Source: Bordetella genomosp. 5 | GTDB lineage: Bacteria; Pseudomonadota; Gammaproteobacteria; Burkholderiales; Burkholderiaceae_B | Direction: 5' to 3' | Assembly (NCBI RefSeq): GCF_002261475.1 | Contig: NZ_NEVN01000004.1 | Coordinates: 248,001 to 312,000, forward strand | Length of the DNA: 64,000 bases | Shown here: positions 1-64,000 of the stretch, piece after piece | How positions within the stretch are numbered: position 1 is the stretch's first letter | How the letters are laid out: every line of letters starts with the position of its first letter | Program-made: the position numbers and the translations under genes | Notes under the pieces: model-generated | Databases searched by the model: none | Seen by the model: the letters and a program-made list of their open reading frames with translations, nothing else | What the model was told of the DNA's origin: nothing

Positions 1-1
1 C

Positions 2-415
2 CTGCTGGCCCGCAAGAATTTCGGCTGCGGCTCGAGCCGCGAGCACGCCCCGTGGGCGCTTACGCAATACGGCTTTCGCGCGATCATTGCGCCGTCGTAT
101 GCCGACATTTTCTTCAACAACAGCTTCAAGAACGGCCTGCTGCCCATCGTGCTGACCGAGCTCGAAGTGGCGCGCCTGTTCGATGAAGTGCGGGCGTTCC
201 CCAACTACAAGCTCAAGGTCGACCTCGATCGTCAGGTCGTGACCACGCCCGGTGGCGACAGCATGGGCTTCGACATCGAACCGTTCCGCAAGTATTGCCT
301 GCTCAACGGTTTCGACGACATCGGCCTGACCCTGCGCCAGTCCGACAAGATCCGTGCGTTCGAGGCCGAACGCCTCGCGCGTCACCCCTGGCTCGAAAGC
401 CGTCCGGTCGCCTGA
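2..415 (+). CDS. leuD: 3-isopropylmalate dehydratase small subunit, 3' part
   Basis: The small subunit of isopropylmalate isomerase carries the swivel domain and works with LeuC to convert 2-isopropylmalate to 3-isopropylmalate in leucine biosynthesis (cytoplasm). The window opens inside the gene: the reading frame is open from base 2 and shows the family motif [15 protein letters not shown], then the [18 protein letters not shown] stretch, ending at TGA 413-415. The first ~80 residues lie outside the window. leuB follows 75 bases downstream on the same strand, the usual leuC-leuD-leuB order. The identification is secure; the 5' end and leuC are not visible. Confidence 0.96.
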
Positions 416-490
416 GGCCGGTGTCGCATTCCGGCCGGCGCCGCGTGTCGCGGCGCCGGTCTTTCATACTGATTTCCAGGAATTGATTCC

Positions 491-1567
491 ATGACTCATC
501 AGATCGCAGTGCTCCCCGGCGACGGGATCGGCCCCGAAATCGTCGAACAGGCCGTGCGCGTGCTCAAGGCGCTCGACGTGTCGTTCGACCTGCGCGAGGC
601 CCCCGTGGGCGGCGCCGCCTTCGACAAGTTCGAACATCCGCTGCCGCCTGCCACGCTCGATCTCGCCAAGAGCTCCGCCGCCGTGCTGTTCGGCGCCGTG
701 GGCGACTGGAAATACGACACGCTGCCGCGTGAGTTCCGTCCCGAGCAGGCGATTCTGGGTCTGCGCAAGGCGCTGGGCCTGTTCGCGAACCTGCGTCCGG
801 CCATTCTGTACCCCGAGCTCGCCAGCGCATCGTCGCTCAAGCCCGAGATCGTGTCGGGTCTCGATCTGCTGATCATCCGCGAGCTCACCGGCGACATCTA
901 TTTCGGCACCCCGCGCGGCGTGCGCAATGCGCCCGACGGCAGCTTTGCCGGCGAACGCGAAGGCTACGACACGATGCGCTACGCCGAAACCGAAGTGCGC
1001 CGCATCGCGCGCATCGGCTTCGAATCGGCCCGCAAGCGCAACAAGAAGCTGTGCAGCGTCGACAAGGCCAACGTCCTCGAGACCTCGCAGTTCTGGCGCG
1101 ACCTGGTCATCGAGGTGAGCCGCGAATACCCGGACGTCGAGCTGTCGCACATGTATGTCGACAATGCCGCCATGCAGCTCGTGCGCAACCCGCGCCAGTT
1201 CGACGTGATCGTCACCGGTAATCTGTTCGGCGACATCCTGTCCGACGAAGCCGCCATGCTCACGGGCTCGATCGGCATGCTGCCCTCGGCCTCGCTCAAT
1301 GCCTCGGGCCAGGGTCTCTACGAACCCAGCCACGGCTCGGCGCCCGACATCGCGGGCAAGGGCATCGCCAATCCGCTGGCCACCATTCTGTCGGCCGCGA
1401 TGCTGCTGCGTTATTCGCTGGATCTGGCCCCGCAGGCCGATCGCATCGAAGCCGCCGTGCGCAAGGTGCTAGCCGATGGTCTGCGTACCGCCGACATCCA
1501 CGAAGCCGGTACGACCAAGGTCTCGACCGCCGAAATGGGCGACGCCGTGCTCAAGGCGCTTGCCTGA
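491..1567 (+). CDS. leuB: 3-isopropylmalate dehydrogenase
   Basis: Oxidises and decarboxylates 3-isopropylmalate to 2-oxoisocaproate with NAD+, the third leucine-specific step. The 358-residue product has the usual family length and begins with the characteristic [13 protein letters not shown] motif. The metal/substrate signature [24 protein letters not shown] is present at about residues 240-263, followed by a [21 protein letters not shown] segment. An AG-rich ribosome-binding region (CAGGAATTGATTCC) precedes the ATG. It follows leuD directly and is followed by a hairpin with a short T run, so the leu operon probably ends here. Confidence 0.97.
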
Positions 1568-1584
1568 TCTGTCTGCTTTTCCCG

Positions 1585-1622
1585 CGGCCACCCGTCGTGA
1601 GTACGCGACAGGTGGCCGTTTT
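1585..1622 (+). terminator. intrinsic terminator after leuB
   Basis: Arms CGGCCACC (1585-1592) and GGTGGCCG (1611-1618) are perfect complements, extended inside by GTCG/CGAC, and are followed by TTTT. It lies 17 bases after the leuB stop. Confidence 0.75.
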
Positions 1623-1733
1623 ATGCAAATCGTCCCTCTTTTTTTACGGTGCACCGCAGCAAGGCTGCGCGCATTCTGATAAATTGGACAGGATTATTAC
1701 TTCACATTCAGACCCTAACTTAAGAGCCCAGAA

Positions 1734-2864
1734 ATGACGCAAGCAGTAGGCCTCGTCGGTTGGCGCGGTATGGTCGGTTCGGTACTCATGCAGCGCATGC
1801 GTGACGAAAACGACTTCGCACTCATCGAACCCGTATTCTTCTCCACCAGCAATGCCGGTGGTGCCGCGCCCAAATGGGCCGAAGGCGCTGGCGCGCTGCA
1901 AGATGCATACGACATCGAAGCCCTCAAAAAACTGCCGATTATTCTGACTGCGCAAGGCGGCGACTACACCACCGAGGTGTATCCGAAGCTGCGCGCCGCG
2001 GGCTGGAAGGGCATCTGGATCGACGCGGCGAGCACGCTGCGCATGGCCGACGACGCCATCATCGTGCTCGACCCGGTCAACCGTCCGGTGATCGATGCCG
2101 CGCTCAAGCGCGGCGTGCGCAACTTCATCGGCGGCAACTGCACCGTCAGCTGCATGCTGATGGGCCTGGCCGGCCTGTTCAACAACGACCTGGTCGACTG
2201 GATGACCTCCATGACCTACCAGGCCGCCTCGGGAGGCGGCGCGCAGCATATGCGCGAGCTGCTGACCCAGTTCGGCGAGCTCAACGGCGCCGTCAAGGGC
2301 TTGCTCGATGATCCGGCCTCCGCCATTCTCGAGATCGACCGTGGCGTGCTGGCCAAGCAAAAAGACGCCAGCCTGCCGCAAGAGCATTTCGGTGTTCCGC
2401 TGGGCGGCAACCTGATCCCCTGGATCGACAAGGACCTGGGCAACGGCATGACCCGCGAAGAGTGGAAGGCCGGCGTCGAGACCAACAAGATCCTCGGTCG
2501 CGGCGAGGCCTTCGGCACGCCCGCCACCCCGATCGATGGTCTGTGCGTGCGCATCGGCGCGATGCGCTGCCATAGCCAGGCTCTCACGATCAAGCTCAAG
2601 CGCGATGTCCCGCTCGACGAGATCGAAGACATCATCGCCAGCGGCACGCAGTGGGCCAAGGTCGTTCCCAACACCAAGGAAGCCACCGTCAACGCCCTGA
2701 CGCCGGTCGCCGTGACGGGCACGCTCGACATCCCCGTCGGCCGCATGCGCAAGCTGAGCATGGGTCCGGAATATCTGAGCGCCTTTACCGTGGGCGACCA
2801 GCTGCTGTGGGGCGCGGCCGAGCCGCTGCGCCGCATGCTGCGCATCGCGCTGGCCGAGGCCTGA
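1734..2864 (+). CDS. asd: aspartate-semialdehyde dehydrogenase
   Basis: Makes aspartate-4-semialdehyde from aspartyl phosphate with NADPH, the branch point to lysine/diaminopimelate, threonine and methionine. The 376-residue protein starts with the NADP-binding segment [14 protein letters not shown] and has the catalytic cysteine at about residue 136 in [12 protein letters not shown]. The length fits the proteobacterial Asd subgroup. It sits between the leu genes and fimV, separated from leuB by a terminator and a 110-base gap, so it probably has its own promoter; I could not assign one confidently. A strong hairpin terminator follows. Confidence 0.97.
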
Positions 2865-2884
2865 GCACGCGGTTTGCATGGCAA

Positions 2885-2910
2885 AAGAAGGCACCTGCGG
2901 GTGCCTTCTT
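2885..2910 (+). terminator. intrinsic terminator after asd
   Basis: A perfect 11-bp stem, AAGAAGGCACC (2885-2895) against GGTGCCTTCTT (2900-2910), with loop TGCG. The A and T tracts lie within the stem, so it can act on both strands. Confidence 0.85.
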
Positions 2911-3079
2911 CATATCTGTACGTCTCGCGTGGGGCCATTCCACCGGAGACGGGAGCGTCGCCCATATGAGTTGTTTATGAATCTGGGCCGATCCATTACA
3001 CTTTTCGCACGCTAAGCAGCCCGGTGACAACCGCGTCCCCGACGCGCTCTCCCGGGCCCAGGACACGGAATAACACGAT

Positions 3080-5065
3080 ATGAGTTCGTCTTCGCGCCAG
3101 TTGCCCCCTGTCTCCCGCCATCGCGCCCTCGCGTGGGCGGTCGCGCTGGCGATGGGGGCGAGCGCCGTCTCCGGGGCGCACGCCGCTCGTCTGGGGCACG
3201 CGCGTGTCGTTTCCGCGCCCGGGGCGCCGCTACAGGTCAGCGTGCCGGTGCTCGAGCTCACGCCCGACGAAGAATCCAGCCTGCAGGTCACGCTCGCGCC
3301 CGCGACTGCGTGGCAGGCCGCCGGCCTGACGCCGCCCGCTCCGTTGTCCAGCCTGCGTTTGCGTGTCGAGCCCGGCACCGGGGGATCGCGCACGGTCATC
3401 GTGGCGGCCGATCAGCCGCCCGCGCGCGACGCGGTCGACGTGCTGCTCAATCTGCGCTCGAGCGCGGGTGAGCGGCTGGTGCAGGTCACCATTCTCGTGC
3501 CGGCTCGCACCACGCCGGAGATCCAGCGCGCCACCACCGGCCAGGCGCCGGCGTCCGCCAGCAGCGGCAATGTTCGCGTGCGCACGGGCGATACGCTCTA
3601 CGGCATCGCGCAGCGCAACGCCGTGCCCGACGCCACGATCTATCAGATGTTGGTCGCCCTGTGGCGTGCCAATCCGAACGCGTTCATCGACAACAACATG
3701 AATCGCGTGCGCGCGGGGCAGACGCTCGCCGTGCCGGATGCCGCCACCGTGCGCGCCATCGACCCGGCCGAAGCGCGCCGTATCTATATTGAGCAGGTCG
3801 AAGCCTATGCCCGCTGGCGTGCCCGTCTGGGCGGCAGCGCGGTCGACGCGCGCGTCGGCGGCGCGCCGGCCAGCGCGGGCCGCGTGTCGGGTCCCGAGAC
3901 GGGCGGCAACGCCCAGGCCACGCCCAATCAGGACCGCCTGCGTCTGTCGGGCGGCGCCGCGGCCAACCCGGGCGACGCCGCTGCCGATAGCCGCACGTCC
4001 GAGGGCCGCGCGCTGAGCGACGCTCAACAACGCGTCGACACCTTGCAGTCCAACGTGCAGGCACTCAACGAGGCCAGCGGCAACACGTCGTCTGGCCAGG
4101 GCGCTGCAGGCCAGGGCGCAGCGGGCCAAGGCGCAGCAGGTCAGGGCGCAGCAGGCCAAGGCGCAGCAGGCCAAGGCGCAGCAGGTCAGGGCGCGGCAGG
4201 TCAGGGCGCAGCAGGCCAAGGCGCAGCAGGCCAGGGCGCAGCAGGCCAGGGCGCAGCAGGCCAGGGCGCAGCGGGCCAGGGCGCAGCAGGCCAGGGCGCA
4301 GCAGGCCAAGGCGCAGCAAGCCAGGGCGCGGCAGGTCAGGGCGCAGCAGGCCAAGGCGCAGCAGGCCAGGGCGCAGCAGGCCAAGGCGCAGCAGGCCAAG
4401 GCACAGCAGGCCAGGGCGCGGCAGGCCAAGGCGCGGCAGGCCAAGGCGCAGCAGGCCAAGGCGCGGCAGGCCAAGGCGCAGCAGGCCAGGGCGCAGCAGG
4501 CCAGGGCGCAGCAGGTCAGGGCGCGGCAGGTCAGGGCGCGGCAGGCCAGGGCGCAGCAGGCCAAGGCGCAGCAGGCCAGGGCGCGGCAGGCCAGGGTGCA
4601 GCAGGTCAGGGTGCAGCAGGTCCGGGCGCAGCAGGCCAAGGCGCAGCAGGCCAGGGCGCCGCAGGCACGGGCGCCGCGGCTGGCGCCAACACGGCGTCGG
4701 CGATCGGTGGTGGCTCGGGTTCGAGTGCTTCGGGATCCGGCTCTTCCGCTGGCGCAGGCTCGCCCATCGTGGTGCCCAACGCGCCCGCATCCACCAAAGC
4801 CAAGGACTCCGCGAGCGGCATGCCCTCGTGGCTGGCGGATAATCTGCTTGCGATCGTGACCGCCTTCCTGGCCCTCATCGTGTTCATCATCGCCTGGGCA
4901 TTGCGCCGCGCAGGCACGCGCCGCGGCGATGACGACGAAGAAACACCTTTCACCGAACCGGCGCCGCTGAACGAAGCCGCGCTCAACCGCAGGCTCAACG
5001 AGATCAACCTCGACCTCGATCAACCTCCGACGGACGAGCGGCGGCCGGGCAGTACCCGGACCTGA
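3080..5065 (+). CDS. fimV: FimV-like LysM membrane protein with a GQGAA repeat region
   Basis: FimV-type proteins are peptidoglycan-binding inner-membrane organisers, known in Pseudomonas for polar assembly of pili and type II secretion. This 661-residue protein shows a signal peptide cleaved near residue 35 (AHA-AR), a FimV N-terminal beta-rich domain to about 150, a LysM domain from about 165 to 220 (RTGDTLYGIAQ ... RAGQTLAVP), a short helix around 315-335, then 39 tandem pentapeptides (residues 339-533). A Ser/Gly/Ala linker, one transmembrane segment (about 589-608) and a short acidic cytoplasmic tail follow. The tail is much shorter than in Pseudomonas FimV, so the cytoplasmic TPR part appears to be missing. 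The gene lies just upstream of truA (3-base gap), a common fimV context. The function in this organism is inferred. Confidence 0.85.
   Translation: MSSSSRQLPPVSRHRALAWAVALAMGASAVSGAHAARLGHARVVSAPGAPLQVSVPVLELTPDEESSLQVTLAPATAWQAAGLTPPAPLSSLRLRVEPGTGGSRTVIVAADQPPARDAVDVLLNLRSSAGERLVQVTILVPARTTPEIQRATTGQAPASASSGNVRVRTGDTLYGIAQRNAVPDATIYQMLVALWRANPNAFIDNNMNRVRAGQTLAVPDAATVRAIDPAEARRIYIEQVEAYARWRARLGGSAVDARVGGAPASAGRVSGPETGGNAQATPNQDRLRLSGGAAANPGDAAADSRTSEGRALSDAQQRVDTLQSNVQALNEASGNTSSGQGAAGQGAAGQGAAGQGAAGQGAAGQGAAGQGAAGQGAAGQGAAGQGAAGQGAAGQGAAGQGAAGQGAAGQGAASQGAAGQGAAGQGAAGQGAAGQGAAGQGTAGQGAAGQGAAGQGAAGQGAAGQGAAGQGAAGQGAAGQGAAGQGAAGQGAAGQGAAGQGAAGQGAAGQGAAGPGAAGQGAAGQGAAGTGAAAGANTASAIGGGSGSSASGSGSSAGAGSPIVVPNAPASTKAKDSASGMPSWLADNLLAIVTAFLALIVFIIAWALRRAGTRRGDDDEETPFTEPAPLNEAALNRRLNEINLDLDQPPTDERRPGSTRT
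4094..4678 (+). repeat. 39 tandem 15-bp units encoding GQGAA
   Basis: In-frame 15-base units of the form GGC-CAG/CAA-GGC-GCA-GCA run without interruption for 585 bases inside fimV. Most differences are synonymous (CAG/CAA, GCA/GCG, GGC/GGT); the protein variants are single units SQGAA, GQGTA, GPGAA and a final GTGAA. Near identity of the units indicates recent expansion. Copy number can change by slippage without breaking the frame. Assembly from short reads would be unreliable here. Confidence 0.97.
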
Positions 5066-5068
5066 TTC

Positions 5069-5875
5069 ATGACCCGTATTGCTTTGGGGCTGTCGTACGA
5101 CGGCTCCGCCTGGCAAGGGTGGCAGACGCAGCCGCACGGCATCACCGTGCAGGACTGCCTCGAAGCCGCCCTTGGCCAGTTTGCCGGCACCGGCACGCCG
5201 ATCCCCACCATTTGCGCTGGCCGCACCGACACCGGTGTGCACGCGGCCATGCAGGTCGTGCACCTCGATACCACCCTGAACCGCCGCGACGAATCCTGGG
5301 TGCGCGGCGTCAATGCGTTCCTGCCGCCCTCCGTGGCGGTGCTGTGGGCGCAGACCGTGCCCGAGACGTTCCACGCCAGGTTTTCCGCTCGGGCCCGCAC
5401 CTATCACTACCTGTTGTGGCGCGGCCGCGTGCGCCCGCCGCTGTGGGCGGGCCGCGCCGGCTGGTGCTTCCAGCCGCTGGACCTCGACGCCATGCGCGCC
5501 GGAGCCGCCCAGCTGCTGGGCGAGCACGATTTCTCCAGTTTCCGCTCCTCGCAGTGTCAGGCGAAGCATCCCGTGCGCACCATGACGCGCCTGGATATCA
5601 CCGAGTACGGTCAATTCGTTGTATTCACGCTGCAGGCCAATGCGTTCTTGCACCACATGGTGCGCAACCTGATCGGCGCCTTGTTGCAGGTGGGGCAGGG
5701 GCGCGAGTCCGTTGAGTGGATGGGCCAGTTGCTGGCCGCGCGTGACCGCAGGCGGGGCGCGCCCACCTTCATGGCGGACGGACTCTATTTGAGCGCCGTG
5801 GATTATCCGGACGAGTTCGCGTTGCCCGGCTTGGATGGCAGCGACGCCATTCTCGGACACTTCAGCGCGCAGTAA
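5069..5875 (+). CDS. truA: tRNA pseudouridine synthase A (positions 38-40)
   Basis: Converts uridines 38-40 of the tRNA anticodon arm to pseudouridine. The 268-residue product has the family's catalytic motif GRTDTGVHA with the nucleophilic aspartate at residue 54, and the FxArfsArsRtYhY-like block ([17 protein letters not shown]) at about 106-122. The ATG lies 3 bases after the fimV stop, so it is probably co-transcribed. The C-terminal segment [17 protein letters not shown] is typical of TruA. Confidence 0.96.
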
Positions 5876-6028
5876 GGGTAATCAGCAGCACGCAAGGCTG
5901 GCTTGCGCCGATATCATTGCCACGCGGAAAAAAGACCTCTGAAGACGCTACCGCGCCGATCGGAGTATCGCGTCCTCACACGGGGCGCTGGCATGTGTCA
6001 GGCCCGTCCAAAACACTGGAGACAAGCA

Positions 6029-7120
6029 ATGCAACGCCGTTCCTTCCTCAAGAAGGCCGCGCTTGGCGCGGCTGCCGGGGGCGCTACCCTCGCGGCCCCC
6101 GCCATCGCCCAGGAAGCCCCCACGCTCAACTGGCGCCTCGCTTCAAGCTTTCCCCGCAGTGCCGATGCCATCTATTCCGGCGGCGAAAACTTCGCCAAAT
6201 ACGTCCGCGAAGCCACCGACGGCAAGTTCCAGATCCGCGCGTTTCCCGCCGGCGAAATCGTTCCGGCGCTGCAAGTGCTCGATGGCGTGCAAAACGGCAC
6301 GATCGAATGCGGCCACACCGCCTCCTACTATTACTTCGGCAAGGACCCGGCGCTCTGCTTCGACGCCGCGGTGCCGTTCGGTCTGAACACGCGCCAGATG
6401 AACGCCTGGATGCGCCACGGCGATGGGCTCAAGCTCACCCGTGAAATGTTCAAGAAATACAAGATCGTCAACTTCCCTTGCGGCTACACCGGCACCCAGA
6501 TGGGCGGCTGGTTCCGCAATGAAATCAAGACCGTGGACGACCTCAAGGGCCTGAAGTTCCGCTGCTCGGCATTCGCCGGCGCCGTGCTCTCGCGCCTGGG
6601 CGTCGTGCCGCAGCAGATCGCGGGCGGCGACATCTATCCCGCCCTCGAAAAGGGCACCATCGACGGCGCCGAGTGGATCGGCCCCTACGACGACGAAAAG
6701 CTCGGCTTTCATAAGGTGGCGCGCAATTACTACTTCCCGGGCTGGTGGGAAGGCACGCTGCAGGTCTCGCTCTACGTCAACGAAGACGCCTATGCCAAGC
6801 TGCCCAAGGGCTATCAGGCCGTGCTGGCTCAGGCCTCGGCGGCCGCGACCAACGACATGATCGCCAAGTACGACGCCGAAAACCCGGCCGCCCTGCGGCG
6901 TCTGGTGGCCGACGGCGCGGTGCTCAAGGCGTTCCCGAAGGCCGTCATGGACGCGTGCTACGCCGAGTCGCAGAAGCTCTATCAAGAGTACGCGGCCAAG
7001 GATCCCATGTTCAAACAGCTGTACGAGAGCATGGTCGCCTTCCGCGACAACGAGATTCCCTGGTTCCGTGTGGCTGAAGGCAGCTACGACGGTTTCATGG
7101 GTACCATCGGCCGCAAGTAA
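6029..7120 (+). CDS. dctP: TRAP transporter substrate-binding protein, TakP/2-oxo-acid-lactate type
   Basis: Periplasmic receptor of a tripartite ATP-independent periplasmic transporter. The chosen ATG (6029) has GGAGA upstream and gives a 363-residue protein starting MQRRSFLKKAALGA, a twin-arginine (Tat) signal ending at AIAQ. An upstream in-frame start would put an unlikely basic leader in front. The sequence FAKYVREATDGKFQIRAFPAGEIVPALQVLDGVQ and the conserved YYYFGKDP and GGWFRNEI blocks are those of the TakP subfamily, known to bind 2-oxo acids or lactate with a metal ion. dctQ and dctM follow on the same strand, completing the transporter. The exact substrate is inferred from the family. 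Confidence 0.93.
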   Translation: MQRRSFLKKAALGAAAGGATLAAPAIAQEAPTLNWRLASSFPRSADAIYSGGENFAKYVREATDGKFQIRAFPAGEIVPALQVLDGVQNGTIECGHTASYYYFGKDPALCFDAAVPFGLNTRQMNAWMRHGDGLKLTREMFKKYKIVNFPCGYTGTQMGGWFRNEIKTVDDLKGLKFRCSAFAGAVLSRLGVVPQQIAGGDIYPALEKGTIDGAEWIGPYDDEKLGFHKVARNYYFPGWWEGTLQVSLYVNEDAYAKLPKGYQAVLAQASAAATNDMIAKYDAENPAALRRLVADGAVLKAFPKAVMDACYAESQKLYQEYAAKDPMFKQLYESMVAFRDNEIPWFRVAEGSYDGFMGTIGRK

Positions 7121-7324
7121 TCCGGGCGCGTCGGGCCGTTTCAGGCGTCGGGCAGGCTAACAGGCTAAAATCCTGGGCTTTGCCCGGCGCGGACACTGTC
7201 AAAAGCGGTGCTGCGGGGCCACCTCCAGCACGCGGGCAGCACCTGGCAACCCCAAAGCGGTCGCGTGTCGAATTCGGTGTGCGCTTACCCCTGGCGCAAC
7301 ACCTAACATTGCCAATCTCCCATC

Positions 7325-7948
7325 ATGAAAGCTTTGCTCGCCTTGTCGCGCGTCATCGACGCGCTGAACCAGCGAGTTGGACGCGCCGTGACCTGGGTGA
7401 CCTTGCTGGTGGTGCTGGTCAGTGCCGGTAACGCTATTGTGCGCAAGGTCTTCCATACGAGCTCCAACGCCTGGCTCGAACTGCAGTGGTACATGTTCGG
7501 CGCGATGTTCCTGCTGACCGCCGGCTACACCCTGCTCAAAAACGAACACGTGCGCGTCGACATCCTGTCGTCGCGCCTGCCGCGCAACAAGCAGATCTGG
7601 ATCGAAATCTTCGGCGTCCTGTTCTTTCTGCTGCCGGCGTGCACGCTGATCATGTATCTGTCGTGGCCGGTTTTCGTCGATTCGTATGTCAGCAACGAGC
7701 AGTCGTCCAACACGGGCGGCCTCATCCGCTGGCCGGTCAAGCTCATGATTCCGGTCGGCTTCGGCCTGCTGGTGCTTGCGGGCATTTCGCATCTGATCAA
7801 GTGCGTGGGTTATCTGCGAGGCCTGTGCCCGGATCCCATCGCCCGCGAAAACGCCAAGACCGCCGAACAGCTGCTGGCCGAAGAGATCGCCCGTGAAGCG
7901 CTCGAGCGCGAAGCGGCCCTCCAACAACAAAACCAACAAGGCCGCTGA
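7325..7948 (+). CDS. dctQ: TRAP transporter small permease
   Basis: Four-helix inner-membrane subunit that pairs with DctM. The 207-residue protein has hydrophobic segments at about residues 20-40, 55-75, 95-117 and 140-160, with the family's NAWLELQWYMFGAMFLL and NEHVRVDI motifs. The C-terminus is a charged Glu/Ala/Gln-rich helix. It is preceded by a 204-base gap after dctP and is followed by dctM after 2 bases, so dctQM are surely co-transcribed. Confidence 0.94.
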   Translation: MKALLALSRVIDALNQRVGRAVTWVTLLVVLVSAGNAIVRKVFHTSSNAWLELQWYMFGAMFLLTAGYTLLKNEHVRVDILSSRLPRNKQIWIEIFGVLFFLLPACTLIMYLSWPVFVDSYVSNEQSSNTGGLIRWPVKLMIPVGFGLLVLAGISHLIKCVGYLRGLCPDPIARENAKTAEQLLAEEIAREALEREAALQQQNQQGR

Positions 7949-7950
7949 TC

Positions 7951-9618
7951 ATGGAGTTTTTCATCGCCAATCTGGCGCCGATCATGTTCGCCACGCTGGT
8001 GCTGTTCCTGCTGCTGGGTTTCCCGGTTGCGTTCGCATTGGCCGCCAACGGCATCCTTTACGGCCTGGTGGGCATGGAGTTGGGCCTGCTCAACTCCTCG
8101 CTGTTCCAGGCGTTGCCCCAGCGTGTATTCGGCATCATTTCCAACGACACCCTGCTCGCGGTGCCGTTCTTCACGCTCATGGGGCTGGTGCTCGAGCGAT
8201 CCGGCATGGCCGAAGACCTGCTCGAGACCATCGGTCAGGTGTTCGGTCCGCTGCGCGGCGGCCTCGCCATCGCGGTGGTGTTCGTGGGCGCCATGCTCGC
8301 GGCCACGACCGGCGTGGTGTCGGCTTCCGTCATTTCGATGGGCCTGATCTCGCTGCCCATCATGCTGCGCTACGGGTATGACCGAAGGCTGGCCAGCGGC
8401 GTGATCGCGGCGTCAGGCACGCTGTCGCAGATCATTCCGCCGTCGCTCGTGCTGATCATTCTGGCCGACCAGCTCGGCCGCTCGATCGGCGACATGTACC
8501 GCGCGGCCATGATCCCCGGCTTCCTGCTGGCAGGTTCGTACATCCTGTACATCGTGTTGATGTCGTTCATCAAGCCGTCGTCGGCGCCGGCGCTGCCCGA
8601 AGAGGCACGCATCTATCGCGAGCCCAATGGTTCGCGGGGCGGTCGCTCGCTGCTCGTGCTGATGATCTTCGCGACCGTGGCTGCGTACTTCCTGGGTCAA
8701 TGGATCGAGAACGACACGGCGCCCGTCGACGAAAAGGTCGTGGTCAGCCTGCTGCTGTGGGGCGTGGTGGCCTTCGTCGTCGCTTCGGCCGACAAGATCT
8801 TCAAGCTCAACCTGCTCTCGCAGCTGGCGCAGCGCGTGGTGTTCGTGATGATCCCGCCGCTGTTCCTGATCTTCCTGGTGCTCGGCACGATCTTCATCGG
8901 CGTGGCAACGCCAACCGAAGGCGGCGCCATGGGTGCGGTCGGCGCCATCATCATGGCCCTGATCCGTCGCCGTCTCACGCTCGACCTGATGAAGCAGGCC
9001 ATGGACACCACGACCAAGCTGTCGTGCTTCGTGGTGTTCATCCTGGTGGGCTCGACCGTGTTCGGTCTGACCTTCCGCGGCGTGAACGGCGACCTCTGGG
9101 TCGAGCATCTGCTGATCGGTCTGCCGGGTGGCGAATGGGGCTTCCTGATCGTGGTCAGCGTGATGACCTTCCTGCTCGCGTTCTTCCTCGACTTCTTCGA
9201 GCTGGCGTTCATCATCGTGCCGCTGCTCGGCCCGGTGGCCGACAAGATGGGGATCGACCTGATCTGGTTCGGCATCATCCTGGCCGTGAACATGCAGACC
9301 TCGTTCATGCATCCGCCATTCGGCTTTGCGCTGTTCTATCTGCGCTCGGTCGCGCCCAAGGATCCCTACAAGGACAAGGTCACGGGCAAGCTGATCCAGC
9401 CTGTCACGACGGGCCAGATCTACTGGGGTTCGGTGCCGTTCATCGTGATCCAGCTGGTCATGGTCGCCGCGGTCATGATCTTCCCGGGCATGGTGATGCA
9501 CTACAAGGGTGAACAGTCGAAGATCGACCCGTCGACGATCAAGATCGAAGCCGAGGGCGGTTATGGGACTAACATATATAGTAATGACGACGCCGACCCG
9601 AGCGCCGCATTCAAGTAA
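7951..9618 (+). CDS. dctM: TRAP transporter large permease
   Basis: Multi-spanning subunit that carries the Na+-coupled translocation pathway. The 555-residue protein begins with the family's GFPVAFALAANGILYG segment and has the GVVSASVISMGLISLPIMLRYGYDRRLASGVIAASGTLSQIIPPS block. It is longer than typical 430-residue DctM proteins because of an additional hydrophobic central region (about 215-310), a layout seen in the larger DctM subgroup that goes with TakP-like receptors. The last codons are unusually AT-rich for this genome. trpF starts 26 bases downstream. Confidence 0.94.
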   Translation: MEFFIANLAPIMFATLVLFLLLGFPVAFALAANGILYGLVGMELGLLNSSLFQALPQRVFGIISNDTLLAVPFFTLMGLVLERSGMAEDLLETIGQVFGPLRGGLAIAVVFVGAMLAATTGVVSASVISMGLISLPIMLRYGYDRRLASGVIAASGTLSQIIPPSLVLIILADQLGRSIGDMYRAAMIPGFLLAGSYILYIVLMSFIKPSSAPALPEEARIYREPNGSRGGRSLLVLMIFATVAAYFLGQWIENDTAPVDEKVVVSLLLWGVVAFVVASADKIFKLNLLSQLAQRVVFVMIPPLFLIFLVLGTIFIGVATPTEGGAMGAVGAIIMALIRRRLTLDLMKQAMDTTTKLSCFVVFILVGSTVFGLTFRGVNGDLWVEHLLIGLPGGEWGFLIVVSVMTFLLAFFLDFFELAFIIVPLLGPVADKMGIDLIWFGIILAVNMQTSFMHPPFGFALFYLRSVAPKDPYKDKVTGKLIQPVTTGQIYWGSVPFIVIQLVMVAAVMIFPGMVMHYKGEQSKIDPSTIKIEAEGGYGTNIYSNDDADPSAAFK

Positions 9619-9644
9619 TCCCATTTTTTGCCCTAACTGAAGCC

Positions 9645-10295
9645 ATGCGTACTCGCGTCAAGATTTGTGGTCTCACCCGTGCTGCCGACATCGTTCAGGC
9701 GGCCAGCGCGGGTGCCGACGCGATCGGCTTCATCTTCTTTCCGCAGAGCAAACGGCATGTCACGCCGGCACTGGCGGCGCAACTGCGCCGCGAAGTGCCG
9801 GCGTTTGTCGATGTGGTGGCCCTGTTCGTCAATCCTCAGCCCGACGAGGTGAGGGTGGTGCTCGACGAGGTCGGTCCCGACCTGCTCCAGTTCCACGGCG
9901 ACGAGTCGCACGAGTTCTGCGCGAGCTTCGATCACCGCTACATGCGCGCGTTTCGCGCGGGTGCGCCGAGCCTGGACACCGCGGCAGCGGTCGCCGCGCA
10001 GAGCGGTACCTTCCGTGACGCGGCCGCCTGGCTCTACGACAGCCATAGCGCGGGCTTCGGTGGCAGTGGCCATGGCTTCGACTACGGGCTGCTCGCTGGC
10101 GTGCAGGCCGACCCGCAAGCGCGGCCGCTGGTGCTGGCGGGCGGGCTCACCGCGGACAACGTGGGCGACGCGATCGCGGCCGTGCGGCCCTGGGCTGTCG
10201 ACGTGAGCAGCGGCGTCGAGTCCGCGCCGGGCCAGAAGTCCGCCGACAAGGTCGAGGCATTCCTGCGCGCCGTGCGCCAGGCCGACGTCAAATAA
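9645..10295 (+). CDS. trpF: phosphoribosylanthranilate isomerase
   Basis: Third step of tryptophan synthesis from anthranilate: an Amadori rearrangement in a TIM barrel. The 216-residue product starts MRTRVKICGLTR with the catalytic cysteine at position 8, and has the family's FVNPQPDEV, LQFHGDE and LAGGLTADNV segments. The usual neighbours trpB and trpA do not follow; the next feature is a tRNA gene. Its position 26 bases after dctM suggests read-through transcription from the transporter genes. Confidence 0.95.
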   Translation: MRTRVKICGLTRAADIVQAASAGADAIGFIFFPQSKRHVTPALAAQLRREVPAFVDVVALFVNPQPDEVRVVLDEVGPDLLQFHGDESHEFCASFDHRYMRAFRAGAPSLDTAAAVAAQSGTFRDAAAWLYDSHSAGFGGSGHGFDYGLLAGVQADPQARPLVLAGGLTADNVGDAIAAVRPWAVDVSSGVESAPGQKSADKVEAFLRAVRQADVK

Positions 10296-10329
10296 TTTGG
10301 GCGTCACGCCAAAAAAAAGTGCCATTGAG

Positions 10330-10358
10330 TTGCACGCTTTAAAAAACCTCTATATAAT
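10330..10358 (+). promoter_or_regulatory. sigma-70 promoter of tRNA-Val
   Basis: TTGCAC (10330-10335), a 17-base spacer and a perfect TATAAT (10353-10358) in an AT-rich island. It lies about 118 bases before the tRNA and 35 bases after trpF. Confidence 0.85.
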
Positions 10359-10476
10359 CTTTTTTCTTCGCTGCACGAACGCAAGCACACAGCAAAACAG
10401 CTGAGCCAAGCGGATCGACAGCAACCCCGGCAGTGATGCTGAAGGTTGATTCAGGGTGCGCCCTGAAGCGAATTGC

Positions 10477-10553
10477 AGGCGGTTAGCTCAGATGGTTAGA
10501 GCGCCACGTTGACATCGTGGAGGTCGTTGGTTCGATTCCAATACCGCCTACCA
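10477..10553 (+). tRNA. tRNA-Val (GAC)
   Basis: A complete cloverleaf of 77 bases. The acceptor stem AGGCGGT pairs with ACCGCCT, the D arm is GCTC...GAGC, the anticodon stem CCACG/CGTGG encloses loop TTGACAT with anticodon GAC at 10511-10513, and the T arm is GTTGG-TTCGATT-CCAAT. CCA is encoded at 10551-10553. The promoter and terminator show it is a separate transcription unit. Confidence 0.97.
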
Positions 10554-10587
10554 AATACCTGCAAGTGCTGCCAAGCACGGCAAAATG

Positions 10588-10622
10588 AAAAGCCCCTCAG
10601 TCATCGACTCAGGGGCTTTTTT
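10588..10622 (+). terminator. intrinsic terminator after tRNA-Val
   Basis: Stem AAAAGCCCCT (10588-10597) / AGGGGCTTTT (10611-10620), extended inside by AGTC/GACT, followed by T residues. Confidence 0.9.
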
Positions 10623-10624
10623 GC

Positions 10625-10656
10625 GTTTGCCGCCCACGTAGTTTGCCGCCCACGTA
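10625..10656. repeat. perfect 16-bp tandem duplication downstream of tRNA-Val
   Basis: GTTTGCCGCCCACGTA occurs twice in direct succession right after the tRNA terminator. The 290-base stretch to 10846 otherwise holds no gene I can support. Confidence 0.9.
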
Positions 10657-10846
10657 TACAGGTGTTGAGCACTTCAATTCGTCATGGCCTAGCCGAGATG
10701 TCCACTTTTGTACCTGGAAGCGGGCCGGTGTGAATCCCAGAATAACGATTGCCGTGAATGCCTACGCGTATTCACGCCGAACCGTTGCCGGAGGGCGCAC
10801 TCGCAGCTCGCCGGTGGATTCGACTCTCAGAAAAGGAATTGAAGTC

Positions 10847-11326
10847 ATGCAGCGCGCAAACTGGTTTGCGGTCTCGCCCGAAGGAGCCAAGGCCGTCGCG
10901 GCTCTTCATCACTACGTCACGACAAGCACAGGTCTGCCGGAACGCCTCGTTCACCTGGTCTTTCTGCGTGTGTCGCAAATCAACGGGTGTGCGCACTGCA
11001 TCGATATCCACACGCGCGATCTGCTCAAAGCCGGGATGGACATCGAGACGATCGTGCTTATTCCGGTGTGGGAGGAGGTCGCTCACTTGTTCTCGGCGCA
11101 GGAGCTGTCGGCTCTGGCTTGGACAGAAGAGGTGACGCGAGTGTCCGAGACGCATGCTTCCGACCAGGCATATCGGGCTGCCGCCGAGGCCTTTTCCGAA
11201 AAGGAGCTGGTGGATCTCACGTTGACCATTGCGGCGATGAATGCGATCAATCGGATGGGCGTCAGCTTTCGAATGAGGCCGCGCGCCCGGCCTGGCCATC
11301 CCACGCGCGCGGACTCGCCAGCGTAG
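10847..11326 (+). CDS. AhpD-like carboxymuconolactone-decarboxylase family protein
   Basis: Members of this family are small all-helical proteins, many with thiol-dependent peroxidase activity. The 159-residue protein contains the AhpD active-site signature at residues 48-55, C-A-H-C-I-D-I-H (C48, C51, H55), preceded by SQING. The ATG at 10847 is chosen because AAAAGGA precedes it and the homologous region begins a few residues later. It is a single gene between the tRNA and the SOS-related genes on the opposite strand. Its C-terminal end (RPRARPGHPTR) is short and basic and unlike the core. The peroxide/hydroperoxide role is inferred from the CxxC motif. Confidence 0.85.
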   Translation: MQRANWFAVSPEGAKAVAALHHYVTTSTGLPERLVHLVFLRVSQINGCAHCIDIHTRDLLKAGMDIETIVLIPVWEEVAHLFSAQELSALAWTEEVTRVSETHASDQAYRAAAEAFSEKELVDLTLTIAAMNAINRMGVSFRMRPRARPGHPTRADSPA

Positions 11327-11383
11327 TCGCCTGTGGCCTGCCTGCGATTCGGTGCCACGTACCCGCGCAACGACGTCGGCACC

Positions 11384-11677
11384 TTAACGCGGCGCCATTC
11401 CTTTCCTGGGCTTGAAGGGCACGTCCAGGAGTTCGGCGGCGAGACGATCGCGTTCGATGATGCACGGCTCTGCCAGCAGCTTCTGGGCGAGCGCGTCGTA
11501 GTTGGGTGCGAGCACGCCGCTCGGGCGACGGAACTCCGGCCAGAGTTGATACGTGGAAAGCACCAGCGAACGCAGGCGCTTGACCTCCCAGAGCAAGGTC
11601 ATGACGTCTGAGTTCCAGACCTGCCGCTCACGGATGGCGCGCAGTTCGTCGAGGGAAAGTGGGTGGCGAAATGGCAT
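11384..11677 (-). CDS. uncharacterised 97-aa protein under a LexA box
   Basis: I do not recognise this family. The product is 97 residues, soluble, with a charged helical start (SLDELRAIRERQVWNSDVMTLLWEVKRLRSLVLSTYQLWP) followed by a shorter helical part (YDALAQKLLAEPCIIERDRLAAELLDVP) and a basic tail. Codon use is like its neighbours. Its ATG lies only 7 bases downstream of a consensus LexA operator, and no good ribosome-binding sequence is visible, so the mRNA leader must be very short. It is 44 bases downstream of the SRAP gene on the same strand. A role in DNA damage response is inferred from the operator and the neighbour only. Confidence 0.75.
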   Translation of the reverse strand: MPFRHPLSLDELRAIRERQVWNSDVMTLLWEVKRLRSLVLSTYQLWPEFRRPSGVLAPNYDALAQKLLAEPCIIERDRLAAELLDVPFKPRKGMAPR

Positions 11678-11684
11678 GGTGAAA

Positions 11685-11704
11685 TACTGTATTTATGTAC
11701 AGTA
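11685..11704 (-). promoter_or_regulatory. LexA (SOS) box
   Basis: TACTGTATTTATGTACAGTA is a full match to the proteobacterial SOS box pattern CTGT-N8-ACAG with the flanking TA...TA also present. It lies between the SRAP stop and the ATG of the 97-aa gene, and would control the latter. Confidence 0.88.
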
Positions 11705-11721
11705 TATCTTGGTCCATCCAT

Positions 11722-12399
11722 CTATTCGCGTTCATTTTTTAGGGCCGGAGTCGCGACCAGGCGGTCCGCGGGGTAGCCGACCAGGAAGTCGCGCGCGTTC
11801 TGCGGCCCGGCCGCGAGCCAGTCGCCGTAAGCGCCTTCGGGCAGGATCACCACCATGCGTTTTTCCTTGCCAGGCCTGTGATATTCGCGAAACAGCGGGT
11901 GATCGCTCGCGTCGATCGTGAGCATCGTGTAGCTCTCCACCCACTCGCCGGCGGCATTACGGTAGCGGTCCCAGAGCCCGGCGATGCCCAGCGGATGGCC
12001 GTCGGCGCGCGTCATGCCGGTGGGCACCGCGTTGCCGCTGCGCCAGTCCGGCTCGTAGATCGCGTCCGCCGGCACGATGCAATGTTGACCACGCCGCCAC
12101 GCATTGCCGAAGGTGAACGAGGTCGCGGCCGTCTCGCCGCGGGCATTGAAGGTCGACAGCTTTGCCGCGTTGTCCAGTTTGTCGGCTCTGACAGCCGCCG
12201 GGATCAGGCCCCAGCGTCCCATGACCGCCTCACGCGCCGGCACGGCCTCGTCGCCTGAAGACCACTCGTCCGGGCGCCGGATAAAAACTCCTGAATAGCG
12301 AGGCCACATGTCCCTTGGCCATTCGACCGGCGGGCGATGTGCGTCGAAATACTTGCGCAGTTGCTCCGCATGCTTGACGGCTTGGTAATGGCTGCACAT
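11722..12399 (-). CDS. SRAP-domain (YedK/HMCES-like) abasic-site protein
   Basis: SRAP proteins form a covalent thiazolidine link to abasic sites in single-stranded DNA through the cysteine exposed after Met removal. The start at 12399 gives MCSHY, placing the essential cysteine at position 2; longer in-frame starts would bury it. The 225-residue protein also shows STFNARGET (Asn), VPADAIYEPD (Glu) and a downstream histidine in EYHRPGKEKRMVVIL. The last is the form with an insertion between His and RM. No LexA site precedes it; one follows it, in front of the next gene. Its function is well supported by the family. Confidence 0.92.
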   Translation of the reverse strand: MCSHYQAVKHAEQLRKYFDAHRPPVEWPRDMWPRYSGVFIRRPDEWSSGDEAVPAREAVMGRWGLIPAAVRADKLDNAAKLSTFNARGETAATSFTFGNAWRRGQHCIVPADAIYEPDWRSGNAVPTGMTRADGHPLGIAGLWDRYRNAAGEWVESYTMLTIDASDHPLFREYHRPGKEKRMVVILPEGAYGDWLAAGPQNARDFLVGYPADRLVATPALKNERE

Positions 12400-12574
12400 A
12401 CGGCGTCTCCGGCGTGAGCATGTTCCCGATGCTACGTCCGATCGAGCGGAAAGCAAACACCGCCTCTCGCATGGCGCCGGTGTCTTGGAGACAACCGGCC
12501 TTTGATGCATGATCCGAATGGGGCTCGGCAGGGCACGGCGCCGGGCCGGCCCATCCATCTCAGGACGCGTCGGC

Positions 12575-12955
12575 ATGTGGAAACGAATTCGCCAATGGGC
12601 GCGCGAGCTCAAACGAGACGTCGTGGCGCTCTGGCTCGCCTCCCGGGATCCTCGCACGCCGTGGTTCGCCAAAGTGATGGCCCTGATCGTGGCCGGGTAT
12701 GCGTTATCGCCCATTGATTTGATCCCCGACTTCATTCCGGTGCTGGGGCTCATCGACGATCTGTTGCTGGTGCCGCTCGGCATCTGGTTCACGATACGTC
12801 TGATACCCCCCGCCTTGCTGGCCGATCTGCGCGAGCGGGCGGCGGCGCGCACACGACGACCACGCAGCCTGGTCGCCGCGATCGCGATTCTGTTGCTGTG
12901 GTTGTTGGCCGCCTGGTGGTTCGCGGACTGGCTCTGGGCGCGGTACGGGCGCTGA
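12575..12955 (+). CDS. DUF1232 (YkvA-like) small membrane protein
   Basis: The protein contains the DUF1232 signature SPIDLIPDFIPVLGLIDDLLLVPLGI at about residues 48-73 and a second hydrophobic helix (AAIAILLLWLLAAWWFADWLWARY) at the C-terminus. It is 126 residues from the ATG at 12575 (MWKRIRQW); an upstream in-frame ATG at 12509 would add 22 residues without a better ribosome-binding site. The family has no established biochemical function. It stands alone between the divergent SRAP gene and the Yellow-like gene. Confidence 0.82.
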   Translation: MWKRIRQWARELKRDVVALWLASRDPRTPWFAKVMALIVAGYALSPIDLIPDFIPVLGLIDDLLLVPLGIWFTIRLIPPALLADLRERAAARTRRPRSLVAAIAILLLWLLAAWWFADWLWARYGR

Positions 12956-13103
12956 AACAGGGGGGCCGCGCTGCCCACTGTCGGCTGTTTCGCCTCGATT
13001 TTCGTCCGGGCTTTGAATCTGTTTCCCGGCCTGGGTGCTCAATTTTTGCGCGGGTCCGCTGCAAGATGGCGTCACTTCATGCCACTTCAAAAGGACCGGC
13101 TTC

Positions 13104-14195
13104 ATGAACCTCATCTCTTCCTATTCGGCTCGGCTGCAGCGCGTTGTGCTGACCGCGACCGCGGCGCTTATCGTGGGGTCTGCCCACGCTGCGTCGGGCC
13201 CGGCGCTCGAGGTGCTGGCCGAGCTTCCCATCCGGCCCGGCAATGCAGCCGCCGCCGATGGTAATCGCGTGTTCGCCACTGTGCACCCCTTCGACGGCCC
13301 CCGTGGCGTGCAGCTCATCGAGATCACGTCTCGCACGGGCTACAAGCCTTGGCCGAGCGCGGCCCTGCAGAATGATGGCAAGACCTTCGGCGACGACAAG
13401 ATCGACTCGCCGCTGGGCATTTACGCCGATCGTCGCGGCGCCGTCTGGATCACGGATATGGGTTTCAACGTGGGCAAGACGCGCATCTGGGCGTTCGACG
13501 CCAAGACGGGCAAGCAACTGCACCGTATCGTGCTCGACGAGGCCATCGCGCCCAAGGGCAGCTTTCTGCAGGATCTGGTCGTGGACGACAAGAACGGCTG
13601 GGTCTATCTGGCCGACATCGCCAATCCCGGCCTCGTCGCGGTGGAGATCGCCACCGGCAAGAGTCGCCGGTTCGGCGGGCATGCGTCGCTCCAGGCCGAT
13701 CCGAAGGCGGTGATGCGCATCAATGACCAGGACATCAACTTTGGCGGCAAGCCCGCCAGTGTCGCCGTCAATCCGCTGACCTTGTCAGCCGATGGCGAGA
13801 CGCTCTACTTCGGTGCCATGAATGGTCTGGCGTGGTATTCGGTGCCCGCCAAGCTCTTCCGCGAGGGCGCGAACGACGCCGCGATCGGCCAGGCCATCGC
13901 CCGGGTGGGCGCCAAGCCCGTGTCGGATGGCGCGGCCACCGACGCGGCCGGCAATCACTACTTCACCAACGTCAATGACAAGGGTATCGATCGCCTGACG
14001 CCGCAGGGTCAGCTCGAACCTTACGTGCGCGACGCGCGCTTGGACTGGCCGGACAGTGTCCACTTCGGGGCCGATAACTGGATTTATATCTCGGTGAATC
14101 AGCTCTATCGCACGCAGCCCTTTACCGGCCAGCCGGACGCCGGCAAGCCGCCCTATCTGATCATGCGCATGCGCGCGGCACCGGCAAAGAAGTAA
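13104..14195 (+). CDS. Yellow/major-royal-jelly-protein family secreted protein
   Basis: A beta-propeller protein of the MRJP/Yellow superfamily, which in bacteria is exported and of unknown substrate. The ATG at 13104 has AAAAGGA upstream and starts a signal peptide (residues 1-26, ending SAHA). The 363-residue chain has the family blocks SPLGIYADRRGAVWITDMG, LQDLVVDDKNGWVYLADI, and SDGAATDAAGNHYFTNVNDKGIDRL. It is a stand-alone gene with no obvious operon partner. The family call is based on these motifs; the function is open. Confidence 0.85.
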   Translation: MNLISSYSARLQRVVLTATAALIVGSAHAASGPALEVLAELPIRPGNAAAADGNRVFATVHPFDGPRGVQLIEITSRTGYKPWPSAALQNDGKTFGDDKIDSPLGIYADRRGAVWITDMGFNVGKTRIWAFDAKTGKQLHRIVLDEAIAPKGSFLQDLVVDDKNGWVYLADIANPGLVAVEIATGKSRRFGGHASLQADPKAVMRINDQDINFGGKPASVAVNPLTLSADGETLYFGAMNGLAWYSVPAKLFREGANDAAIGQAIARVGAKPVSDGAATDAAGNHYFTNVNDKGIDRLTPQGQLEPYVRDARLDWPDSVHFGADNWIYISVNQLYRTQPFTGQPDAGKPPYLIMRMRAAPAKK

Positions 14196-14420
14196 GTGGT
14201 GCGGCGGGCCGGATGGATTCGAGCCCGCCGATGCAGCGACCACGCGCCGCCTCGCGGCGTCTGTTCGGGGCGGGTGGCTGCGGGCACCGCTATGCGAGTC
14301 CACCAGCGCCGCTGCTGCGATTCCAACTGCGCCGCTACTGCGACTCCAACGGCGCCGCCTGGGCCAGCCCGCGCAGAGCTCAAATCCGGGCCCGAGCCCG
14401 ATCCGAGCCCAAGCCCAAGC
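14196..14420. other. non-coding stretch with imperfect GC-rich repeats
   Basis: No gene can be supported here. It holds two imperfect copies of a ~23-base unit (GCGCCGCTGCTGCGATTCC and GCGCCGCTACTGCGACTCC) followed by degenerate hexamers of the GAGCCC/AAGCCC type around 14390-14421. Confidence 0.5.
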
Positions 14421-14636
14421 CTAGCGGCCGATCCGCCGCGTCTGCTGCTTGTTGAGCCGCCGCGCCTCTTCCTCGGCATAGGCTTCTTCGCCGGGCTCAT
14501 AACTGCCCTCATGCATGCAACTGCTGCGATTCCAGGTGCATTCGCTGAGCAGGCGGTTCGACGTGCCGGAGCAGCCGGATACCACCACGACTAGACATAT
14601 TGCGGAGGCCCAACGGCCAAGCGCTTGAATCGACAT
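14421..14636 (-). CDS. small predicted lipoprotein
   Basis: A 71-residue product with a lipoprotein signal: MSIQALGRWASAICLVVVVSGC, with the lipobox VSGC giving a mature protein of about 50 residues starting CSGTSNRLLSE. The mature part is short and charged (EAYAEEEARRLNKQQTRR) with two further cysteines. I do not recognise a family. Start 14636 is chosen so the signal peptide begins at the Met; in-frame codons upstream would add only six residues. Signal and lipobox make it likely real; the function is unknown. Confidence 0.6.
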   Translation of the reverse strand: MSIQALGRWASAICLVVVVSGCSGTSNRLLSECTWNRSSCMHEGSYEPGEEAYAEEEARRLNKQQTRRIGR

Positions 14637-14864
14637 TGGTTCTGATCCCATCAAAGGTGCATGCCCCGTTATAGCAAGTGCGAGGCCCGACGCACCAATC
14701 CGCGACGCAATACCACCCGAGCGGCCCGCCGGATCGCATCTATCATCTAGACATATACATCTGCAATCAGGCGGTCATGCGGCGTGTCTAAGCTTCGGCG
14801 CGGTGCCTCATTCCGAGCGCCGCGCCGGCAAGGCCGGCGTCTTCCCGACCCTGTGGTGCGCACG

Positions 14865-15512
14865 ATGTCCGAGTCTGCTCAATGCCTTCCCAAGATCGAT
14901 GAAACCCGCATCAGTCCGCTGGCCCGCCTGCGCGAATGCCAGGTCGGGCGGCGCTGCGAGATTCTGCACGACACCGCGGTCGAGTACACCGCGCTGGGTG
15001 ACTACTCGTATATCGGCGAGCGCTGCATGGTGGCCGACGCCCGTATCGGAAAATTCTGCGCCATCGCCGCGCAGGTTCGTATCGGCGCGCCAAATCATCC
15101 GATGGAGCGGCCGTCGCAGCATCGGTTCACCTATTGCCCCGAGTACTACTTCGACGACGCGCAGCGCGACGGCGAGTTCTTCGAGCAGCGGCGTTCGGAT
15201 CTCGTCGTGATCGGCAACGACGTCTGGATCGGCCATGGGGCGATCGTGCTGCCGGGCGTGACGGTGGGGGATGGCGCGGTCCTGGCGGCGGGCGCGGTGG
15301 TGAGCCGCGACGTCGCGCCATACACCGTAGTGGGCGGCATCCCGGCCCGGATGATCCGCGAGCGCTTCGATCGCGCGACGGCCCTGCGCCTGCAGGCCAT
15401 CGCCTGGTGGGACTGGCCCGACGCGCTGTTGCAGGCGCGTCTGGCCGAGTTCCAGCAGGGCGATGTCATGGCGTTCTGCGACCGCTGGGATACGGCCGCG
15501 CTAGTGCGCTAG
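14865..15512 (+). CDS. hexapeptide-repeat acetyltransferase (phosphonate-metabolism/xenobiotic type)
   Basis: Left-handed beta-helix acyltransferase, probably acetyl-CoA dependent and trimeric. The 215-residue form from ATG 14865 contains [46 protein letters not shown] and [46 protein letters not shown]. The NHPM...HRFTY region and the AWWDW segment are those of the transferase family often found in phosphonate (phn) loci. No phn gene is near, so the substrate cannot be stated. A GTG at 14784 is an alternative start. The stop codon lies inside an 8-bp tandem repeat. Confidence 0.85.
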
Positions 15513-15524
15513 TGCGCTAGTGCG
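15498..15524. repeat. 8-bp tandem repeat (GCGCTAGT x3) over convergent stop codons
   Basis: Three copies of GCGCTAGT plus GCG. The TAG stop of the acetyltransferase (15510-15512) and the TAG stop of the SulP gene on the other strand (15517-15519) both lie in it. Confidence 0.93.
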
Positions 15525-16995
15525 AAAGAGGATCGGCGGCGACCTGCTTGTCGTGCCGGCCGTACTTTTGCACCAGCGTGGCGCTGGCCTCGTTCAGCCC
15601 CAGCACCACGGGCTCGATCCCGTTACGCCGGAATTTTTCCACGATGCGGTCGAGCGCTTCGATGGCCGTGATGTCCCAGAAGTGGGCTTGCGTCAGGTCG
15701 AGCTCGACGCGCTGCACCGACTCCTTGAAATCGAATTCCGCCAGCAGGGCTTCCGACGACGCGAAGAATACCTGGCCGCGAACCTGGTAGCGGCGCGTGC
15801 TCTGGGCTTCGTCCCGGACGCTGTCCACGTTCAACACGCGCTGCACCTTGCTGGCGAAGAACACCGCGCTCAGCACCACACCCGCCAGGACGCCCCACGC
15901 CAGGTTGTGCGTGACCACGACCACCACGACTGTGGTGAGCATCACGAACGAAGAGCTGCGCGGATGCGTGACCAGCTGTGCCATCGAGCGCCAGTTGAAG
16001 GTGCTGATCGACACCATGATCATCACGGCCACCAGCGCCGCCATCGGAATCTGCTTGACCCAGGGGCCGAGGAACACCACGAACACGATAAGGAACAGGC
16101 CGGCGACGAGGCTCGACAGACGTCCGCGGCCACCCGACTTCACGTTGATGACGGATTGCCCGATCATCGCGCAGCCGGGCATGCCACCAACCAGGCCCGC
16201 CACCATGTTGGCCAGCCCCTGGCCGCGGCACTCGCGATTCTTGTCGCTCGCGGTATCGGTGTAGTCATCGATGATGGATGCGGTCATCAGCGATTCCAGC
16301 AGGCCCACGACGGCGATCGCGATCGCGTAGGGCAGGATGATCTGCAACGTTTCCCACGTCAGCGGGACGCCCGGCAAGGCGAGTGTGGGCAATGACTCCG
16401 GGAAGGCGCCCATGTCGCCGACCGTGCGCACGCTCAAGCCCATGGCCATCGAGATCGCGGTCAACACCACGATGCACACCAGCGGCGAAGGCACGGCGCG
16501 CGTGATACGCGGCAGCAGATAGATGATGGCCAGGCCGGCGGCCACCATGACGTACACCGCCGGGGGCGCGCCGATGAGTTCGGGCATCTGCGCCAGAAAG
16601 ATCAGGATGGCGAGCGCGTTGACGAAGCCCGTGATCACCGAGCGCGACACGAAGCGCATCAGATTGCCCAGGCGCAGCAGGCCCGCTGCGACCTGCAGCA
16701 CGCCGGCCAGGATGGCGGCGGCGAACACATACTGCACGCCGTGATCCTTCACCAGCGTGGTGATAAGCAGGGCGACCGCGCCGGTCGCGGCGGAAATCAT
16801 GCCGGGGCGGCCGCCGGCGATGGCCGTCACGACGGCGATGCTGAAGGCGGCATAAAGGCCGACCTGCGGGTCCACGCCGGCAATGAGCGAGAACGCCAGC
16901 GCTTCAGGAATGAGCGCGAGCGCCACGACGAGTCCGGCAAGCAGATCGGCGCGCACGTTGGGAAACCACTGTTGGCGCAAGGAAGAATGAATCAT
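15517..16995 (-). CDS. SulP-family inorganic anion transporter with STAS domain
   Basis: Inner-membrane anion transporter of the SLC26/SulP family, whose bacterial members carry sulfate, bicarbonate or dicarboxylates. The 492-residue protein begins with [34 protein letters not shown] (TM1-2 signature), has about 10-12 hydrophobic helices, and ends with a STAS domain from about 390 ([21 protein letters not shown]). Its compact length resembles the BicA-like bicarbonate group, but the substrate cannot be fixed from sequence alone. It is a single gene; 342 bases separate it from the divergent ParD-like gene. Confidence 0.92.
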
Positions 16996-17303
16996 GTGAC
17001 GTGAATGAAGTCATCGCGGCGGACCGCCGCAGGGATACGTACGAAGCCGGAAAGACGCTCGCGCTCGCCGGCCTGGGGGCGGCGGCGTGACAGGGGAGGG
17101 GAATGCACCCTGGAAAGACGCGCAGCAATGCACTGCGCGCCGTGGCGTCGGCCGACCTCGGAAGAAGGGGTGCCCGGGAGCGGGCAGGGAGGTCGGATCG
17201 AACGCTTACATGGGTCGCGGCTGGTGGCTTGAATGGGGCAGGGCGGATTCTACGCCATCGACTTGACGGCCCGCTTGCAGTCGCGCCGGCGGGGATGCGT
17301 GCT
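16996..17303. other. non-coding region between sulP and the ParD-like gene
   Basis: 308 bases without a supportable gene on either strand. It should contain the promoters of the divergent sulP and parD-like genes; I see no convincing -35/-10 pair for sulP. Confidence 0.5.
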
Positions 17304-17332
17304 AATATACGTTTCGTTATAAAACGTATATT
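17304..17332 (+). promoter_or_regulatory. perfect dyad (operator) before the ParD-like/MetAP operon
   Basis: AATATACGTTT (17304-17314) and AAACGTATATT (17322-17332) are exact inverted repeats around a 7-base centre. A -10-like TATAAA overlaps the centre (17318-17323), and the ATG of the antitoxin-like gene is 5 bases downstream. This is where an autoregulating ribbon-helix-helix protein would bind. Confidence 0.85.
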
Positions 17333-17337
17333 GCATC

Positions 17338-17571
17338 ATGGGCATCGTCAAAGTTTCCGAAGAAATGCACAGCGCCTTGCGCGACGCGAGCGACGCGCTG
17401 TCGCGGTCCGTCAATGGTCAGGCCGAGCACTGGTTGCGCGTCGGCATGCTCGCCGAGCTCAATCCGCATCTGAGCTACGGCGAGATCTGCAAGCTGCTGC
17501 TCAAGGGCCGGCTGCCGCAAGATGCCATCGGCATCGACACGACACAACCCATGCTCGCCAAGGTGTCGTGA
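17338..17571 (+). CDS. ParD-like antitoxin-type ribbon-helix-helix protein
   Basis: A 77-residue protein of the ParD-like family (the DUF3423-type group): MGIVKVSEEMHSALRDASDALSRSVNGQAEHWLRVGMLAE gives the beta strand and two helices of an RHH DNA-binding fold, followed by NPHLSYGEICKLLLKG. Such proteins normally repress their own operon as dimers. The gene overlaps the next one (TGATG, stop 17569-17571, start 17571), implying translational coupling. The partner is a methionine aminopeptidase, not a ParE-type toxin. The DNA-binding role is inferred from the fold and from the perfect dyad 5 bases upstream. Confidence 0.88.
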   Translation: MGIVKVSEEMHSALRDASDALSRSVNGQAEHWLRVGMLAELNPHLSYGEICKLLLKGRLPQDAIGIDTTQPMLAKVS

Positions 17572-18362
17572 TGGCGCCCAAGCATATTCCCCTCCTCACC
17601 GCGGCTGAGGCCGATCAGGCGCGCGTCGCCGCCAAGCTGGCCGCCGACGTGCTCGCCATGATCGCCGAGCACGTGCGCCCGGGCGTCACCACCGACGAGC
17701 TGGATCGCATTTGCCACGATTACATCGTGCAGCACCAGAAGGCGACCCCCGCCAATGTCGGCTATCACGGCTTTCCCAAGACGGTCTGCGCCTCGGTGAA
17801 TCACGTGATCTGCCACGGGATACCTTCCGACAAGGTGCTCATGCGCGGCGACATCATCAATCTCGACGTCGCGGTCATCAAAGACGGCTGGTACGGCGAC
17901 TGCAGCCGCATGTACTTCGTGGGCGAGCCCAGCACGCTTGCGCGCCGCCTGGTGCGCACCACCTATGACGCCATGTGCGCCGGCATCCGCGCGGTCAAGC
18001 CGGGCGCCACGCTCGGCGATATCGGCAGCGCGATCCAGAACGTCGCCGAGAACGCGGGCTACAGCGTGGTGCGCGAGTACTGCGGCCATGGCATCGGCCA
18101 GATCTATCACGGCGACCCGCAGGTGCTGCATTACGGCCGCCCCGGCGCCGGGCTGCGTCTCGAGGCCGGCATGCTGTTCACGATCGAGCCCATGATCAAC
18201 GCGGGCCGCCGTCAGACGCGCCAACTGGCCGACGGTTGGACCGTCGTGACCAAAGACCGCTCGCTGTCCGCGCAATGGGAGCACATGGTGCTGGTCACGC
18301 CCGAGGGCTACGAAGTCCTCACCGGCTGGCCCGACGGCTTCGGCGACTACGCCCCGATCTGA
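17571..18362 (+). CDS. map: type I methionine aminopeptidase (coupled to ParD-like gene)
   Basis: Removes N-terminal methionine from nascent proteins with a dinuclear metal site. All ligands of the family are visible in the 263-residue product: D99 and D110 (NLDVAVIKDGWYGDCS), H173 (CGHGIG), E206 (FTIEPM) and E237 (QWEHMVL), plus the substrate histidine H82 (VICHGIP). It therefore looks catalytically competent. The start ATG overlaps the antitoxin-like stop by one base. The context suggests a second, conditionally expressed MetAP; the housekeeping map usually sits next to rpsB, which is not in this window. That it is a paralogue is inference. Confidence 0.95.
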   Translation: MAPKHIPLLTAAEADQARVAAKLAADVLAMIAEHVRPGVTTDELDRICHDYIVQHQKATPANVGYHGFPKTVCASVNHVICHGIPSDKVLMRGDIINLDVAVIKDGWYGDCSRMYFVGEPSTLARRLVRTTYDAMCAGIRAVKPGATLGDIGSAIQNVAENAGYSVVREYCGHGIGQIYHGDPQVLHYGRPGAGLRLEAGMLFTIEPMINAGRRQTRQLADGWTVVTKDRSLSAQWEHMVLVTPEGYEVLTGWPDGFGDYAPI

Positions 18363-18373
18363 AGCGGTGAGCG

Positions 18374-18435
18374 CGCACCTCGCCGGCCGCACCTCGCCGG
18401 TCGCACCTCGCCGGCCGCACCTAGCCGGCCGCACC
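18374..18435. repeat. 14-bp tandem repeat downstream of map
   Basis: Four units of CGCACCTCGCCGGC (18374-18429), the second and fourth with one change each, followed by a partial CGCACC. It starts 12 bases after the map stop. Confidence 0.9.
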
Positions 18436-18488
18436 CGCCTTTCAGGTGCCGGCGGCCCGCGCGCCGGCGTTTCACGTATCCTTGCCCG

Positions 18489-18665
18489 ATGAGACTGCGC
18501 CCGATTTTCGGTATCTGCGTGACGCTCGCCCTGTTCGTGGGCGGCTTGCGGGCCATGGGCGCGGCCTGGTCGCTGGTGGTGCTGCTCGTCATCATGGTGG
18601 CCGTGCTCACGGCGGTGCTCAACCGCCTCTACCGCGGCATGTACGACGAAGACGACGATTTCTGA
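18489..18665 (+). CDS. 58-aa membrane protein
   Basis: A short reading frame, MRLRPIFGICVTLALFVGG..., of 58 residues with two hydrophobic stretches (about 6-20 and 27-45) separated by RAMGAAW, and an acidic end YDEDDDF. The positive N-terminus and acidic C-terminus are what one expects of a small two-helix inner-membrane protein. Codon use is normal for this genome. It lies between map and the M23 peptidase gene on the same strand. I know no family for it. Confidence 0.6.
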   Translation: MRLRPIFGICVTLALFVGGLRAMGAAWSLVVLLVIMVAVLTAVLNRLYRGMYDEDDDF

Positions 18666-18725
18666 GGTCGTGCGCCGTCCGATCCGGTCCGCGGAACCCT
18701 CGCGCGTTCTGCCCCTCCAACCTTG

Positions 18726-19289
18726 ATGGACAACATCACCCTGGCAGGATCCCTGCGACGTGCGGTATTGCGAATCGGCGTCTGGAGCCTCATTGTCGCG
18801 GGCGCCGTCTGGGCCTGGCCGCGTCTGCCGGATGCGGCGCGGGCGCCCTGGCACATGCTGCGTCTGTCATGGCAGGACGCGCCCACGGCCGTGGCCATGC
18901 CGGTGCAGGGTGTGACGCCCGCCCGCCTCGCCGATACCTGGGGCGCGGCGCGCTCCGGCGGCCGCCGGCACGAGGGCATCGACATATTCGCTCCCCGCGG
19001 CACCCCGGTGCTGTCGGCCACCGAAGGCATCGTGAGCCGGATCGGCACCAACAATCTGGGCGGACAGGTGGTCTGGGTGTTGGGGCCGGGCGGCCAGCGG
19101 CATTACTACGCCCACCTCGACGACTACGCCGACATCAGTCACGGCCAGCTGGTGCAGACCGGTGATGTGCTGGGCTTCGTCGGCAACACGGGCAATGCCC
19201 GCGGCACGCCACCCCATCTGCATTACGGCATCTATGGCAAGGGCGGCGCCATGAACCCCTATCCCTTGCTGAAAGCCGGCGCGCGCTGA
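18726..19289 (+). CDS. M23 (LytM-type) zinc endopeptidase, membrane-anchored
   Basis: Probable peptidoglycan-active metallopeptidase. The 187-residue protein has an N-terminal membrane anchor (about 15-32) and a complete LytM zinc site: H82 and D86 in RRHEGIDIF, and the H164-x-H166 pair in PPHLHYGIY, with the conserved HYYAHLDDY around 126-134. All catalytic residues are present, so it should be active rather than a degenerate EnvC/NlpD-type activator. A TTG codon directly before the ATG is an alternative start. It follows the 58-aa membrane-protein gene by 60 bases. Confidence 0.93.
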   Translation: MDNITLAGSLRRAVLRIGVWSLIVAGAVWAWPRLPDAARAPWHMLRLSWQDAPTAVAMPVQGVTPARLADTWGAARSGGRRHEGIDIFAPRGTPVLSATEGIVSRIGTNNLGGQVVWVLGPGGQRHYYAHLDDYADISHGQLVQTGDVLGFVGNTGNARGTPPHLHYGIYGKGGAMNPYPLLKAGAR

Positions 19290-19336
19290 CGCGGCTTGCC
19301 GGCGCCACCCCGGAACGCTCTCACCCCTGACGGAAA

Positions 19337-20056
19337 TCAGCTCGCCCCGCGCGCGTCGGGCAGCGCGGCGTCCTTGCGGCGCCTGTTGCGGCGTCGCGGG
19401 GGCGGCACGTCGGCCTGCGCTCTCAGCGCCGCGAGAATGGCTTCGCACTTGTGCTTCAGATGCGTCTTGAGAATGCCGGAAAGCGAGGCGGCGTCGCGGC
19501 GGGCCAGCGCGTTGAGCATCCCCTCGTGTTCCGCCATCGCCCGTTGCCAGATGTCTTCGGTCATGGGGGATGAGAAGCGAATGCGCCGGATGCGGGCGTT
19601 GACCATGCCGTATTGCGCCACCAGCACGGGATTGCGCGTGGCGTGGATCAGCGCTTCGTGAATGCTTCGATTGGCCTCGTAGTACCGGACGCTGTCCCGG
19701 ACATCGAAAGCGCGCCGCATCGCCGCGTGCTGCGCTGCGATCTGTTCGTACTCGGCCGTGGTGATGCGCGCTGCCGCCTGCTCGCCGGCGAGTGCTTCCA
19801 GCGCGCCCGCCACGGCGAACAGCCCCTCGACATCGTCCGGCGTCACGACCGCGACCCTGGCACCGCGATTGGGCAGAAGCTCGACATGGCCTTCCGCCGC
19901 CAGCACCTTCAGCGATTCACGCAGCGGCGTGCGCGATACGCCAAACCGCGCGCAAAGTGCGGCCTCTGGCACTTTGGTGCCTGGCGCGATTTCCCCTTGC
20001 ACGAACACCTCACGCAGCTGTGCGAGCAGGGCAGTGTGGACGTATGCCTTGTTCAT
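19337..20056 (-). CDS. GntR-family (FCD/FadR type) transcriptional regulator
   Basis: A 239-residue protein with an N-terminal winged helix (VPEAALCARFGVSRTPLRESLKVLAAEGHVELLPNRGARVA) and a C-terminal FCD ligand domain (VAGALEALAGEQAA ... YYEANRSIHEALIHATRNPVL ... EHEGMLNALARRD). The histidines typical of metal-binding FCD domains are present. The tail is basic (RRRNRRRKD). It is divergent from the racemase-like/receptor cluster starting at 20260, which it probably regulates. I see no clear dyad in the 203-base gap. Confidence 0.93.
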   Translation of the reverse strand: MNKAYVHTALLAQLREVFVQGEIAPGTKVPEAALCARFGVSRTPLRESLKVLAAEGHVELLPNRGARVAVVTPDDVEGLFAVAGALEALAGEQAAARITTAEYEQIAAQHAAMRRAFDVRDSVRYYEANRSIHEALIHATRNPVLVAQYGMVNARIRRIRFSSPMTEDIWQRAMAEHEGMLNALARRDAASLSGILKTHLKHKCEAILAALRAQADVPPPRRRNRRRKDAALPDARGAS

Positions 20057-20259
20057 GCGGCGAGTATGCCGACGGTGAGCGCAAGACTGAATGCATAAAC
20101 GGCTTAAGACGCGAGTTTCGAACTTGTTCTACGCGTTGAAGCGGCGACTTTGTTGGCCTTTCGATTGTTTGCCTCGGTGGTGAATTCGTAGAGTGAACGC
20201 ATGCATTTTTCGCTCTTTTTGCCCGTTATTTCGGGCGCTTTCACCAACTGAGGACCATT

Positions 20260-21063
20260 ATGAATGCAATCCAACAAGGCATCCTGGAGATCCCAGGGTC
20301 GACGCACGATCACCGGCACTACACCAACGCGCTCGGGCCGCGCGGCGTGATCGGCATCATGACGCCCGGGCCCAACGTCAACGTCGAAAACGAGATGATG
20401 GACATGCGGCCGCGCGGCGTGATCAACGCGGTCGATCGCTACTACGTGCCGAACCAGAAGATCAATCAGAACGAAGACTGGTCGATCATCATGCGCAACG
20501 TCGCGGCCAATCTCGACGACTCCGTCCGGCGTCTCAAGGAGGCGCTGATCGATCATCTCACGCTGGGCATGTCGTCGCAGAGTTACATGGGGGGCGAGAA
20601 GGGCAGCTTCGCCTTGCTCGAACACCTCGAGAAGCTCTCCGGGATGGCGGTCACCATGGGGGCGCAGTCCGCCGAGCAGGCTCTCAAGCTGTGCGGCGCG
20701 AAGAAGATAGCGCTGCTCACGCCGTACTACCCCGTCATCGAACAGAACGCCATCAGCTATTTCACGGCGCGTGGCTTCGAGGTCGTGCATGTCGAGGGCC
20801 TCAAGTGCGAAAGCATCATTCACGTCGCTTCGCAGACCTATGAGCAGCTGGCCGATGCCACCCTGCGTTGCGAGGCCGCGCGGCCCGACGCGATTCTTCA
20901 GCTGGGCACCAATCTGGCTTATGCCCGCGTCGCCAACGACGCCGAGAAGTGGTTGCGCAAGCCCGTCTTCGCCTCCGGGCCGGTGATCTATTGGTCGGCG
21001 CTGCGCAAGATGGGGATCAAGGACCAAATGCCCGGCTTCGGCAGCCTGATGGAATTCCACTGA
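20260..21063 (+). CDS. Asp/Glu racemase-superfamily protein (maleate isomerase/arylmalonate decarboxylase-like) lacking both cysteines
   Basis: The fold family is supported by GVIGIMTPGPNVNVENEMMDMRP and by AVTMGAQSAEQALKLCGAKKIALLTPY. Maleate isomerases use two cysteines; arylmalonate decarboxylase keeps one. Here the first site reads LGMSSQS (Met104 where Cys is expected) and the second reads QLGTNLA (Gly216 where Cys is expected), with the flanking TN-L conserved. The remaining cysteines (145, 183, 204) are not at the catalytic positions. The 267-residue protein is otherwise intact, so a different chemistry or a binding function is possible. It leads a cluster with two periplasmic receptors and a DoxX protein, suggesting organic-acid metabolism. 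Confidence 0.8.
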   Translation: MNAIQQGILEIPGSTHDHRHYTNALGPRGVIGIMTPGPNVNVENEMMDMRPRGVINAVDRYYVPNQKINQNEDWSIIMRNVAANLDDSVRRLKEALIDHLTLGMSSQSYMGGEKGSFALLEHLEKLSGMAVTMGAQSAEQALKLCGAKKIALLTPYYPVIEQNAISYFTARGFEVVHVEGLKCESIIHVASQTYEQLADATLRCEAARPDAILQLGTNLAYARVANDAEKWLRKPVFASGPVIYWSALRKMGIKDQMPGFGSLMEFH

Positions 21064-21088
21064 CCCGAGCGTCAGGGAGGAGACAACC

Positions 21089-22090
21089 ATGAATACTCAA
21101 CGACGCAGGATCGTCGGTGCGCTCGCGCTGGCCTTCGCACTCGCGCCCGTCGCCACAGCCGTGGCCGCCACAACGGTGGCCGCCACGACGTCATATCCGT
21201 CCCGTGCGATCACCATCCTGGTGGGCTTCGCGCCGGGCGGTGGCACGGATCTCATCGCGCGGCAGATCGTGGGCCGTATGGCAGAGCTGCTCAAGCAGCC
21301 CGTCGTGGTCGAGAACCGTGCGGGGGCTAGCGGCGCGATCGCTGCCGGCGCCGTGGCCAAGGCCAAGCCCGACGGCTACACGCTGCTGTTGGGGCACGTG
21401 AGCTCCAACGCCATGTTGCCCGCCGTCAACCCCGACGTCAGTTACGCGCCCGACAAGGATTTCCGCGCCATCACCCTGATCGGCAGCGTTCCTCAGGTCG
21501 TGGTGGTGCCCGCGCGCTCTCCGGCACGCACGCTCGCCGAATTCATCGCGCTCGCCAAAAGCCGGCCGGGCCAACTCAACTATGCCTCGTCCGGTCTGGG
21601 CACGCAGCAGCACTTTGCCGCCGAGCTGTTCCAGCAGGCAACCGGGACCCGCATGGTTCATGTGCCCTACAAGGGCAGTGGTGCGGCCCTGGCCGACCTG
21701 ATGGCTGGCCTGGTCGACGTGAACTTCGACACGGTGCCCACGGTGCAGCAGCACATTCGCGCCGGCACGCTCAGGGCGCTTGCCGTCACGACGCGCGAGC
21801 GCGTCGCCGGCCTGCCCGATGTGCCCACCGTCATCGAATCCGGCGTGCCCGACTACGAGATCGGCGCCTGGTACATGCTGATGGGACCGGCGGCGCTGCC
21901 GCCCGATATCACCGCGACCCTCGCGAAGGCCGTCAACGAAACCATTCGCACGCCGGAGGTGGCGACCAAGCTGCTCGGGCTGGGCGTCGAAACCGCGGGT
22001 GGCACGCCGGAAGCCGCCCAGCGCTATCTCGACAGTGAAATCGCGCGCTGGAAGGCGCTCGCCATCGACAAGGGCCTGCGCGCCCGCTGA
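21089..22090 (+). CDS. Bug-type tripartite tricarboxylate receptor
   Basis: Periplasmic binding protein of the Bug (TctC) family, which is greatly expanded in Bordetella and relatives. The 333-residue product has a Sec signal (to about residue 33) and the family blocks YPSRAITILVGFAPGGGTDLIARQI, VVVENRAGASGAIAAGAVAKAKPDGYTLLLG, MVHVPYKGSGAALADLMAGLVDVNFD and LRALAVTTRERVAGLPDVPTV. A good AGGGAGGAG precedes the ATG. No TctA/TctB membrane subunits are near, as for most Bug proteins. The ligand is probably a carboxylate. Confidence 0.94.
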   Translation: MNTQRRRIVGALALAFALAPVATAVAATTVAATTSYPSRAITILVGFAPGGGTDLIARQIVGRMAELLKQPVVVENRAGASGAIAAGAVAKAKPDGYTLLLGHVSSNAMLPAVNPDVSYAPDKDFRAITLIGSVPQVVVVPARSPARTLAEFIALAKSRPGQLNYASSGLGTQQHFAAELFQQATGTRMVHVPYKGSGAALADLMAGLVDVNFDTVPTVQQHIRAGTLRALAVTTRERVAGLPDVPTVIESGVPDYEIGAWYMLMGPAALPPDITATLAKAVNETIRTPEVATKLLGLGVETAGGTPEAAQRYLDSEIARWKALAIDKGLRAR

Positions 22091-22099
22091 GGAATTTCC

Positions 22100-23188
22100 A
22101 TGACTATCCAGCATCTTCCAAACCTGTCGCGGCTGCTGCACGGCCTGTTGGCGGGGGCGCTCCTCCTGGGCATGGGTGTCGCCCGCGCGCAGGCGCCCCA
22201 GGCGCCCGCGCCGATCTTGTGGCGCATGGCGACCTCCTGGCCCGTCGCCTTGCCGCTGCTGCACGAGACGGCGGCCGACTTCGCCCGGACCGTCGCGGCG
22301 GCATCGGGCAACCGGTTGCGTATCGAGCTGATTGATCCGGCCAAACATGGCAAACCCGCGGGCCTGCTTCAGGCCGTGCAAGCGGGCGAATTCGATCTGG
22401 CGCACACCACGGCGCAGTACTACGCGGCGCAGGTGCCCGCGATCGACTTCTTCACCGCCGTCCCGTTCGGGCTCACGCCGCTCGAGCAGGAAGGGTGGCT
22501 GCACGAGGGCGGGGGCCAGGCCTTGTTCGAATCCATTCTGGCACCGCGCGGCATCCTGCCTTTGACGGCGGGGCACACGGGCATCCAGATGGGCGGCTGG
22601 TTTGCCAAGGCCATTCGTTCGCCGCAAGACCTCAAGGGGGTGCGAGTCCGTGTGTCGGGCTTCCCGGGGCGCGTTCTCGCCCGTGTGGGCGCCGTGCCCG
22701 TCAACCTCCCGCTGGGCCAGATCATTCCGGCCTTCGCCGCTGGCCAGATCGACGCGGCGGACGTCGTGGGCCCGGCCATCGATGCGACGCTGCCGCTCAA
22801 GCAATATGCGCCGCACTACATCGCGCCGTGGCATGAGCCGGACGTCGCCATGCACGTCTTCATCGATCGCGCCAGGTTTCTGGCGCTGCCGCCCGACCTG
22901 CAGGTAATCGTGCGGCAGGCGGCGCAGGCGGCGGCACTGCGCTCGGCGGCACGTGCCAATGACCGCAACGCGGTGGCCCTGGGCCAGCTGGAGGCGGCCG
23001 GGATCCGCGTGAAGGCCTTCCCGGCGTCGGTGCTGAAGGCGCTGCGCGAGGCCACGCAGACCGAGCTCGACGCGTCCGCTCAGGCCGATCCGGAGGCTCG
23101 CCGCGTGATCGAGAGCTGGAAAGCCTACAAGGCCCGCGTCGCGCCCTACAGCCTCCAAGCCGACATGGCGGTTTTCAACGTGCGCTGA
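22100..23188 (+). CDS. second TakP-like TRAP receptor, without permease genes
   Basis: A 362-residue DctP-family receptor with a Sec-type signal ending near ARAQ (residue 31). The blocks ILWRMATSWPVALPLLHETAADFA, AHTTAQYYAAQVPAIDFFTAVPFGL and GHTGIQMGGWFAKAI align with the TakP-like receptor at 6029, but it is clearly diverged and lacks the Tat signal. The gene begins 9 bases after the Bug gene and is surely co-transcribed with it. No dctQM is adjacent, so it either uses the permease encoded at 7.3-9.6 kb, another one elsewhere, or has a sensing role. Confidence 0.9.
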   Translation: MTIQHLPNLSRLLHGLLAGALLLGMGVARAQAPQAPAPILWRMATSWPVALPLLHETAADFARTVAAASGNRLRIELIDPAKHGKPAGLLQAVQAGEFDLAHTTAQYYAAQVPAIDFFTAVPFGLTPLEQEGWLHEGGGQALFESILAPRGILPLTAGHTGIQMGGWFAKAIRSPQDLKGVRVRVSGFPGRVLARVGAVPVNLPLGQIIPAFAAGQIDAADVVGPAIDATLPLKQYAPHYIAPWHEPDVAMHVFIDRARFLALPPDLQVIVRQAAQAAALRSAARANDRNAVALGQLEAAGIRVKAFPASVLKALREATQTELDASAQADPEARRVIESWKAYKARVAPYSLQADMAVFNVR

Positions 23189-23253
23189 TCGGCCACACCA
23201 AGCGCCGGCGGGCTTCCCGGCCCCCGGCCCACACCCCATTCAGCGAGGTTCTT

Positions 23254-23706
23254 ATGCGTCGCTTATCGTTGGCCCCCTGGGGCATTCTGCTGCTGCGCCT
23301 GACCATCGGTGGTCTCTTCATCGCGCATCTCTATTGGAAGTTCTTCCTGTTGCCCGGCGGCGTCTCGCAATGGATCCAGTTGCTGCACAACAACGGCTAT
23401 GGCCCGCCGGTCGCCTGGTATAGCCTGACCGCGGAGTTCGCGGGCGCGATTCTGATCACGGCCGGTATCGGCACCCGGCTCTTCAGCCTCTACGCCTTGC
23501 CTTTCATGATCGGCGCCGCGCACTTCTGGGCGGTGCGCAAAGGCTTCTTCTTCACCAATGCCGGCTCGGAGTTGCCGGTGGTGTGGGCGGTCCTGCTCGC
23601 CGCTCAGGCGCTGCTCGGCCCGGGGCGCTGGGCGCTGCAGAACGCCCTGTGGCCCGAAGGCACCCGGCGTGTGCCGGGCGGCGTGCATGAGGGGGGCATG
23701 GCCTGA
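23254..23706 (+). CDS. DoxX-family membrane protein
   Basis: A 150-residue, four-helix membrane protein with the DoxX start ILLLRLTIGGLFIAHLYWKFF and the YSLTAEFAGAILITAGIGTRLFSLYALPFMIGAAHF segment. DoxX-like proteins are linked to thiol/oxidative metabolism in some bacteria, but no general activity is established. It is the last gene of the GntR-adjacent cluster, 65 bases after the TRAP receptor. Confidence 0.88.
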   Translation: MRRLSLAPWGILLLRLTIGGLFIAHLYWKFFLLPGGVSQWIQLLHNNGYGPPVAWYSLTAEFAGAILITAGIGTRLFSLYALPFMIGAAHFWAVRKGFFFTNAGSELPVVWAVLLAAQALLGPGRWALQNALWPEGTRRVPGGVHEGGMA

Positions 23707-23773
23707 GGCGTGTCCGGCCCGGGCTCCGGGCAGGGTGGGGGCGGCCGCACGCGTAGGTGGGCGGCCGCCGTCG

Positions 23774-24040
23774 TTATGCGCCGTCGTCGGAGGCGGGAGG
23801 CATCCGGCTGAACGCGCGGACCATGTGGGCGATGTGGTCGAACTCTTCGCGGGCAGCGCTGGCCCAGGCCGGGATTTCGAAGGGGCCGTCGGGCGGGGTG
23901 TCGTCGACATGCGTGCGCAGGTCTTCGATCAGCTCCAGCGCCATGGTGGTGGCCTGCTCATGGCCGCGGGTGGCCAGCGCGATGGCGACCGCAAGGGTTT
24001 GCCGCAAGGCCAGCAGGCGGCCGTCGAGTTCGTCGTTCAT
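23774..24040 (-). CDS. small uncharacterised helical protein (88 aa)
   Basis: MNDELDGRLLALRQTLAVAIALATRGHEQATTMALELIEDLRTH... forms an amphipathic helical protein without membrane segment or signal peptide. It then runs through a proline-rich stretch (DDTPPDGPFEIP) to a last helix EEFDHIAHMVRAFSRMP. I do not recognise a family. Start 24040 is preferred over the Met six codons upstream. It is divergent from hemN, whose FNR-type promoter begins 60 bases away. Confidence 0.6.
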   Translation of the reverse strand: MNDELDGRLLALRQTLAVAIALATRGHEQATTMALELIEDLRTHVDDTPPDGPFEIPAWASAAREEFDHIAHMVRAFSRMPPASDDGA

Positions 24041-24099
24041 CGCAAGCTTCCGTTTCAAAACCCCATTTTACGGTTTCGCCGCGGCCGCGAGCCGTGGCA

Positions 24100-24141
24100 T
24101 TGCGCCAGATCAAAACCGGCGGGTCAGTCGCCACCGATAAT
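24100..24141 (+). promoter_or_regulatory. FNR/ANR box and -10 element of hemN
   Basis: TTGCG-CCAG-ATCAA (24100-24113) matches the FNR pattern TTGAT-N4-ATCAA with a perfect right half. A -10 element GATAAT lies at 24136-24141; its expected start point (24148) places the FNR box centre at -41.5, the class II activator position. Confidence 0.75.
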
Positions 24142-24186
24142 CGTTGCATGCCGACCTCGACCCTTCGCGTGGCGGCATCTGCCGCC

Positions 24187-25737
24187 ATGACCCACGCACA
24201 CACGCCACTCGTTCCCCTGTCCATTGCTCCCGTGACCCGCTCGGCCATGCCGCCCGAGCCGCAGGCGCAGCGAGATCAGAACCTTGCCCAGCAAGATCGC
24301 CCGGGCCTTGATCAGGCTGCCATCCCGGCGCCGGCCTTCTCTCCGGAATTGCTCGCGCGGATGTCCAAGAACGGGCCGCGCTACACGTCGTATCCCACCG
24401 CGGATCGCTATACCCCCGCGTTCGGCCCCGACGACTACCAGGCCGCGCTGCAGGTGCGGGCGCGTACCCCGGGCCAGCCGCTCTCGCTCTACATACACAT
24501 CCCGTTTTGCGAGTCGGTCTGTTACTACTGTGCCTGCAACAAGATCGTCACGCGTCACCACGACCGAGCGAGCCGATACCTGGCGGCGCTCGAACGCGAG
24601 ATCGCGCTGCATACCGCGGTGCTTGGCGAGGGCGAGCCGGTCTCGCAACTGCATTTCGGCGGCGGCACGCCCACCTTTCTGTCGGACGACGAGCTAGATC
24701 GCCTGATGCAGGTGCTTCGGGCGCGCTTCGCGTTTCAGCCCGATGCCGAGATTTCCATCGAGGTCGACCCGCGCACGGTCAGCGCCGAACGTCTCGCCCA
24801 TCTTGCCCGGCTGGGCTTCAATCGCCTGAGCCTGGGCGTGCAGGATTTCGACGAGGCCGTGCAGCGCGCCATCCACCGGGTCCAGCCGTTCGAGCAGGTC
24901 GAGGCGCTGATGCGCAGCGCGCGCGAGCTGGGTTTCGCGTCGATCAACATGGATCTGATCTACGGCCTGCCGCTGCAGAGCGCCGCGTCGTTCGCGCGCA
25001 CCATCGCCCTGGTGGGGGCGTTGCGGCCCGACCGGATCGCGCTGTATGCCTACGCGCATCTGCCCGAGCGCTTCAAGCCACAGCGGCGCATTCTCGAATC
25101 CGACCTGCCCGATCCCGCGACCCGGGTCGGCCTGCTGGGCAGCGCCATCGCCGGCTTTCTGGAGCTCGGCTACGTATATATCGGCATGGACCACTTCGCC
25201 CTGCCCGAAGACAGCCTGGCGCGCGCGCGTGCCTCGGGCCAGTTGCAGCGCAACTTCCAGGGCTACAGCACCCAGCCCGACTGCGACCTCGTGGCGCTGG
25301 GGGTTTCATCCATAGGCCGCGTGGGCTCGGTCTACGCCCAAACCGTCAAGACGCTGGATGCCTACTACGAACGGATCGAGGCAGGCCGGTTCGCCACCGA
25401 ACGAGGGCTGCAGTGCACGCCCGACGACCTGGTCCGGCGCGACATCATCATGGCGCTCATGTGCCGCGGCGAGGTCGATCTGGCCGATCATGTCTCGCAT
25501 TGCGGCGGCACCTGCGGAAGTGCCTGTCGCCGCAGCGACACGGACCGCGTGGCCGAGCAATATCCGACCGAGCTCGCCCGCCTGCGCGAACTCGAAGCGC
25601 TCGAGTTGTGCTCGCTCGACGGGTCGCGCGTGCGCGTGACGCCGCAGGGCTGGTATTTCGTGCGCGCGATCGCCATGACGTTCGACCGCCGTCTGCGTGA
25701 CGACGCCGTGGCGGGCCGGTATTCGCGCATCGCGTGA
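24187..25737 (+). CDS. hemN: oxygen-independent coproporphyrinogen III dehydrogenase
   Basis: Radical-SAM enzyme that decarboxylates coproporphyrinogen III in anaerobic haem synthesis. The cluster motif C-ESV-C-YY-C-ACNKIV, the YTSYPTADRY substrate segment, LHFGGGTPT (SAM binding) and the C-terminal HemN domain with CGGTCGSACR are all visible. The true start is uncertain: ATGs at 24148, 24187, 24247 and 24358 are in frame. 24187 is the first ATG clearly downstream of the predicted transcription start, which itself coincides with the ATG at 24148, so a leaderless mRNA is possible. Regulation by low oxygen is inferred from the FNR box; anaerobic control of hemN by FNR/Anr is known in other proteobacteria. 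Confidence 0.94.
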   Translation: MTHAHTPLVPLSIAPVTRSAMPPEPQAQRDQNLAQQDRPGLDQAAIPAPAFSPELLARMSKNGPRYTSYPTADRYTPAFGPDDYQAALQVRARTPGQPLSLYIHIPFCESVCYYCACNKIVTRHHDRASRYLAALEREIALHTAVLGEGEPVSQLHFGGGTPTFLSDDELDRLMQVLRARFAFQPDAEISIEVDPRTVSAERLAHLARLGFNRLSLGVQDFDEAVQRAIHRVQPFEQVEALMRSARELGFASINMDLIYGLPLQSAASFARTIALVGALRPDRIALYAYAHLPERFKPQRRILESDLPDPATRVGLLGSAIAGFLELGYVYIGMDHFALPEDSLARARASGQLQRNFQGYSTQPDCDLVALGVSSIGRVGSVYAQTVKTLDAYYERIEAGRFATERGLQCTPDDLVRRDIIMALMCRGEVDLADHVSHCGGTCGSACRRSDTDRVAEQYPTELARLRELEALELCSLDGSRVRVTPQGWYFVRAIAMTFDRRLRDDAVAGRYSRIA

Positions 25738-25832
25738 CCCCAACGGCGAGGCGACCGGGCCACCGGCGCCTTCGCCAGCGTGAACCGGTGCTGCCCCCTT
25801 GAAGGCCGGGCAGCATCGGCTCGCGGCAGGGT

Positions 25833-26552
25833 TCAGATCACTTCGCGCTGGAATTTTTCTCGCAGATACAACGCCAGCGCGAGGTCGTCGGCCAGGCCAA
25901 GCTTTTTCATCGCGCGCCGCTTGTGCGTGCTGATGGTTTTTTTGCTGCGCGACAGCCGCGCGCCGACCTGCGTGACGGACAGACCCTGCGCAATCTGACG
26001 CAGGATCTCGAGCTCGGCGCGCGTGAGCCGCTCTTCCGGATGCGAGGGCCGGGCCGCCTGGATCATTCCGCTCTTGCAGCTCCAGAACGTGACCGGATCG
26101 ACCGAGATCCGCCGGATCAGTTCGGGCAGAAGCTCGACCGGCGCGTGCTTGGGCAAAAAGGCATTGGCGCCGGCCTGAAACGCCGCGAACTCGACTTCGG
26201 CCTGGCGGCCCGCCGAGCAGGTGATCACCGCCATGGACGGGTCCTGCCGCTTCAATCGGCGGATCAGGTTGCCGCCATCGGCGGGCTGCCCGGGCAGGAA
26301 GAAATCGACGATTGCCGCGTCGCAGGCGTTCTGACGCAGGAAGTCACTGAGCTGGTCGGCACGGGTCTCGGCCCAGCGCACGTCCATGTCGTGCTGCAGA
26401 CGCAGATACGCGGCAACGCCCAGCGCGGTGGCGGGGTGGTCGTCGAGAACGGCGATCCGCAACTTGGGGCGTGGGCCCATGGTGTGCCGGCGTACGACGT
26501 AAGGAGGGGCAGGGCGGTTGGGGGGATCGTCTTGCATTCTTGCTTGGGACAT
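25833..26552 (-). CDS. NarL/RcsB-type response regulator, orphan
   Basis: A 239-residue two-domain regulator. The receiver part has the acidic pair DDH, the phosphoacceptor aspartate in AAIVDFFLPG and the conserved lysine in FLPKHAP. The output domain is a LuxR-type helix-turn-helix (LTRAELEILRQIAQGLSVTQVGARLSRSKKTISTHKRRAMKKLGL). The chosen start has AGAGGGTG upstream; a second ATG 24 codons later is possible. No histidine kinase gene is adjacent, so its partner must lie elsewhere. The overall pattern (long N-terminal leader, KKTISTHKRRAMKKL) resembles RcsB/BvgA-like regulators. Confidence 0.92.
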   Translation of the reverse strand: MSQARMQDDPPNRPAPPYVVRRHTMGPRPKLRIAVLDDHPATALGVAAYLRLQHDMDVRWAETRADQLSDFLRQNACDAAIVDFFLPGQPADGGNLIRRLKRQDPSMAVITCSAGRQAEVEFAAFQAGANAFLPKHAPVELLPELIRRISVDPVTFWSCKSGMIQAARPSHPEERLTRAELEILRQIAQGLSVTQVGARLSRSKKTISTHKRRAMKKLGLADDLALALYLREKFQREVI

Positions 26553-27095
26553 GAAACACCCTCTGGTAATGGATCGGCCTCCCGGGCGGGGTGGCCTGTC
26601 TGTGCATGAGCCAGACGTTACCGGGCGGCGACGCCCTTGGCGCGCCTGTGCGGGAGCTTCAGATTTGTCTGACAGAACTATCGGACGAAGAGAGGGGCCG
26701 AATGCTCCTGAGTCCCGCGCCTGCTACGCGCGGGCAGGGAAATCCCGGAGGACTGGTGCGAAAAGTGCTACAATTCTTGATGTATCGGGTACTCCGGTCG
26801 TGAAGTCCGTGCTGGCGCCATTCGCCGGCCTGCCATTTCCGACTCGTGCCTCAGTTTGCTAGCAGTCCCGTTTTGTCCGGTCCGGCGCACAGGCGCGGGC
26901 CCATTCAGGTGAATCCAGGCACACGCCATGTTTGTCCTTCCGACACGAACTACGACCGGAATTCTTCGCCCCAAGTCGCGTCAGTGATTCGAGCGTTGGG
27001 TTTTGGTGTCGGCAGACAACAGACTCTTCAAGCAAGCAGGCAAAGAACGCGGCTCACAGGCCGCGTTTGTCGTTTTTAATCCAGGAAAATCTTCG
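26553..27095. other. 543-base region upstream of thrS
   Basis: No gene is supported. A weak -10-like TACAAT lies at 26769-26774. A 65-codon frame from 26606 has many rare codons and no recognisable product. The thrS leader could be up to ~320 bases long and might fold, as in autoregulated thrS mRNAs, but I see no clear tRNA-like structure. Confidence 0.45.
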
Positions 27096-29051
27096 ATGGT
27101 ACAAATCACATTGCCGGATGGCTCGCAGCGCCAATACCCGGGACCGGTCACGGTCGCCGAGGTCGCGCAGTCCATCGGTACCGGCCTGGCCAAGGCAGCG
27201 CTGGGCGGGCGGGTAGCGTTCGAGGGCACGGAGCCCAAGTTGGTCGATACGAGTTATTCGATCACCACCGACGCCAATCTGGCCATCGTGACCGCCAAGG
27301 ATCCGGACGGCCTGGAGCTGATCCGCCATTCGACGGCGCACTTGCTGGCCTACGCCGTGAAGTCGCTTTTCCCGGATGCGCAGGTCACCATCGGTCCCGT
27401 GATCGACAACGGCTTCTACTACGACTTCTCGTACAAGCGCCCGTTCACGCCCGAAGATCTCGAAGCCATCGAAAAGAAGATGACCGAGCTCTCGCGCAAG
27501 GACGAAAAGGTCTCGCGCGAGGAATGGACGCGCGACGACGCCGTGGCCTTCTTCAAGAGCATCGGTGAAACGTACAAGGCCGAGATCATTGCCTCGATCC
27601 CGTCCAACGAAACGCTCAGCCTGTATCGCGAAGGCGACTTCATCGACCTGTGCCGCGGCCCGCACGTGCCGTCCACGGGCAAGCTGAAGGTCTTCAAGCT
27701 GATGAAGGTGGCCGGCGCCTACTGGCGCGGCGACAGCAACAACGAAATGCTGCAGCGGATTTACGGCACGGCCTGGGCCTCGAAAGACGACCAGGACGCC
27801 TATCTGCACATGCTCGAAGAGGCCGAGCGCCGCGACCACCGCAAGCTGGGACGCGACCTCGATCTGTTCCACTTCCAGGAAGAAGGCCCCGGCCTGATCT
27901 TCTGGCATCCGAAGGGCTGGACGCTCTGGCAGCAGGTCGAGCAGTACATGCGCTCGGTCTATATCGACAACGGCTACCAGGAAGTGAAGGCGCCGCAGAT
28001 CCTCGATCTGTCGCTCTGGAAAAAGACCGGCCACTGGGACAACTACCGTGAAAACATGTTCACGACGGAGTCCGAGAATCGCGTGTATGGCCTGAAGCCG
28101 ATGAACTGCCCGGGCCACGTGCAGATCTTCAATGCCGGTCTGCACTCGTACCGCGAGCTGCCGCTGCGCTACGGCGAATTCGGCCAGTGCCATCGCAACG
28201 AACCTTCGGGTTCGCTGCACGGCATGATGCGCGTGCGCGGATTCACGCAGGACGACGGCCACATTTTCTGTACCGAAGACCAGCTCCAGGACGAGTGCGC
28301 CGATTTCACGGCGCTGCTCCAGAAGGTCTACCGCGACTTCGGCTTCAACGAAGTGCTGTACAAGGTCGCCACGCGTCCCGAGAAGCGCATCGGCAGCGAT
28401 GAGGTGTGGGACAAGGCCGAAGAGGCCCTGATGGAAAGCCTGCGCCGCACCGGCTGCGAGTTCGAGGTGTCGCCGGGCGAAGGCGCGTTTTATGGTCCCA
28501 AGATCGAGTACACGCTCAAGGACGCCATCGGCCGTCATTGGCAGTGCGGCACGATCCAGGTCGATTTTTCGATGCCGGTTCGCCTGGGCGCCGAGTTCGT
28601 CGACCAGAACGACCAGCGCCGCCCGCCCGTGATGCTGCACCGCGCGATCCTCGGTTCGCTCGAGCGTTTCATCGGTATGCTGATCGAAAACCACGCCGGG
28701 GCGATGCCGCCCTGGCTGTCCCCGGTGCAGGTCGCGGTGTGCTGCATTTCCGAGCATTCCGCCGACTATGCGGCGCAAATAACACAAAGCCTGAAAAAAC
28801 AAGGCTTTAGGGCCCAGGCCGATTTGCGCGGGGAAAAAATCACTCGTAAAATCCGAGAGCATAGCCTGCAAAAGATTCCGTACATCCTTGTCGTAGGCGA
28901 CAAAGAGATGCAAAACGGGACCGTTGCGGTACGCGGCCTGGGTGGCCTCGACCTCGGCGCCATCGCATTCGACGACTTCGTCAGCCGCCTGACCGAAGAT
29001 GTCGCGACCCGGCGAGCCGTGGTTCAGCCCGACACCAGCGCCTCTAATTAA
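27096..29051 (+). CDS. thrS: threonine--tRNA ligase
   Basis: Class II aminoacyl-tRNA synthetase of 651 residues. The N-terminal TGS domain ([28 protein letters not shown]), the editing domain with the [19 protein letters not shown] metal motif, the catalytic core ([64 protein letters not shown]) and the anticodon-binding domain are all present. The ATG at 27096 follows AGGAAAA; an in-frame upstream start would add 31 unlikely residues. The stretch 28770-28930 is strikingly AT-rich for a gene in this genome and holds an internal promoter. Confidence 0.97.
28824..28852 (+). promoter_or_regulatory. internal promoter in thrS for infC
   Basis: TTGCGC (28824-28829), an exact 17-base spacer and TAAAAT (28847-28852), inside an AT-rich island near the 3' end of thrS, about 218 bases before infC. 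Internal thrS promoters feeding infC are known in E. coli. Confidence 0.6.
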
Positions 29052-29069
29052 CTACTAGGAGTCTTCAAC

Positions 29070-29618
29070 ATCGCCACTGAAAAGCCCAATCGCATCAACG
29101 GTGAAATCCGCGTCCCTGAGGTGCGCCTGATAGGTCTGGATGGTGAACAGCTCGGTATTCTCAAGATTGCCGATGCGTTCCGTCTTTCCGAACAAGCAGA
29201 CGTGGACTTGGTCGAAATCGCGCCCAATGCCGAACCGCCAGTCTGCCGTTTGATGGATTACGGTAAGTTCAAGTACCAGGAACAGAAACGCCAGGCCGAG
29301 GCCCGCTCGAAGCAGAAGATCATCCAGGTCAAGGAAGTCAAATTCCGTCCTGCGACTGACGAGGGCGACTACCAGGTCAAACTGCGCAACCTGCGCCGCT
29401 TCCTCGAAGAAGGCGACAAGGCCAAGGTCACGCTGCGCTTCCGCGGCCGTGAAATGGCTCACCAGGAACTGGGTATGCGAGTGCTGGAGCGGGTGCGTGA
29501 CGATCTGACCGAACTGGCTCAGGTCGAAGCGATGCCCAAGCTGGAAGGCCGTCAAATGGTCATGGTGCTGTCCCCGAAGAAGAAAGCGGTGGCAAGCAAG
29601 GCCGACGCGTCTGAATGA
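29070..29618 (+). CDS. infC: translation initiation factor IF-3, AUC start
   Basis: IF3 dissociates ribosomal subunits and checks the start codon. The homologous N-terminus ([29 protein letters not shown]) begins before any ATG; the only suitable start is ATC at 29070, with TAGGAG 8 bases upstream. Non-canonical starts allow IF3 to repress its own translation, as known for the AUU start in E. coli. The 182-residue protein has both domains and the linker [21 protein letters not shown]. It follows thrS by 18 bases. Unusually, rpmI and rplT do not follow. Confidence 0.95.
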
Positions 29619-29625
29619 ACCCCGG

Positions 29626-29659
29626 ACCGGCCCGGGCGCCTCGTGGCGTCCGGGCCGGT
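29626..29659 (+). terminator. GC-rich hairpin after infC
   Basis: ACCGGCCCGGGCGCC (29626-29640) pairs with 29645-29659 over 15 positions with one G-T pair, loop TCGT. It is followed by only a weak T-rich stretch, so it may terminate partly. The remaining 245 bases to gshB hold no recognisable gene. Confidence 0.65.
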
Positions 29660-29904
29660 TTGCGTTTGCGCCGTCTGCACCGCGGACGGCGCATTGTTTT
29701 CCCGGTCTCGGGAACGGCTGCTGCCGCTCCGCGGGTCTGTTTCCAACCCGCTCCGCCGACCGGTTTAGCGTTGGGCGGCCCCACCGGCTGTCCAATGTAT
29801 GTGCGCGGCGCAGTCCGCACGATGGCGCGGTGTGAGCCGCCGCGCTACGATGAATCGAGTGCCCGTCGCCGTTCCGGCCTGACGGGACCGTACCAGGTGT
29901 CACG

Positions 29905-30861
29905 ATGCACGTATTGTTTGTGATCGATCCCTTGCCGCTGCTCAAGGCGTACAAGGACAGTTCCGTCGCCATGATGCAGGCGCTGGTGGCACGCGGCCAC
30001 ACGCTGAGCGTGGCGCTCCAGGGTGATCTCTTCATCGACGAAGGCGTCGTGCTCGCGCGCGCCACGCCGATCGAGCTGGTCGCCGATGCGGATCTGCACG
30101 AGCATGACTGGTGGCGTGATACCGCCCCGGCGGCCGACGTGGCGCTGAAGTCTTTCGGCGCCGTGGTCATGCGCAAGGACCCGCCGTTCGACATGGAGTA
30201 CGTGTACTCCACGCACCTGCTCGAGTACGCGCAGGCGCAAGGCGCCAAGGTATTCAACGGTGGCGCGGCGATCCGCAATCACCCCGAAAAGCTCGCGATC
30301 ACGGAGTTGGCCGAGTACACCGCGCCCACGCTCGTCACGCGCGACATCCCGCGCCTGAAGGCCTTCCATCAGCGTCATGGCGACGTGATCGTCAAGCCGC
30401 TCGACGGCATGGGCGGCACCGGCATCTTCCGCCTGCAGGCGGCCGATCCCAACCTGAACGCCATCCTGGAAACGCTCACCGACAATGGCGCGCGCACCAT
30501 CATGGCCCAGCGCTACATTCCCGAAATCGTCAAGGGTGACAAGCGCGTGCTGATCATCGGTGGCGAGCCGGTGCCGTTCTCGCTGGCCCGCATCCCGCTG
30601 GCGGGCGAAACGCGCGGCAATCTGGCCGCGGGCGGCCGGGGCGTGGCCCAGCCGCTGTCCGAGCGCGACCTCGAACTGGCGCGCGCCGTGGCGGCCAAAA
30701 CCGCCGGCCGCGGTCTGCTGCTGATCGGTCTGGACGTAATCGGCGACTACATCACCGAGATCAATGTGACCAGCCCGACCTGCTTTGTCGAGATCACCGA
30801 GCAGACCGGCTTCAATGTGGCGGACATGTTCGCTCACGCGCTAGAGCGCGCCGCCGGCTGA
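29905..30861 (+). CDS. gshB: glutathione synthetase
   Basis: ATP-grasp ligase that adds glycine to gamma-glutamylcysteine. The 318-residue protein has the prokaryotic GshB blocks FVIDPLPLLKAYKDSSVAMM, RKDPPFDMEYVYSTHLLEYA, VIVKPLDGMGGTGIFRL, and the metal/ATP segment LLIGLDVIGDYITEINVTSPTCFVEI. PTS genes follow after 8 bases, an arrangement common in betaproteobacteria. gshA is not in the window. Confidence 0.96.
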   Translation: MHVLFVIDPLPLLKAYKDSSVAMMQALVARGHTLSVALQGDLFIDEGVVLARATPIELVADADLHEHDWWRDTAPAADVALKSFGAVVMRKDPPFDMEYVYSTHLLEYAQAQGAKVFNGGAAIRNHPEKLAITELAEYTAPTLVTRDIPRLKAFHQRHGDVIVKPLDGMGGTGIFRLQAADPNLNAILETLTDNGARTIMAQRYIPEIVKGDKRVLIIGGEPVPFSLARIPLAGETRGNLAAGGRGVAQPLSERDLELARAVAAKTAGRGLLLIGLDVIGDYITEINVTSPTCFVEITEQTGFNVADMFAHALERAAG

Positions 30862-30869
30862 TCGACACC

Positions 30870-31268
30870 ATGACTGGAATCGTGATCGTCGTGCACGCAC
30901 CCCTGGGCAATGCCATGCGCGAGAGCGTCCGGCATGTGCTGGGTGATACGACCGACGAGCTGGCCGTGCATGACATCCTGACCCAGGACATGCCCGATGA
31001 CCTGGTGCCGCAAGTGCTCCAGGACATCGCGCACGAAGACCGGGGGCAGGGGGTGTTGGTGCTCACCGATCTGATCGGCGCCACGCCGGCCAACATCGCC
31101 AAGCGGGCGGTGGCCGAGGCGCAGGCCCAGGGGATCCAGTGCTGTGTGCTGGCGGGCCTGAACACCCCGATGCTGCTGCGGGCTCTGACATATCGCAACC
31201 TGACGCTGGCCGAGACGCGCGAGAAGGCGCTCGCGGGCGGCGTTCAGGGCTGCTTGCGTGTAGACTGA
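30870..31268 (+). CDS. PTS EIIA component, mannose family
   Basis: A 132-residue EIIA-Man domain with the phosphorylatable histidine at position 9 (IVIVVHAPLG) and the VLVLTDLIGATPANIA segment typical of the family. No EIIB, EIIC or EIID gene is present nearby, so this probably belongs to a regulatory phosphorelay rather than a sugar transporter. It sits between gshB and ptsH. Confidence 0.93.
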   Translation: MTGIVIVVHAPLGNAMRESVRHVLGDTTDELAVHDILTQDMPDDLVPQVLQDIAHEDRGQGVLVLTDLIGATPANIAKRAVAEAQAQGIQCCVLAGLNTPMLLRALTYRNLTLAETREKALAGGVQGCLRVD

Positions 31269-31361
31269 CGGGCACGTTGTATGCCCAATGCCGCGCGCCG
31301 CTTCCGAGGGCGCCGGCGATGAATCATAAGAACACCGCGGCTTGCTGTGGTCACCAGTACT

Positions 31362-31631
31362 ATGCCTACGAAAGACATCGTCATCAGCAACAAACTCGGT
31401 CTGCACGCGCGAGCGGCTGCCAAGCTCACGCAGCTGGCCAGCAAGTTCAGCAGCGAAATTTTCATTTCTCGCGGCGCGCAGCGCGTCAATGCCAAGAGCA
31501 TCATGGGCGTGATGATGCTGGCTGCGGGCCTGGGGGTCACGGTCAAGCTGGATGCATCGGGCGCCGATGCCGAGCGGGCCCTGGCCGAGATTGAAACCTT
31601 GTTCGACAGCAAATTCGGTGAGCAGGAATAG
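31362..31631 (+). CDS. ptsH: phosphocarrier protein HPr
   Basis: An 89-residue HPr with the active histidine H15 (GLHARAAAKL) and the regulatory serine S46 in NAKSIMGVMML, the site phosphorylated by HPr kinase in bacteria that have it. The ATG at 31362 gives the standard HPr length; a GTG five codons earlier is possible. A hairpin follows before ptsI. Confidence 0.96.
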   Translation: MPTKDIVISNKLGLHARAAAKLTQLASKFSSEIFISRGAQRVNAKSIMGVMMLAAGLGVTVKLDASGADAERALAEIETLFDSKFGEQE

Positions 31632-31702
31632 AACCCACCCCCCCGAGACCCCGGCCGGGCAGACCCCGGGCGGCGTTCGCGACTCGATCTTGATATCCCC
31701 CG

Positions 31703-31738
31703 ACGGGGCTGGCTGCGCCAGCCCCGTTATTTCTTTGT
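31703..31738 (+). terminator. terminator-like hairpin at the ptsH/ptsI boundary
   Basis: An 11-bp perfect stem, ACGGGGCTGGC (31703-31713) / GCCAGCCCCGT (31717-31727), followed by TATTTCTTTGTT. It overlaps or immediately precedes the ptsI start, so it may attenuate transcription or mask the ribosome-binding site. Confidence 0.75.
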
Positions 31739-33444
31739 TCGGCAAAGGCGTGGCCCGAGGCTTCGCCATCGGCCGCGCCGTCGTGATGGGGGCGGCTGCC
31801 CTCGAAGTGGCGCACTATCGCATTGCCCCCGAGGACGTCGCCAAGGAAACGCAGCGCTTGTCCCAGGCGCTGCTGCAGGCGCAGGCCGAGCTCATGGAGC
31901 TGGCCGACAACCTGCCGGACGACGCGCCGCGCGAGCTGGGCGCCATGCTCAACGTGCACAGCCTGCTGATGGGCGACCCGCTGCTGGCCGAGCAGGCGCA
32001 GGCCATGATCGCCGAGCGTCTGTACAACGCCGAATGGGCATTGACCGCGCAGGGCCAGTTGCTCGGCGAGCAGTTCGACGCCATGGAAGACGAATATCTC
32101 CGTGAGCGCGGCGGCGACGTGCGGCAGGTGATCGAGCGGGTGCTCCATGTGCTGGCCGGCACGTCGGCCATCCTGCCCGATGGGGCGGATGTCGACGGCG
32201 ACGACCCGCTGGTGGTCGTGGCGCACGATATCTCGCCGGCCGACATGCTGCGGCTGCGCGGCGGCCGTTTCGCGGCCTTCGTCACGGATCTGGGCGGGCC
32301 CACCTCGCACACGGCCATCGTGGCGCGCAGCATGGGCGTGCCCGCCGTGGTCGCCATGGGCAATGTGCGCGAGCTCGTGCACGACGGCGACATGCTGATC
32401 GTGGATGGTGCCGCCGGTGTAGTGGTCGTGAATCCATCGCGCCGCATTCTTCAGGAGTACCGCGCGCGGCAGCGCGCCTACGCCGAGGAGCGCGCCACCC
32501 TGGCCCTGCTGCGCGACGAGCCCTCCGTCACCCTCGACGGCATCGACGTCGTGCTCCATGCCAACATCGAGCTCCCCGAAGAGGCCAGCCTGGCGCTGGC
32601 CTCGGGCGCCGAAGGGATCGGGCTGTTCCGCAGCGAATTTCTCTTCATGGGCCGCCCCGATCTGCCGGGCGAAGAAGAGCAATACGAGGCCTACGCTTCG
32701 GTCGTGAAGGTCATGGCCGGCCGTCCGGTCACCATCCGTACGCTCGACATCGGCTCCGACAAGACGCTCGATGGCGAGGCCACCGTTGCCACCAACCCGG
32801 CGCTGGGTCAGCGCGCGATCCGCTACTGCCTCGCACGTCCGGAGATGTTCGCCACTCAGCTGCGCGCCATCCTGCGGGCCTCGGCCCACGGTACGGTGCG
32901 CTTGCTGGTGCCCATGATCGCGCACATGCACGAGGTCAAGGCCACGTTCGCCGCCATCGAAGCGGCGCGCCGCGAGCTCGACGCGCGCGGGCAGGCCTAT
33001 GCCGAGCACATCGAAGTGGGCGCGATGGTCGAGATCCCCGCGATCGCGATCGCGATCGAGCCTTTCGCGCAGGCGCTCGACTTCCTCTCCATCGGCACCA
33101 ACGATCTGATCCAGTACACGCTGGCGATCGACCGCGGCGACCACGACGTATCCGAGCTCTACGATCCGCTGCATCCGGCGGTGTTGCGCCTGATCGCCAA
33201 CACGATCAACGCCGGCGAGCGCGCGGGCATACCGGTGGCGGTCTGCGGCGAGATGGCGGGAGACGCCCGGCTGACCCGGCTGTTGCTGGGCCTGGGCCTC
33301 ACCGAATTCTCGATGCACCCGCAGCAGTTGCTCGACGTCAAACGCGAGGTACGGCGCGCGCACTCGAACGCGCTGCGCGTCAAGGTGGCCACGGCGCTCA
33401 ACCGTGCGCTGCCGGTCGATCTCGACATCCTCGACCAGGCCTGA
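31735..33444 (+). CDS. ptsI: phosphoenolpyruvate--protein phosphotransferase (enzyme I)
   Basis: Transfers phosphate from PEP to HPr. The product has the HPr-binding helical part, the active-site histidine in GGPTSHTAIVARSMGVPAV, and the PEP-binding barrel (GLFRSEFLFMGR, RTLDIGSDK, NPALGQRAIRYCL, SIGTNDLIQYTLAIDRGD, VCGEMAGD). The start is uncertain: no ATG fits. TTG at 31735 gives 569 residues, close to the 575 of E. coli EI. An upstream TTG (31690) would place the terminator-like hairpin inside the coding region. It follows ptsH by about 100 bases. Confidence 0.95.
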   Translation: MFGKGVARGFAIGRAVVMGAAALEVAHYRIAPEDVAKETQRLSQALLQAQAELMELADNLPDDAPRELGAMLNVHSLLMGDPLLAEQAQAMIAERLYNAEWALTAQGQLLGEQFDAMEDEYLRERGGDVRQVIERVLHVLAGTSAILPDGADVDGDDPLVVVAHDISPADMLRLRGGRFAAFVTDLGGPTSHTAIVARSMGVPAVVAMGNVRELVHDGDMLIVDGAAGVVVVNPSRRILQEYRARQRAYAEERATLALLRDEPSVTLDGIDVVLHANIELPEEASLALASGAEGIGLFRSEFLFMGRPDLPGEEEQYEAYASVVKVMAGRPVTIRTLDIGSDKTLDGEATVATNPALGQRAIRYCLARPEMFATQLRAILRASAHGTVRLLVPMIAHMHEVKATFAAIEAARRELDARGQAYAEHIEVGAMVEIPAIAIAIEPFAQALDFLSIGTNDLIQYTLAIDRGDHDVSELYDPLHPAVLRLIANTINAGERAGIPVAVCGEMAGDARLTRLLLGLGLTEFSMHPQQLLDVKREVRRAHSNALRVKVATALNRALPVDLDILDQA

Positions 33445-33661
33445 CCGCCGGCGCGCCGGGGGCGGCGTCCATGCGCCGCGGCCCTCGGTCCGGCCCGGTC
33501 AGGGGAGGATTCGTGCGAGAACACAACGTTTTCCCGGGTTGACACATCTATTTGTGCCATGCCCAATAAAAGTTATTGCAGCGCAACATCGCCAGGCATA
33601 GGATGAGCTTGCAGGCAGTTGAAAGCCTCGCAGTCTCCAAGCGCCTTTTCTCAAGGAGAGC

Positions 33662-33841
33662 ATGATGGGCGATGTGACTCGCAGCAAACCGGCGTCGCGC
33701 CGGACCCGACTTTCCCCTTCCCAAGGCTGGCAACGCTGGCGCGCTGGCGCCGCCGGGGCATTGGGTTTCGTCGGCGATGTGCTGCACGCCATGGATGCCG
33801 GCCGCCGCCAGCATCCCGTCATTTCGGCGTATCGGCGTTGA
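33662..33841 (+). CDS. small basic protein of 59 aa
   Basis: A short frame with a perfect AAGGAG 5 bases before ATGATG. The product MMGDVTRSKPASRRTRLSPS... continues with an Arg/Trp-rich amphipathic stretch (QGWQRWRAGAAGALGFVGDVLHAM) and ends ISAYRR. A -35-like TTGACA lies about 120 bases upstream (33539-33544), with AT-rich sequence at the -10 distance. I know no family. The ribosome-binding site argues for translation; the function is unknown. Confidence 0.5.
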   Translation: MMGDVTRSKPASRRTRLSPSQGWQRWRAGAAGALGFVGDVLHAMDAGRRQHPVISAYRR

Positions 33842-33960
33842 TCGCGGCGCCGCCTCGCGCGGCGTACACGACGATCTGACTCAGGCCAGCCGCGAGGCTG
33901 GCCTGATGCATTTTGCGGCCGACGTGGCGCGAGCCAGGCGCCGGCCGCCTTGCCGCTGAC

Positions 33961-34386
33961 TTACTGCTTCAGCGTGGCGTCCATGGTGATCTTGGCGTTC
34001 AGCACCTTCGACACCGGGCAGCCGGCCTTGGCCTTGGCCGCCGCGTCCTGGAACGCCTTGTCGTCCGCGTTGGGAATGACGGCCTCGACGGTCAGGTGCA
34101 CGGCGGTGATCGAGAAACCGTCATCCGACTTGTCGAGGGTGACCACGGCGGAGGTGGAAATGCGGTCCGCCACCAGTCCGGCTTCGCCCAGCACATTGGA
34201 CAACGCCATCGAGAAGCAGCCGGCATGGGCCGCGCCGATCAGTTCTTCGGGGTTGGTGCCCGGCGCATCCTCGAAGCGGGTATTGAAGCCGTAAGGCTGC
34301 TCCTTCAGCGCGCCGCTCTGCGTCGAGATCGTGCCTTTGCCAGTCTTGAGATCGCCTTTCCAGACGGCGGATGCGGATTTCTTCAT
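33961..34386 (-). CDS. osmC: OsmC-family peroxiredoxin-like protein
   Basis: Thiol-dependent organic hydroperoxide reductase of the OsmC group. The 141-residue protein has both active cysteines, C57 (AAHAGCFSMALS) and C123 (KAGCPVSKVL), and the OsmC start SASAVWKGDLKTGKGTISTQSGAL. A good AGGAG precedes the ATG on the minus strand. It is divergent from the cyclodeaminase-like gene across a 232-base gap without other genes. Confidence 0.94.
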   Translation of the reverse strand: MKKSASAVWKGDLKTGKGTISTQSGALKEQPYGFNTRFEDAPGTNPEELIGAAHAGCFSMALSNVLGEAGLVADRISTSAVVTLDKSDDGFSITAVHLTVEAVIPNADDKAFQDAAAKAKAGCPVSKVLNAKITMDATLKQ

Positions 34387-34618
34387 GAGTCTTACTCCTG
34401 GAGGGATGCGCGCGCGAGGGCGCGGGATAGCGGCGCACCGGCCGGGCCGGCCGCCGCGATGGCTGTTTCATCATATTCGCTCGCGGCTGACTGTCGTGTG
34501 TCCAGGCGTGAGCGGCCGCGGGCGGGCTTGCGGTGATAATGCGGGCACGGTCCGAAGGGCACCGCGCGGCCCGTGCGACGACGCACGCTGCCGCTGGCCA
34601 TCACAGGGAGAGTTCCGC

Positions 34619-35554
34619 ATGCAAGTGATCGATACCGCCGCCACGCAGGGCGCCTTGTCTTTCGACGCCGTGATTCCGGCGCTGCGATCGGCTTTCCAGG
34701 GTGGCTACGTCGTGCCCGCAAGGCACGTGCATGCCATCGAATCGCAGGGGCGGCAGGGCACGTCGCTCATCATGCCGGCCTGGAACGCCGCGGGCTATTT
34801 CGGCGTCAAGGTCATCAATATCTTTCCGGAGAACACGCACGACGGCCTGCCGGGGCTGCATGCCACCTACACGCTTTACAGCGCACGCACGGGCGTGCCG
34901 CTGGCCAGCGTGGACGGCGATATCGTCACCGCCTACCGCACCGCTGGCGCCGCGGCGCTGGGGGCCGATTATCTGGCTCGCCCGGATGCCCGCACCTTGC
35001 TGATCCTCGGCTCGGGCCGGATCGCCAGCCTGGTGGCGCCGGCCATGCGGGCGGTGCGTCCGATCGAGCGCGTGCTGGTGTGGAACGTCCGGGCGCCCGG
35101 CGCCGAGCGGCTGGCTCAGGCGCTGCGAGCGCAGGGCTACGCCGCCGAGGCCGTCACCGACCTCGAGGCGGCGGTCCGGCAGGCCGATATCGTGAGCTGC
35201 GCGACCCTGTCAACCGAGCCGCTGGTGCGGGGCGAATGGCTGCGTCCGGGCACGCACCTGGATCTGATCGGCAGCTTCAAACCCGACATGAAGGAAACGG
35301 ATCCGGATTGCTTCCGCGACAATGCGGTGTACGTCGATACCGACGAGGCGCCGACCAAGTCGGGGGATCTGCTGGCCGCGTTCGAAGCCGGCACGCTGGC
35401 CCGTGATGCCATCCGCGGCACGCTGTTCGACCTGGCGGCGCAGCGCGTGCCGGGCAGGGAGAGCGACGCGGCCATTACCGTGTTCAAGGCCGTGGGCAGC
35501 GCGCTCGAGGATCTTGCGCTGGCCGCGCTGGTCTACGAGCGCGTGAACGCGTGA
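34619..35554 (+). CDS. ornithine cyclodeaminase/mu-crystallin family protein
   Basis: NAD(P)-dependent enzyme family that includes ornithine cyclodeaminase, alanine dehydrogenase (archaeal) and the ectoine-degradation protein EutC. The 311-residue protein has GYFGVKVINIFPENTHDGLPGLHATYTLYSARTGVPLASVDG, the Rossmann motif LLILGSGRIASLVAPAM, and the conserved IGSFKPDMKE block. AGGGAGAG precedes the ATG. It precedes a receptor gene and an ectoine-type ABC transporter, so a role in catabolism of amino-acid-like solutes is plausible but not shown. The stop codon lies in an 8-bp tandem repeat. Confidence 0.9.
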   Translation: MQVIDTAATQGALSFDAVIPALRSAFQGGYVVPARHVHAIESQGRQGTSLIMPAWNAAGYFGVKVINIFPENTHDGLPGLHATYTLYSARTGVPLASVDGDIVTAYRTAGAAALGADYLARPDARTLLILGSGRIASLVAPAMRAVRPIERVLVWNVRAPGAERLAQALRAQGYAAEAVTDLEAAVRQADIVSCATLSTEPLVRGEWLRPGTHLDLIGSFKPDMKETDPDCFRDNAVYVDTDEAPTKSGDLLAAFEAGTLARDAIRGTLFDLAAQRVPGRESDAAITVFKAVGSALEDLALAALVYERVNA

Positions 35555-35567
35555 ACGCGTGAACGCG
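35541..35567. repeat. 8-bp tandem repeat (GCGTGAAC x3) at a stop codon
   Basis: Three copies of GCGTGAAC plus GCG. The TGA stop of the cyclodeaminase-like gene (35552-35554) is in the second copy. Confidence 0.93.
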
Positions 35568-35645
35568 ACCGCCGGCGCTTAGGGCAAAATACCGCGGTCC
35601 GGGCGCCCCGCGCCCACCGCTTTTCTTTCTACTGCAGGTTCCCAC

Positions 35646-36806
35646 ATGAAATTCCTGACCCAGCGCGCCGCTGCCATGATTCTGGCCACCACGATGGCCG
35701 GCTCGGCCGCGGCCGAGATCGTGATCGGCGTGGATGTTTCGACCACCGGCCCGGCCGCGGCGATCGGCATCCAGACCAACAATGCCATTCGCCTCTGGCC
35801 CGCGACGCTGGGCGGCCAGCCCGCGCGTTATGTCGTGCTCGACGACGGCACCGACGTGAGCCGCGCGGTCAAGAACATCCGCAAGCTGACGGCCGAAGAC
35901 AAGGTCGACGCGATCGTGGGACCGAACATCACCGCATCGGCACTGGCCGCGCTCGACGTGCTGGCCGAAACCGGCACGCCGATGGTGGCGCTCGCCGCGT
36001 CGGCCGTGATCGTGGAGCCGGCCTCCGATCCCAAGCGCGCGTGGGCCTTCAAGATGCCGCAGAACGACTCGCTCATGGCGTCGGCGATCGTCGAAGACAT
36101 GAAGAAGAAGGGCTATCGCAACGTCGCCTTCATCGGCTTCGCCGATTCCTACGGCGATTCCTGGTGGAAGGAGTTCGACGCTATTGCGGGCAAGGACCTG
36201 AAGGTGGTCGCGCAGGAGCGCTTCCAGCGCACCGATGCGTCGGTCATGGGCCAGGTACTCAAGGTGATGGCCGCCAAACCGGACGCCGTGCTGATCGCCG
36301 GCTCCGGCACGCCTGCGGCCTTGCCCCAGAAGACGCTGCACGAGCGTGGTTACAAGGGCGCCATCTACCAGACCCACGGCATCGGCACGCTGGAATTCCT
36401 TCAGGTGGGTGGCAAGGACGTGGAGGGCACGCTCTTCCCGACCGGCCCGGGCGTCGTCGCGCGGGAGCTGCCTGACAGCAACCCGGTCAAGCCGGTGGCG
36501 CTCGCTTTCGCCGACAAATACGAGGCTCAGTATGGCGCCAACACCCTCACGCAGTTCGCCGGGGATGCCTACGGCGCCTGGATGCTGCTCGATTCGGCGG
36601 TCACCCGCGCGCTGAAAACCGGCGCCAAGCCGGGCACGCCGGAGTTTCGCAAGGCGCTGCGCGACGCGCTCGAGAACACGCGCGATCTGATCGTGCCCAA
36701 CGGCGTGCTCAACATTTCCGCCCAGAATCACCAGGGCTTCGACGAGCGTGCCCGTGTCATGGGCGTGGTGCGGGACGGCAAATTCGGCTACGCCGGCCAG
36801 AATTAA
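35646..36806 (+). CDS. LivK-type ABC transporter substrate-binding protein
   Basis: Periplasmic receptor of the branched-chain-amino-acid/amide type (Peripla_BP_6). The 386-residue protein has a Sec signal ending around AAAE (residue 24), then IVIGVDVSTTGPAAAIGIQTNN, VDAIVGPNITASALAALDVLAETGTPMVAL and NVAFIGFADSYGDSWW, all typical of the family. No livHMGF genes are adjacent, so it must use a permease elsewhere. A strong terminator follows, separating it from the ehu operon. Confidence 0.92.
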   Translation: MKFLTQRAAAMILATTMAGSAAAEIVIGVDVSTTGPAAAIGIQTNNAIRLWPATLGGQPARYVVLDDGTDVSRAVKNIRKLTAEDKVDAIVGPNITASALAALDVLAETGTPMVALAASAVIVEPASDPKRAWAFKMPQNDSLMASAIVEDMKKKGYRNVAFIGFADSYGDSWWKEFDAIAGKDLKVVAQERFQRTDASVMGQVLKVMAAKPDAVLIAGSGTPAALPQKTLHERGYKGAIYQTHGIGTLEFLQVGGKDVEGTLFPTGPGVVARELPDSNPVKPVALAFADKYEAQYGANTLTQFAGDAYGAWMLLDSAVTRALKTGAKPGTPEFRKALRDALENTRDLIVPNGVLNISAQNHQGFDERARVMGVVRDGKFGYAGQN

Positions 36807-36842
36807 AAAGTTACATTTCCGGTCGGTTTTCCCGGTTTCCCC

Positions 36843-36870
36843 AGGGGCAGGAGCGATCCTGCCCCTTTTT
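36843..36870 (+). terminator. intrinsic terminator after the LivK-type gene
   Basis: Stem AGGGGCAGGA (36843-36852) / TCCTGCCCCT (36857-36866) with loop GCGA and a T run to 36870. Confidence 0.93.
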
Positions 36871-36881
36871 GTTGGAATTTG

Positions 36882-36924
36882 ATTCGTATACGAATGATTT
36901 ATTCGCGTAAGATTTTGATCGAAT
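36882..36924 (+). promoter_or_regulatory. dyad elements upstream of the ehu operon
   Basis: A perfect 14-bp palindrome ATTCGTATACGAAT (36882-36895) is followed by a second, spaced pair ATTCG (36901-36905) ... CGAAT (36920-36924). The region is AT-rich and ends 33 bases before ehuB, so it looks like an operator/promoter. The regulator is unknown. Confidence 0.65.
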
Positions 36925-36957
36925 CCTTTCTGCAACATACGATTTGGGGAGAAAACA

Positions 36958-37887
36958 ATGATGCTGCGCATGCTTCGGACCGCCACCCTGGGCGCTGCTT
37001 TCGTCGGCGCCGGACTGCTGGCCGGCTGCTCGGACTCGGATAAGGGGAGCGGCGCCACGCCCGCGCCCCAGACGGAGAAGCAGACCGGCGCCCAGGACAC
37101 GCTGGCGGCCGCCAAGGCCGCGGGCAAGATCCGTATCGGCTATGCGAACGAGGCGCCGTATGCGTTCATGGACAGCCAGAAGGCGGCCGTGACGGGCGAA
37201 TCGGTCGAGGTGGCGCGCGAGGTGCTCAAGCGGATGGGCGTGAACGAAGTCGAGGGTGTGCTCACCGAATTCGGCTCGCTGATTCCCGGCCTGCAGGCCA
37301 AACGCTTCGACATCATCGCCGCCGGCATGTACGTGACGCCCGAGCGCTGCCAGCAGGTGGCGTTTTCCAATCCGACCTACGGCGTCGATGCCTCTTTCCT
37401 CGTGAAGGAAGGCAATCCCAAGAATCTGCATAGCTACGCCGATGCCGCCAAGCAGGAAGACCTGAAGCTGGGCGTGGTGGTCGGGGCGATCGAGGGTGAT
37501 TACGCGGCCAAGTCGGGTGTGAAGCCCGGCCAGCTGGTCGTGTTTCCTGACGCCGTGAGCGCCTATGCCGGCGTGCAGGCCGGCCGCGCCGATGCCTACG
37601 CGGCCACCTCGCTCACGGTCAATGACCTGCTGCGCAAGGCCGACGGCGGCAGCGGCCTCGAGAAGGCCGAGCCGTTCACCAACCCGGTCATCGACGGCCA
37701 GGACGTGCGTGGCTACGGCGCCTACGGCTTCCGCAAGGAAGACCAGGCGTTCGCGGACGCGTTCAATGCCGAGCTGGCGAAGGTCATCGGCACGCCGGAG
37801 CACGCCAAGATGGTCGAGCCCTTCGGTTTCACCGAAGCAGAGTTGCCCGGCGACGTGACGGCCGCCAAACTTTGCGGCGCCAACTGA
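36958..37887 (+). CDS. ehuB: ectoine/hydroxyectoine-type ABC receptor, lipoprotein form
   Basis: Binding protein of the amino-acid ABC family closest to EhuB by the blocks RIGYANEAPYAFMDSQ, EVLKRMGVNEVEGVLTEFGSLIPGLQAKRFDIIAAGMYVTPERCQQVAFSNPTY and LKLGVVVGAIEGDYA. The 309-residue protein starts with a lipobox signal (GAGLLAGC), so it is probably membrane-tethered, which is unusual for a Gram-negative receptor. GGGGAGAAAA precedes the double ATG. ehuC, ehuD and ehuA follow with tight spacing. Ectoine as ligand is inferred from the family, not proven. Confidence 0.87.
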   Translation: MMLRMLRTATLGAAFVGAGLLAGCSDSDKGSGATPAPQTEKQTGAQDTLAAAKAAGKIRIGYANEAPYAFMDSQKAAVTGESVEVAREVLKRMGVNEVEGVLTEFGSLIPGLQAKRFDIIAAGMYVTPERCQQVAFSNPTYGVDASFLVKEGNPKNLHSYADAAKQEDLKLGVVVGAIEGDYAAKSGVKPGQLVVFPDAVSAYAGVQAGRADAYAATSLTVNDLLRKADGGSGLEKAEPFTNPVIDGQDVRGYGAYGFRKEDQAFADAFNAELAKVIGTPEHAKMVEPFGFTEAELPGDVTAAKLCGAN

Positions 37888-37900
37888 CCGGAGGAGGTCC

Positions 37901-38539
37901 ATGGACATCCTCAACCTGATGCCACCCCTCCTCGAGGGGCTGGAAGTCACGCTGCGCATCATGGCCGGCGCGGCGTTGCTGGCGATTCCGATCGCCGTGC
38001 TCGCCGGCCTGGGGCGGATGTCCTCGCACCTGTGGGTGCGCGGACTCGCCACCGGCTACGTCGAGCTGTTCCGCGGCACGTCGGCGCTGGTGCAGCTGTT
38101 CTGGTTCTTCTACGTGCTGCCCATGTTCGGCGTGAAATTGCCGGCGATGCTGGTGGGCATCGTGGTGCTGGCCGCGAACTCCGGCGCCTACGGCGCTGAA
38201 GTGGTGCGCGGCGCCATCCAGGCGGTGGTCCGAGGTCAGCGCGAAGCGGCGGTCGCCCTGAACATGACGCCGGCGCAGACGATGCGCCGCATCATCCTGC
38301 CCCAGGCCATTCCCGCAATGCTGCCGCCCACCGGCAACCTGTTGATCGAGCTGCTGAAGAACACGGCGCTCGTTTCGCTCATCACCATCACCGACCTGAC
38401 GTTCCGGGGGCAGTTGCTGCGCGGTGAAACGCTGCGCACCACCGAGATCTTCCTGGTGATACTGGGCATGTACTTCGCTGTGGCTTTGGTGATCACGGGC
38501 GGTATCCGCTTGCTTGAGAGGAGGTTCCGGATCCGATGA
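37901..38539 (+). CDS. ehuC: ectoine-type ABC transporter permease
   Basis: Inner-membrane permease of the HisM/GlnP family. The 212-residue protein has five hydrophobic helices and the EAA loop VRGQREAAVALNMTPAQTMRRIILPQAIPAMLPP. GGAGGAGG precedes the ATG. It is 13 bases after ehuB and overlaps ehuD by four bases (ATGA). Confidence 0.9.
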   Translation: MDILNLMPPLLEGLEVTLRIMAGAALLAIPIAVLAGLGRMSSHLWVRGLATGYVELFRGTSALVQLFWFFYVLPMFGVKLPAMLVGIVVLAANSGAYGAEVVRGAIQAVVRGQREAAVALNMTPAQTMRRIILPQAIPAMLPPTGNLLIELLKNTALVSLITITDLTFRGQLLRGETLRTTEIFLVILGMYFAVALVITGGIRLLERRFRIR

Positions 38540-39213
38540 CCGAGCCCATTTTCGACTGGAGTTATGCGGCCGACATCCTGCCCACGCTCGGTTCGGCGCT
38601 GATCGTGACGGTGCAGGCCACCCTGCTCGGCATGGTGGTGGCGGTGACGCTGGGGCTGGTGTTCGCCATGCTGCGCCGATCGCCGCTGGTGTTCGTTTCC
38701 TGGCCCACGGCCATCCTGGTGGAGTTCATCCGCAGCACGCCGTTGCTGGTGCAGATGTACTTCCTTTTCTATGTGTTGCCCAACCTGGGCGTGTCGCTGT
38801 CGCCGCTGACCACCGGGGTGCTGGCATTGGGTCTGCACTATGCGGCCTATTGTTCCGAGGTCTACCGTGCCGGTCTCGAAGGGGTGCCGCGCGGCCAGCT
38901 CGAGGCGGCCACCGCGCTGAACCTCACGCCCTGGCGCACTCTGCGTGACGTCGTGCTGCCGCAGGCGATTCCGCCTGTGGTGCCGGCGCTGGGCAATTAC
39001 CTGGTGGCCATGTTCAAGGACACGCCGCTGCTTTCCGCCATCACGGTGGTGGAGCTGTTGCAGCAGAGCAAGATCCTGGGATCGACGTCGTTCCGCTACA
39101 TCGAACCGCTGACGATGGTGGGCGTCTTCTTCCTGCTGCTCAGCCTGGTGGCGGCATGGGGTGTGCGCCGGCTCGAGGGCCGGCTGAGAATCGTATTTGG
39201 AGGGACGCGATGA
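38536..39213 (+). CDS. ehuD: ectoine-type ABC transporter permease, second subunit
   Basis: Second permease of the transporter (225 residues), with the EAA loop GVPRGQLEAATALNLTPWRTLRDVVLPQAIPPVVPALG. Its start overlaps the ehuC stop, and its own stop overlaps the ehuA start (ATGA at 39210-39213), so the whole set is translationally coupled. Confidence 0.9.
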   Translation: MTEPIFDWSYAADILPTLGSALIVTVQATLLGMVVAVTLGLVFAMLRRSPLVFVSWPTAILVEFIRSTPLLVQMYFLFYVLPNLGVSLSPLTTGVLALGLHYAAYCSEVYRAGLEGVPRGQLEAATALNLTPWRTLRDVVLPQAIPPVVPALGNYLVAMFKDTPLLSAITVVELLQQSKILGSTSFRYIEPLTMVGVFFLLLSLVAAWGVRRLEGRLRIVFGGTR

Positions 39214-39980
39214 GCGCGAGTATCCGCTTGAAGAATCTGCGCAAGAGCTACGGCGAACTGGAGGTGCTGCGCGGCATCGATCTGGAAATCCCGGCGGGCG
39301 AGACCGTGTCCGTCATCGGACCCTCGGGCTCCGGCAAGTCCACGTTGCTGCGCATGCTGATGACGCTGGATCAGCCCACCGATGGCGAGATCGAGATCGA
39401 TGGCGTGCCCATGTGGCACGACGCGCAGGGTCGCCTGCAGAAGCCGCATTCGGCCCACGTGCGCCAGGTGCGCGCCAAGATCGGCATGGTCTTTCAGCAC
39501 TTCAATCTCTTTCCGCACATGACCGTGCTCGGCAACGTGATCGAGGCGCCGATCCACGTGCAGGGGCTGGATCGTGACGAGGCGATCCAGCGGGGCAAGG
39601 AGTACCTCGAGATGGTGGGGCTGGGCGACAAGCTCGATGCTCACCCGGCTCAGTTGTCAGGCGGGCAGAAGCAGCGCGTGGGCATTGCCCGAGCGCTGGC
39701 GATGCGCCCCGACATCATGCTGTTCGACGAAGTGACCTCCGCGCTCGATCCGGAGCTGGTGGGCGGCATTCTGCAGATCCTGCGCGATCTGTCCGCGAAG
39801 CGGACGATGACGATGATCATCGTCACGCACCAGATGAAGTTTGCCGAACGCAGCTCGGATCGCACGCTGTTCTTCGATGCCGGCAACATCGTCGAAGATG
39901 CGGAGTCTTCGGCGCTGTTCGCCAATCCGCGCGAGCCGCGCACGCAGCAGTTCCTGCAGAGCGTGATCGAAGCGGAGTAA
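39210..39980 (+). CDS. ehuA: ectoine-type ABC transporter ATP-binding protein
   Basis: A 256-residue ATPase with Walker A GPSGSGKST, the signature LSGGQKQRVGIARAL, Walker B IMLFDEVTSALD and the H-loop VTHQM. An extended loop (WHDAQGRLQKPHSAHVRQVRAKIGMVFQ) is typical of the EhuA group compared with plain GlnQ. ATG at 39210 is chosen because it overlaps the ehuD stop. It is the last gene of the operon. No eut or doe ectoine-degradation genes follow. Confidence 0.92.
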   Translation: MSASIRLKNLRKSYGELEVLRGIDLEIPAGETVSVIGPSGSGKSTLLRMLMTLDQPTDGEIEIDGVPMWHDAQGRLQKPHSAHVRQVRAKIGMVFQHFNLFPHMTVLGNVIEAPIHVQGLDRDEAIQRGKEYLEMVGLGDKLDAHPAQLSGGQKQRVGIARALAMRPDIMLFDEVTSALDPELVGGILQILRDLSAKRTMTMIIVTHQMKFAERSSDRTLFFDAGNIVEDAESSALFANPREPRTQQFLQSVIEAE

Positions 39981-40068
39981 ACCCGGCGGCCGGCGGCGGC
40001 GCGGCAGGGCTGCGCGGCACCCGGCCGCGCGCTATGCTCCTTGGATACCTCCCGTCGAAGGACTTCCA

Positions 40069-41178
40069 ATGAGTCAATTGTTCACGCCGCAGGCGCTGGG
40101 CTCGATCCAGCTGGCCAACCGCATCGTCATCGCGCCCATGTGCGAGTACTCCGCCGAGAACGGCTGCGCCACCGACTGGCACATGATCCATCTCGGGCAT
40201 CTCGCGCTTTCCGGCGCCGGCCTGCTCTTCACGGAGGCGACGGCGGTGGAGGAGGGTGGCCGGATCTCGCCGGGAGATCTGGGCCTGTACAACGACGCGA
40301 CCGAAGCGGCGCTGGGCAAAGTGGTGGCCGCCATCCGGCGCTACGCGCCCATCCGTCTCGGCATCCAGCTCGGCCATGCGGGCCGCAAGTCATCGAGCAC
40401 GCGTCCCTGGGAGGGCGGTCGCCAACTCCGTCTGGAGGAGGGCGGTTGGGTGGCCGATGCGCCTTCGGCCGTGCCGCACAACGACACGGAGCTGCCCCCG
40501 CGCGCGCTCGATGCCGCGGGCCTGGCGCGCGTGCGCGACGCCTTCGTGGCGGCGGCGGTGCGCGCCGACCATCTGGGTTTCGATGTGATCGAGATCCACG
40601 CCGCGCATGGCTATCTGCTGCACCAGTTCCTGTCGCCGCTGGCGAATCAGCGCGACGACGCCTATGGCGGTTCACTGGCCAATCGCATGCGCTTTCCGAT
40701 CGAGGTGTTCGAGGCGGTGCGGGCCGCGCTCCCGCACGCGGTGCTGGGCGTGCGTGTCTCGGCCACCGACTGGGTCGACGGCGGCTGGGATCCTGCCCAG
40801 ACGGTGCAGTTTCTGCAGGCGCTGAAGCCGCTCGGGTGTGCCTTCGCGGATGTATCGTCGGGCGGCGTGTCGCCGCGCCAGAAGATCACGCTAGGGGCCG
40901 GCTACCAGGTGCCGTTCGCGCGTCAGATCAAGGAAGAGACCGGGCTTCCGACCATGGCCGTCGGGCTGATCACCGAGCCCGCGCAGGCCGAAGCCATCGT
41001 CGCCAACGGCGACGCCGATATGGTGGCGCTGGCGCGCGGCATGTTGTACGACCCGCGCTGGCCCTGGCACGCGGCCGCCGAGCTCGGCGGGCAGGTCAGC
41101 GCGCCGCCGCAGTATTGGCGCTCGCAGCCGCGCGGGCTGTCGGCGCTGTTCGGCGAGACGCGCCACGCCCAGCGTTGA
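40069..41178 (+). CDS. old-yellow-enzyme reductase, XenA/YqjM type
   Basis: FMN-dependent NAD(P)H ene-reductase of 369 residues. The redox-tuning cysteine C25 in IAPMCEYSAENG marks the thermophilic-like XenA/YqjM class. The QLGHAGRKSS and IHAAHGYLLHQFLSPLANQRDDAYGGSLANRMRFPIEV blocks carry substrate and FMN contacts, and the C-terminal WPWHAAAELG is the phosphate-binding/arginine-finger region. It stands alone after the ehu operon. Likely substrates are electrophilic alkenes or xenobiotics, by family. Confidence 0.94.
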   Translation: MSQLFTPQALGSIQLANRIVIAPMCEYSAENGCATDWHMIHLGHLALSGAGLLFTEATAVEEGGRISPGDLGLYNDATEAALGKVVAAIRRYAPIRLGIQLGHAGRKSSSTRPWEGGRQLRLEEGGWVADAPSAVPHNDTELPPRALDAAGLARVRDAFVAAAVRADHLGFDVIEIHAAHGYLLHQFLSPLANQRDDAYGGSLANRMRFPIEVFEAVRAALPHAVLGVRVSATDWVDGGWDPAQTVQFLQALKPLGCAFADVSSGGVSPRQKITLGAGYQVPFARQIKEETGLPTMAVGLITEPAQAEAIVANGDADMVALARGMLYDPRWPWHAAAELGGQVSAPPQYWRSQPRGLSALFGETRHAQR

Positions 41179-41200
41179 GCCGGGCGTAGCGCGGCGATCC

Positions 41201-41878
41201 TCAGGCCGTCGCTTGCGCGTAGGCCTGCGACAGCGACGCGTAGAGGGCGTCGCTGAAGTCGGGCCGGTTGCTGTCGAGCTGGCCGAGCAGGCGGGCGAGG
41301 ACGACGTTGTCTTCTTCGCCCTGCCACAGCTTCACATACGTGCCTTCCTTGTAGCCGTGGTCCTGGCGGAAGATATTGAGCACGTTCTTCGAGACGTACT
41401 GATTGAACGCCTCGGTCCAGCTCAGCTGGCAGGCGGTCATGGTGCACTCGAGCAGCTTGTAGCTGGCGCGCTGGCACACCGCCAGACCGCCGATGAGTTC
41501 GAGCAGATCGGGTACCGGCAGCGCGCTCAGGTCGTAGGTGCGGCCGTCCAGCGTGACGCTGGCCGGGCCGGCCAGATCGTCGACCAGCGTACGCGCGGCG
41601 GCTTCGGTCGAGCCATTCGCGGCGACGATGGTGTGCGACAGATAGAAGTGCAGGATGTCGATCAATTCCATCTGCACTTGCGGCAGGTCCAGCACCTGCT
41701 TTTTCCACCACTTCCAGCCGTGGTGCTCCAGCGCCTCTGCCGATTCCACGAATGCGGCACGCAGGAACCGCGAGCCTCCGTGGACCCAGTCGGGGTTGAT
41801 CTTTGCGTTGAGTTGATCTTGCAGCTTCAGCATCGTGGCTGCTTGGATGGGCGTCAATCCGGCTTGGGGCTGGCTCAC
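41201..41878 (-). CDS. all-alpha dimeric dUTPase-like protein
   Basis: MazG-related dimeric dUTP pyrophosphatase family (dUTPase_2), unrelated to the trimeric Dut. The 225-residue form starts at GTG 41878, with GGAG a few bases upstream; an internal ATG at 41833 would shorten it by 15 residues. Metal ligands are visible in FVESAEALEHHGWKWWKK and QMELIDILHFYL (ExxxE ... ExxD pattern). It faces the reductase gene tail to tail. The pyrophosphatase role is inferred from the motifs. Confidence 0.85.
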   Translation of the reverse strand: MSQPQAGLTPIQAATMLKLQDQLNAKINPDWVHGGSRFLRAAFVESAEALEHHGWKWWKKQVLDLPQVQMELIDILHFYLSHTIVAANGSTEAAARTLVDDLAGPASVTLDGRTYDLSALPVPDLLELIGGLAVCQRASYKLLECTMTACQLSWTEAFNQYVSKNVLNIFRQDHGYKEGTYVKLWQGEEDNVVLARLLGQLDSNRPDFSDALYASLSQAYAQATA

Positions 41879-41960
41879 GGGAACTCCGGTCAGGCTAGAA
41901 ACAATGAGCCCCGCCAGAGGAGGCGGGGCCGGGGCGGGAATGTTAGCACTGCCGCGCGGG

Positions 41961-42455
41961 TCAGGCCTTGCGCAGCGGCGTGAAGGCCGGTTGCTCGCGT
42001 AGCGGCCGGCGAGCGCGCTCGGCGGCCTTGGCGGCACGCCGGAACGCGAACAAGGACACGATGCCCCAGATGGCGGGCACGGCGTAACCGTGCTGCCGGT
42101 CGAAGGCACTGGCGAGCCCGACCAGGGCAATCATGGCCGTGACGAAGCCGATCAGGATCTGGACGCGCGCGCTGCGCTGGTTGTCGGCCCGCTGTGCCAG
42201 CGTCTGGGTATTCGCGGCGTCGGCGTCGGCCGCGGCGGTGGGATGGCCGACCGCCACGCGCGGGGCGCGCTTGAGCTTGCGCTGGCTCAGCACCACGCCC
42301 GGCGCGTCGGCGGGGTCGGGCGGCAGCGTCGGCGTCGTGTCGACCGCACCGGGCGAGGCCGATGCCGAAGCAGGCGCTCGCGCAAGGGCATCGCGCGCAC
42401 CTTTGCGCGAGAGCTCTTCGATATATTTCGCGAAATCGCCGTTCTTCGGTTCCAT
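41961..42455 (-). CDS. uncharacterised two-helix membrane protein
   Basis: A 164-residue protein. The N-terminal ~95 residues are soluble and low in complexity (Ala/Pro/Asp-rich), beginning MEPKNGDFAKYIEELSRKGARDALAR. Two hydrophobic helices follow (VQILIGFVTAMIALVGLASAF and YAVPAIWGIVSLFAF), with a basic tail. I do not recognise a family. The gene begins 12 bases after the dedA stop on the same strand, so the two probably form an operon. Confidence 0.75.
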   Translation of the reverse strand: MEPKNGDFAKYIEELSRKGARDALARAPASASASPGAVDTTPTLPPDPADAPGVVLSQRKLKRAPRVAVGHPTAAADADAANTQTLAQRADNQRSARVQILIGFVTAMIALVGLASAFDRQHGYAVPAIWGIVSLFAFRRAAKAAERARRPLREQPAFTPLRKA

Positions 42456-42467
42456 CGAATCTCCCTG

Positions 42468-43118
42468 TCAGTGGCTGCGCACGCGCTTGGCCGGGCGCTC
42501 GCCCGCCGCGCGCCGCTTGCGCATCATGTTGAGCAGCAGCCAGACGCCCACGCCGACCGAGGCGACGGTGCCCACCACCATGCCGATCTCCTGGCCGTTC
42601 TCGGCGGTGCTGAGGCCGCGCGCGGTCAGGTAGCCGGGCGCCAGCATGACCGGCATCCAGACCAGCGCGGACAGCACATTGGCGACCTGGAAGCGCCAGT
42701 GGCTCATGCCCATGATGCCGGCCACGGTCGGGATCGTCGAGCGGATCGGCCCCAGGAAGCGGCCGAAGAACACCGACGCAAAACCATACTTATAGAAGAA
42801 CAGGCGCGCACGCGCGACGGCGCTGCGTTGCGTGGACAAGGGCCAGCGGCGCAGGAAGCTCGGTCCGAGCCAGCGGCCGATGTAATAGGACAGCGCGTCG
42901 CCCACGACAGCCCCGGCCACGCCCCAGGCCAGGATGCTGGTGGCCGACAGCGTGCCGGCGCCGATGAGCCCGCCGGTCAGAAGCAGCAGCGCGGTCGCGG
43001 GAATGAACAGGCCGAGCACCAGCATCGACTCGCCCATGGTGAGAAAAAAGGTGATGACACCTGCCCAGGCCTGGTTGGCTTCGATGAACACGCCAACTCG
43101 ATCGATATAAGCGTCCAT
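42468..43118 (-). CDS. DedA-family membrane protein
   Basis: A 216-residue multi-spanning protein with the DedA blocks FFLTMGESMLVLGLFIPATALLLLTGGLIGAG, GDALSYYIGRWLGP and FGRFLGPIRSTIPTVAGIMGMSHWRFQVANVLSALVWMPVML. DedA proteins are implicated in lipid-carrier/phospholipid translocation and membrane-potential maintenance. It is divergent from the YdjM-like gene. Confidence 0.94.
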   Translation of the reverse strand: MDAYIDRVGVFIEANQAWAGVITFFLTMGESMLVLGLFIPATALLLLTGGLIGAGTLSATSILAWGVAGAVVGDALSYYIGRWLGPSFLRRWPLSTQRSAVARARLFFYKYGFASVFFGRFLGPIRSTIPTVAGIMGMSHWRFQVANVLSALVWMPVMLAPGYLTARGLSTAENGQEIGMVVGTVASVGVGVWLLLNMMRKRRAAGERPAKRVRSH

Positions 43119-43207
43119 GCAATGAATCCGCGAGAATCAATCCTGTATCTTAACGCCTGACAATAAGCTGGCCGCCGGGGCTGGACGAACGAAGAGTGTG
43201 ACCATCG

Positions 43208-44245
43208 ATGGATTCCGTAACACAGGCCGTGCTGGGCGCGGGCATACAGGGCGCGTTGCTCGGTTCGCGGCAGGGCCGCAAGGCGTTGGTATATGGCGCC
43301 TTACTGGGCACCTTGCCCGATCTCGACGTCTTGATCCGTTACCCGGACCCGGTGTCGATGATGACGTTTCACCGGGGCTTCTCGCATTCGGTGTTCGTGC
43401 TGACGGCCCTGGCCCTCGTCCTGACGGCGCTCATCCGATGGCGATGGCCGAAGGCGCCGTATGGCGCGGGACGCCTGTTCCTCACCTTATGGCTGGTGCT
43501 GATCACGCATCCGGTGCTCGATTCATTCACCGTATATGGCACACAGCTTTTCTGGCCGCTGACGCCCACGCCCGAAAGCTGGTCGGCCGTGTTCATCATC
43601 GATCCTATCTATACCGTGCCGATGCTGTGCGCGGTGCTGGCGACCGCGATCTTCGGCGCCACGCCGCGGCTGTGCCGTGTGCTTGCCATCACCGTGATCT
43701 GGGGCGCGGTGTACCTCGGCACGGGTCTGGTGGGCCGTTGGCATGCCGAGCGGGAAGTCACGCAGGCGCTGCGCGCGCAGGGGCTCACGCCCACGCGCGT
43801 GCTGGCAACGCCGATGCCCTTCAACACCATGCTGTGGCGGGTGATTGCGCAGACGGGCCCCGACACCTACTACGAAGGCGTGAGCGGCTGGTTCGACCGG
43901 CACGGCCCGCAGTTGCTCGAGCAGCCGATCGGCAAGCCTTTGGGCGATCAGATTTCGGACGATGCGCTGTTGCAGCGCCTCGCGTGGTTCACCAACGGCT
44001 GGCTGCGCTTCGACGCGATCGACGACAGGCTCGTGGTGACCGACCTGCGCATGGGCATGCCGGGCTATTACACGTTCCGCTTCGTGATGGGCGAGCGCCG
44101 CGACGGCCAGTGGCACGCGGTCGTGCCGTCGAGGTGGCCCAGCGAGCGGGGCACGGGCGATCAACTGCGTCAGTTGCTCACGCGGATCGTGGATACCGCC
44201 ACGCCCCTGCCGCTGGCGGATTGGGCAATGCGCACCGGGCAGTAA
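43208..44245 (+). CDS. YdjM-family membrane-bound metal-dependent hydrolase-like protein
   Basis: A 345-residue inner-membrane protein of the YdjM group: MDSVTQAVLGAGIQGALLG, GALLGTLPDLDVLIRYPD, FHRGFSHSVFVL and ITHPVLDSFTVYGTQLFWP carry the conserved His/Asp residues. Five or so hydrophobic helices are followed by a soluble C-terminal part (about 180-345). YdjM is LexA-regulated in E. coli, but I see no LexA box here. Activity is not established for the family. Confidence 0.88.
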   Translation: MDSVTQAVLGAGIQGALLGSRQGRKALVYGALLGTLPDLDVLIRYPDPVSMMTFHRGFSHSVFVLTALALVLTALIRWRWPKAPYGAGRLFLTLWLVLITHPVLDSFTVYGTQLFWPLTPTPESWSAVFIIDPIYTVPMLCAVLATAIFGATPRLCRVLAITVIWGAVYLGTGLVGRWHAEREVTQALRAQGLTPTRVLATPMPFNTMLWRVIAQTGPDTYYEGVSGWFDRHGPQLLEQPIGKPLGDQISDDALLQRLAWFTNGWLRFDAIDDRLVVTDLRMGMPGYYTFRFVMGERRDGQWHAVVPSRWPSERGTGDQLRQLLTRIVDTATPLPLADWAMRTGQ

Positions 44246-44312
44246 CGCCTGGATTGCGCCTGCCCGCGCTGGCGGGGCAAGGGGGCGCCCGGCGGGGAGG
44301 CGAGCGCGCGGC

Positions 44313-44783
44313 TCAGGCCTCGCCGGGCAGCAACACGCCCGGTTCGTTCTTGATCGTCTGCAGCACGATGTGCGTGTAGAACGCCTCGACGTTTTCGTCC
44401 TGGTCGAACAGACGATCTGCGAAGGCCAGGTACTCGTCCATGTCGCGCATGTGCACGATCAGCACGCACGACACCGCGCCGGTGACCAGGTAGCACTGAG
44501 TGACCGAAGGCTCGGTCTTGATCTTCTCCATGAAGGAGCGGCGAAACTCCGAGCCGTGCCGTGCGAATTCGAGCGTCACGATCGCCGTCAGGGGCCGGCC
44601 GGTCTGAGCCGGATCGAGCAGGGCCACCACGCGCCGGATCACACCCGCCTCCTTCAGACGGGCAACCCGCCGCAGGCAGGCGGAGGCCGAAAGCCCCACG
44701 CGCTCCGCCAACGTGATGTTGGGTAGATCGGCGTTCTGCTGCAGAACCTTCAGAATTCGATGATCGATGGGATCAAGGGTCAT
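44313..44783 (-). CDS. Lrp/AsnC-family regulator
   Basis: A 156-residue regulator: N-terminal winged HTH (DHRILKVLQQNADLPNITLAERVGLSASACLRRVARLKEAGVIRRVVALLD) and the RAM ligand-binding domain (TAIVTLEFARHGSEFRRSFMEKIKTEPSVTQCYLVTGAVSCVLIVHMRDMDEYLAF). It is divergent from the nucleoside-recognition gene across a 176-base gap and could regulate it; this is inference. Confidence 0.93.
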   Translation of the reverse strand: MTLDPIDHRILKVLQQNADLPNITLAERVGLSASACLRRVARLKEAGVIRRVVALLDPAQTGRPLTAIVTLEFARHGSEFRRSFMEKIKTEPSVTQCYLVTGAVSCVLIVHMRDMDEYLAFADRLFDQDENVEAFYTHIVLQTIKNEPGVLLPGEA

Positions 44784-44959
44784 TTACGCAATATTGTTGT
44801 CCGCGCATGAGTCATCATCGCGCGGAGAGCTACTAACTGGCAATAAATTGCCGTCCTATTGTGCCTGATCGGGGCTATGCTTTGTCCCTCTATTTTCGCA
44901 CCGGGAGCATTTTGCTCGTGTGGGCCTACCTTTGCCAATTATTTCGACGCAGCGGTCGC

Positions 44960-45881
44960 ATGTTCTATGCGCTGCTCAAGATCATGCTGCCCATCATGGC
45001 CCTCGTGCAGGTGGCGCAGTGGCTGGGGATGGATCGAGGCGCTGGGTCAGGCATTCGGGCCGGTGATGGGCCTGCTGAACCTGCCCGCCGGTGCCGGCAT
45101 CATCTGGATCACCAGCGTGCTCGTGGGCGTCTATGGCGCGATCGCGGCGCTGATCGGCCTGGCCGGCACACTCGACATGACGGCGGGCCAGTTCAGCGCG
45201 CTCGCCTCGATGATTCTGTTTGCTCACAGCCTTCCGATCGAGCAGGCCATCGTGCGGCGGGCCGGCGCGAGCTTCTGGGCCACCACCGGCCTGCGCCTGG
45301 GCGCGGCGGTGCTTTATGGCGGCGCCGTATCGTGGTTTTGCCATTGGGGCGGCTGGCTCTCCGAACCGATGTCGTTCCAATGGCTTCAGGGCTCACAGAC
45401 CGCGCTGGATCCCGCTGACTACACCCTATGGCAATGGGTGCACACCACGGCCTTCTCGCTGCTGCTGACCTATGCCGTGATCCTGGGCCTGCTGGTGCTG
45501 CTGGATGTGATGGCGCGCACGGGGCTCACGGCGCTCATCACGCGTGCGCTCACGCCGGTGCTCAAGTGGGTCGGGCTCGATGCCAGCGTCGCGCCCGTCA
45601 CGATGGTGGGGACGCTGCTCGGCCTGTCGTATGGCGGTGCGCTCATCATCGAAGAAGCCGAGCGCCTGCGGCTCTCCGCGCGCACGCGGTTCCTGGCCTT
45701 GTCGTGGCTGTCCCTGTCGCACTCGTTGATCGAAGACACGGCCCTGCTGATGGCGCTGGGCGCCGATGGCTGGATCGTGCTGGGCGGACGCCTGGTCCTG
45801 ACGCTCGTGGTGGTGGGCGCGCTGGCGAGGCTCTGGCGCGATGGCGATGGCGCGGGCCAGCCCGTGGCGCGTCCGGCCTGA
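44960..45881 (+). pseudogene. nucleoside-recognition (spore-maturation-like) membrane protein with a frameshift
   Basis: The N-terminal helix MFYALLKIMLPIMALVQVAQWLG is in one frame from ATG 44960, and the rest (WIEALGQAFGPVMGLLNLPAGAGIIWIT ... SRTRFLALSWLSLSHSLIEDTALLMALG) is in the next. They join at GGGG (45025-45028). Removing one G gives the continuous family-like sequence QWLGWIEALGQAFGPVMGLL. So the gene carries a +1 frameshift: a real mutation, a sequencing error in a G run, or, less likely, programmed frameshifting. The intact product would be about 306 residues with 8-9 helices of the Gate/nucleoside-recognition domain. Confidence 0.8.
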
Positions 45882-45889
45882 AGCGTCGT

Positions 45890-47098
45890 TCAGGGCCGCG
45901 ACTGGCGCGGCAGGCGAGCCGCGATCTCGGCGATCAGCCGACGCGCGGCATCGAGCTTGGGCGCCGCCGGCAGGGCATGCACGCCCTGCTCATCGAACAA
46001 CACGAGCTCGGTCGTGTCGGCGTCCATCACCTTGTGGGCCAGATTGCCGACCAGCAGGGGGATGCCCTTGCGCAGACGCTTGGCCTCGGCATGCTCGGCG
46101 AGCTTTTCGGTCTCGGCGGCAAAGCCCACGCACCAAGGGCCGTTCGGCAGGCGCGCGACTTCGGCCAGGATGTCGGGATTGGGTTCGAATTCCATCTGCG
46201 GCTGGCCGCCGCCTTCGCTGGTCTTCTTGATCTTGTGATCGCTCACGTTCTTGACGCGCCAGTCGGCCACCGCGGCCACGCCGATGAAGACGTCGGCATC
46301 CATGGCGCTCGCCATCACCGCGTCATGCATCTGACGCGCCGTCATGACCTGCAAAGCGGTCACGCCGCGCGGCACGGCCAGTGCGGTGGCGCCGCTGATC
46401 ATCGTGACGCGCGCGCCAGCTTCGCGCGCCGCGCGGGCGATCGCGTAGCCAGTCTTGCCCGACGAGCGGTTGGTGAGCACGCGCACCGGATCCACGGGTT
46501 CGGAGGTCGGACCCGCGGTGAGCAGCACGTGCCGGCCGGCGAGCACCTTGGGCTGGAAAAACGCGATCATGTCGGCCAACAGCTCATGCGGTTCGAGCAT
46601 GCGGCCACTGCCGGTTTCGCCACAGGCCTGTTCGCCCGAGGCCGGTCCCAGCAGAGTGATGCCGTCGGCCACGAGCTGCGCGGCGTTACGTTGCGTGGCG
46701 GGGTTGGACCACATTTCGCGATTCATGGCCGGCGCGATCAGGAGCGGGCAGGCACGCGCCACGCACAGCGTGGACAGCAGATCGTCGGCCAGGCCATGCG
46801 CGAGTTTGGCCATGAAATCGGTGCTCGCGGGCGCGATCAGCACGGCGTCGGCGCCTCGGGTGAGGTCGATGTGCGCCATGTTGTTGGGCACGCGCGGATC
46901 CCAGGCATCCACGAACACCGGACGCCCCGACAGCGCCTGCATCGTGACCGGCGTGATGAAGTGCGTGGCCGCCTCGGTCATGACGACGTCGATCACCGCG
47001 CCTTGCTCGGTCAGGCGTCGCACCAGCTCCGCGATTTTGTAGCAGGCGATGCCGCCGGTCATTCCCAGGACAATGCGTTTGCGGGCCAAATCGAGCAT
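45890..47098 (-). CDS. coaBC: bifunctional phosphopantothenoylcysteine synthetase/decarboxylase
   Basis: Two consecutive steps of coenzyme A synthesis. The CoaC domain (residues 1-190) begins RKRIVLGMTGGIACYKIAELVRRL and has the catalytic His region FITPVTMQALSG, the PASTDFMAKLAHGLADDLLS motif and PAMNREMWSNPATQRN. The CoaB domain (about 191-402) has LLTAGPTSEPVDPVRVLTNRSSGKTGYAIA and FAAETEKL. The length (402) is standard. It is the last gene of the ribF-ileS-lspA-coaBC series, 82 bases after lspA. Confidence 0.97.
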   Translation of the reverse strand: MLDLARKRIVLGMTGGIACYKIAELVRRLTEQGAVIDVVMTEAATHFITPVTMQALSGRPVFVDAWDPRVPNNMAHIDLTRGADAVLIAPASTDFMAKLAHGLADDLLSTLCVARACPLLIAPAMNREMWSNPATQRNAAQLVADGITLLGPASGEQACGETGSGRMLEPHELLADMIAFFQPKVLAGRHVLLTAGPTSEPVDPVRVLTNRSSGKTGYAIARAAREAGARVTMISGATALAVPRGVTALQVMTARQMHDAVMASAMDADVFIGVAAVADWRVKNVSDHKIKKTSEGGGQPQMEFEPNPDILAEVARLPNGPWCVGFAAETEKLAEHAEAKRLRKGIPLLVGNLAHKVMDADTTELVLFDEQGVHALPAAPKLDAARRLIAEIAARLPRQSRP

Positions 47099-47180
47099 GG
47101 TGTGCGGGCGGCACCGCGAGGTGCCGCGTTTGTGTGTGGGTTCAGGGGATTTTATGCGGCAACGCCCGCGTCCGCGAGGC

Positions 47181-47720
47181 TCAGTTCGAGGCGCGGGCCT
47201 GGCGGGCTTTTTCGCGGCTGCGCAGGATCTCGTCGATCACCAGCAGGGCGGCGCCGCAGACGATGGCCACGTCGGCGATATTGAACGCCGGGTAGTACCA
47301 GTCTTTCCAGTAGAAGAGCAGAAAGTCGACCACATGGCCGTGCAGCAGGCGGTCGATGACATTGCCGATCGCGCCACCCATGATGAGGGTGAGGGCGGCG
47401 CGAAAACGCGGCTGGCCCGGGGTTCGGGCGATCAGCCAGATGATGACCGCCGACGCGCCCACGCCCAGCACCGTGAAGAGCCAGCGCTGCCAGCCTTCTT
47501 CGGAAGCAAGGAAGCTGAACGCGGCGCCGCGGTTATAGAGCAGCGTGAAGTCGAAGAACGGCAGCAGATTGAGCCGCTCACCGTACCGGAACTGGGTGTT
47601 GAAGTAGATCTTCGTCACCTGGTCCAGCAGGATGATCAGGGCGGCCACGGCCAGGCTGATCGCGAGACGCTTGCCGCGTCCGTGAGGGGCGGCAAGCGGG
47701 GTGGCGGGAGCATGCGCCAT
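47181..47720 (-). CDS. lspA: lipoprotein signal peptidase
   Basis: Membrane aspartyl protease that cleaves prolipoprotein signal peptides. The 179-residue protein has four hydrophobic helices and the two catalytic aspartates, D123 in GGAIGNVIDRLLHG and D150 in YPAFNIADVAI. The ATG at 47720 is two bases after the ileS stop, so ileS and lspA are coupled. The N-terminus before TM1 is somewhat long and Ala/Pro-rich. Confidence 0.97.
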   Translation of the reverse strand: MAHAPATPLAAPHGRGKRLAISLAVAALIILLDQVTKIYFNTQFRYGERLNLLPFFDFTLLYNRGAAFSFLASEEGWQRWLFTVLGVGASAVIIWLIARTPGQPRFRAALTLIMGGAIGNVIDRLLHGHVVDFLLFYWKDWYYPAFNIADVAIVCGAALLVIDEILRSREKARQARASN

Positions 47721-47722
47721 CG

Positions 47723-50584
47723 TCAGGCCTTTTCGCGCACTTCGCCCGAGCCGAACAGGTTGCTCACGCAACGGCCGCAGATCTCGGGATGATCGGCGTC
47801 CTGGCCGACGTCGGAGCGATAGTGCCAGCAGCGCTCGCACTTCTTGTTGCCCGAAGGCGTGATCTCGATCGCCAGCTCACCCTCGCGCTGATGCACGCCC
47901 ACACGCGACACGATCAGGACGAAGCGCAGGTCTTCGCCCAGCGCCGCGAGCAGCGCGTAATCGTCGCCACTGGCTTGAATGTCGACTTCGGCCTGCAGCG
48001 AAGACCCGATCGCGCCGGCCGAGCGGACTTCTTCGAGCTTGCGCAGCACGTCGGCGCGGATCGCGCGCACGCGGTTCCAGCGGCCCGACAGGGCTTCGCT
48101 GTCGGCGTAGGGCGGCAGCTGATGGAACACTTCGGTGAAGATCGTGATGCGAGCGGCGTCGGCCTGCTTGGCCAGCGCCGTGTCGGTCAGGATCTTCCAG
48201 GCCTCTTCTGCCGTGAACGACAGGACCGGCGCCATCAGCTTGAGCAGCGTCTGGGTGATCTCGAGCAGCGCGGTCTGGGCCGAGCGGCGGGCGCGGCTAT
48301 CGACATTGCTGGTGTAGAGGCGATCCTTCAGGATGTCGAGATAGAAGGCACCGAGGTCTTCGGAGCAGAACGTCTGCAAGCGCGCGACGGCAGGGTGGAA
48401 GTCGTAGCGCTCGTAATTGGCGAGCACTTCGGCCTGCATCTGCGCCGTCATGGCGAGCGCGTAGCGGTCGATCTCGAGCAGCTCGCCCGCCGGCACCGCC
48501 TGGCTGACCGCATCGAAGTCGGCCACGTTGGCCAACAGGAAGCGCAGCGTGTTGCGGATGCGGCGATAGCTTTCGACCACGCGCTTGAGAATCTCGTCGG
48601 AGATGGACAGCTCGCCCGAGTAATCGGTGGAAGCGACCCACAGACGCAGGATTTCGGCGCCCAGCGTGTCGGAAATCTTCTGCGGCGCGAGCGTGTTGCC
48701 GACCGACTTGCTCATCTTGCGGCCCTGGCCGTCGACCACGAAGCCGTGGGTCAGCAGGCTCTTGTAGGGCGGCTGGCCATACATCATGCAGCCGGTGAGC
48801 AGCGACGAATGGAACCAGCCGCGATGCTGGTCGGAGCCTTCGAGATACAGGTCGGCGGGCCAGGCTAGCTGGGCGCCATGCGAGCCCGCGAGGGCGTGAT
48901 CCTTGCCGCCCAGCACGGTGGCGTGCGTGGTGCCCGAGTCGAACCACACGTCGAGCGTGTCGCGGTTCTTTTCGTATTGATCGGCCTCGTCACCCAGCAG
49001 CTCGCGCGGGTCGAGCGATTGCCAGGCCTCGATGCCCGATTTTTCGACGCGTTGCGCGACCTGCTCCAGCAGCTCGGCCGTGCGCGGGTGGAGTTCGCCG
49101 GTTTCTTTGTGCACGAAGAAGGCCATCGGCACGCCCCACTGGCGTTGGCGCGACAGCGTCCAGTCGGGACGGTTGGCGATCATGGCGTGCAGGCGTGCAC
49201 GACCCCAGGCGGGGTAGAACGTGGTGGCGTCGATGCCGGCCAGCGCGCTCTCGCGCAGCGTGGGGCCGCCGTCGCGCGGCTTGACGTCCATCCCGGCGAA
49301 CCACTGGCTGGTGGCGCGGTAGATGATCGGCGTCTTGTGGCGCCAGCAGTGCATGTAGCTGTGCGGCATCTTCTGCACGTGCATCAGCGAGCCGGCCAGC
49401 TTGAGCGCCTCGACGATCTTGGGGTTGGCGTCCCAGATCATCTGGCCGCCGAACAGCGGCAGGCTCGGCACGTATTTGCCATCGCCCATCACGGGGCTGA
49501 TGATGTCCGCGTCGACCATGCCGTGCGCCTTGCACGACACGAAGTCTTCGATGCCATAGGCCGGGGCCGAGTGCACCACACCGGTACCGGTGTCGGTGGT
49601 GACGTAATCGCCCAGATAGATCGGCGCGGTACGGTCGTAACCTTCGGCGGCCTTGGCCAGCGGATGCGTGAAGCGCAATCCGGACAAGACTTCGCCCGGC
49701 GCGGTGGCGATGATCTCGCCTTCGAGGCCCCAGGTCTTGAGGCAGGCTTCGACCCGTTCGCTGGCCAGCAGCAGCAGCGGGCCGTGCGCGGGCGTCGGCG
49801 TCACGCGCACCAGCGCGTACTCGACTTCGGGGTGCACATTGAGTGCCTGGTTCGACGGGATGGTCCAGGGCGTGGTGGTCCAGATGACCACCGCGCCGTC
49901 GTCGACGCTTTCCATGCCGAACGCACGGGCCAGGCCCGGCTTGTCGGCGAACGGGAAGGCCACGTCGATCGCCGGATCGGTGCGGTCGGCGTATTCGACT
50001 TCGGCCTCGGCCAAGGCCGAGCCACAGTCGAAGCACCAGTTCACGGGCTTGAGACCGCGGAACACGTAACCCTTCTCCAGGATGCGGCCGAGCGCACGGA
50101 TCTCGTCGGCCTCATTGCTGAAGTTCATCGTGAGGTAAGGATTGTCCCAGTCGCCCAGCACGCCGAGGCGCTTGAAATCCTGGCGCTGACGGTCGATCTG
50201 CTCGAGCGCGTAGGCGCGGGCCTTGGCCTGCACTTCGGTGACGGGCAGGTTCTTGCCGTATTTTTTTTCGATCTGGATTTCGATCGGCATGCCGTGGCAG
50301 TCCCAGCCCGGCACGTAAGGCGCATCGTAGCCGGCCATGTTGCGGCTCTTGACGATGATGTCCTTCAGGATCTTGTTGACCGCGTGCCCGATGTGGATGT
50401 CGCCGTTGGCATACGGCGGGCCATCGTGCAGCACGAAGCGCGGGCGGCCAGCGCTCGCTGCCCGGATCGCCTGGTAAATGCGGTTTTCTTCCCATTGAGC
50501 GGTCCAGCCCGGCTCGCGGCGGGCAAGGTCGCCCCGCATGGGAAAGGGGGTATCGGGCAGGTTGAGGGTCTTTTTATAGTCCAT
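47723..50584 (-). CDS. ileS: isoleucine--tRNA ligase
   Basis: Class I synthetase of 953 residues from ATG 50584 ([21 protein letters not shown]). HIGH is at residues 64-67 (DIHIGHA), KMSKS in [14 protein letters not shown], and the C-terminal zinc motif reads [24 protein letters not shown], the typical bacterial arrangement. The editing (CP1) domain with [20 protein letters not shown] is complete. The start overlaps the ribF stop by 11 bases. An ATG three codons upstream is possible. Confidence 0.98.
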
Positions 50585-51545
50585 GAACGGCAAAATAGGC
50601 GCGCGCTTGTCGCGCGTCGTCGGCGATGGCGGCTGTCAGGGAAGGGAGATCAGGAAATTTTTCTTCGTCCCGCAGCTTGTGCAGGAACTCGACTCGCACG
50701 AGTTTACCGTAAGCGTCCACGGTCTCGTCGAGCAGGTGGACTTCGAGCAGCACCCGGCCTCCGTCCTCGACGGTCGGACGCACGCCCAGGCTGGCCACGG
50801 CCGCGAGCGGCTGATCGGTCAGGCCGAGCACGCGCACCACGTAAATCCCGGAACGGGCCGCGCAGCGGGCGGCCACCCGCAGGTTCATCGTCGGATAACC
50901 GAGCTGGCGGCCCAGTTTGGCGCCGTGCACCACGTGGCCACTGATATGGAACGGCTGACCCAGCAGGTGGCGGGCGCGCTCCAGATCGCCCACGGCCAGT
51001 GCGGTGCGGACCTCGGAGCTCGAAATGCGATGCCCGCTGCCGTCGGTGACGTCGGCCAGGGTGTGCACCTCGAAGCCATGCATCATGCCGGCCTCGCGCA
51101 GGAGGTCGATGTCGCCGCTACGCTTGCGGCCAAAACGGAAGTCTTCGCCAACCAGCAGCCAGCGGGTCTGCAAACCCCGCACCAGCAGGTCTTCGATGAA
51201 GGCGTTGGCCGACATCTCGGCCAGCCGCGCATTGAAATGCTCGACCACGACCTGCTCGATACCGGCGCAGGCGAGGGCGGCCATCTTGTCACGCAGGCCC
51301 GAGATGCGCGTGGGCGCGAGTTCGGGGCGGCGGTTGAGCGTGGCGAAATACTCACGCGGATGCGGCTCGAACGTCATGACCGTGGGCACGAGATCACGCG
51401 CCCGGGCCACCTGACGGAGGCGGTCGAGGATGGCCTGATGGCCGAGATGGACACCGTCGAAGTTGCCGATCGTGAGCGCGCAAGGGGTGCGGCGCGAGGT
51501 GGGCGGCAGGTGTCGGTAAATACGCAACGGAGGTTTCACGGGCAA
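50574..51545 (-). CDS. ribF: bifunctional riboflavin kinase/FAD synthetase
   Basis: Makes FMN and FAD. The FAD-synthetase part has [18 protein letters not shown] and the conserved [17 protein letters not shown]. The kinase part has [20 protein letters not shown] and the [13 protein letters not shown] segment. The length of 323 residues is typical. The start is a non-ATG codon (TTG at 51545, or GTG two codons later). It leads the ribF-ileS-lspA-coaBC run and is divergent from purN, 42 bases away. Confidence 0.95.
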
Positions 51546-51587
51546 GAGTTTACAATTTTGGGTTGGCTCGCCTTGGAATTACCTATC

Positions 51588-52307
51588 TTGCCCCATTCGT
51601 CTTCACCTTCCTCGTCTGTCGCGCCCGCCGGGCGTGAGCGCCGCATTGTCATCCTGATCTCCGGTCGGGGCAGCAATATGCAGGCATTGGTCGAGGCCTG
51701 TCAACGCGAGCAGTGGCCCGCGCGGATCGTGGCTGTCATCGCCAGCCGTCCCGATGCGGCAGGGCTGCAGTGGGCCGAGGGCCAGGGCATTGCCACCGGG
51801 GCGCTGTATCACAAGGATTTCGCCAGCCGCGAGGCCTTCGACGCCGCGCTGATGGCCGAGGTCGACCGCCACCAGCCCGACTACGTTCTGCTCGCCGGCT
51901 TCATGCGTGTGCTGACGCCGGGCTTTGTCGGGCATTATGCGGGCCGCCTGGTCAACATCCATCCTTCGCTGCTGCCCGCGTTTCCGGGCCTGCATACCCA
52001 TGCGCAGGCCCTGGCGACCGGTGTGCGGGCGCACGGCTGCACCGTGCACTTCGTCACGCCCGTGCTGGATCACGGTCCGATCATCGCGCAGGGCTGCGTG
52101 CCCATCCTGCCTGGCGATACCCCGGAGCGCCTGGCCGAGCGTGTTCTCGACGTCGAGCATCGAGCCTTCCCGGCCGCCGCGCGCTGGCTGGCCGAAGGTC
52201 GCGTGAAGCTCACGGCCGATCACCGCGTCGAGGTCGAGGGCGACCCCGAACGACTATTCATCTGGACCGGCGCGCAAGCCGGTCCCCACGGAAAGAACCA
52301 TGAGTAA
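51588..52307 (+). CDS. purN: phosphoribosylglycinamide formyltransferase
   Basis: Formylates GAR with 10-formyl-THF in purine synthesis. The product has RIVILISGRGSNMQALVEAC, the catalytic Asn/His/Asp set (VNIHPSLLPAFPGLHTHAQAL and HFVTPVLDHGPII) and PILPGDTPERLAERV. No ATG precedes the conserved region, so the start is most likely TTG at 51588, giving 239 residues with a short Ser-rich leader (LPHSSSPSSSV). The stop overlaps the rsmB-like start. Confidence 0.94.
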   Translation: MPHSSSPSSSVAPAGRERRIVILISGRGSNMQALVEACQREQWPARIVAVIASRPDAAGLQWAEGQGIATGALYHKDFASREAFDAALMAEVDRHQPDYVLLAGFMRVLTPGFVGHYAGRLVNIHPSLLPAFPGLHTHAQALATGVRAHGCTVHFVTPVLDHGPIIAQGCVPILPGDTPERLAERVLDVEHRAFPAAARWLAEGRVKLTADHRVEVEGDPERLFIWTGAQAGPHGKNHE

Positions 52308-54495
52308 AGACAACGACAACACCCGCTCCCGCCCCGCGCGTGGCGGCGCCCTGGCTCAGTGGCGCGATCGCGCGTCGAGCCCCGACCGAGGCCGGTCCGA
52401 GCGCTCGCCCGACGCCGGCGCACGCGCACAGCAGGCCGACCGCGGTCGTGCGGGGCCCTCGTCCCCGGACCGCAGCCGTTCGCCGTCGCAGGATCGCGGC
52501 CGCTCCGACTATCAGGACCGTGGGCGCTCGGGCTATTCGTCGCAGGACCGTGGCCGTTCGTCGCCGCAGGACGGCGGCCGGTCGGGTTACCAGGATCGCG
52601 GCCGTTCCGACTATTCGTCGCAGGACCGTGGCCGTTCGTCGCCGCAGGACGGCGGCCGGTCGGGTTACCAGGACCGTGGCCGTTCCGACTATTCGTCGCA
52701 GGACCGCGGCCGTTCGTCGTCGCAGGACGGCGGCCGGTCGGGTTACCAGGATCGCGGCCGTTCCGACTACGCGTCGCAGGACCGCGGCCGTTCGTCGTCG
52801 CAGGACGGCGGCCGGTCGGGTTACCAGGATCGTGGTCGTTCCGACTACGCGTCGCAGGATCGTGGCCGTTCCGACTACGGCGATCGCGGCCGCGCCGACT
52901 ACGGCTCGCAGGGAAGCGGTCGTTCGTATTCGGATCGGGGCGGCAATCGCCCGCAGGACGGCGGCCGTGGCCGCGGCCCCAATCCGGGCTTCGGTGGCCC
53001 GGGTGCGGGCGCACCGCGTCCGCGCATGCCCATCGCGGCCGTTCGGCTCGAACAGGTCCAGCGCGTGTTGTCCGAAGTGCTGCAATGGACCTACCCGGCC
53101 GACGGCGTGCTCTCGCATTGGTTCCGGGCCCATCCCAATCTGGGTGGACGTGACCGCGCCGAAGTAGCGGAGGCTGTCTACGACGTGCTGCGCAATCTGC
53201 GCCGTTACCGCCAGCTCAGCGAAAGCGGCGTCGGCAACGCCACGCGCCGTCTCGCCATTCTCGGTCTGGCGGGCTTCCGTGGGTCCGAATGGGTGCAGGA
53301 AGGCCTGGACAGCGGCGAATCCGCCTGGCTGGCACGCGTCGACCTCATCGATCCGGCCACCTTGCCGCGACCGGTGCGCCTGAGCATGCCGGACTGGCTC
53401 GACGAGCGCTTCGCCGTCATGCCCGAGGGCGAGGCGTTGATGGCGTCGCTCAACGTGGCGGCCAATCTCGACATCCGCGTCAACCCGCTCAAGGGAGATC
53501 GCGACGCGCTGCTCGCCACGCTCAATGCCGGTCCGCTCGCGCGCTTTGCGCCTCAGCCGACGGCGCATTCGCCGTGGGGCATCCGCTTCAAGGGTCACCC
53601 GCCGATCAACCGCCTGCCTGAGTTCGAAAACGGCACGCTCGAGGTGCAGGACGAAGGCAGCCAGTTGCTGGCACTGCTCGTCGGCCCGCGCCGCGGCGAA
53701 ATGATCATCGATTTCTGCGCCGGCGCCGGTGGCAAGTCGCTGTTGATCGGCGCCCTGATGCGCTCGACCGGCCGGCTCTACGCCTTCGACGTCTCGGCGG
53801 CGCGTCTGGCGCGGGCGAAGCCTCGCTTCGCGCGCAGCGGCCTGTCCAACGTCGTGCCGGTCGCGATCGAAAGCGAAAACGACGCGCGCGTGAAGCGCCT
53901 GGCCGGCAAGGCCCAGCGAGTCTTTGTCGACGCGCCTTGCACCGGCATCGGCACGCTGCGTCGCAATCCCGATCTGAAATGGCGCCAGCAGCCGCAGGTG
54001 CTGGCCGAGCTGGTCGATCTGCAATACCGGATTCTCAAGAGCGCGGCGCGCTGCGTGGCACCGGGCGGACGCCTGGTCTACGCCACGTGCAGCCTGCTCG
54101 AAGAAGAGAACGCGGCCCAGGCAGAGCGCTTCCTGGCCGAGCACCCTGAATTCGAACGCCTCGACGCCGCGCGCATCCTGCAGGATCGCTGCCCGACGCT
54201 GGCACTGACCGGCCCGTACGTGCAGTTGCGTCCCGACGAACACGGCACCGATGGCTTTTTCGGCGCCGTATTCGAGCGCAAAAAAGCCGCGCGCAGCACC
54301 GCCGCGACCGAAGCCTCGACCGATGCACCCGCTGTCGGGGCCGGATCGGCGTTGCCTGCGAGCAACGAAGAGGCCGCCGAGCGCAAACCGCGAGGCGCGG
54401 AGTCGGATGTGGTCGAGGGCGTGGCCGACACGGGCACGGATACCGGCGCGGGCGCGTCCGACGGCGGCTCCGATGGTGGCGGCGGTACCGACTGA
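52300..54495 (+). CDS. rsmB: RsmB-family 16S rRNA m5C methyltransferase with a repeat-rich N-terminal extension
   Basis: RNA m5C methyltransferase of the RsmB/NOP2 family, most likely 16S C967. The core starts at about residue 243 (MPIAAVRLEQVQRVLSEVLQW). It has the SAM motif IDFCAGAGGKS, and both cysteines C547 (DAPCTGIGTLRRNPD) and C597 (YATCSLLEEEN). The first 240 residues are an Arg/Gly/Ser/Asp/Gln-rich disordered region with four 26-residue repeats (QDRGRS type). A further acidic low-complexity tail follows from ~665. RsmB normally has neither extension. An internal ATG at 53026 could give a core-only protein. The start overlaps the purN stop by eight bases. Confidence 0.88.
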   Translation: MSKDNDNTRSRPARGGALAQWRDRASSPDRGRSERSPDAGARAQQADRGRAGPSSPDRSRSPSQDRGRSDYQDRGRSGYSSQDRGRSSPQDGGRSGYQDRGRSDYSSQDRGRSSPQDGGRSGYQDRGRSDYSSQDRGRSSSQDGGRSGYQDRGRSDYASQDRGRSSSQDGGRSGYQDRGRSDYASQDRGRSDYGDRGRADYGSQGSGRSYSDRGGNRPQDGGRGRGPNPGFGGPGAGAPRPRMPIAAVRLEQVQRVLSEVLQWTYPADGVLSHWFRAHPNLGGRDRAEVAEAVYDVLRNLRRYRQLSESGVGNATRRLAILGLAGFRGSEWVQEGLDSGESAWLARVDLIDPATLPRPVRLSMPDWLDERFAVMPEGEALMASLNVAANLDIRVNPLKGDRDALLATLNAGPLARFAPQPTAHSPWGIRFKGHPPINRLPEFENGTLEVQDEGSQLLALLVGPRRGEMIIDFCAGAGGKSLLIGALMRSTGRLYAFDVSAARLARAKPRFARSGLSNVVPVAIESENDARVKRLAGKAQRVFVDAPCTGIGTLRRNPDLKWRQQPQVLAELVDLQYRILKSAARCVAPGGRLVYATCSLLEEENAAQAERFLAEHPEFERLDAARILQDRCPTLALTGPYVQLRPDEHGTDGFFGAVFERKKAARSTAATEASTDAPAVGAGSALPASNEEAAERKPRGAESDVVEGVADTGTDTGAGASDGGSDGGGGTD
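52537..52848 (+). repeat. four tandem 78-bp units (26 residues) in rsmB
   Basis: Residues 80-183: four copies of a unit starting S/A-SQDRGRSS and ending YQDRGRSDY, with few changes (Ser/Ala, Pro/Ser). Degenerate copies flank it on both sides. The units are nearly identical in DNA, so copy number may vary between strains. Confidence 0.93.
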
Positions 54496-54624
54496 ACCCG
54501 ATAACGGGCGGTTGGGGAAGCCGGGCGATTCTTGCCCCGATCCCGGCTTGTCCGGGAACTGTCCGTTCAGTACGCTGTCAAACTTCCAATTGGGGCTCGA
54601 ACCCCGCCCGTCATACCGCGCCCA

Positions 54625-55029
54625 TCACGGCGCGGTGGTGCCGGAGGGGTTCGCGGCGCCCACCGTGATCTGGGCGCTCACGCGCTCCACCTTGCGGCCG
54701 CGGTCCTGGTAGCGCACTTCCCACGTGATGGTTTCGCTACCCGGCCGCTGGGCACGGTACAGCAGTTGCGACACCGGCACCGACGTATAGGCGCAACGGC
54801 CTCCACCGCCGGTATTGGCTTCGCCGCGCACGATTGTGAGCGCGCCCAGGGTAGGGCGCGTAACGATACGAACGTGCGGGGGATTCATGGCCTGGCAGTT
54901 CGGGCCGCGTAGCTCGTAATAGCTCGCGACCACGACTGTCTGCCCGGCGATGAGCGTGGCGTCCGCCTGAGCGGGCGGTATGCCGCCCAGCAGCAGGGTT
55001 AGGGCGAGTAGGGTGCGTGGTCGGAACAT
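54625..55029 (-). CDS. uncharacterised exported protein (134 aa)
   Basis: A signal peptide (MFRPRTLLALTLLLGGIPPAQA, cleavage near residue 22) is followed by a ~110-residue beta-rich domain: DATLIAGQTVVVASYYELRGPNCQAMNPPHVRIVTRPTLGALTIV ... PGSETITWEVRYQDRGRKVERVSAQITVGA. Two cysteines (NCQA and GRCAY) could form a disulfide. It has an Ig-like strand pattern, but I recognise no family. It is flanked by rsmB (tail to tail) and, upstream, a 274-base gap to the desaturase gene with no other gene. Confidence 0.75.
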   Translation of the reverse strand: MFRPRTLLALTLLLGGIPPAQADATLIAGQTVVVASYYELRGPNCQAMNPPHVRIVTRPTLGALTIVRGEANTGGGGRCAYTSVPVSQLLYRAQRPGSETITWEVRYQDRGRKVERVSAQITVGAANPSGTTAP

Positions 55030-55303
55030 CGTGGGGATCACTCTGCGATACGGGTAACACACAATATATTGTGGATCGAGGTTGTAGCAAAATGTAGAAA
55101 AGCCTTGGTGCCGGCCCAGTCCGCCACCATTTAAGAGGTAGCGACCGACGTCTCGTGAACGTCCGTCATGGCCCCGATCGGGGTGCTCCAAGCGCGGCTT
55201 AGTCCTTGATTTGGCTCAAAAACTATTTTGAAACTGCGCTGTCACGAAAAAAACATGTGGGCTAAAATTTGCCCACTCTTTTGCGAGGCGTAGAAACAGG
55301 TTT

Positions 55304-56515
55304 ATGGATTACATCCTTTCGTTTATTTCTGGTGGCTTGACCCAGGCCAGCTGGTGGCAGATCGTTCTGTTCACGCTGGTGGTTACGCACATCACCATCG
55401 TGTCGGTCACCGTCTTCCTGCATCGCAGCCAGGCGCACCGGGGCCTGGATCTGCACCCCGCAGTGATGCACTTCTTCCGCTTCTGGCTTTGGCTGACCAC
55501 CGGTATGGTCACCAAGGAGTGGGTTGCGATTCACCGCAAGCACCACGCCAAGTGCGAAAAGGAAGGCGATCCGCACTCCCCGATGCTCTTCGGCATCTGG
55601 AAGGTGCTGTTCCGCGGCGCCGAACTCTACCGCGAAGAGTCCAACAACAAGGAAACCATGGCCAAGTTCGGCCACGGTACGCCCGATGATTGGCTCGAGC
55701 GCAACGTCTACTCCACGCACAGCCTGCGCGGCGTGCTGACCATGCTCGTGATCGACGTCGCCCTGTTCGGCGCCGCCGGCCTGACCGTGTGGGCAGTGCA
55801 GATGGCCTGGATTCCCTTCTGGGCGGCTGGCGTCGTCAACGGCATCGGCCACTACTGGGGCTACCGCAACTACAACAGCCCGGACACCAGCACGAACGTG
55901 TTCCCGTGGGGCATCATCATCGGTGGCGAAGAGCTGCACAACAACCACCACGCTCACGGCACGTCGGCCAAGTTCTCGGCCAAGTGGTACGAGTTCGACA
56001 TCGGTTGGGGCTACATCCGTACGCTCGAGATGGTCGGCCTGGCCAAGGTCAAGAAGGTCGCGCCCAAGCTCAAGCTCGATCCCGACGCCAAGGAAGGCAT
56101 CGACCTGCGCACCCTGCAGGGCGTGATCACGCACCGCTACGAAGTGATGGCGCGTTACGCCGACGTGATCAAGCAGGCTGCCGCCGAAGAGCTGGCGAAG
56201 ATGAAGCCAGCGCGCCAGAAGGGCAGCGCCGACTGCAACTTCACGGTCCTGAAGCGTGCCAGCCGCGTGCTGACCCGCAACGAAGACGTGCTGCAGCCCG
56301 AGCAGATCGCCGAAGTCGATCAGGCCATCGCACGCAACCAGTCGCTCTCCACTCTGGTCCAGATGCGCCGCGAACTCGGCCGTCTGTGGGAGAGCTCCAG
56401 CGCCAGCAGCGAGCAGCTTCTGCATGATCTGCAAGCCTGGTGCCAGCGCGCCCAGCAAAGCGGCATCGCCGGGCTCGAGCAGTTTGCACTGCGTCTGCGC
56501 CGCTATGCGGCATGA
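55304..56515 (+). CDS. acyl-CoA/fatty-acid desaturase (delta-9 type)
   Basis: Integral-membrane di-iron desaturase. The three His boxes are present: HRSQAHR (about 40-46), HRKHH (about 77-81) and HNNHH (about 210-214), with hydrophobic segments between them. The 403-residue protein carries a helical C-terminal extension (from ~265, EGIDLRTLQGVITHRYEVMARYADVIKQAAAEEL...) beyond the core. The last codon overlaps uvrD (ATGATG around 56512). A -10-like TAAAAT lies 36 bases before the ATG. Confidence 0.93.
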   Translation: MDYILSFISGGLTQASWWQIVLFTLVVTHITIVSVTVFLHRSQAHRGLDLHPAVMHFFRFWLWLTTGMVTKEWVAIHRKHHAKCEKEGDPHSPMLFGIWKVLFRGAELYREESNNKETMAKFGHGTPDDWLERNVYSTHSLRGVLTMLVIDVALFGAAGLTVWAVQMAWIPFWAAGVVNGIGHYWGYRNYNSPDTSTNVFPWGIIIGGEELHNNHHAHGTSAKFSAKWYEFDIGWGYIRTLEMVGLAKVKKVAPKLKLDPDAKEGIDLRTLQGVITHRYEVMARYADVIKQAAAEELAKMKPARQKGSADCNFTVLKRASRVLTRNEDVLQPEQIAEVDQAIARNQSLSTLVQMRRELGRLWESSSASSEQLLHDLQAWCQRAQQSGIAGLEQFALRLRRYAA

Positions 56516-58830
56516 TGCTGGATAAACTCAATCCCGAGCAACGCGCCGCAGTCACTCTCGAACCGCAACACGCCCTGGTACTCGCCGGGGCGGGTAGCGG
56601 CAAGACCCGGGTCCTCACGACCCGCATGGCCTGGCTGATTCAAACCAGCCAGGCCAGTCCATTTGCGCTGCTCGCCGTCACATTCACCAACAAGGCCGCC
56701 CGCGAGATGCTCACTCGCATGGCGGCCGTGTTTCCTATCGACACGCGCGGCCTCTGGATCGGTACCTTCCATGGCCTGTGCAATCGCATGCTGCGCGCGC
56801 ATCACCGCGATGCCGGCTTGCCGCAGACCTTCCAGATCCTCGACACCGCCGACCAGCTGGCCGCGATCAAGCGCCTGATGAAGGCGAACGGCGTCGACGA
56901 CGAGAAGTATCCGCCGCGCGACGTTCAGCGCTTCATCAATGGCGCGAAAGAAGACGGTCAGCGTCCGTCCGAGGTCGAGGCCTGGGATGCCCATCGCCGC
57001 CGTCTGATCGAAATCTACGAGCTCTACGAAGCCCAGTGTCAGCGCGAGGGCGTGGTCGACTTCGCCGAATTGCTGCTGCGCGCCTACGAGCTGCTGTCGC
57101 GCAACGCGCCGGTGCGTGAGCACTACCAGCGTCGCTTCCGGCACATTCTGGTCGACGAGTTCCAGGACACCAACACGCTGCAGTACAAGTGGCTGCGCCT
57201 GCTGGCCGGCGGCGGCGCCGCGATCTTCGCGGTCGGCGACGACGACCAGTCCATTTACGCGTTCCGCGGCGCGAACGTCGGCAACATGGCCGACTTCGAG
57301 CGCGACTACGCGCACGGCCGCGTCATCCGCCTCGAGCAGAATTACCGCTCCTACGGCCACATCCTGGACTCGGCCAATGCGCTGATCGGTCACAACACCG
57401 GGCGTCTTGGCAAGAATCTCTGGACCGACCAGGGAGAGGGCGAGCTCGTCCGCGTGATCGAGCAGCCCTCGGATGCCATGGAGGCGCAGTGGATCGTCGA
57501 AGAGATCCGCGCGCTGATCAACGAAGGCCGGTCGCGCAGCGAGATCGCGGTGCTTTATCGCAGCAACGCGCAGTCGCGCGTGCTGGAGCACGCGCTCTTC
57601 TCGGCGGGTGTGCCCTACAAGGTCTATGGCGGTCTGCGCTTTTTCGAGCGCCAGGAGATCAAGCACGCGCTGGCGTATCTGCGCCTGATTTCCAATCCGC
57701 ACGATGACACCTCGTGGATGCGGGTGGTCAATTTCCCGGCGCGCGGTATCGGCGCGCGTACCCTCGAAACCCTGGCCGATGCCGCCCGTAGCGGCGGGAC
57801 CAGCCTGTTCGATTCGGTGGCGCGGGTGCCGGGCAAGGGGGGCTCCAACCTCGCCCAGTTCGCACAGCTGATCGGCCGCCTCGCGCACGAAACGCGCGAT
57901 CTGCCGCTGCCCGAGATGGTCGAGCACGTCATCGAAGAATGCGGCCTGAAGGCGCACTACCAGGCCGAGCGCGAAGGCGCCGAACGCCTCGAGAACCTGA
58001 ACGAACTCATCACCGCGGCGGCCGTGTTCACGGCCGAAGAAAACTTCGACGGCATGCCGGCCGGGGTGGTGCCGGAGTCGGACGTCAACAGCACGCTGAA
58101 TCCGGGCGTCGTCGATGCGCCGGCTCCGCCGCCCACCACCGGCCTGTCGCCGTTGGCGGCGTTCCTGTCGCATGCGGCGCTCGAGGCGGGCGACAACCAG
58201 GCGCAGCTGGGTCAGGAAGCGGTGCAGCTCATGACCGTGCACGCGGCCAAGGGCCTGGAGTTCGACGCGGTGTTCATCACCGGCCTCGAAGAAGGCCTGT
58301 TCCCGCACGAGAACAGCATCCTCGAACAGGCCGGTCTCGAGGAAGAGCGGCGCCTGATGTATGTGGCGATCACGCGAGCTCGTGAGCGCCTGTACATCAG
58401 TCTGGCCCAAAGCCGGATGCTGCACGGCCAGACGCGCTATGCAATGCGCTCGCGCTTTCTCGACGAGATCCCCGAGGAACACCTCAAGTGGCTCTCGCCG
58501 CGCATGGGCACGCAATACAGCCAGGCCGCGGCGGCGGGTTTTGCCAGCGGTCAGGGCGATTCCTGGAACCGCGGTCATGGCGACGCGTACGGCCGCAAGC
58601 ACACCAGCTCGGTCGCGCCGCGTGCCGCCCGCAGCGTGGCGACCGGTGTCACCGTGGGCGACCGCCAGTATCGCGTGGGACAAGGCGTGCGCCATGCACG
58701 GTTCGGCGACGGCACCATCATCGGCCTCAGTGGCGCCGGACAGGACGCGCAAGCGCAGATCCAGTTCCGCGACGTCGGCGCCAAGACGCTCGCGCTGGGC
58801 ATCGCCAAACTGGACATCATCCAGGGTTGA
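56512..58830 (+). CDS. uvrD: UvrD-type DNA helicase II
   Basis: SF1A 3'-5' helicase of mismatch and excision repair. Motif I VLAGAGSGKTRVL, Ia FTNKAAREM, II LVDEFQDTN, III VGDDDQSIYAFRGAN, IV LEQNYRS, V VQLMTVHAAKGLEFDAVFITGLEEGLFPH and VI EERRLMYVAITRARERL are all visible in the 772-residue product. The C-terminal ends in the Tudor-like GDRQYRVGQGVRHARFGDGTIIGLSG domain known from UvrD. The first ATG overlaps the desaturase stop, so the two are coupled. No LexA box lies nearby. Confidence 0.97.
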   Translation: MMLDKLNPEQRAAVTLEPQHALVLAGAGSGKTRVLTTRMAWLIQTSQASPFALLAVTFTNKAAREMLTRMAAVFPIDTRGLWIGTFHGLCNRMLRAHHRDAGLPQTFQILDTADQLAAIKRLMKANGVDDEKYPPRDVQRFINGAKEDGQRPSEVEAWDAHRRRLIEIYELYEAQCQREGVVDFAELLLRAYELLSRNAPVREHYQRRFRHILVDEFQDTNTLQYKWLRLLAGGGAAIFAVGDDDQSIYAFRGANVGNMADFERDYAHGRVIRLEQNYRSYGHILDSANALIGHNTGRLGKNLWTDQGEGELVRVIEQPSDAMEAQWIVEEIRALINEGRSRSEIAVLYRSNAQSRVLEHALFSAGVPYKVYGGLRFFERQEIKHALAYLRLISNPHDDTSWMRVVNFPARGIGARTLETLADAARSGGTSLFDSVARVPGKGGSNLAQFAQLIGRLAHETRDLPLPEMVEHVIEECGLKAHYQAEREGAERLENLNELITAAAVFTAEENFDGMPAGVVPESDVNSTLNPGVVDAPAPPPTTGLSPLAAFLSHAALEAGDNQAQLGQEAVQLMTVHAAKGLEFDAVFITGLEEGLFPHENSILEQAGLEEERRLMYVAITRARERLYISLAQSRMLHGQTRYAMRSRFLDEIPEEHLKWLSPRMGTQYSQAAAAGFASGQGDSWNRGHGDAYGRKHTSSVAPRAARSVATGVTVGDRQYRVGQGVRHARFGDGTIIGLSGAGQDAQAQIQFRDVGAKTLALGIAKLDIIQG

Positions 58831-58852
58831 GCGTGCTTGCGTTCGCAGGACG

Positions 58853-58885
58853 AAGCCGGCGCGGTCACGCGCCGGCTTTTTTTTT
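58853..58885. terminator. intrinsic terminator after uvrD
   Basis: Stem AAGCCGGCGCG (58853-58863) / CGCGCCGGCTT (58868-58878), loop GTCA, and nine T residues. The T run reaches the stop codon of the convergent peroxidase gene. Confidence 0.96.
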
Positions 58886-60062
58886 ATAGGGTGCCAAGGA
58901 AGGCGACCAGAGCGTCGATCTCGTCCGGCGACAGGTTCAGTGGCTGGATCAACGGCGACTTTCGCGCGGTCAGTGTGGTGCCCGCGGGCACGCGCCCCGA
59001 GGGCATGCCGGCGTTGTACATCCGCACGACGCCAACCAGCGTGGGAAAGATGCCGTTGTGCATGAAGGGGCCGGCGCGCGACACACCGCGCAGGCTCGGC
59101 GTGCGGAATCTGCCGATATCCTCGGGCGCGCGGGTGACCTCGTACCGGCCCAGGTCCTGATTGCGCCGTCCCACGAACGACAAGCCGATGTTGTGCAATT
59201 GGCCGTCGGTGAGCAAGGCGCCCTGGTGGCAGTGCATGCAACGCGCTTCGGTGCGAAACAGATGCAGGCCGATCATTTCCCTGTCGTCGAGCGCGGCCGT
59301 GTCACCCGCCAGGAAACGGTCGAAGCGCGTCTCCGGCGGGCGCAAGGTGGCGACGAACGCCGCGAGCCCCCGGGCGATGCGCGCGTCGCTCACCTGTGCA
59401 TCGCCATAGGCCGCCTGCAGCAGCGCGCGGTAGTCCGCCAGATCCGCGAGGCGGGCGCGCGCGCTCGCCAGATCATGGTTCATCTCACGCGGATCGGCGA
59501 TCGGGCCCAGCACCTGTTCGTGCAGGCTTGCCGCGCGCCCGTCCCAGAACAGCACCGGCGCGAACGGCGCCGCGAACAGCGGCATCGAACGCCGTCTGCC
59601 CATCAGCCCATCCGCGCCGACCGCGAGCGCGCGGCCGTCGCTGAACGCATGTTCCGGCTGATGACAGCTCGCGCAGGCGATCTTGCCGTTGGCCGATAAG
59701 CGCGGGTCGGCGAACAGCACCGCGCCCAGCGTGACGATCGCGGGCTGCCGTAAATCCGCGTTGAGCTGCGACTGGCCCGGATTGCTGGCGGTCCAGGTTT
59801 CGGGCGGTGCGCTCGCGGAGGGCACGGCCGACCATTCCGACCATCGAACGCCGGGGTCGATCGTCGGTGTGGGCCAGCGCAAGGGCACCTCACGATACTG
59901 GGCCCGCAGGCAAGCCGCGTCCCACAGACCCGAGGCATCGCGGCACGACCGGCTCGCGTCGGCCGGTGCCGCTGCCTGCGCCTCGACCGGCGGGGATGCC
60001 ATCAGCAGGGTCAGCGCGATGGCCACCGCCAGGCCGACGCGGTATCCGATGGATGACGACAT
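58884..60062 (-). CDS. dihaem cytochrome c peroxidase/MauG-family protein
   Basis: A periplasmic protein of 392 residues with a signal peptide (to about residue 29) and two c-type haem sites: C130-x-x-C133-H134 (CASCH) and C275-x-x-C278-H279 (CMHCH). The LFWDGRAASLHEQVLGPI segment between them and FRTPSLRGVSRAGPFMHNGIFPTLVGVVRMYN near the end are typical of the family. It may reduce peroxide or, like MauG/MbnH, oxidise a protein partner. It starts about 10 bases after the TonB-receptor stop and is probably in the same operon. Confidence 0.93.
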   Translation of the reverse strand: MSSSIGYRVGLAVAIALTLLMASPPVEAQAAAPADASRSCRDASGLWDAACLRAQYREVPLRWPTPTIDPGVRWSEWSAVPSASAPPETWTASNPGQSQLNADLRQPAIVTLGAVLFADPRLSANGKIACASCHQPEHAFSDGRALAVGADGLMGRRRSMPLFAAPFAPVLFWDGRAASLHEQVLGPIADPREMNHDLASARARLADLADYRALLQAAYGDAQVSDARIARGLAAFVATLRPPETRFDRFLAGDTAALDDREMIGLHLFRTEARCMHCHQGALLTDGQLHNIGLSFVGRRNQDLGRYEVTRAPEDIGRFRTPSLRGVSRAGPFMHNGIFPTLVGVVRMYNAGMPSGRVPAGTTLTARKSPLIQPLNLSPDEIDALVAFLGTL

Positions 60063-60071
60063 AGAGGGGAG

Positions 60072-62699
60072 TCAGAAGCGGTAGCCGGCCTGCAGCCAGA
60101 TCTCGCGGCCGGTCCGATAGAGACTCAGATCCTGATTGCGATTGGGCGCCGTCACCGTGAGCTTGGGCTGCTGATTCAGCACGTTCAACACGTCCACCGA
60201 CAACTCCAGACCGCGCGCGAACCGGGGTTCCCACGTCAGGCGTGTATCCCAGGTCCAGTACGAAGGCAGCTTCACCGACTCGTAGCGTTCGAGATACTCC
60301 GGCCGCGGACCGAGACCGAGGTAGCTGATGCCGTTGCGGCCGCTGCGCCAGCGCACGTCGTTGTTCCAGGTGAGGCCCGCGTCCGGCCAGCGGCCCGTGA
60401 GGCTGAGCACGACCTGCTGAGGCTGGTTGAAGTCATTCGGCGGCAGGGCACCCGCGAGTATGCGTTCGCCGTTGTAGAGAATGTAGTCGTCGGGCGCATA
60501 GGCGCCATCTTCGTAGCCGGTGACGATATCGGTGTTGCGCTTGCTGCGCTGATAGCTCCAGCTGGCGCGCCCGGTCCAGTAGGTCGGGCCCAGCTTCCAG
60601 GGTTGCTGGTTCACGACGCTGAGCATCCATGAGTCCGTGCGCGACCAGCCATCGTTCACGTACTCGTATCCCTCGGTGCTGGTGCCGGTTTTGGAAATCT
60701 GATCGCGCCCGTTGCGTCGCACGTAGCTGAGCGTGCCTTCCAGGCCGGCGACGCGTTGCCGCAGCGAGAAAGCCCATTCGTCGTCGTACGGCGTGCGCAG
60801 GCCGTCATAGCGGGAGAACTCGGTTTTGCTTCCATCGGCCACGGGATTTCCTCGGGCGTCGAGCACCTGGCGGCGCAACTTGCTGACTTCCTCGCGCATC
60901 ATGATGTCGAGGATGTACGAGCCGTAGTAGCGCGCCCAGCCTGCCGACAGAACGGTGTCACCGGTGCCGAGGGCATCCCAGTCCAGCCGCGTGCGCGGCG
61001 ACAGGTCGGTGTTGCCGAGCAGCGTGTCGCGATCCATGCGGGTGCTGGCCGTGAGCGCCACGCGGCCCCATTCGATGCGGTCCGAGGCGTACAGCCCCAG
61101 CGTGCGATAGCGCTTGTCGACGGTGCCCGCGAGGTAATGCTGCTTGCTGAACTCGCGTGAGCTGCCGTCCAGCTGTTGCACCGCGCGGTAGGAATAGGCG
61201 TCGTCGTAACGTTCGAAGTTGAAGTCCACCTGTTCGGCCTGCACACCGCCGTAGAGGTTGTGCCGCAGGAAGGCGGTGTCGACCGGATCGAGGTCGACGC
61301 GCGTCGAGAAGCTCAGAGTCTGCTGCGCCTTTTCTTCCTTGCCGAAGCCGCCCCAGGTGTACTGCGGGCGCCGGTCGGAAAACTGCTGGGTGACCAGCTC
61401 GGTGGCGTCCGACGAACGGTTGCTCACGAACTTGTCCCAGCCCGCCTGTACCGACACGCGTCCGCCATCGAAGCGATGATCGAGATTCCAACCCACGCCG
61501 CGCGCGGCGTGCTGGTTGTCCCAGTTGGTATTGCGGAAGAAGTTGCTCACCAGCGACTCCCGGCGGTCGCTGTACTTGAGCACCAGGTCGGTCACGGTGT
61601 CGGACGACAGGCGCGTGGAAAACTTGCCGAGGAAGTTGTCGACGCGATCGTCGTAGCCTTCCTGGAATGCCTGGGCCTGACCGTTCTGTTCGCCCATGCG
61701 AAAGCGCTGAATCGTCGATTCACGGCGCGACATCGACAGGATCGCACCGGTGTCGCTGCCCAGGGCGATGTCGCCCACGGCGGTGTAGAAGCGCTTCTTC
61801 CATTCGGGTGCGTAGCCGGGCTCGCCCTGGCCCCAGGCTTCCTGATCGCCTTCCGAGACATTTTGCCGCGTCATCTTGGAGGTGTTCCAGCGGTAGTCCA
61901 CGGCCAGGTGGTTCTCGCCGCTGGGCCGGCGCAGCTTTGCATCGATGACCCCGCCCGTGAAGTGGCCGTATTCGACCGGAATGGTGTTGTCGAGCACGCG
62001 CACCGAGTCCACGAGCGCCGTGTCCACGAAGTAGGCCTGCGCGTTGCTGGGGATGTTGCCCACCTGCAGATTCAGGTTCTTGCTCGCGGGATCGATCATG
62101 CTGCTCGCCGCCATGCCGTCGATCTGGAACAGGTTCTGATAGGGGCTCGCGCCGTGGATCGAGATGTCCTGCACATTCATCGAGCCACGGTTGCTGGAGG
62201 CGTCGGTGTCGCTGCCCAGCCGCACCGCGGGCGCGCTGGCGACGAGCGAGCTCAGGTCGCGGTTGGCCGTGGGGGTGGCCGCGATTTCGGCGCGCGAGTA
62301 GACGCGTTCCTCGGGAGACTGCCCCACCACCTCGACGGTTTCAAGGCGCGCGACGGAGAACGCGTTGCGCGCCTCGGCATATATCTGGTAGCGGCCCGGC
62401 CCGTCCTGACGCAGTTGCAGGCCGCTGCCGTCGAGCAATCGGTTGAGCGCGTCGAACGGCGTCAGCGTGCCACGCACCGCGGGCGCCGCCTTGCCGGCGA
62501 CGGCCTGCGGGCTGAAGCTCAGTTCGATGCCGGCTTGCTCGCCCAGGCTCAGCAGTGCGGATCCCAGGGGTTGCGCGGGCAGGTCGAGCGTCACGCCGTT
62601 GGCGGGCGTCTGCGCCTGCGCGCCCGGATGGAAGGCTAGGGCGAGGCTCAATGCCAGCACGGCTTGCGCCGCGCCGCGCGCTGAACGGGCGATGGTCAT
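60072..62699 (-). CDS. TonB-dependent outer-membrane receptor with STN signalling domain
   Basis: An 875-residue transducer-type receptor. After the signal peptide (to ~29) comes the STN domain (about 35-105: LDLPAQPLGSALLSLGEQAGIELSFSPQAV ... LQLRQDGPGRYQIY), which contacts FecR. The plug follows (SSLVASAPAVRLGSD ... NVQDISIHGASPYQNLFQIDGM), then the 22-strand barrel ending in aromatic F. The plug's TonB box is near VEVVG (~122). It is followed by the dihaem peroxidase gene and preceded by fecR/fecI. The substrate is unknown; a ferric siderophore is usual for this type. Confidence 0.95.
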   Translation of the reverse strand: MTIARSARGAAQAVLALSLALAFHPGAQAQTPANGVTLDLPAQPLGSALLSLGEQAGIELSFSPQAVAGKAAPAVRGTLTPFDALNRLLDGSGLQLRQDGPGRYQIYAEARNAFSVARLETVEVVGQSPEERVYSRAEIAATPTANRDLSSLVASAPAVRLGSDTDASSNRGSMNVQDISIHGASPYQNLFQIDGMAASSMIDPASKNLNLQVGNIPSNAQAYFVDTALVDSVRVLDNTIPVEYGHFTGGVIDAKLRRPSGENHLAVDYRWNTSKMTRQNVSEGDQEAWGQGEPGYAPEWKKRFYTAVGDIALGSDTGAILSMSRRESTIQRFRMGEQNGQAQAFQEGYDDRVDNFLGKFSTRLSSDTVTDLVLKYSDRRESLVSNFFRNTNWDNQHAARGVGWNLDHRFDGGRVSVQAGWDKFVSNRSSDATELVTQQFSDRRPQYTWGGFGKEEKAQQTLSFSTRVDLDPVDTAFLRHNLYGGVQAEQVDFNFERYDDAYSYRAVQQLDGSSREFSKQHYLAGTVDKRYRTLGLYASDRIEWGRVALTASTRMDRDTLLGNTDLSPRTRLDWDALGTGDTVLSAGWARYYGSYILDIMMREEVSKLRRQVLDARGNPVADGSKTEFSRYDGLRTPYDDEWAFSLRQRVAGLEGTLSYVRRNGRDQISKTGTSTEGYEYVNDGWSRTDSWMLSVVNQQPWKLGPTYWTGRASWSYQRSKRNTDIVTGYEDGAYAPDDYILYNGERILAGALPPNDFNQPQQVVLSLTGRWPDAGLTWNNDVRWRSGRNGISYLGLGPRPEYLERYESVKLPSYWTWDTRLTWEPRFARGLELSVDVLNVLNQQPKLTVTAPNRNQDLSLYRTGREIWLQAGYRF

Positions 62700-62816
62700 G
62701 ATGCGTCCTCGAGGCTACGTCGTTGCGGGTAAGACGTTCCTCGCAAGCCAGTACCTCATCGCGCGATCGATGAATAATTTAAATCGTCCTGCCGCTGTCG
62801 ATTGCCTTGCGCATGC

Positions 62817-63755
62817 TTACTGGAGCACCAGCAGGCCGGGCAGTGTGTAGGTGGTCACGGACTGGCGTGCCAGCAGAAAGCGCAGCGCGCGCTGCACGTC
62901 CGCGATGTTGACGGTGCCCGACACGCGCAGATCGCGCGCCGCGCCCACCACGAGCAGCCGGCGATCGCTGTAGGGCTGCAGGCGTTCCGCAGCCTGCGCG
63001 AGGCTGATGTCGTCCAGCCTCAGCAGCCCCTGGCTCCAGGCAGGGGAGGCGGTGGTCGCGCCGGCGTCGCGCTGCCATTTGCCGTCGTGCAGATGCGCGC
63101 CTTCGCCGGGTGACAGCGTCATGGCCTCGCGTGGCTCGCACACCGTGCAGAGGATCGCCACGTCGTGCTCGTAGACGTGCACGCGCATGCCGGATGCGGC
63201 GCGCGTGACTTCGAAGCGCGTGCCCAACGCGGTGGCGATGCCCTGGTCCGTGCGGACCCGGAACGGGGGCTCGCCGGCTTGGCGCGGCCGCACCTCGAAC
63301 AAAGCGCGGCCTCGCTCCAGGACGACGTCGCGCCGGCCTGCGGCATAGTCGAAGCGCAGCGCGCTGCCTGCGTCGAGCGTGGCGATCGAGCCGTCGGGTA
63401 ACGCCACCCGCTCGACACGATGGTCGGCGCGGACGTCCGGTGCGTCGAATGCCGGGCCCCCGATCAGACCCGCCAGGAGCGCGACGCTCAGCAGGCCGCC
63501 TGCCAGCGCGCGCGTGGCGCGGCGTGGCCGGGCGTTGAGCTGATCCGGTTGCAGACGTCCCAAGGTACCCCAGACCTTGCTGAGCCTGTCGAAGGCCGCG
63601 GCATGCTCGGGCCGGCTGTGATACCAGGCCTCGATCGCGGTGTAGGTCGCGCTGTCGCATTCGGTGTCGCTGAGCTTGACGACCCATTGCGACGCAGCCT
63701 GCAGCGCCTGCGGTCGGGTGAGGGCGTGACGCGGTGCGGCGGGGACGGCGCTCAT
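62817..63755 (-). CDS. fecR: FecR-family anti-sigma/sigma-regulator
   Basis: Inner-membrane regulator that passes the receptor signal to its sigma factor. The 312-residue protein has the N-terminal DUF4880-like segment (ASQWVVKLSDTECDSATYTAIEAWYHSRPEHAAAFDRLSKVWGTL), one membrane helix (about 82-100) and the FecR domain (VERVALPDGSIATLDAGSALRFDY ... RVRTDQGIATALGTRFEV). Its ATG overlaps the fecI stop (ATGA, 63752-63755), the typical fecI-fecR coupling. A 117-base gap follows before the receptor gene. Confidence 0.95.
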   Translation of the reverse strand: MSAVPAAPRHALTRPQALQAASQWVVKLSDTECDSATYTAIEAWYHSRPEHAAAFDRLSKVWGTLGRLQPDQLNARPRRATRALAGGLLSVALLAGLIGGPAFDAPDVRADHRVERVALPDGSIATLDAGSALRFDYAAGRRDVVLERGRALFEVRPRQAGEPPFRVRTDQGIATALGTRFEVTRAASGMRVHVYEHDVAILCTVCEPREAMTLSPGEGAHLHDGKWQRDAGATTASPAWSQGLLRLDDISLAQAAERLQPYSDRRLLVVGAARDLRVSGTVNIADVQRALRFLLARQSVTTYTLPGLLVLQ

Positions 63756-64000
63756 GCCTGCAGGGCGGCGTCGCAGGCCAACAGAACACGCATCATGTGC
63801 TTCTCCACGGCGCTGACCGAGACCCTGCAGTGCTCGGCGATGGCGCGATAGGTGAGGCCTTCGTGGCGATGGAGCACGAAGATCTCCAGGCTGCGGGCCG
63901 GCTGCGCGAGCAGCACCGCCTGCAGGCGCCGCAGTGTCTGCCGCGCCGCGGCCACGTCCAGCGTGTCCGCCTCGGTCTGGCCGGTCAGGCCCGATGCGTA
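63752..64000 (-). CDS. fecI: FecI-type ECF sigma factor, 3' part
   Basis: The C-terminal ~82 codons of an ECF sigma factor: region 4 reads RQTLRRLQAVLLAQPARSLEIFVLHRHEGLTYRAIAEHCRVSVSAVEKHMMRVLLACDAAL, with the helix-turn-helix and the VEKHMMRVLL end typical of FecI. The gene continues beyond the window end. Together with fecR it forms the cell-surface signalling pair for the downstream receptor. Confidence 0.93.
   Translation of the reverse strand, partial: YASGLTGQTEADTLDVAAARQTLRRLQAVLLAQPARSLEIFVLHRHEGLTYRAIAEHCRVSVSAVEKHMMRVLLACDAALQA

Follow-up and report, generated by a model that had tools for sequence, protein, structure and literature searches.

In the 64,000-nt stretch of Bordetella genomosp. 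5 DNA analysed here (the window), a gene of the ParD-like antitoxin family is directly followed by a second gene for type I methionine aminopeptidase (MetAP), and the pair forms, with a probability that we put at roughly 0.7, an autoregulated operon in which the antitoxin-family protein would act as autorepressor and switch an accessory MetAP with an unusual S1 pocket. In classical ParD/ParE modules, a repressor of the ribbon-helix-helix (RHH) type acts on its own two-gene operon, and N-terminal methionine removal is usually treated as a constitutive process. A conserved, predicted repressor-operator unit for a second MetAP with an altered Met-binding pocket, encountered at 83 of 153 examined loci of the family, brings regulated N-terminal processing within reach of direct tests in laboratory bacteria; a dedicated switch may exist for the step that trims the first methionine of newly made proteins. 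At the same time, it serves as a warning that the annotation 'ParD-like antitoxin' does not imply a neighbouring toxin.

The first gene of the pair (17338..17571, plus strand) encodes a protein of 77 aa that is recognised by the PF11903 ParD_like profile with an E-value of 2.7e-27 and 95 bits (curated cut-off 23) and is predicted to be an RHH autorepressor. It is joined by the one-base overlap TGATG to the second gene on the same strand (17571..18362), whose 263-aa product reaches 309 bits with TIGR00500, the profile of type I MetAP (cut-off 171.35). The latter protein retains all five metal ligands (D99, D110, H173, E206 and E237, presumably equivalent to D97, D108, H171, E204 and E235 of the E. 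coli enzyme) as well as the substrate histidine H82, which we take to correspond to E. coli H79. The overlap, the intact MetAP and an 11-bp dyad ahead of the pair, all of which the initial annotation had described, were confirmed on the sequence. The fold of the ParD-like protein is presumably RHH; a PDB sequence search with this protein yielded no credible relative, and one of its relatives from a Ser-type locus (defined below) gave a sub-threshold FitA-like RHH match with an E-value of 0.0015. The MetAP frame stays open for 468 bases upstream of its own ATG, across the ParD gene (window 17103-18362, plus strand), resulting in a mechanical ORF of 419 aa, which is probably a chance product of GC-rich DNA. 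A candidate for a natural ParD-MetAP fusion (L123) was dismissed, as its 421-aa ParD frame is an upstream open frame and not a fusion.

Upstream of the pair, a perfect 11-bp dyad, AATATACGTTT-N7-AAACGTATATT, with a 7-nt spacer (17304..17332) stops 5 bases short of the ParD_like ATG and constitutes the predicted operator. It includes the outer half-sites TATACG (17306-17311) and CGTATA (17325-17330) and overlaps TGCTAATAT (17300..17308, plus strand), an element picked out by eye that has no -35 match and may represent an extended -10; a consensus promoter scan of the locus found no canonical promoter. When the 100 bases ahead of the ATG were subjected to dinucleotide shuffling, 4 of 3000 trials attained an 11-bp arm, as did 10 of 1278 overlapping 100-bp segments of the window, and the dyad taken alone is evidence of modest weight. 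It becomes convincing because of the comparison with the leader of a congener (G551), in which the pair occupies the corresponding location (ParD 88%, MetAP 90%): the 42 nt before the ATG (17296..17337, plus strand, the start of the block being placed where identity begins) are identical in both, as opposed to 160 of 312 aligned columns (51.3%) further upstream. The dyad of the window does not match the TATAYGNNNCRTATA class strictly and represents a variant of it, similar to the sites in Pandoraea (L196-L212).

Across genomes, the leaders of MetAP-linked ParD genes contain TATA half-sites spaced by 11 and 22 bp. Their strict arrangement, TATAYGNNNCRTATA, was found within 100 nt upstream in 55 of the 83 MetAP-linked leaders, namely in 16 of 30 belonging to Asn-type and 39 of 53 belonging to Ser-type MetAPs, and is missing in the other 28, that of the window included. 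It occurs in none of the 48 ParE-linked leaders, in none of the 20 leaders of loci with neither partner and nowhere among 280,049 further bases of these loci, the shuffle expectation being at most 0.01 per group. In a further set of named organisms and plasmids, the strict operator was present in 52 of 83 loci and missed in 31. A 26-bp form with three half-sites was encountered at 10 places in 398 genomes, each time ahead of a MetAP-linked ParD at a distance of 12-22 bp, and its reversed control at none; as the strict 26-mer does not match the variant site of the window, this count carries no information on such variant sites. In L009, L010 and L012 the motif precedes the start by 93-97 nt, and L008 shows no more than a near match, so that close contact between operator and gene is not a constant feature. 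Dyads are likewise frequent in the leaders of ParE-linked ParDs, 9 of 48 having an arm of at least 8 where 0.5 would be expected, and these are other dyads, such as CTACAATTGTAG. Hence, the dyad as such is general to the PF11903 family and its sequence is the specific part. Taken at the level of sequence, these comparisons support a predicted operator that is conserved in, and specific to, MetAP-linked ParDs, and they agree with the proposal that the pair has an operator of its own. A wider regulon in the host genome was rejected: the 15-mer, with up to 1 mismatch, occurs at 2 places compared with 6 for its control, and the 25-mer spanning the outer half-sites at 4 places, one of them the operator itself, compared with 4 for the control. 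A second exact match to this 25-mer, with a GC-richer middle, was noted in the same genome at G000:C4:320343-320367.

Among 151 genomes from the host's family, 57 contain PF11903, as do 109 of 398 from its phylum. Examination of 64 of the 65 family rows and 90 of the 117 phylum rows, one of which was shared, yielded the 153 loci, at which the next gene on the same strand encodes MetAP in 83 cases, a ParE-type toxin in 48 and neither in 22 (two of these being contig ends); none of the 153 has both. Two of the toxins belong to PF15781 (ParE-like_toxin) by Pfam, and a profile derived from these two identified the others. The genes overlap, under automatic start choice, in 57 of the 83 MetAP pairs and 42 of the 48 ParE pairs. 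In a tree of the ParD proteins, based on few columns and featuring long branches, a fully supported branch separates all 48 ParE-linked members from the MetAP-linked members and three orphans. The set of named organisms and plasmids, which comprises the best 80 of 561 relatives plus three plasmids and was fetched with MetAP-linked ParDs as query, shows MetAP directly after ParD in 82 of 83 loci, the exception being an orphan ParD in Verticiella; the genera include Pandoraea, Burkholderia, Pseudomonas, Massilia, Acidovorax, Aromatoleum and others. Moreover, 172 plasmid records, three of which were opened, match the ParD-like protein, as do four IMG/VR contigs, each with a MetAP nearby and one of them divergently arranged, while a phage collection contained no match. 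The search of genomes for the same gene pair, which the initial annotation had called for, thus reveals a widespread arrangement that extends beyond a few strains.

Small RHH genes and dyads are each common, the latter illustrated by the 11-bp arms elsewhere in the window, and one might suspect a coincidental neighbourhood that received its toxin-antitoxin label from annotation. This suspicion is refuted because the pair recurs, at 83 of the 153 loci, with a specific operator and with two MetAP types under that one operator, and we regard it as exceedingly improbable.

The paired enzymes appear catalytically equipped, as all 83 retain the five metal ligands, the two active-site histidines that were scored and the tryptophan of the pocket, and they deviate in the S1 pocket. 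Asn62 of the window enzyme, which places it in the Asn type, aligns with the cysteine of PDB chain 1yvm, which we take to be an E. coli-type MetAP with Cys59 as its S1 cysteine, and Tyr179 occupies the position of E. coli Phe177. According to the alignment, none of the 83 paired MetAPs has Cys at the Cys59 position, 30 having Asn and 53 Ser; a motif reading of the same position gives Ser in 53, Asn in 27 and no readable residue in 3, and in the set of named organisms and plasmids the residue was unreadable by motif in 16 of the 82 loci with MetAP. Phe is likewise absent from the Phe177 position in all 83, which is occupied by Tyr in the Asn group and by Met in the Ser group. In the Ser group, Gln additionally replaces Tyr62 and Asn replaces Cys70, and the Ser type (Gln62, Asn70, Met177) is, as far as sequence defines it, a further class of MetAP. 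Such a pocket may confer a changed substrate specificity. As to the recruitment of MetAP, the tree favours separate Asn and Ser groups (2 changes), and the alternative of a single clade was not rejected (p-AU 0.249).

The S1 residue was also read in 23 unpaired MetAPs of pair-bearing genomes, with Pro in 9, Asn in 5, Cys in 5 and Thr in 4 by motif; the alignment, in which one row is shifted, counts 8 Pro and 6 Asn. An S1 Asn as a mark of pairing was ruled out by its presence in 5 of these 23, and Asn and Tyr occur together in five unpaired MetAPs as well. Several genomes have, by our reading of the neighbours, Asn-type copies that presumably adjoin rpsB or glnD, a neighbourhood that we take to be the usual housekeeping place of MetAP. 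Ser-type MetAPs, set apart by an identity to the query of 61% or more (55% for the match that follows), are accompanied by ParD in 33 of 34 cases in 398 genomes. The lone Ser-type enzyme (L302, in G429) is devoid of both a ParD-like gene and the operator.

Proline at the Cys59 position was observed in the unpaired MetAPs of L167, L168, L170, L174, L175, L177, L178, L182 and L183 and also in the PDB chains 4juq and 4fo7. The active-site cysteine is therefore less universal than stated in a passage of PMC11773813, where it is described as the most conserved active-site residue of MetAP1 and an Asn subtype in proteobacteria is credited to Bala et al. 2019. With that Asn type, as outlined there, the window enzyme shares Asn at the position of E. 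coli Cys59; it differs in being an accessory copy under a ParD-like gene.

This accessory status follows from the counts of MetAPs over the family cut-off. The host genome has a second MetAP above the TIGR00500 cut-off at G000:C12:34875-35621, 61% identical to the paired one, which removes the objection that the paired copy might be the only map gene. This second copy adjoins a frame that we take to be glnD. At least two MetAPs were counted in 45 of 45 chosen pair-bearing genomes, and therefore the paired MetAP is an accessory copy in these. The paired enzyme could accordingly be pictured as a regulated backup, in which a MetAP with a remodelled pocket is made when the housekeeping enzyme is inhibited by natural inhibitors, oxidation of pocket cysteines or metal shortage. 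Such a function is consistent with the fact that the paired MetAP is never the sole one in the 45 genomes, with the absence of both Cys59 and Phe177 from all 83 paired enzymes, extended by Gln62 and Asn70 in the Ser type, and with a patchy spread over many genera and plasmids. However, the window enzyme retains Cys73 and other cysteines, and the combination of Asn and Tyr is common to the five unpaired MetAPs. We consider the backup function doubtful; it represents a role for the autoregulated operon and not an alternative to its regulation.

Alternatively, the pair might resemble a toxin-antitoxin module more closely, with the ParD-like protein binding and inhibiting MetAP, free MetAP slowing growth by over- or mis-trimming N-termini, and the complex repressing the operon with conditional cooperativity. 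PF11903-PF15781 pairs are alike in protein family, in having the antitoxin gene first, in mostly overlapping genes with tight spacing and in upstream dyads, and the two kinds of partner never coincide at one locus. The near-constant company of ParD for Ser-type MetAPs and the altered S1 pockets point in the same direction, and relaxed substrate specificity has reportedly been claimed, in the title of the work by Bala et al. of 2019, for a new type 1 MetAP class. The MetAP pair nevertheless differs from the PF11903-PF15781 pairs in its housekeeping-type enzyme partner, in another operator sequence and in the C-terminus of its ParD. ParE-linked ParDs end in a conserved Y-x-F-G-like tail, which was absent among the MetAP-linked ParDs listed and from the consensus lines. 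Conservation of the ParD core is higher in MetAP-linked (3.64 and 3.40 bits per column) than in ParE-linked members (2.77), while the last ten columns show 1.42 (17 sequences) and 1.23 bits (28) in the former compared with 1.86 (30) in the latter. Further evidence against inhibition of a toxic MetAP comes from the Asn-type copies beside rpsB or glnD, since housekeeping use argues against intrinsic toxicity of the Asn pocket, from the Ser-type MetAP that has no ParD, and from a PADLOC search in which neither protein found a match. On balance, this toxin-antitoxin-like mode is unlikely.

With respect to the defining features of type II toxin-antitoxin systems, the layout of overlapping genes on one strand with the antitoxin gene first is apparent from the sequence; the partner is a TIGR00500 MetAP and not a member of a toxin family, and the tail that marks the ParE-linked members is lacking. 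The pair is therefore not called a type II toxin-antitoxin system, though it may work like one. The initial annotation had placed MetAP in the toxin slot of such a module: with 83 MetAP and 48 ParE partners and never both, the shared slot is real, while MetAP as a toxin was not borne out. Neutralisation of MetAP by the ParD-like protein found no backing, given the missing and variable tail, the Asn type in 5 of 23 unpaired MetAPs and the Ser-type enzyme that dispenses with ParD. The suggestion that methionine removal is conditional survives in part, as conditional expression is well supported by sequence and conditional inhibition is not. It also appears rather improbable that the pair, on Pseudomonadota chromosomes and plasmids, represents a branch of toxin-antitoxin systems whose effector is a functional MetAP with a remodelled S1 pocket. 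In that case, the ParD-like protein would repress the operon and, in addition, keep the enzyme inactive, and its loss under stress would re-edit the N-termini of the new proteome, as a conditional switch of methionine excision.

For the autoregulated operon, we envisage that the ParD-like protein would bind as RHH dimers to TATA-type half-sites spaced about one helical turn apart, thereby covering the -10 region and holding its own operon low, and that the TGATG overlap would couple synthesis of MetAP to that of the ParD-like protein. Repression would be relieved when the repressor is lost or titrated, be it through proteolysis, as happens with antitoxins, or through the partner protein. Upon release, the second MetAP with its non-standard S1 pocket would be made beside the housekeeping enzyme and would supplement or alter N-terminal methionine removal.

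The predicted RHH-type repressor of its own two-gene operon resembles ParD/ParE as well as RelB/RelE, for which autoregulation involving RelB is described in passages of PMC3948609. Unlike these systems, the ParD-MetAP pair has no toxin of known kind, and toxicity and complex formation are putative in its case. A full-text literature search, with subscription papers and preprints largely outside its reach, retrieved no paper on a ParD_like-MetAP pair; the terms 'methionine aminopeptidase' and 'ribbon-helix-helix' both occur in PMC3948609, in the passages retrieved, for unrelated ORFs, and a term search of the main texts of the toxin-antitoxin survey PMC2701414 and of TASmania (PMC6504116) gave no occurrence of 'aminopeptidase'. 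RefSeq-derived annotation already puts both gene names side by side on three plasmids. Hence, annotation of the parts is already known, and the present analysis adds the recurrence of the pair, its putative operator and the pattern of pocket residues.

Several loci lie at the margins of this arrangement. In L021, L022, L023 and L268, an orphan ParD-like gene akin to those linked to MetAP has neither a neighbouring MetAP nor the strict operator. Weak PF11903 matches in L063-L066, L162 and L163, near which neither a ParE nor a MetAP neighbour was found, feature a longer conserved C-terminal part (YQAS..HPG...GQF.NG.F) and are perhaps a separate family. In the divergent IMG/VR contig (L348:1-1185), MetAP lies on the minus and the ParD-like gene on the plus strand with a TATAYG operator between them, and this MetAP carries Thr and Phe at the two pocket positions; a third MetAP type may accordingly be tied to the same putative operator.
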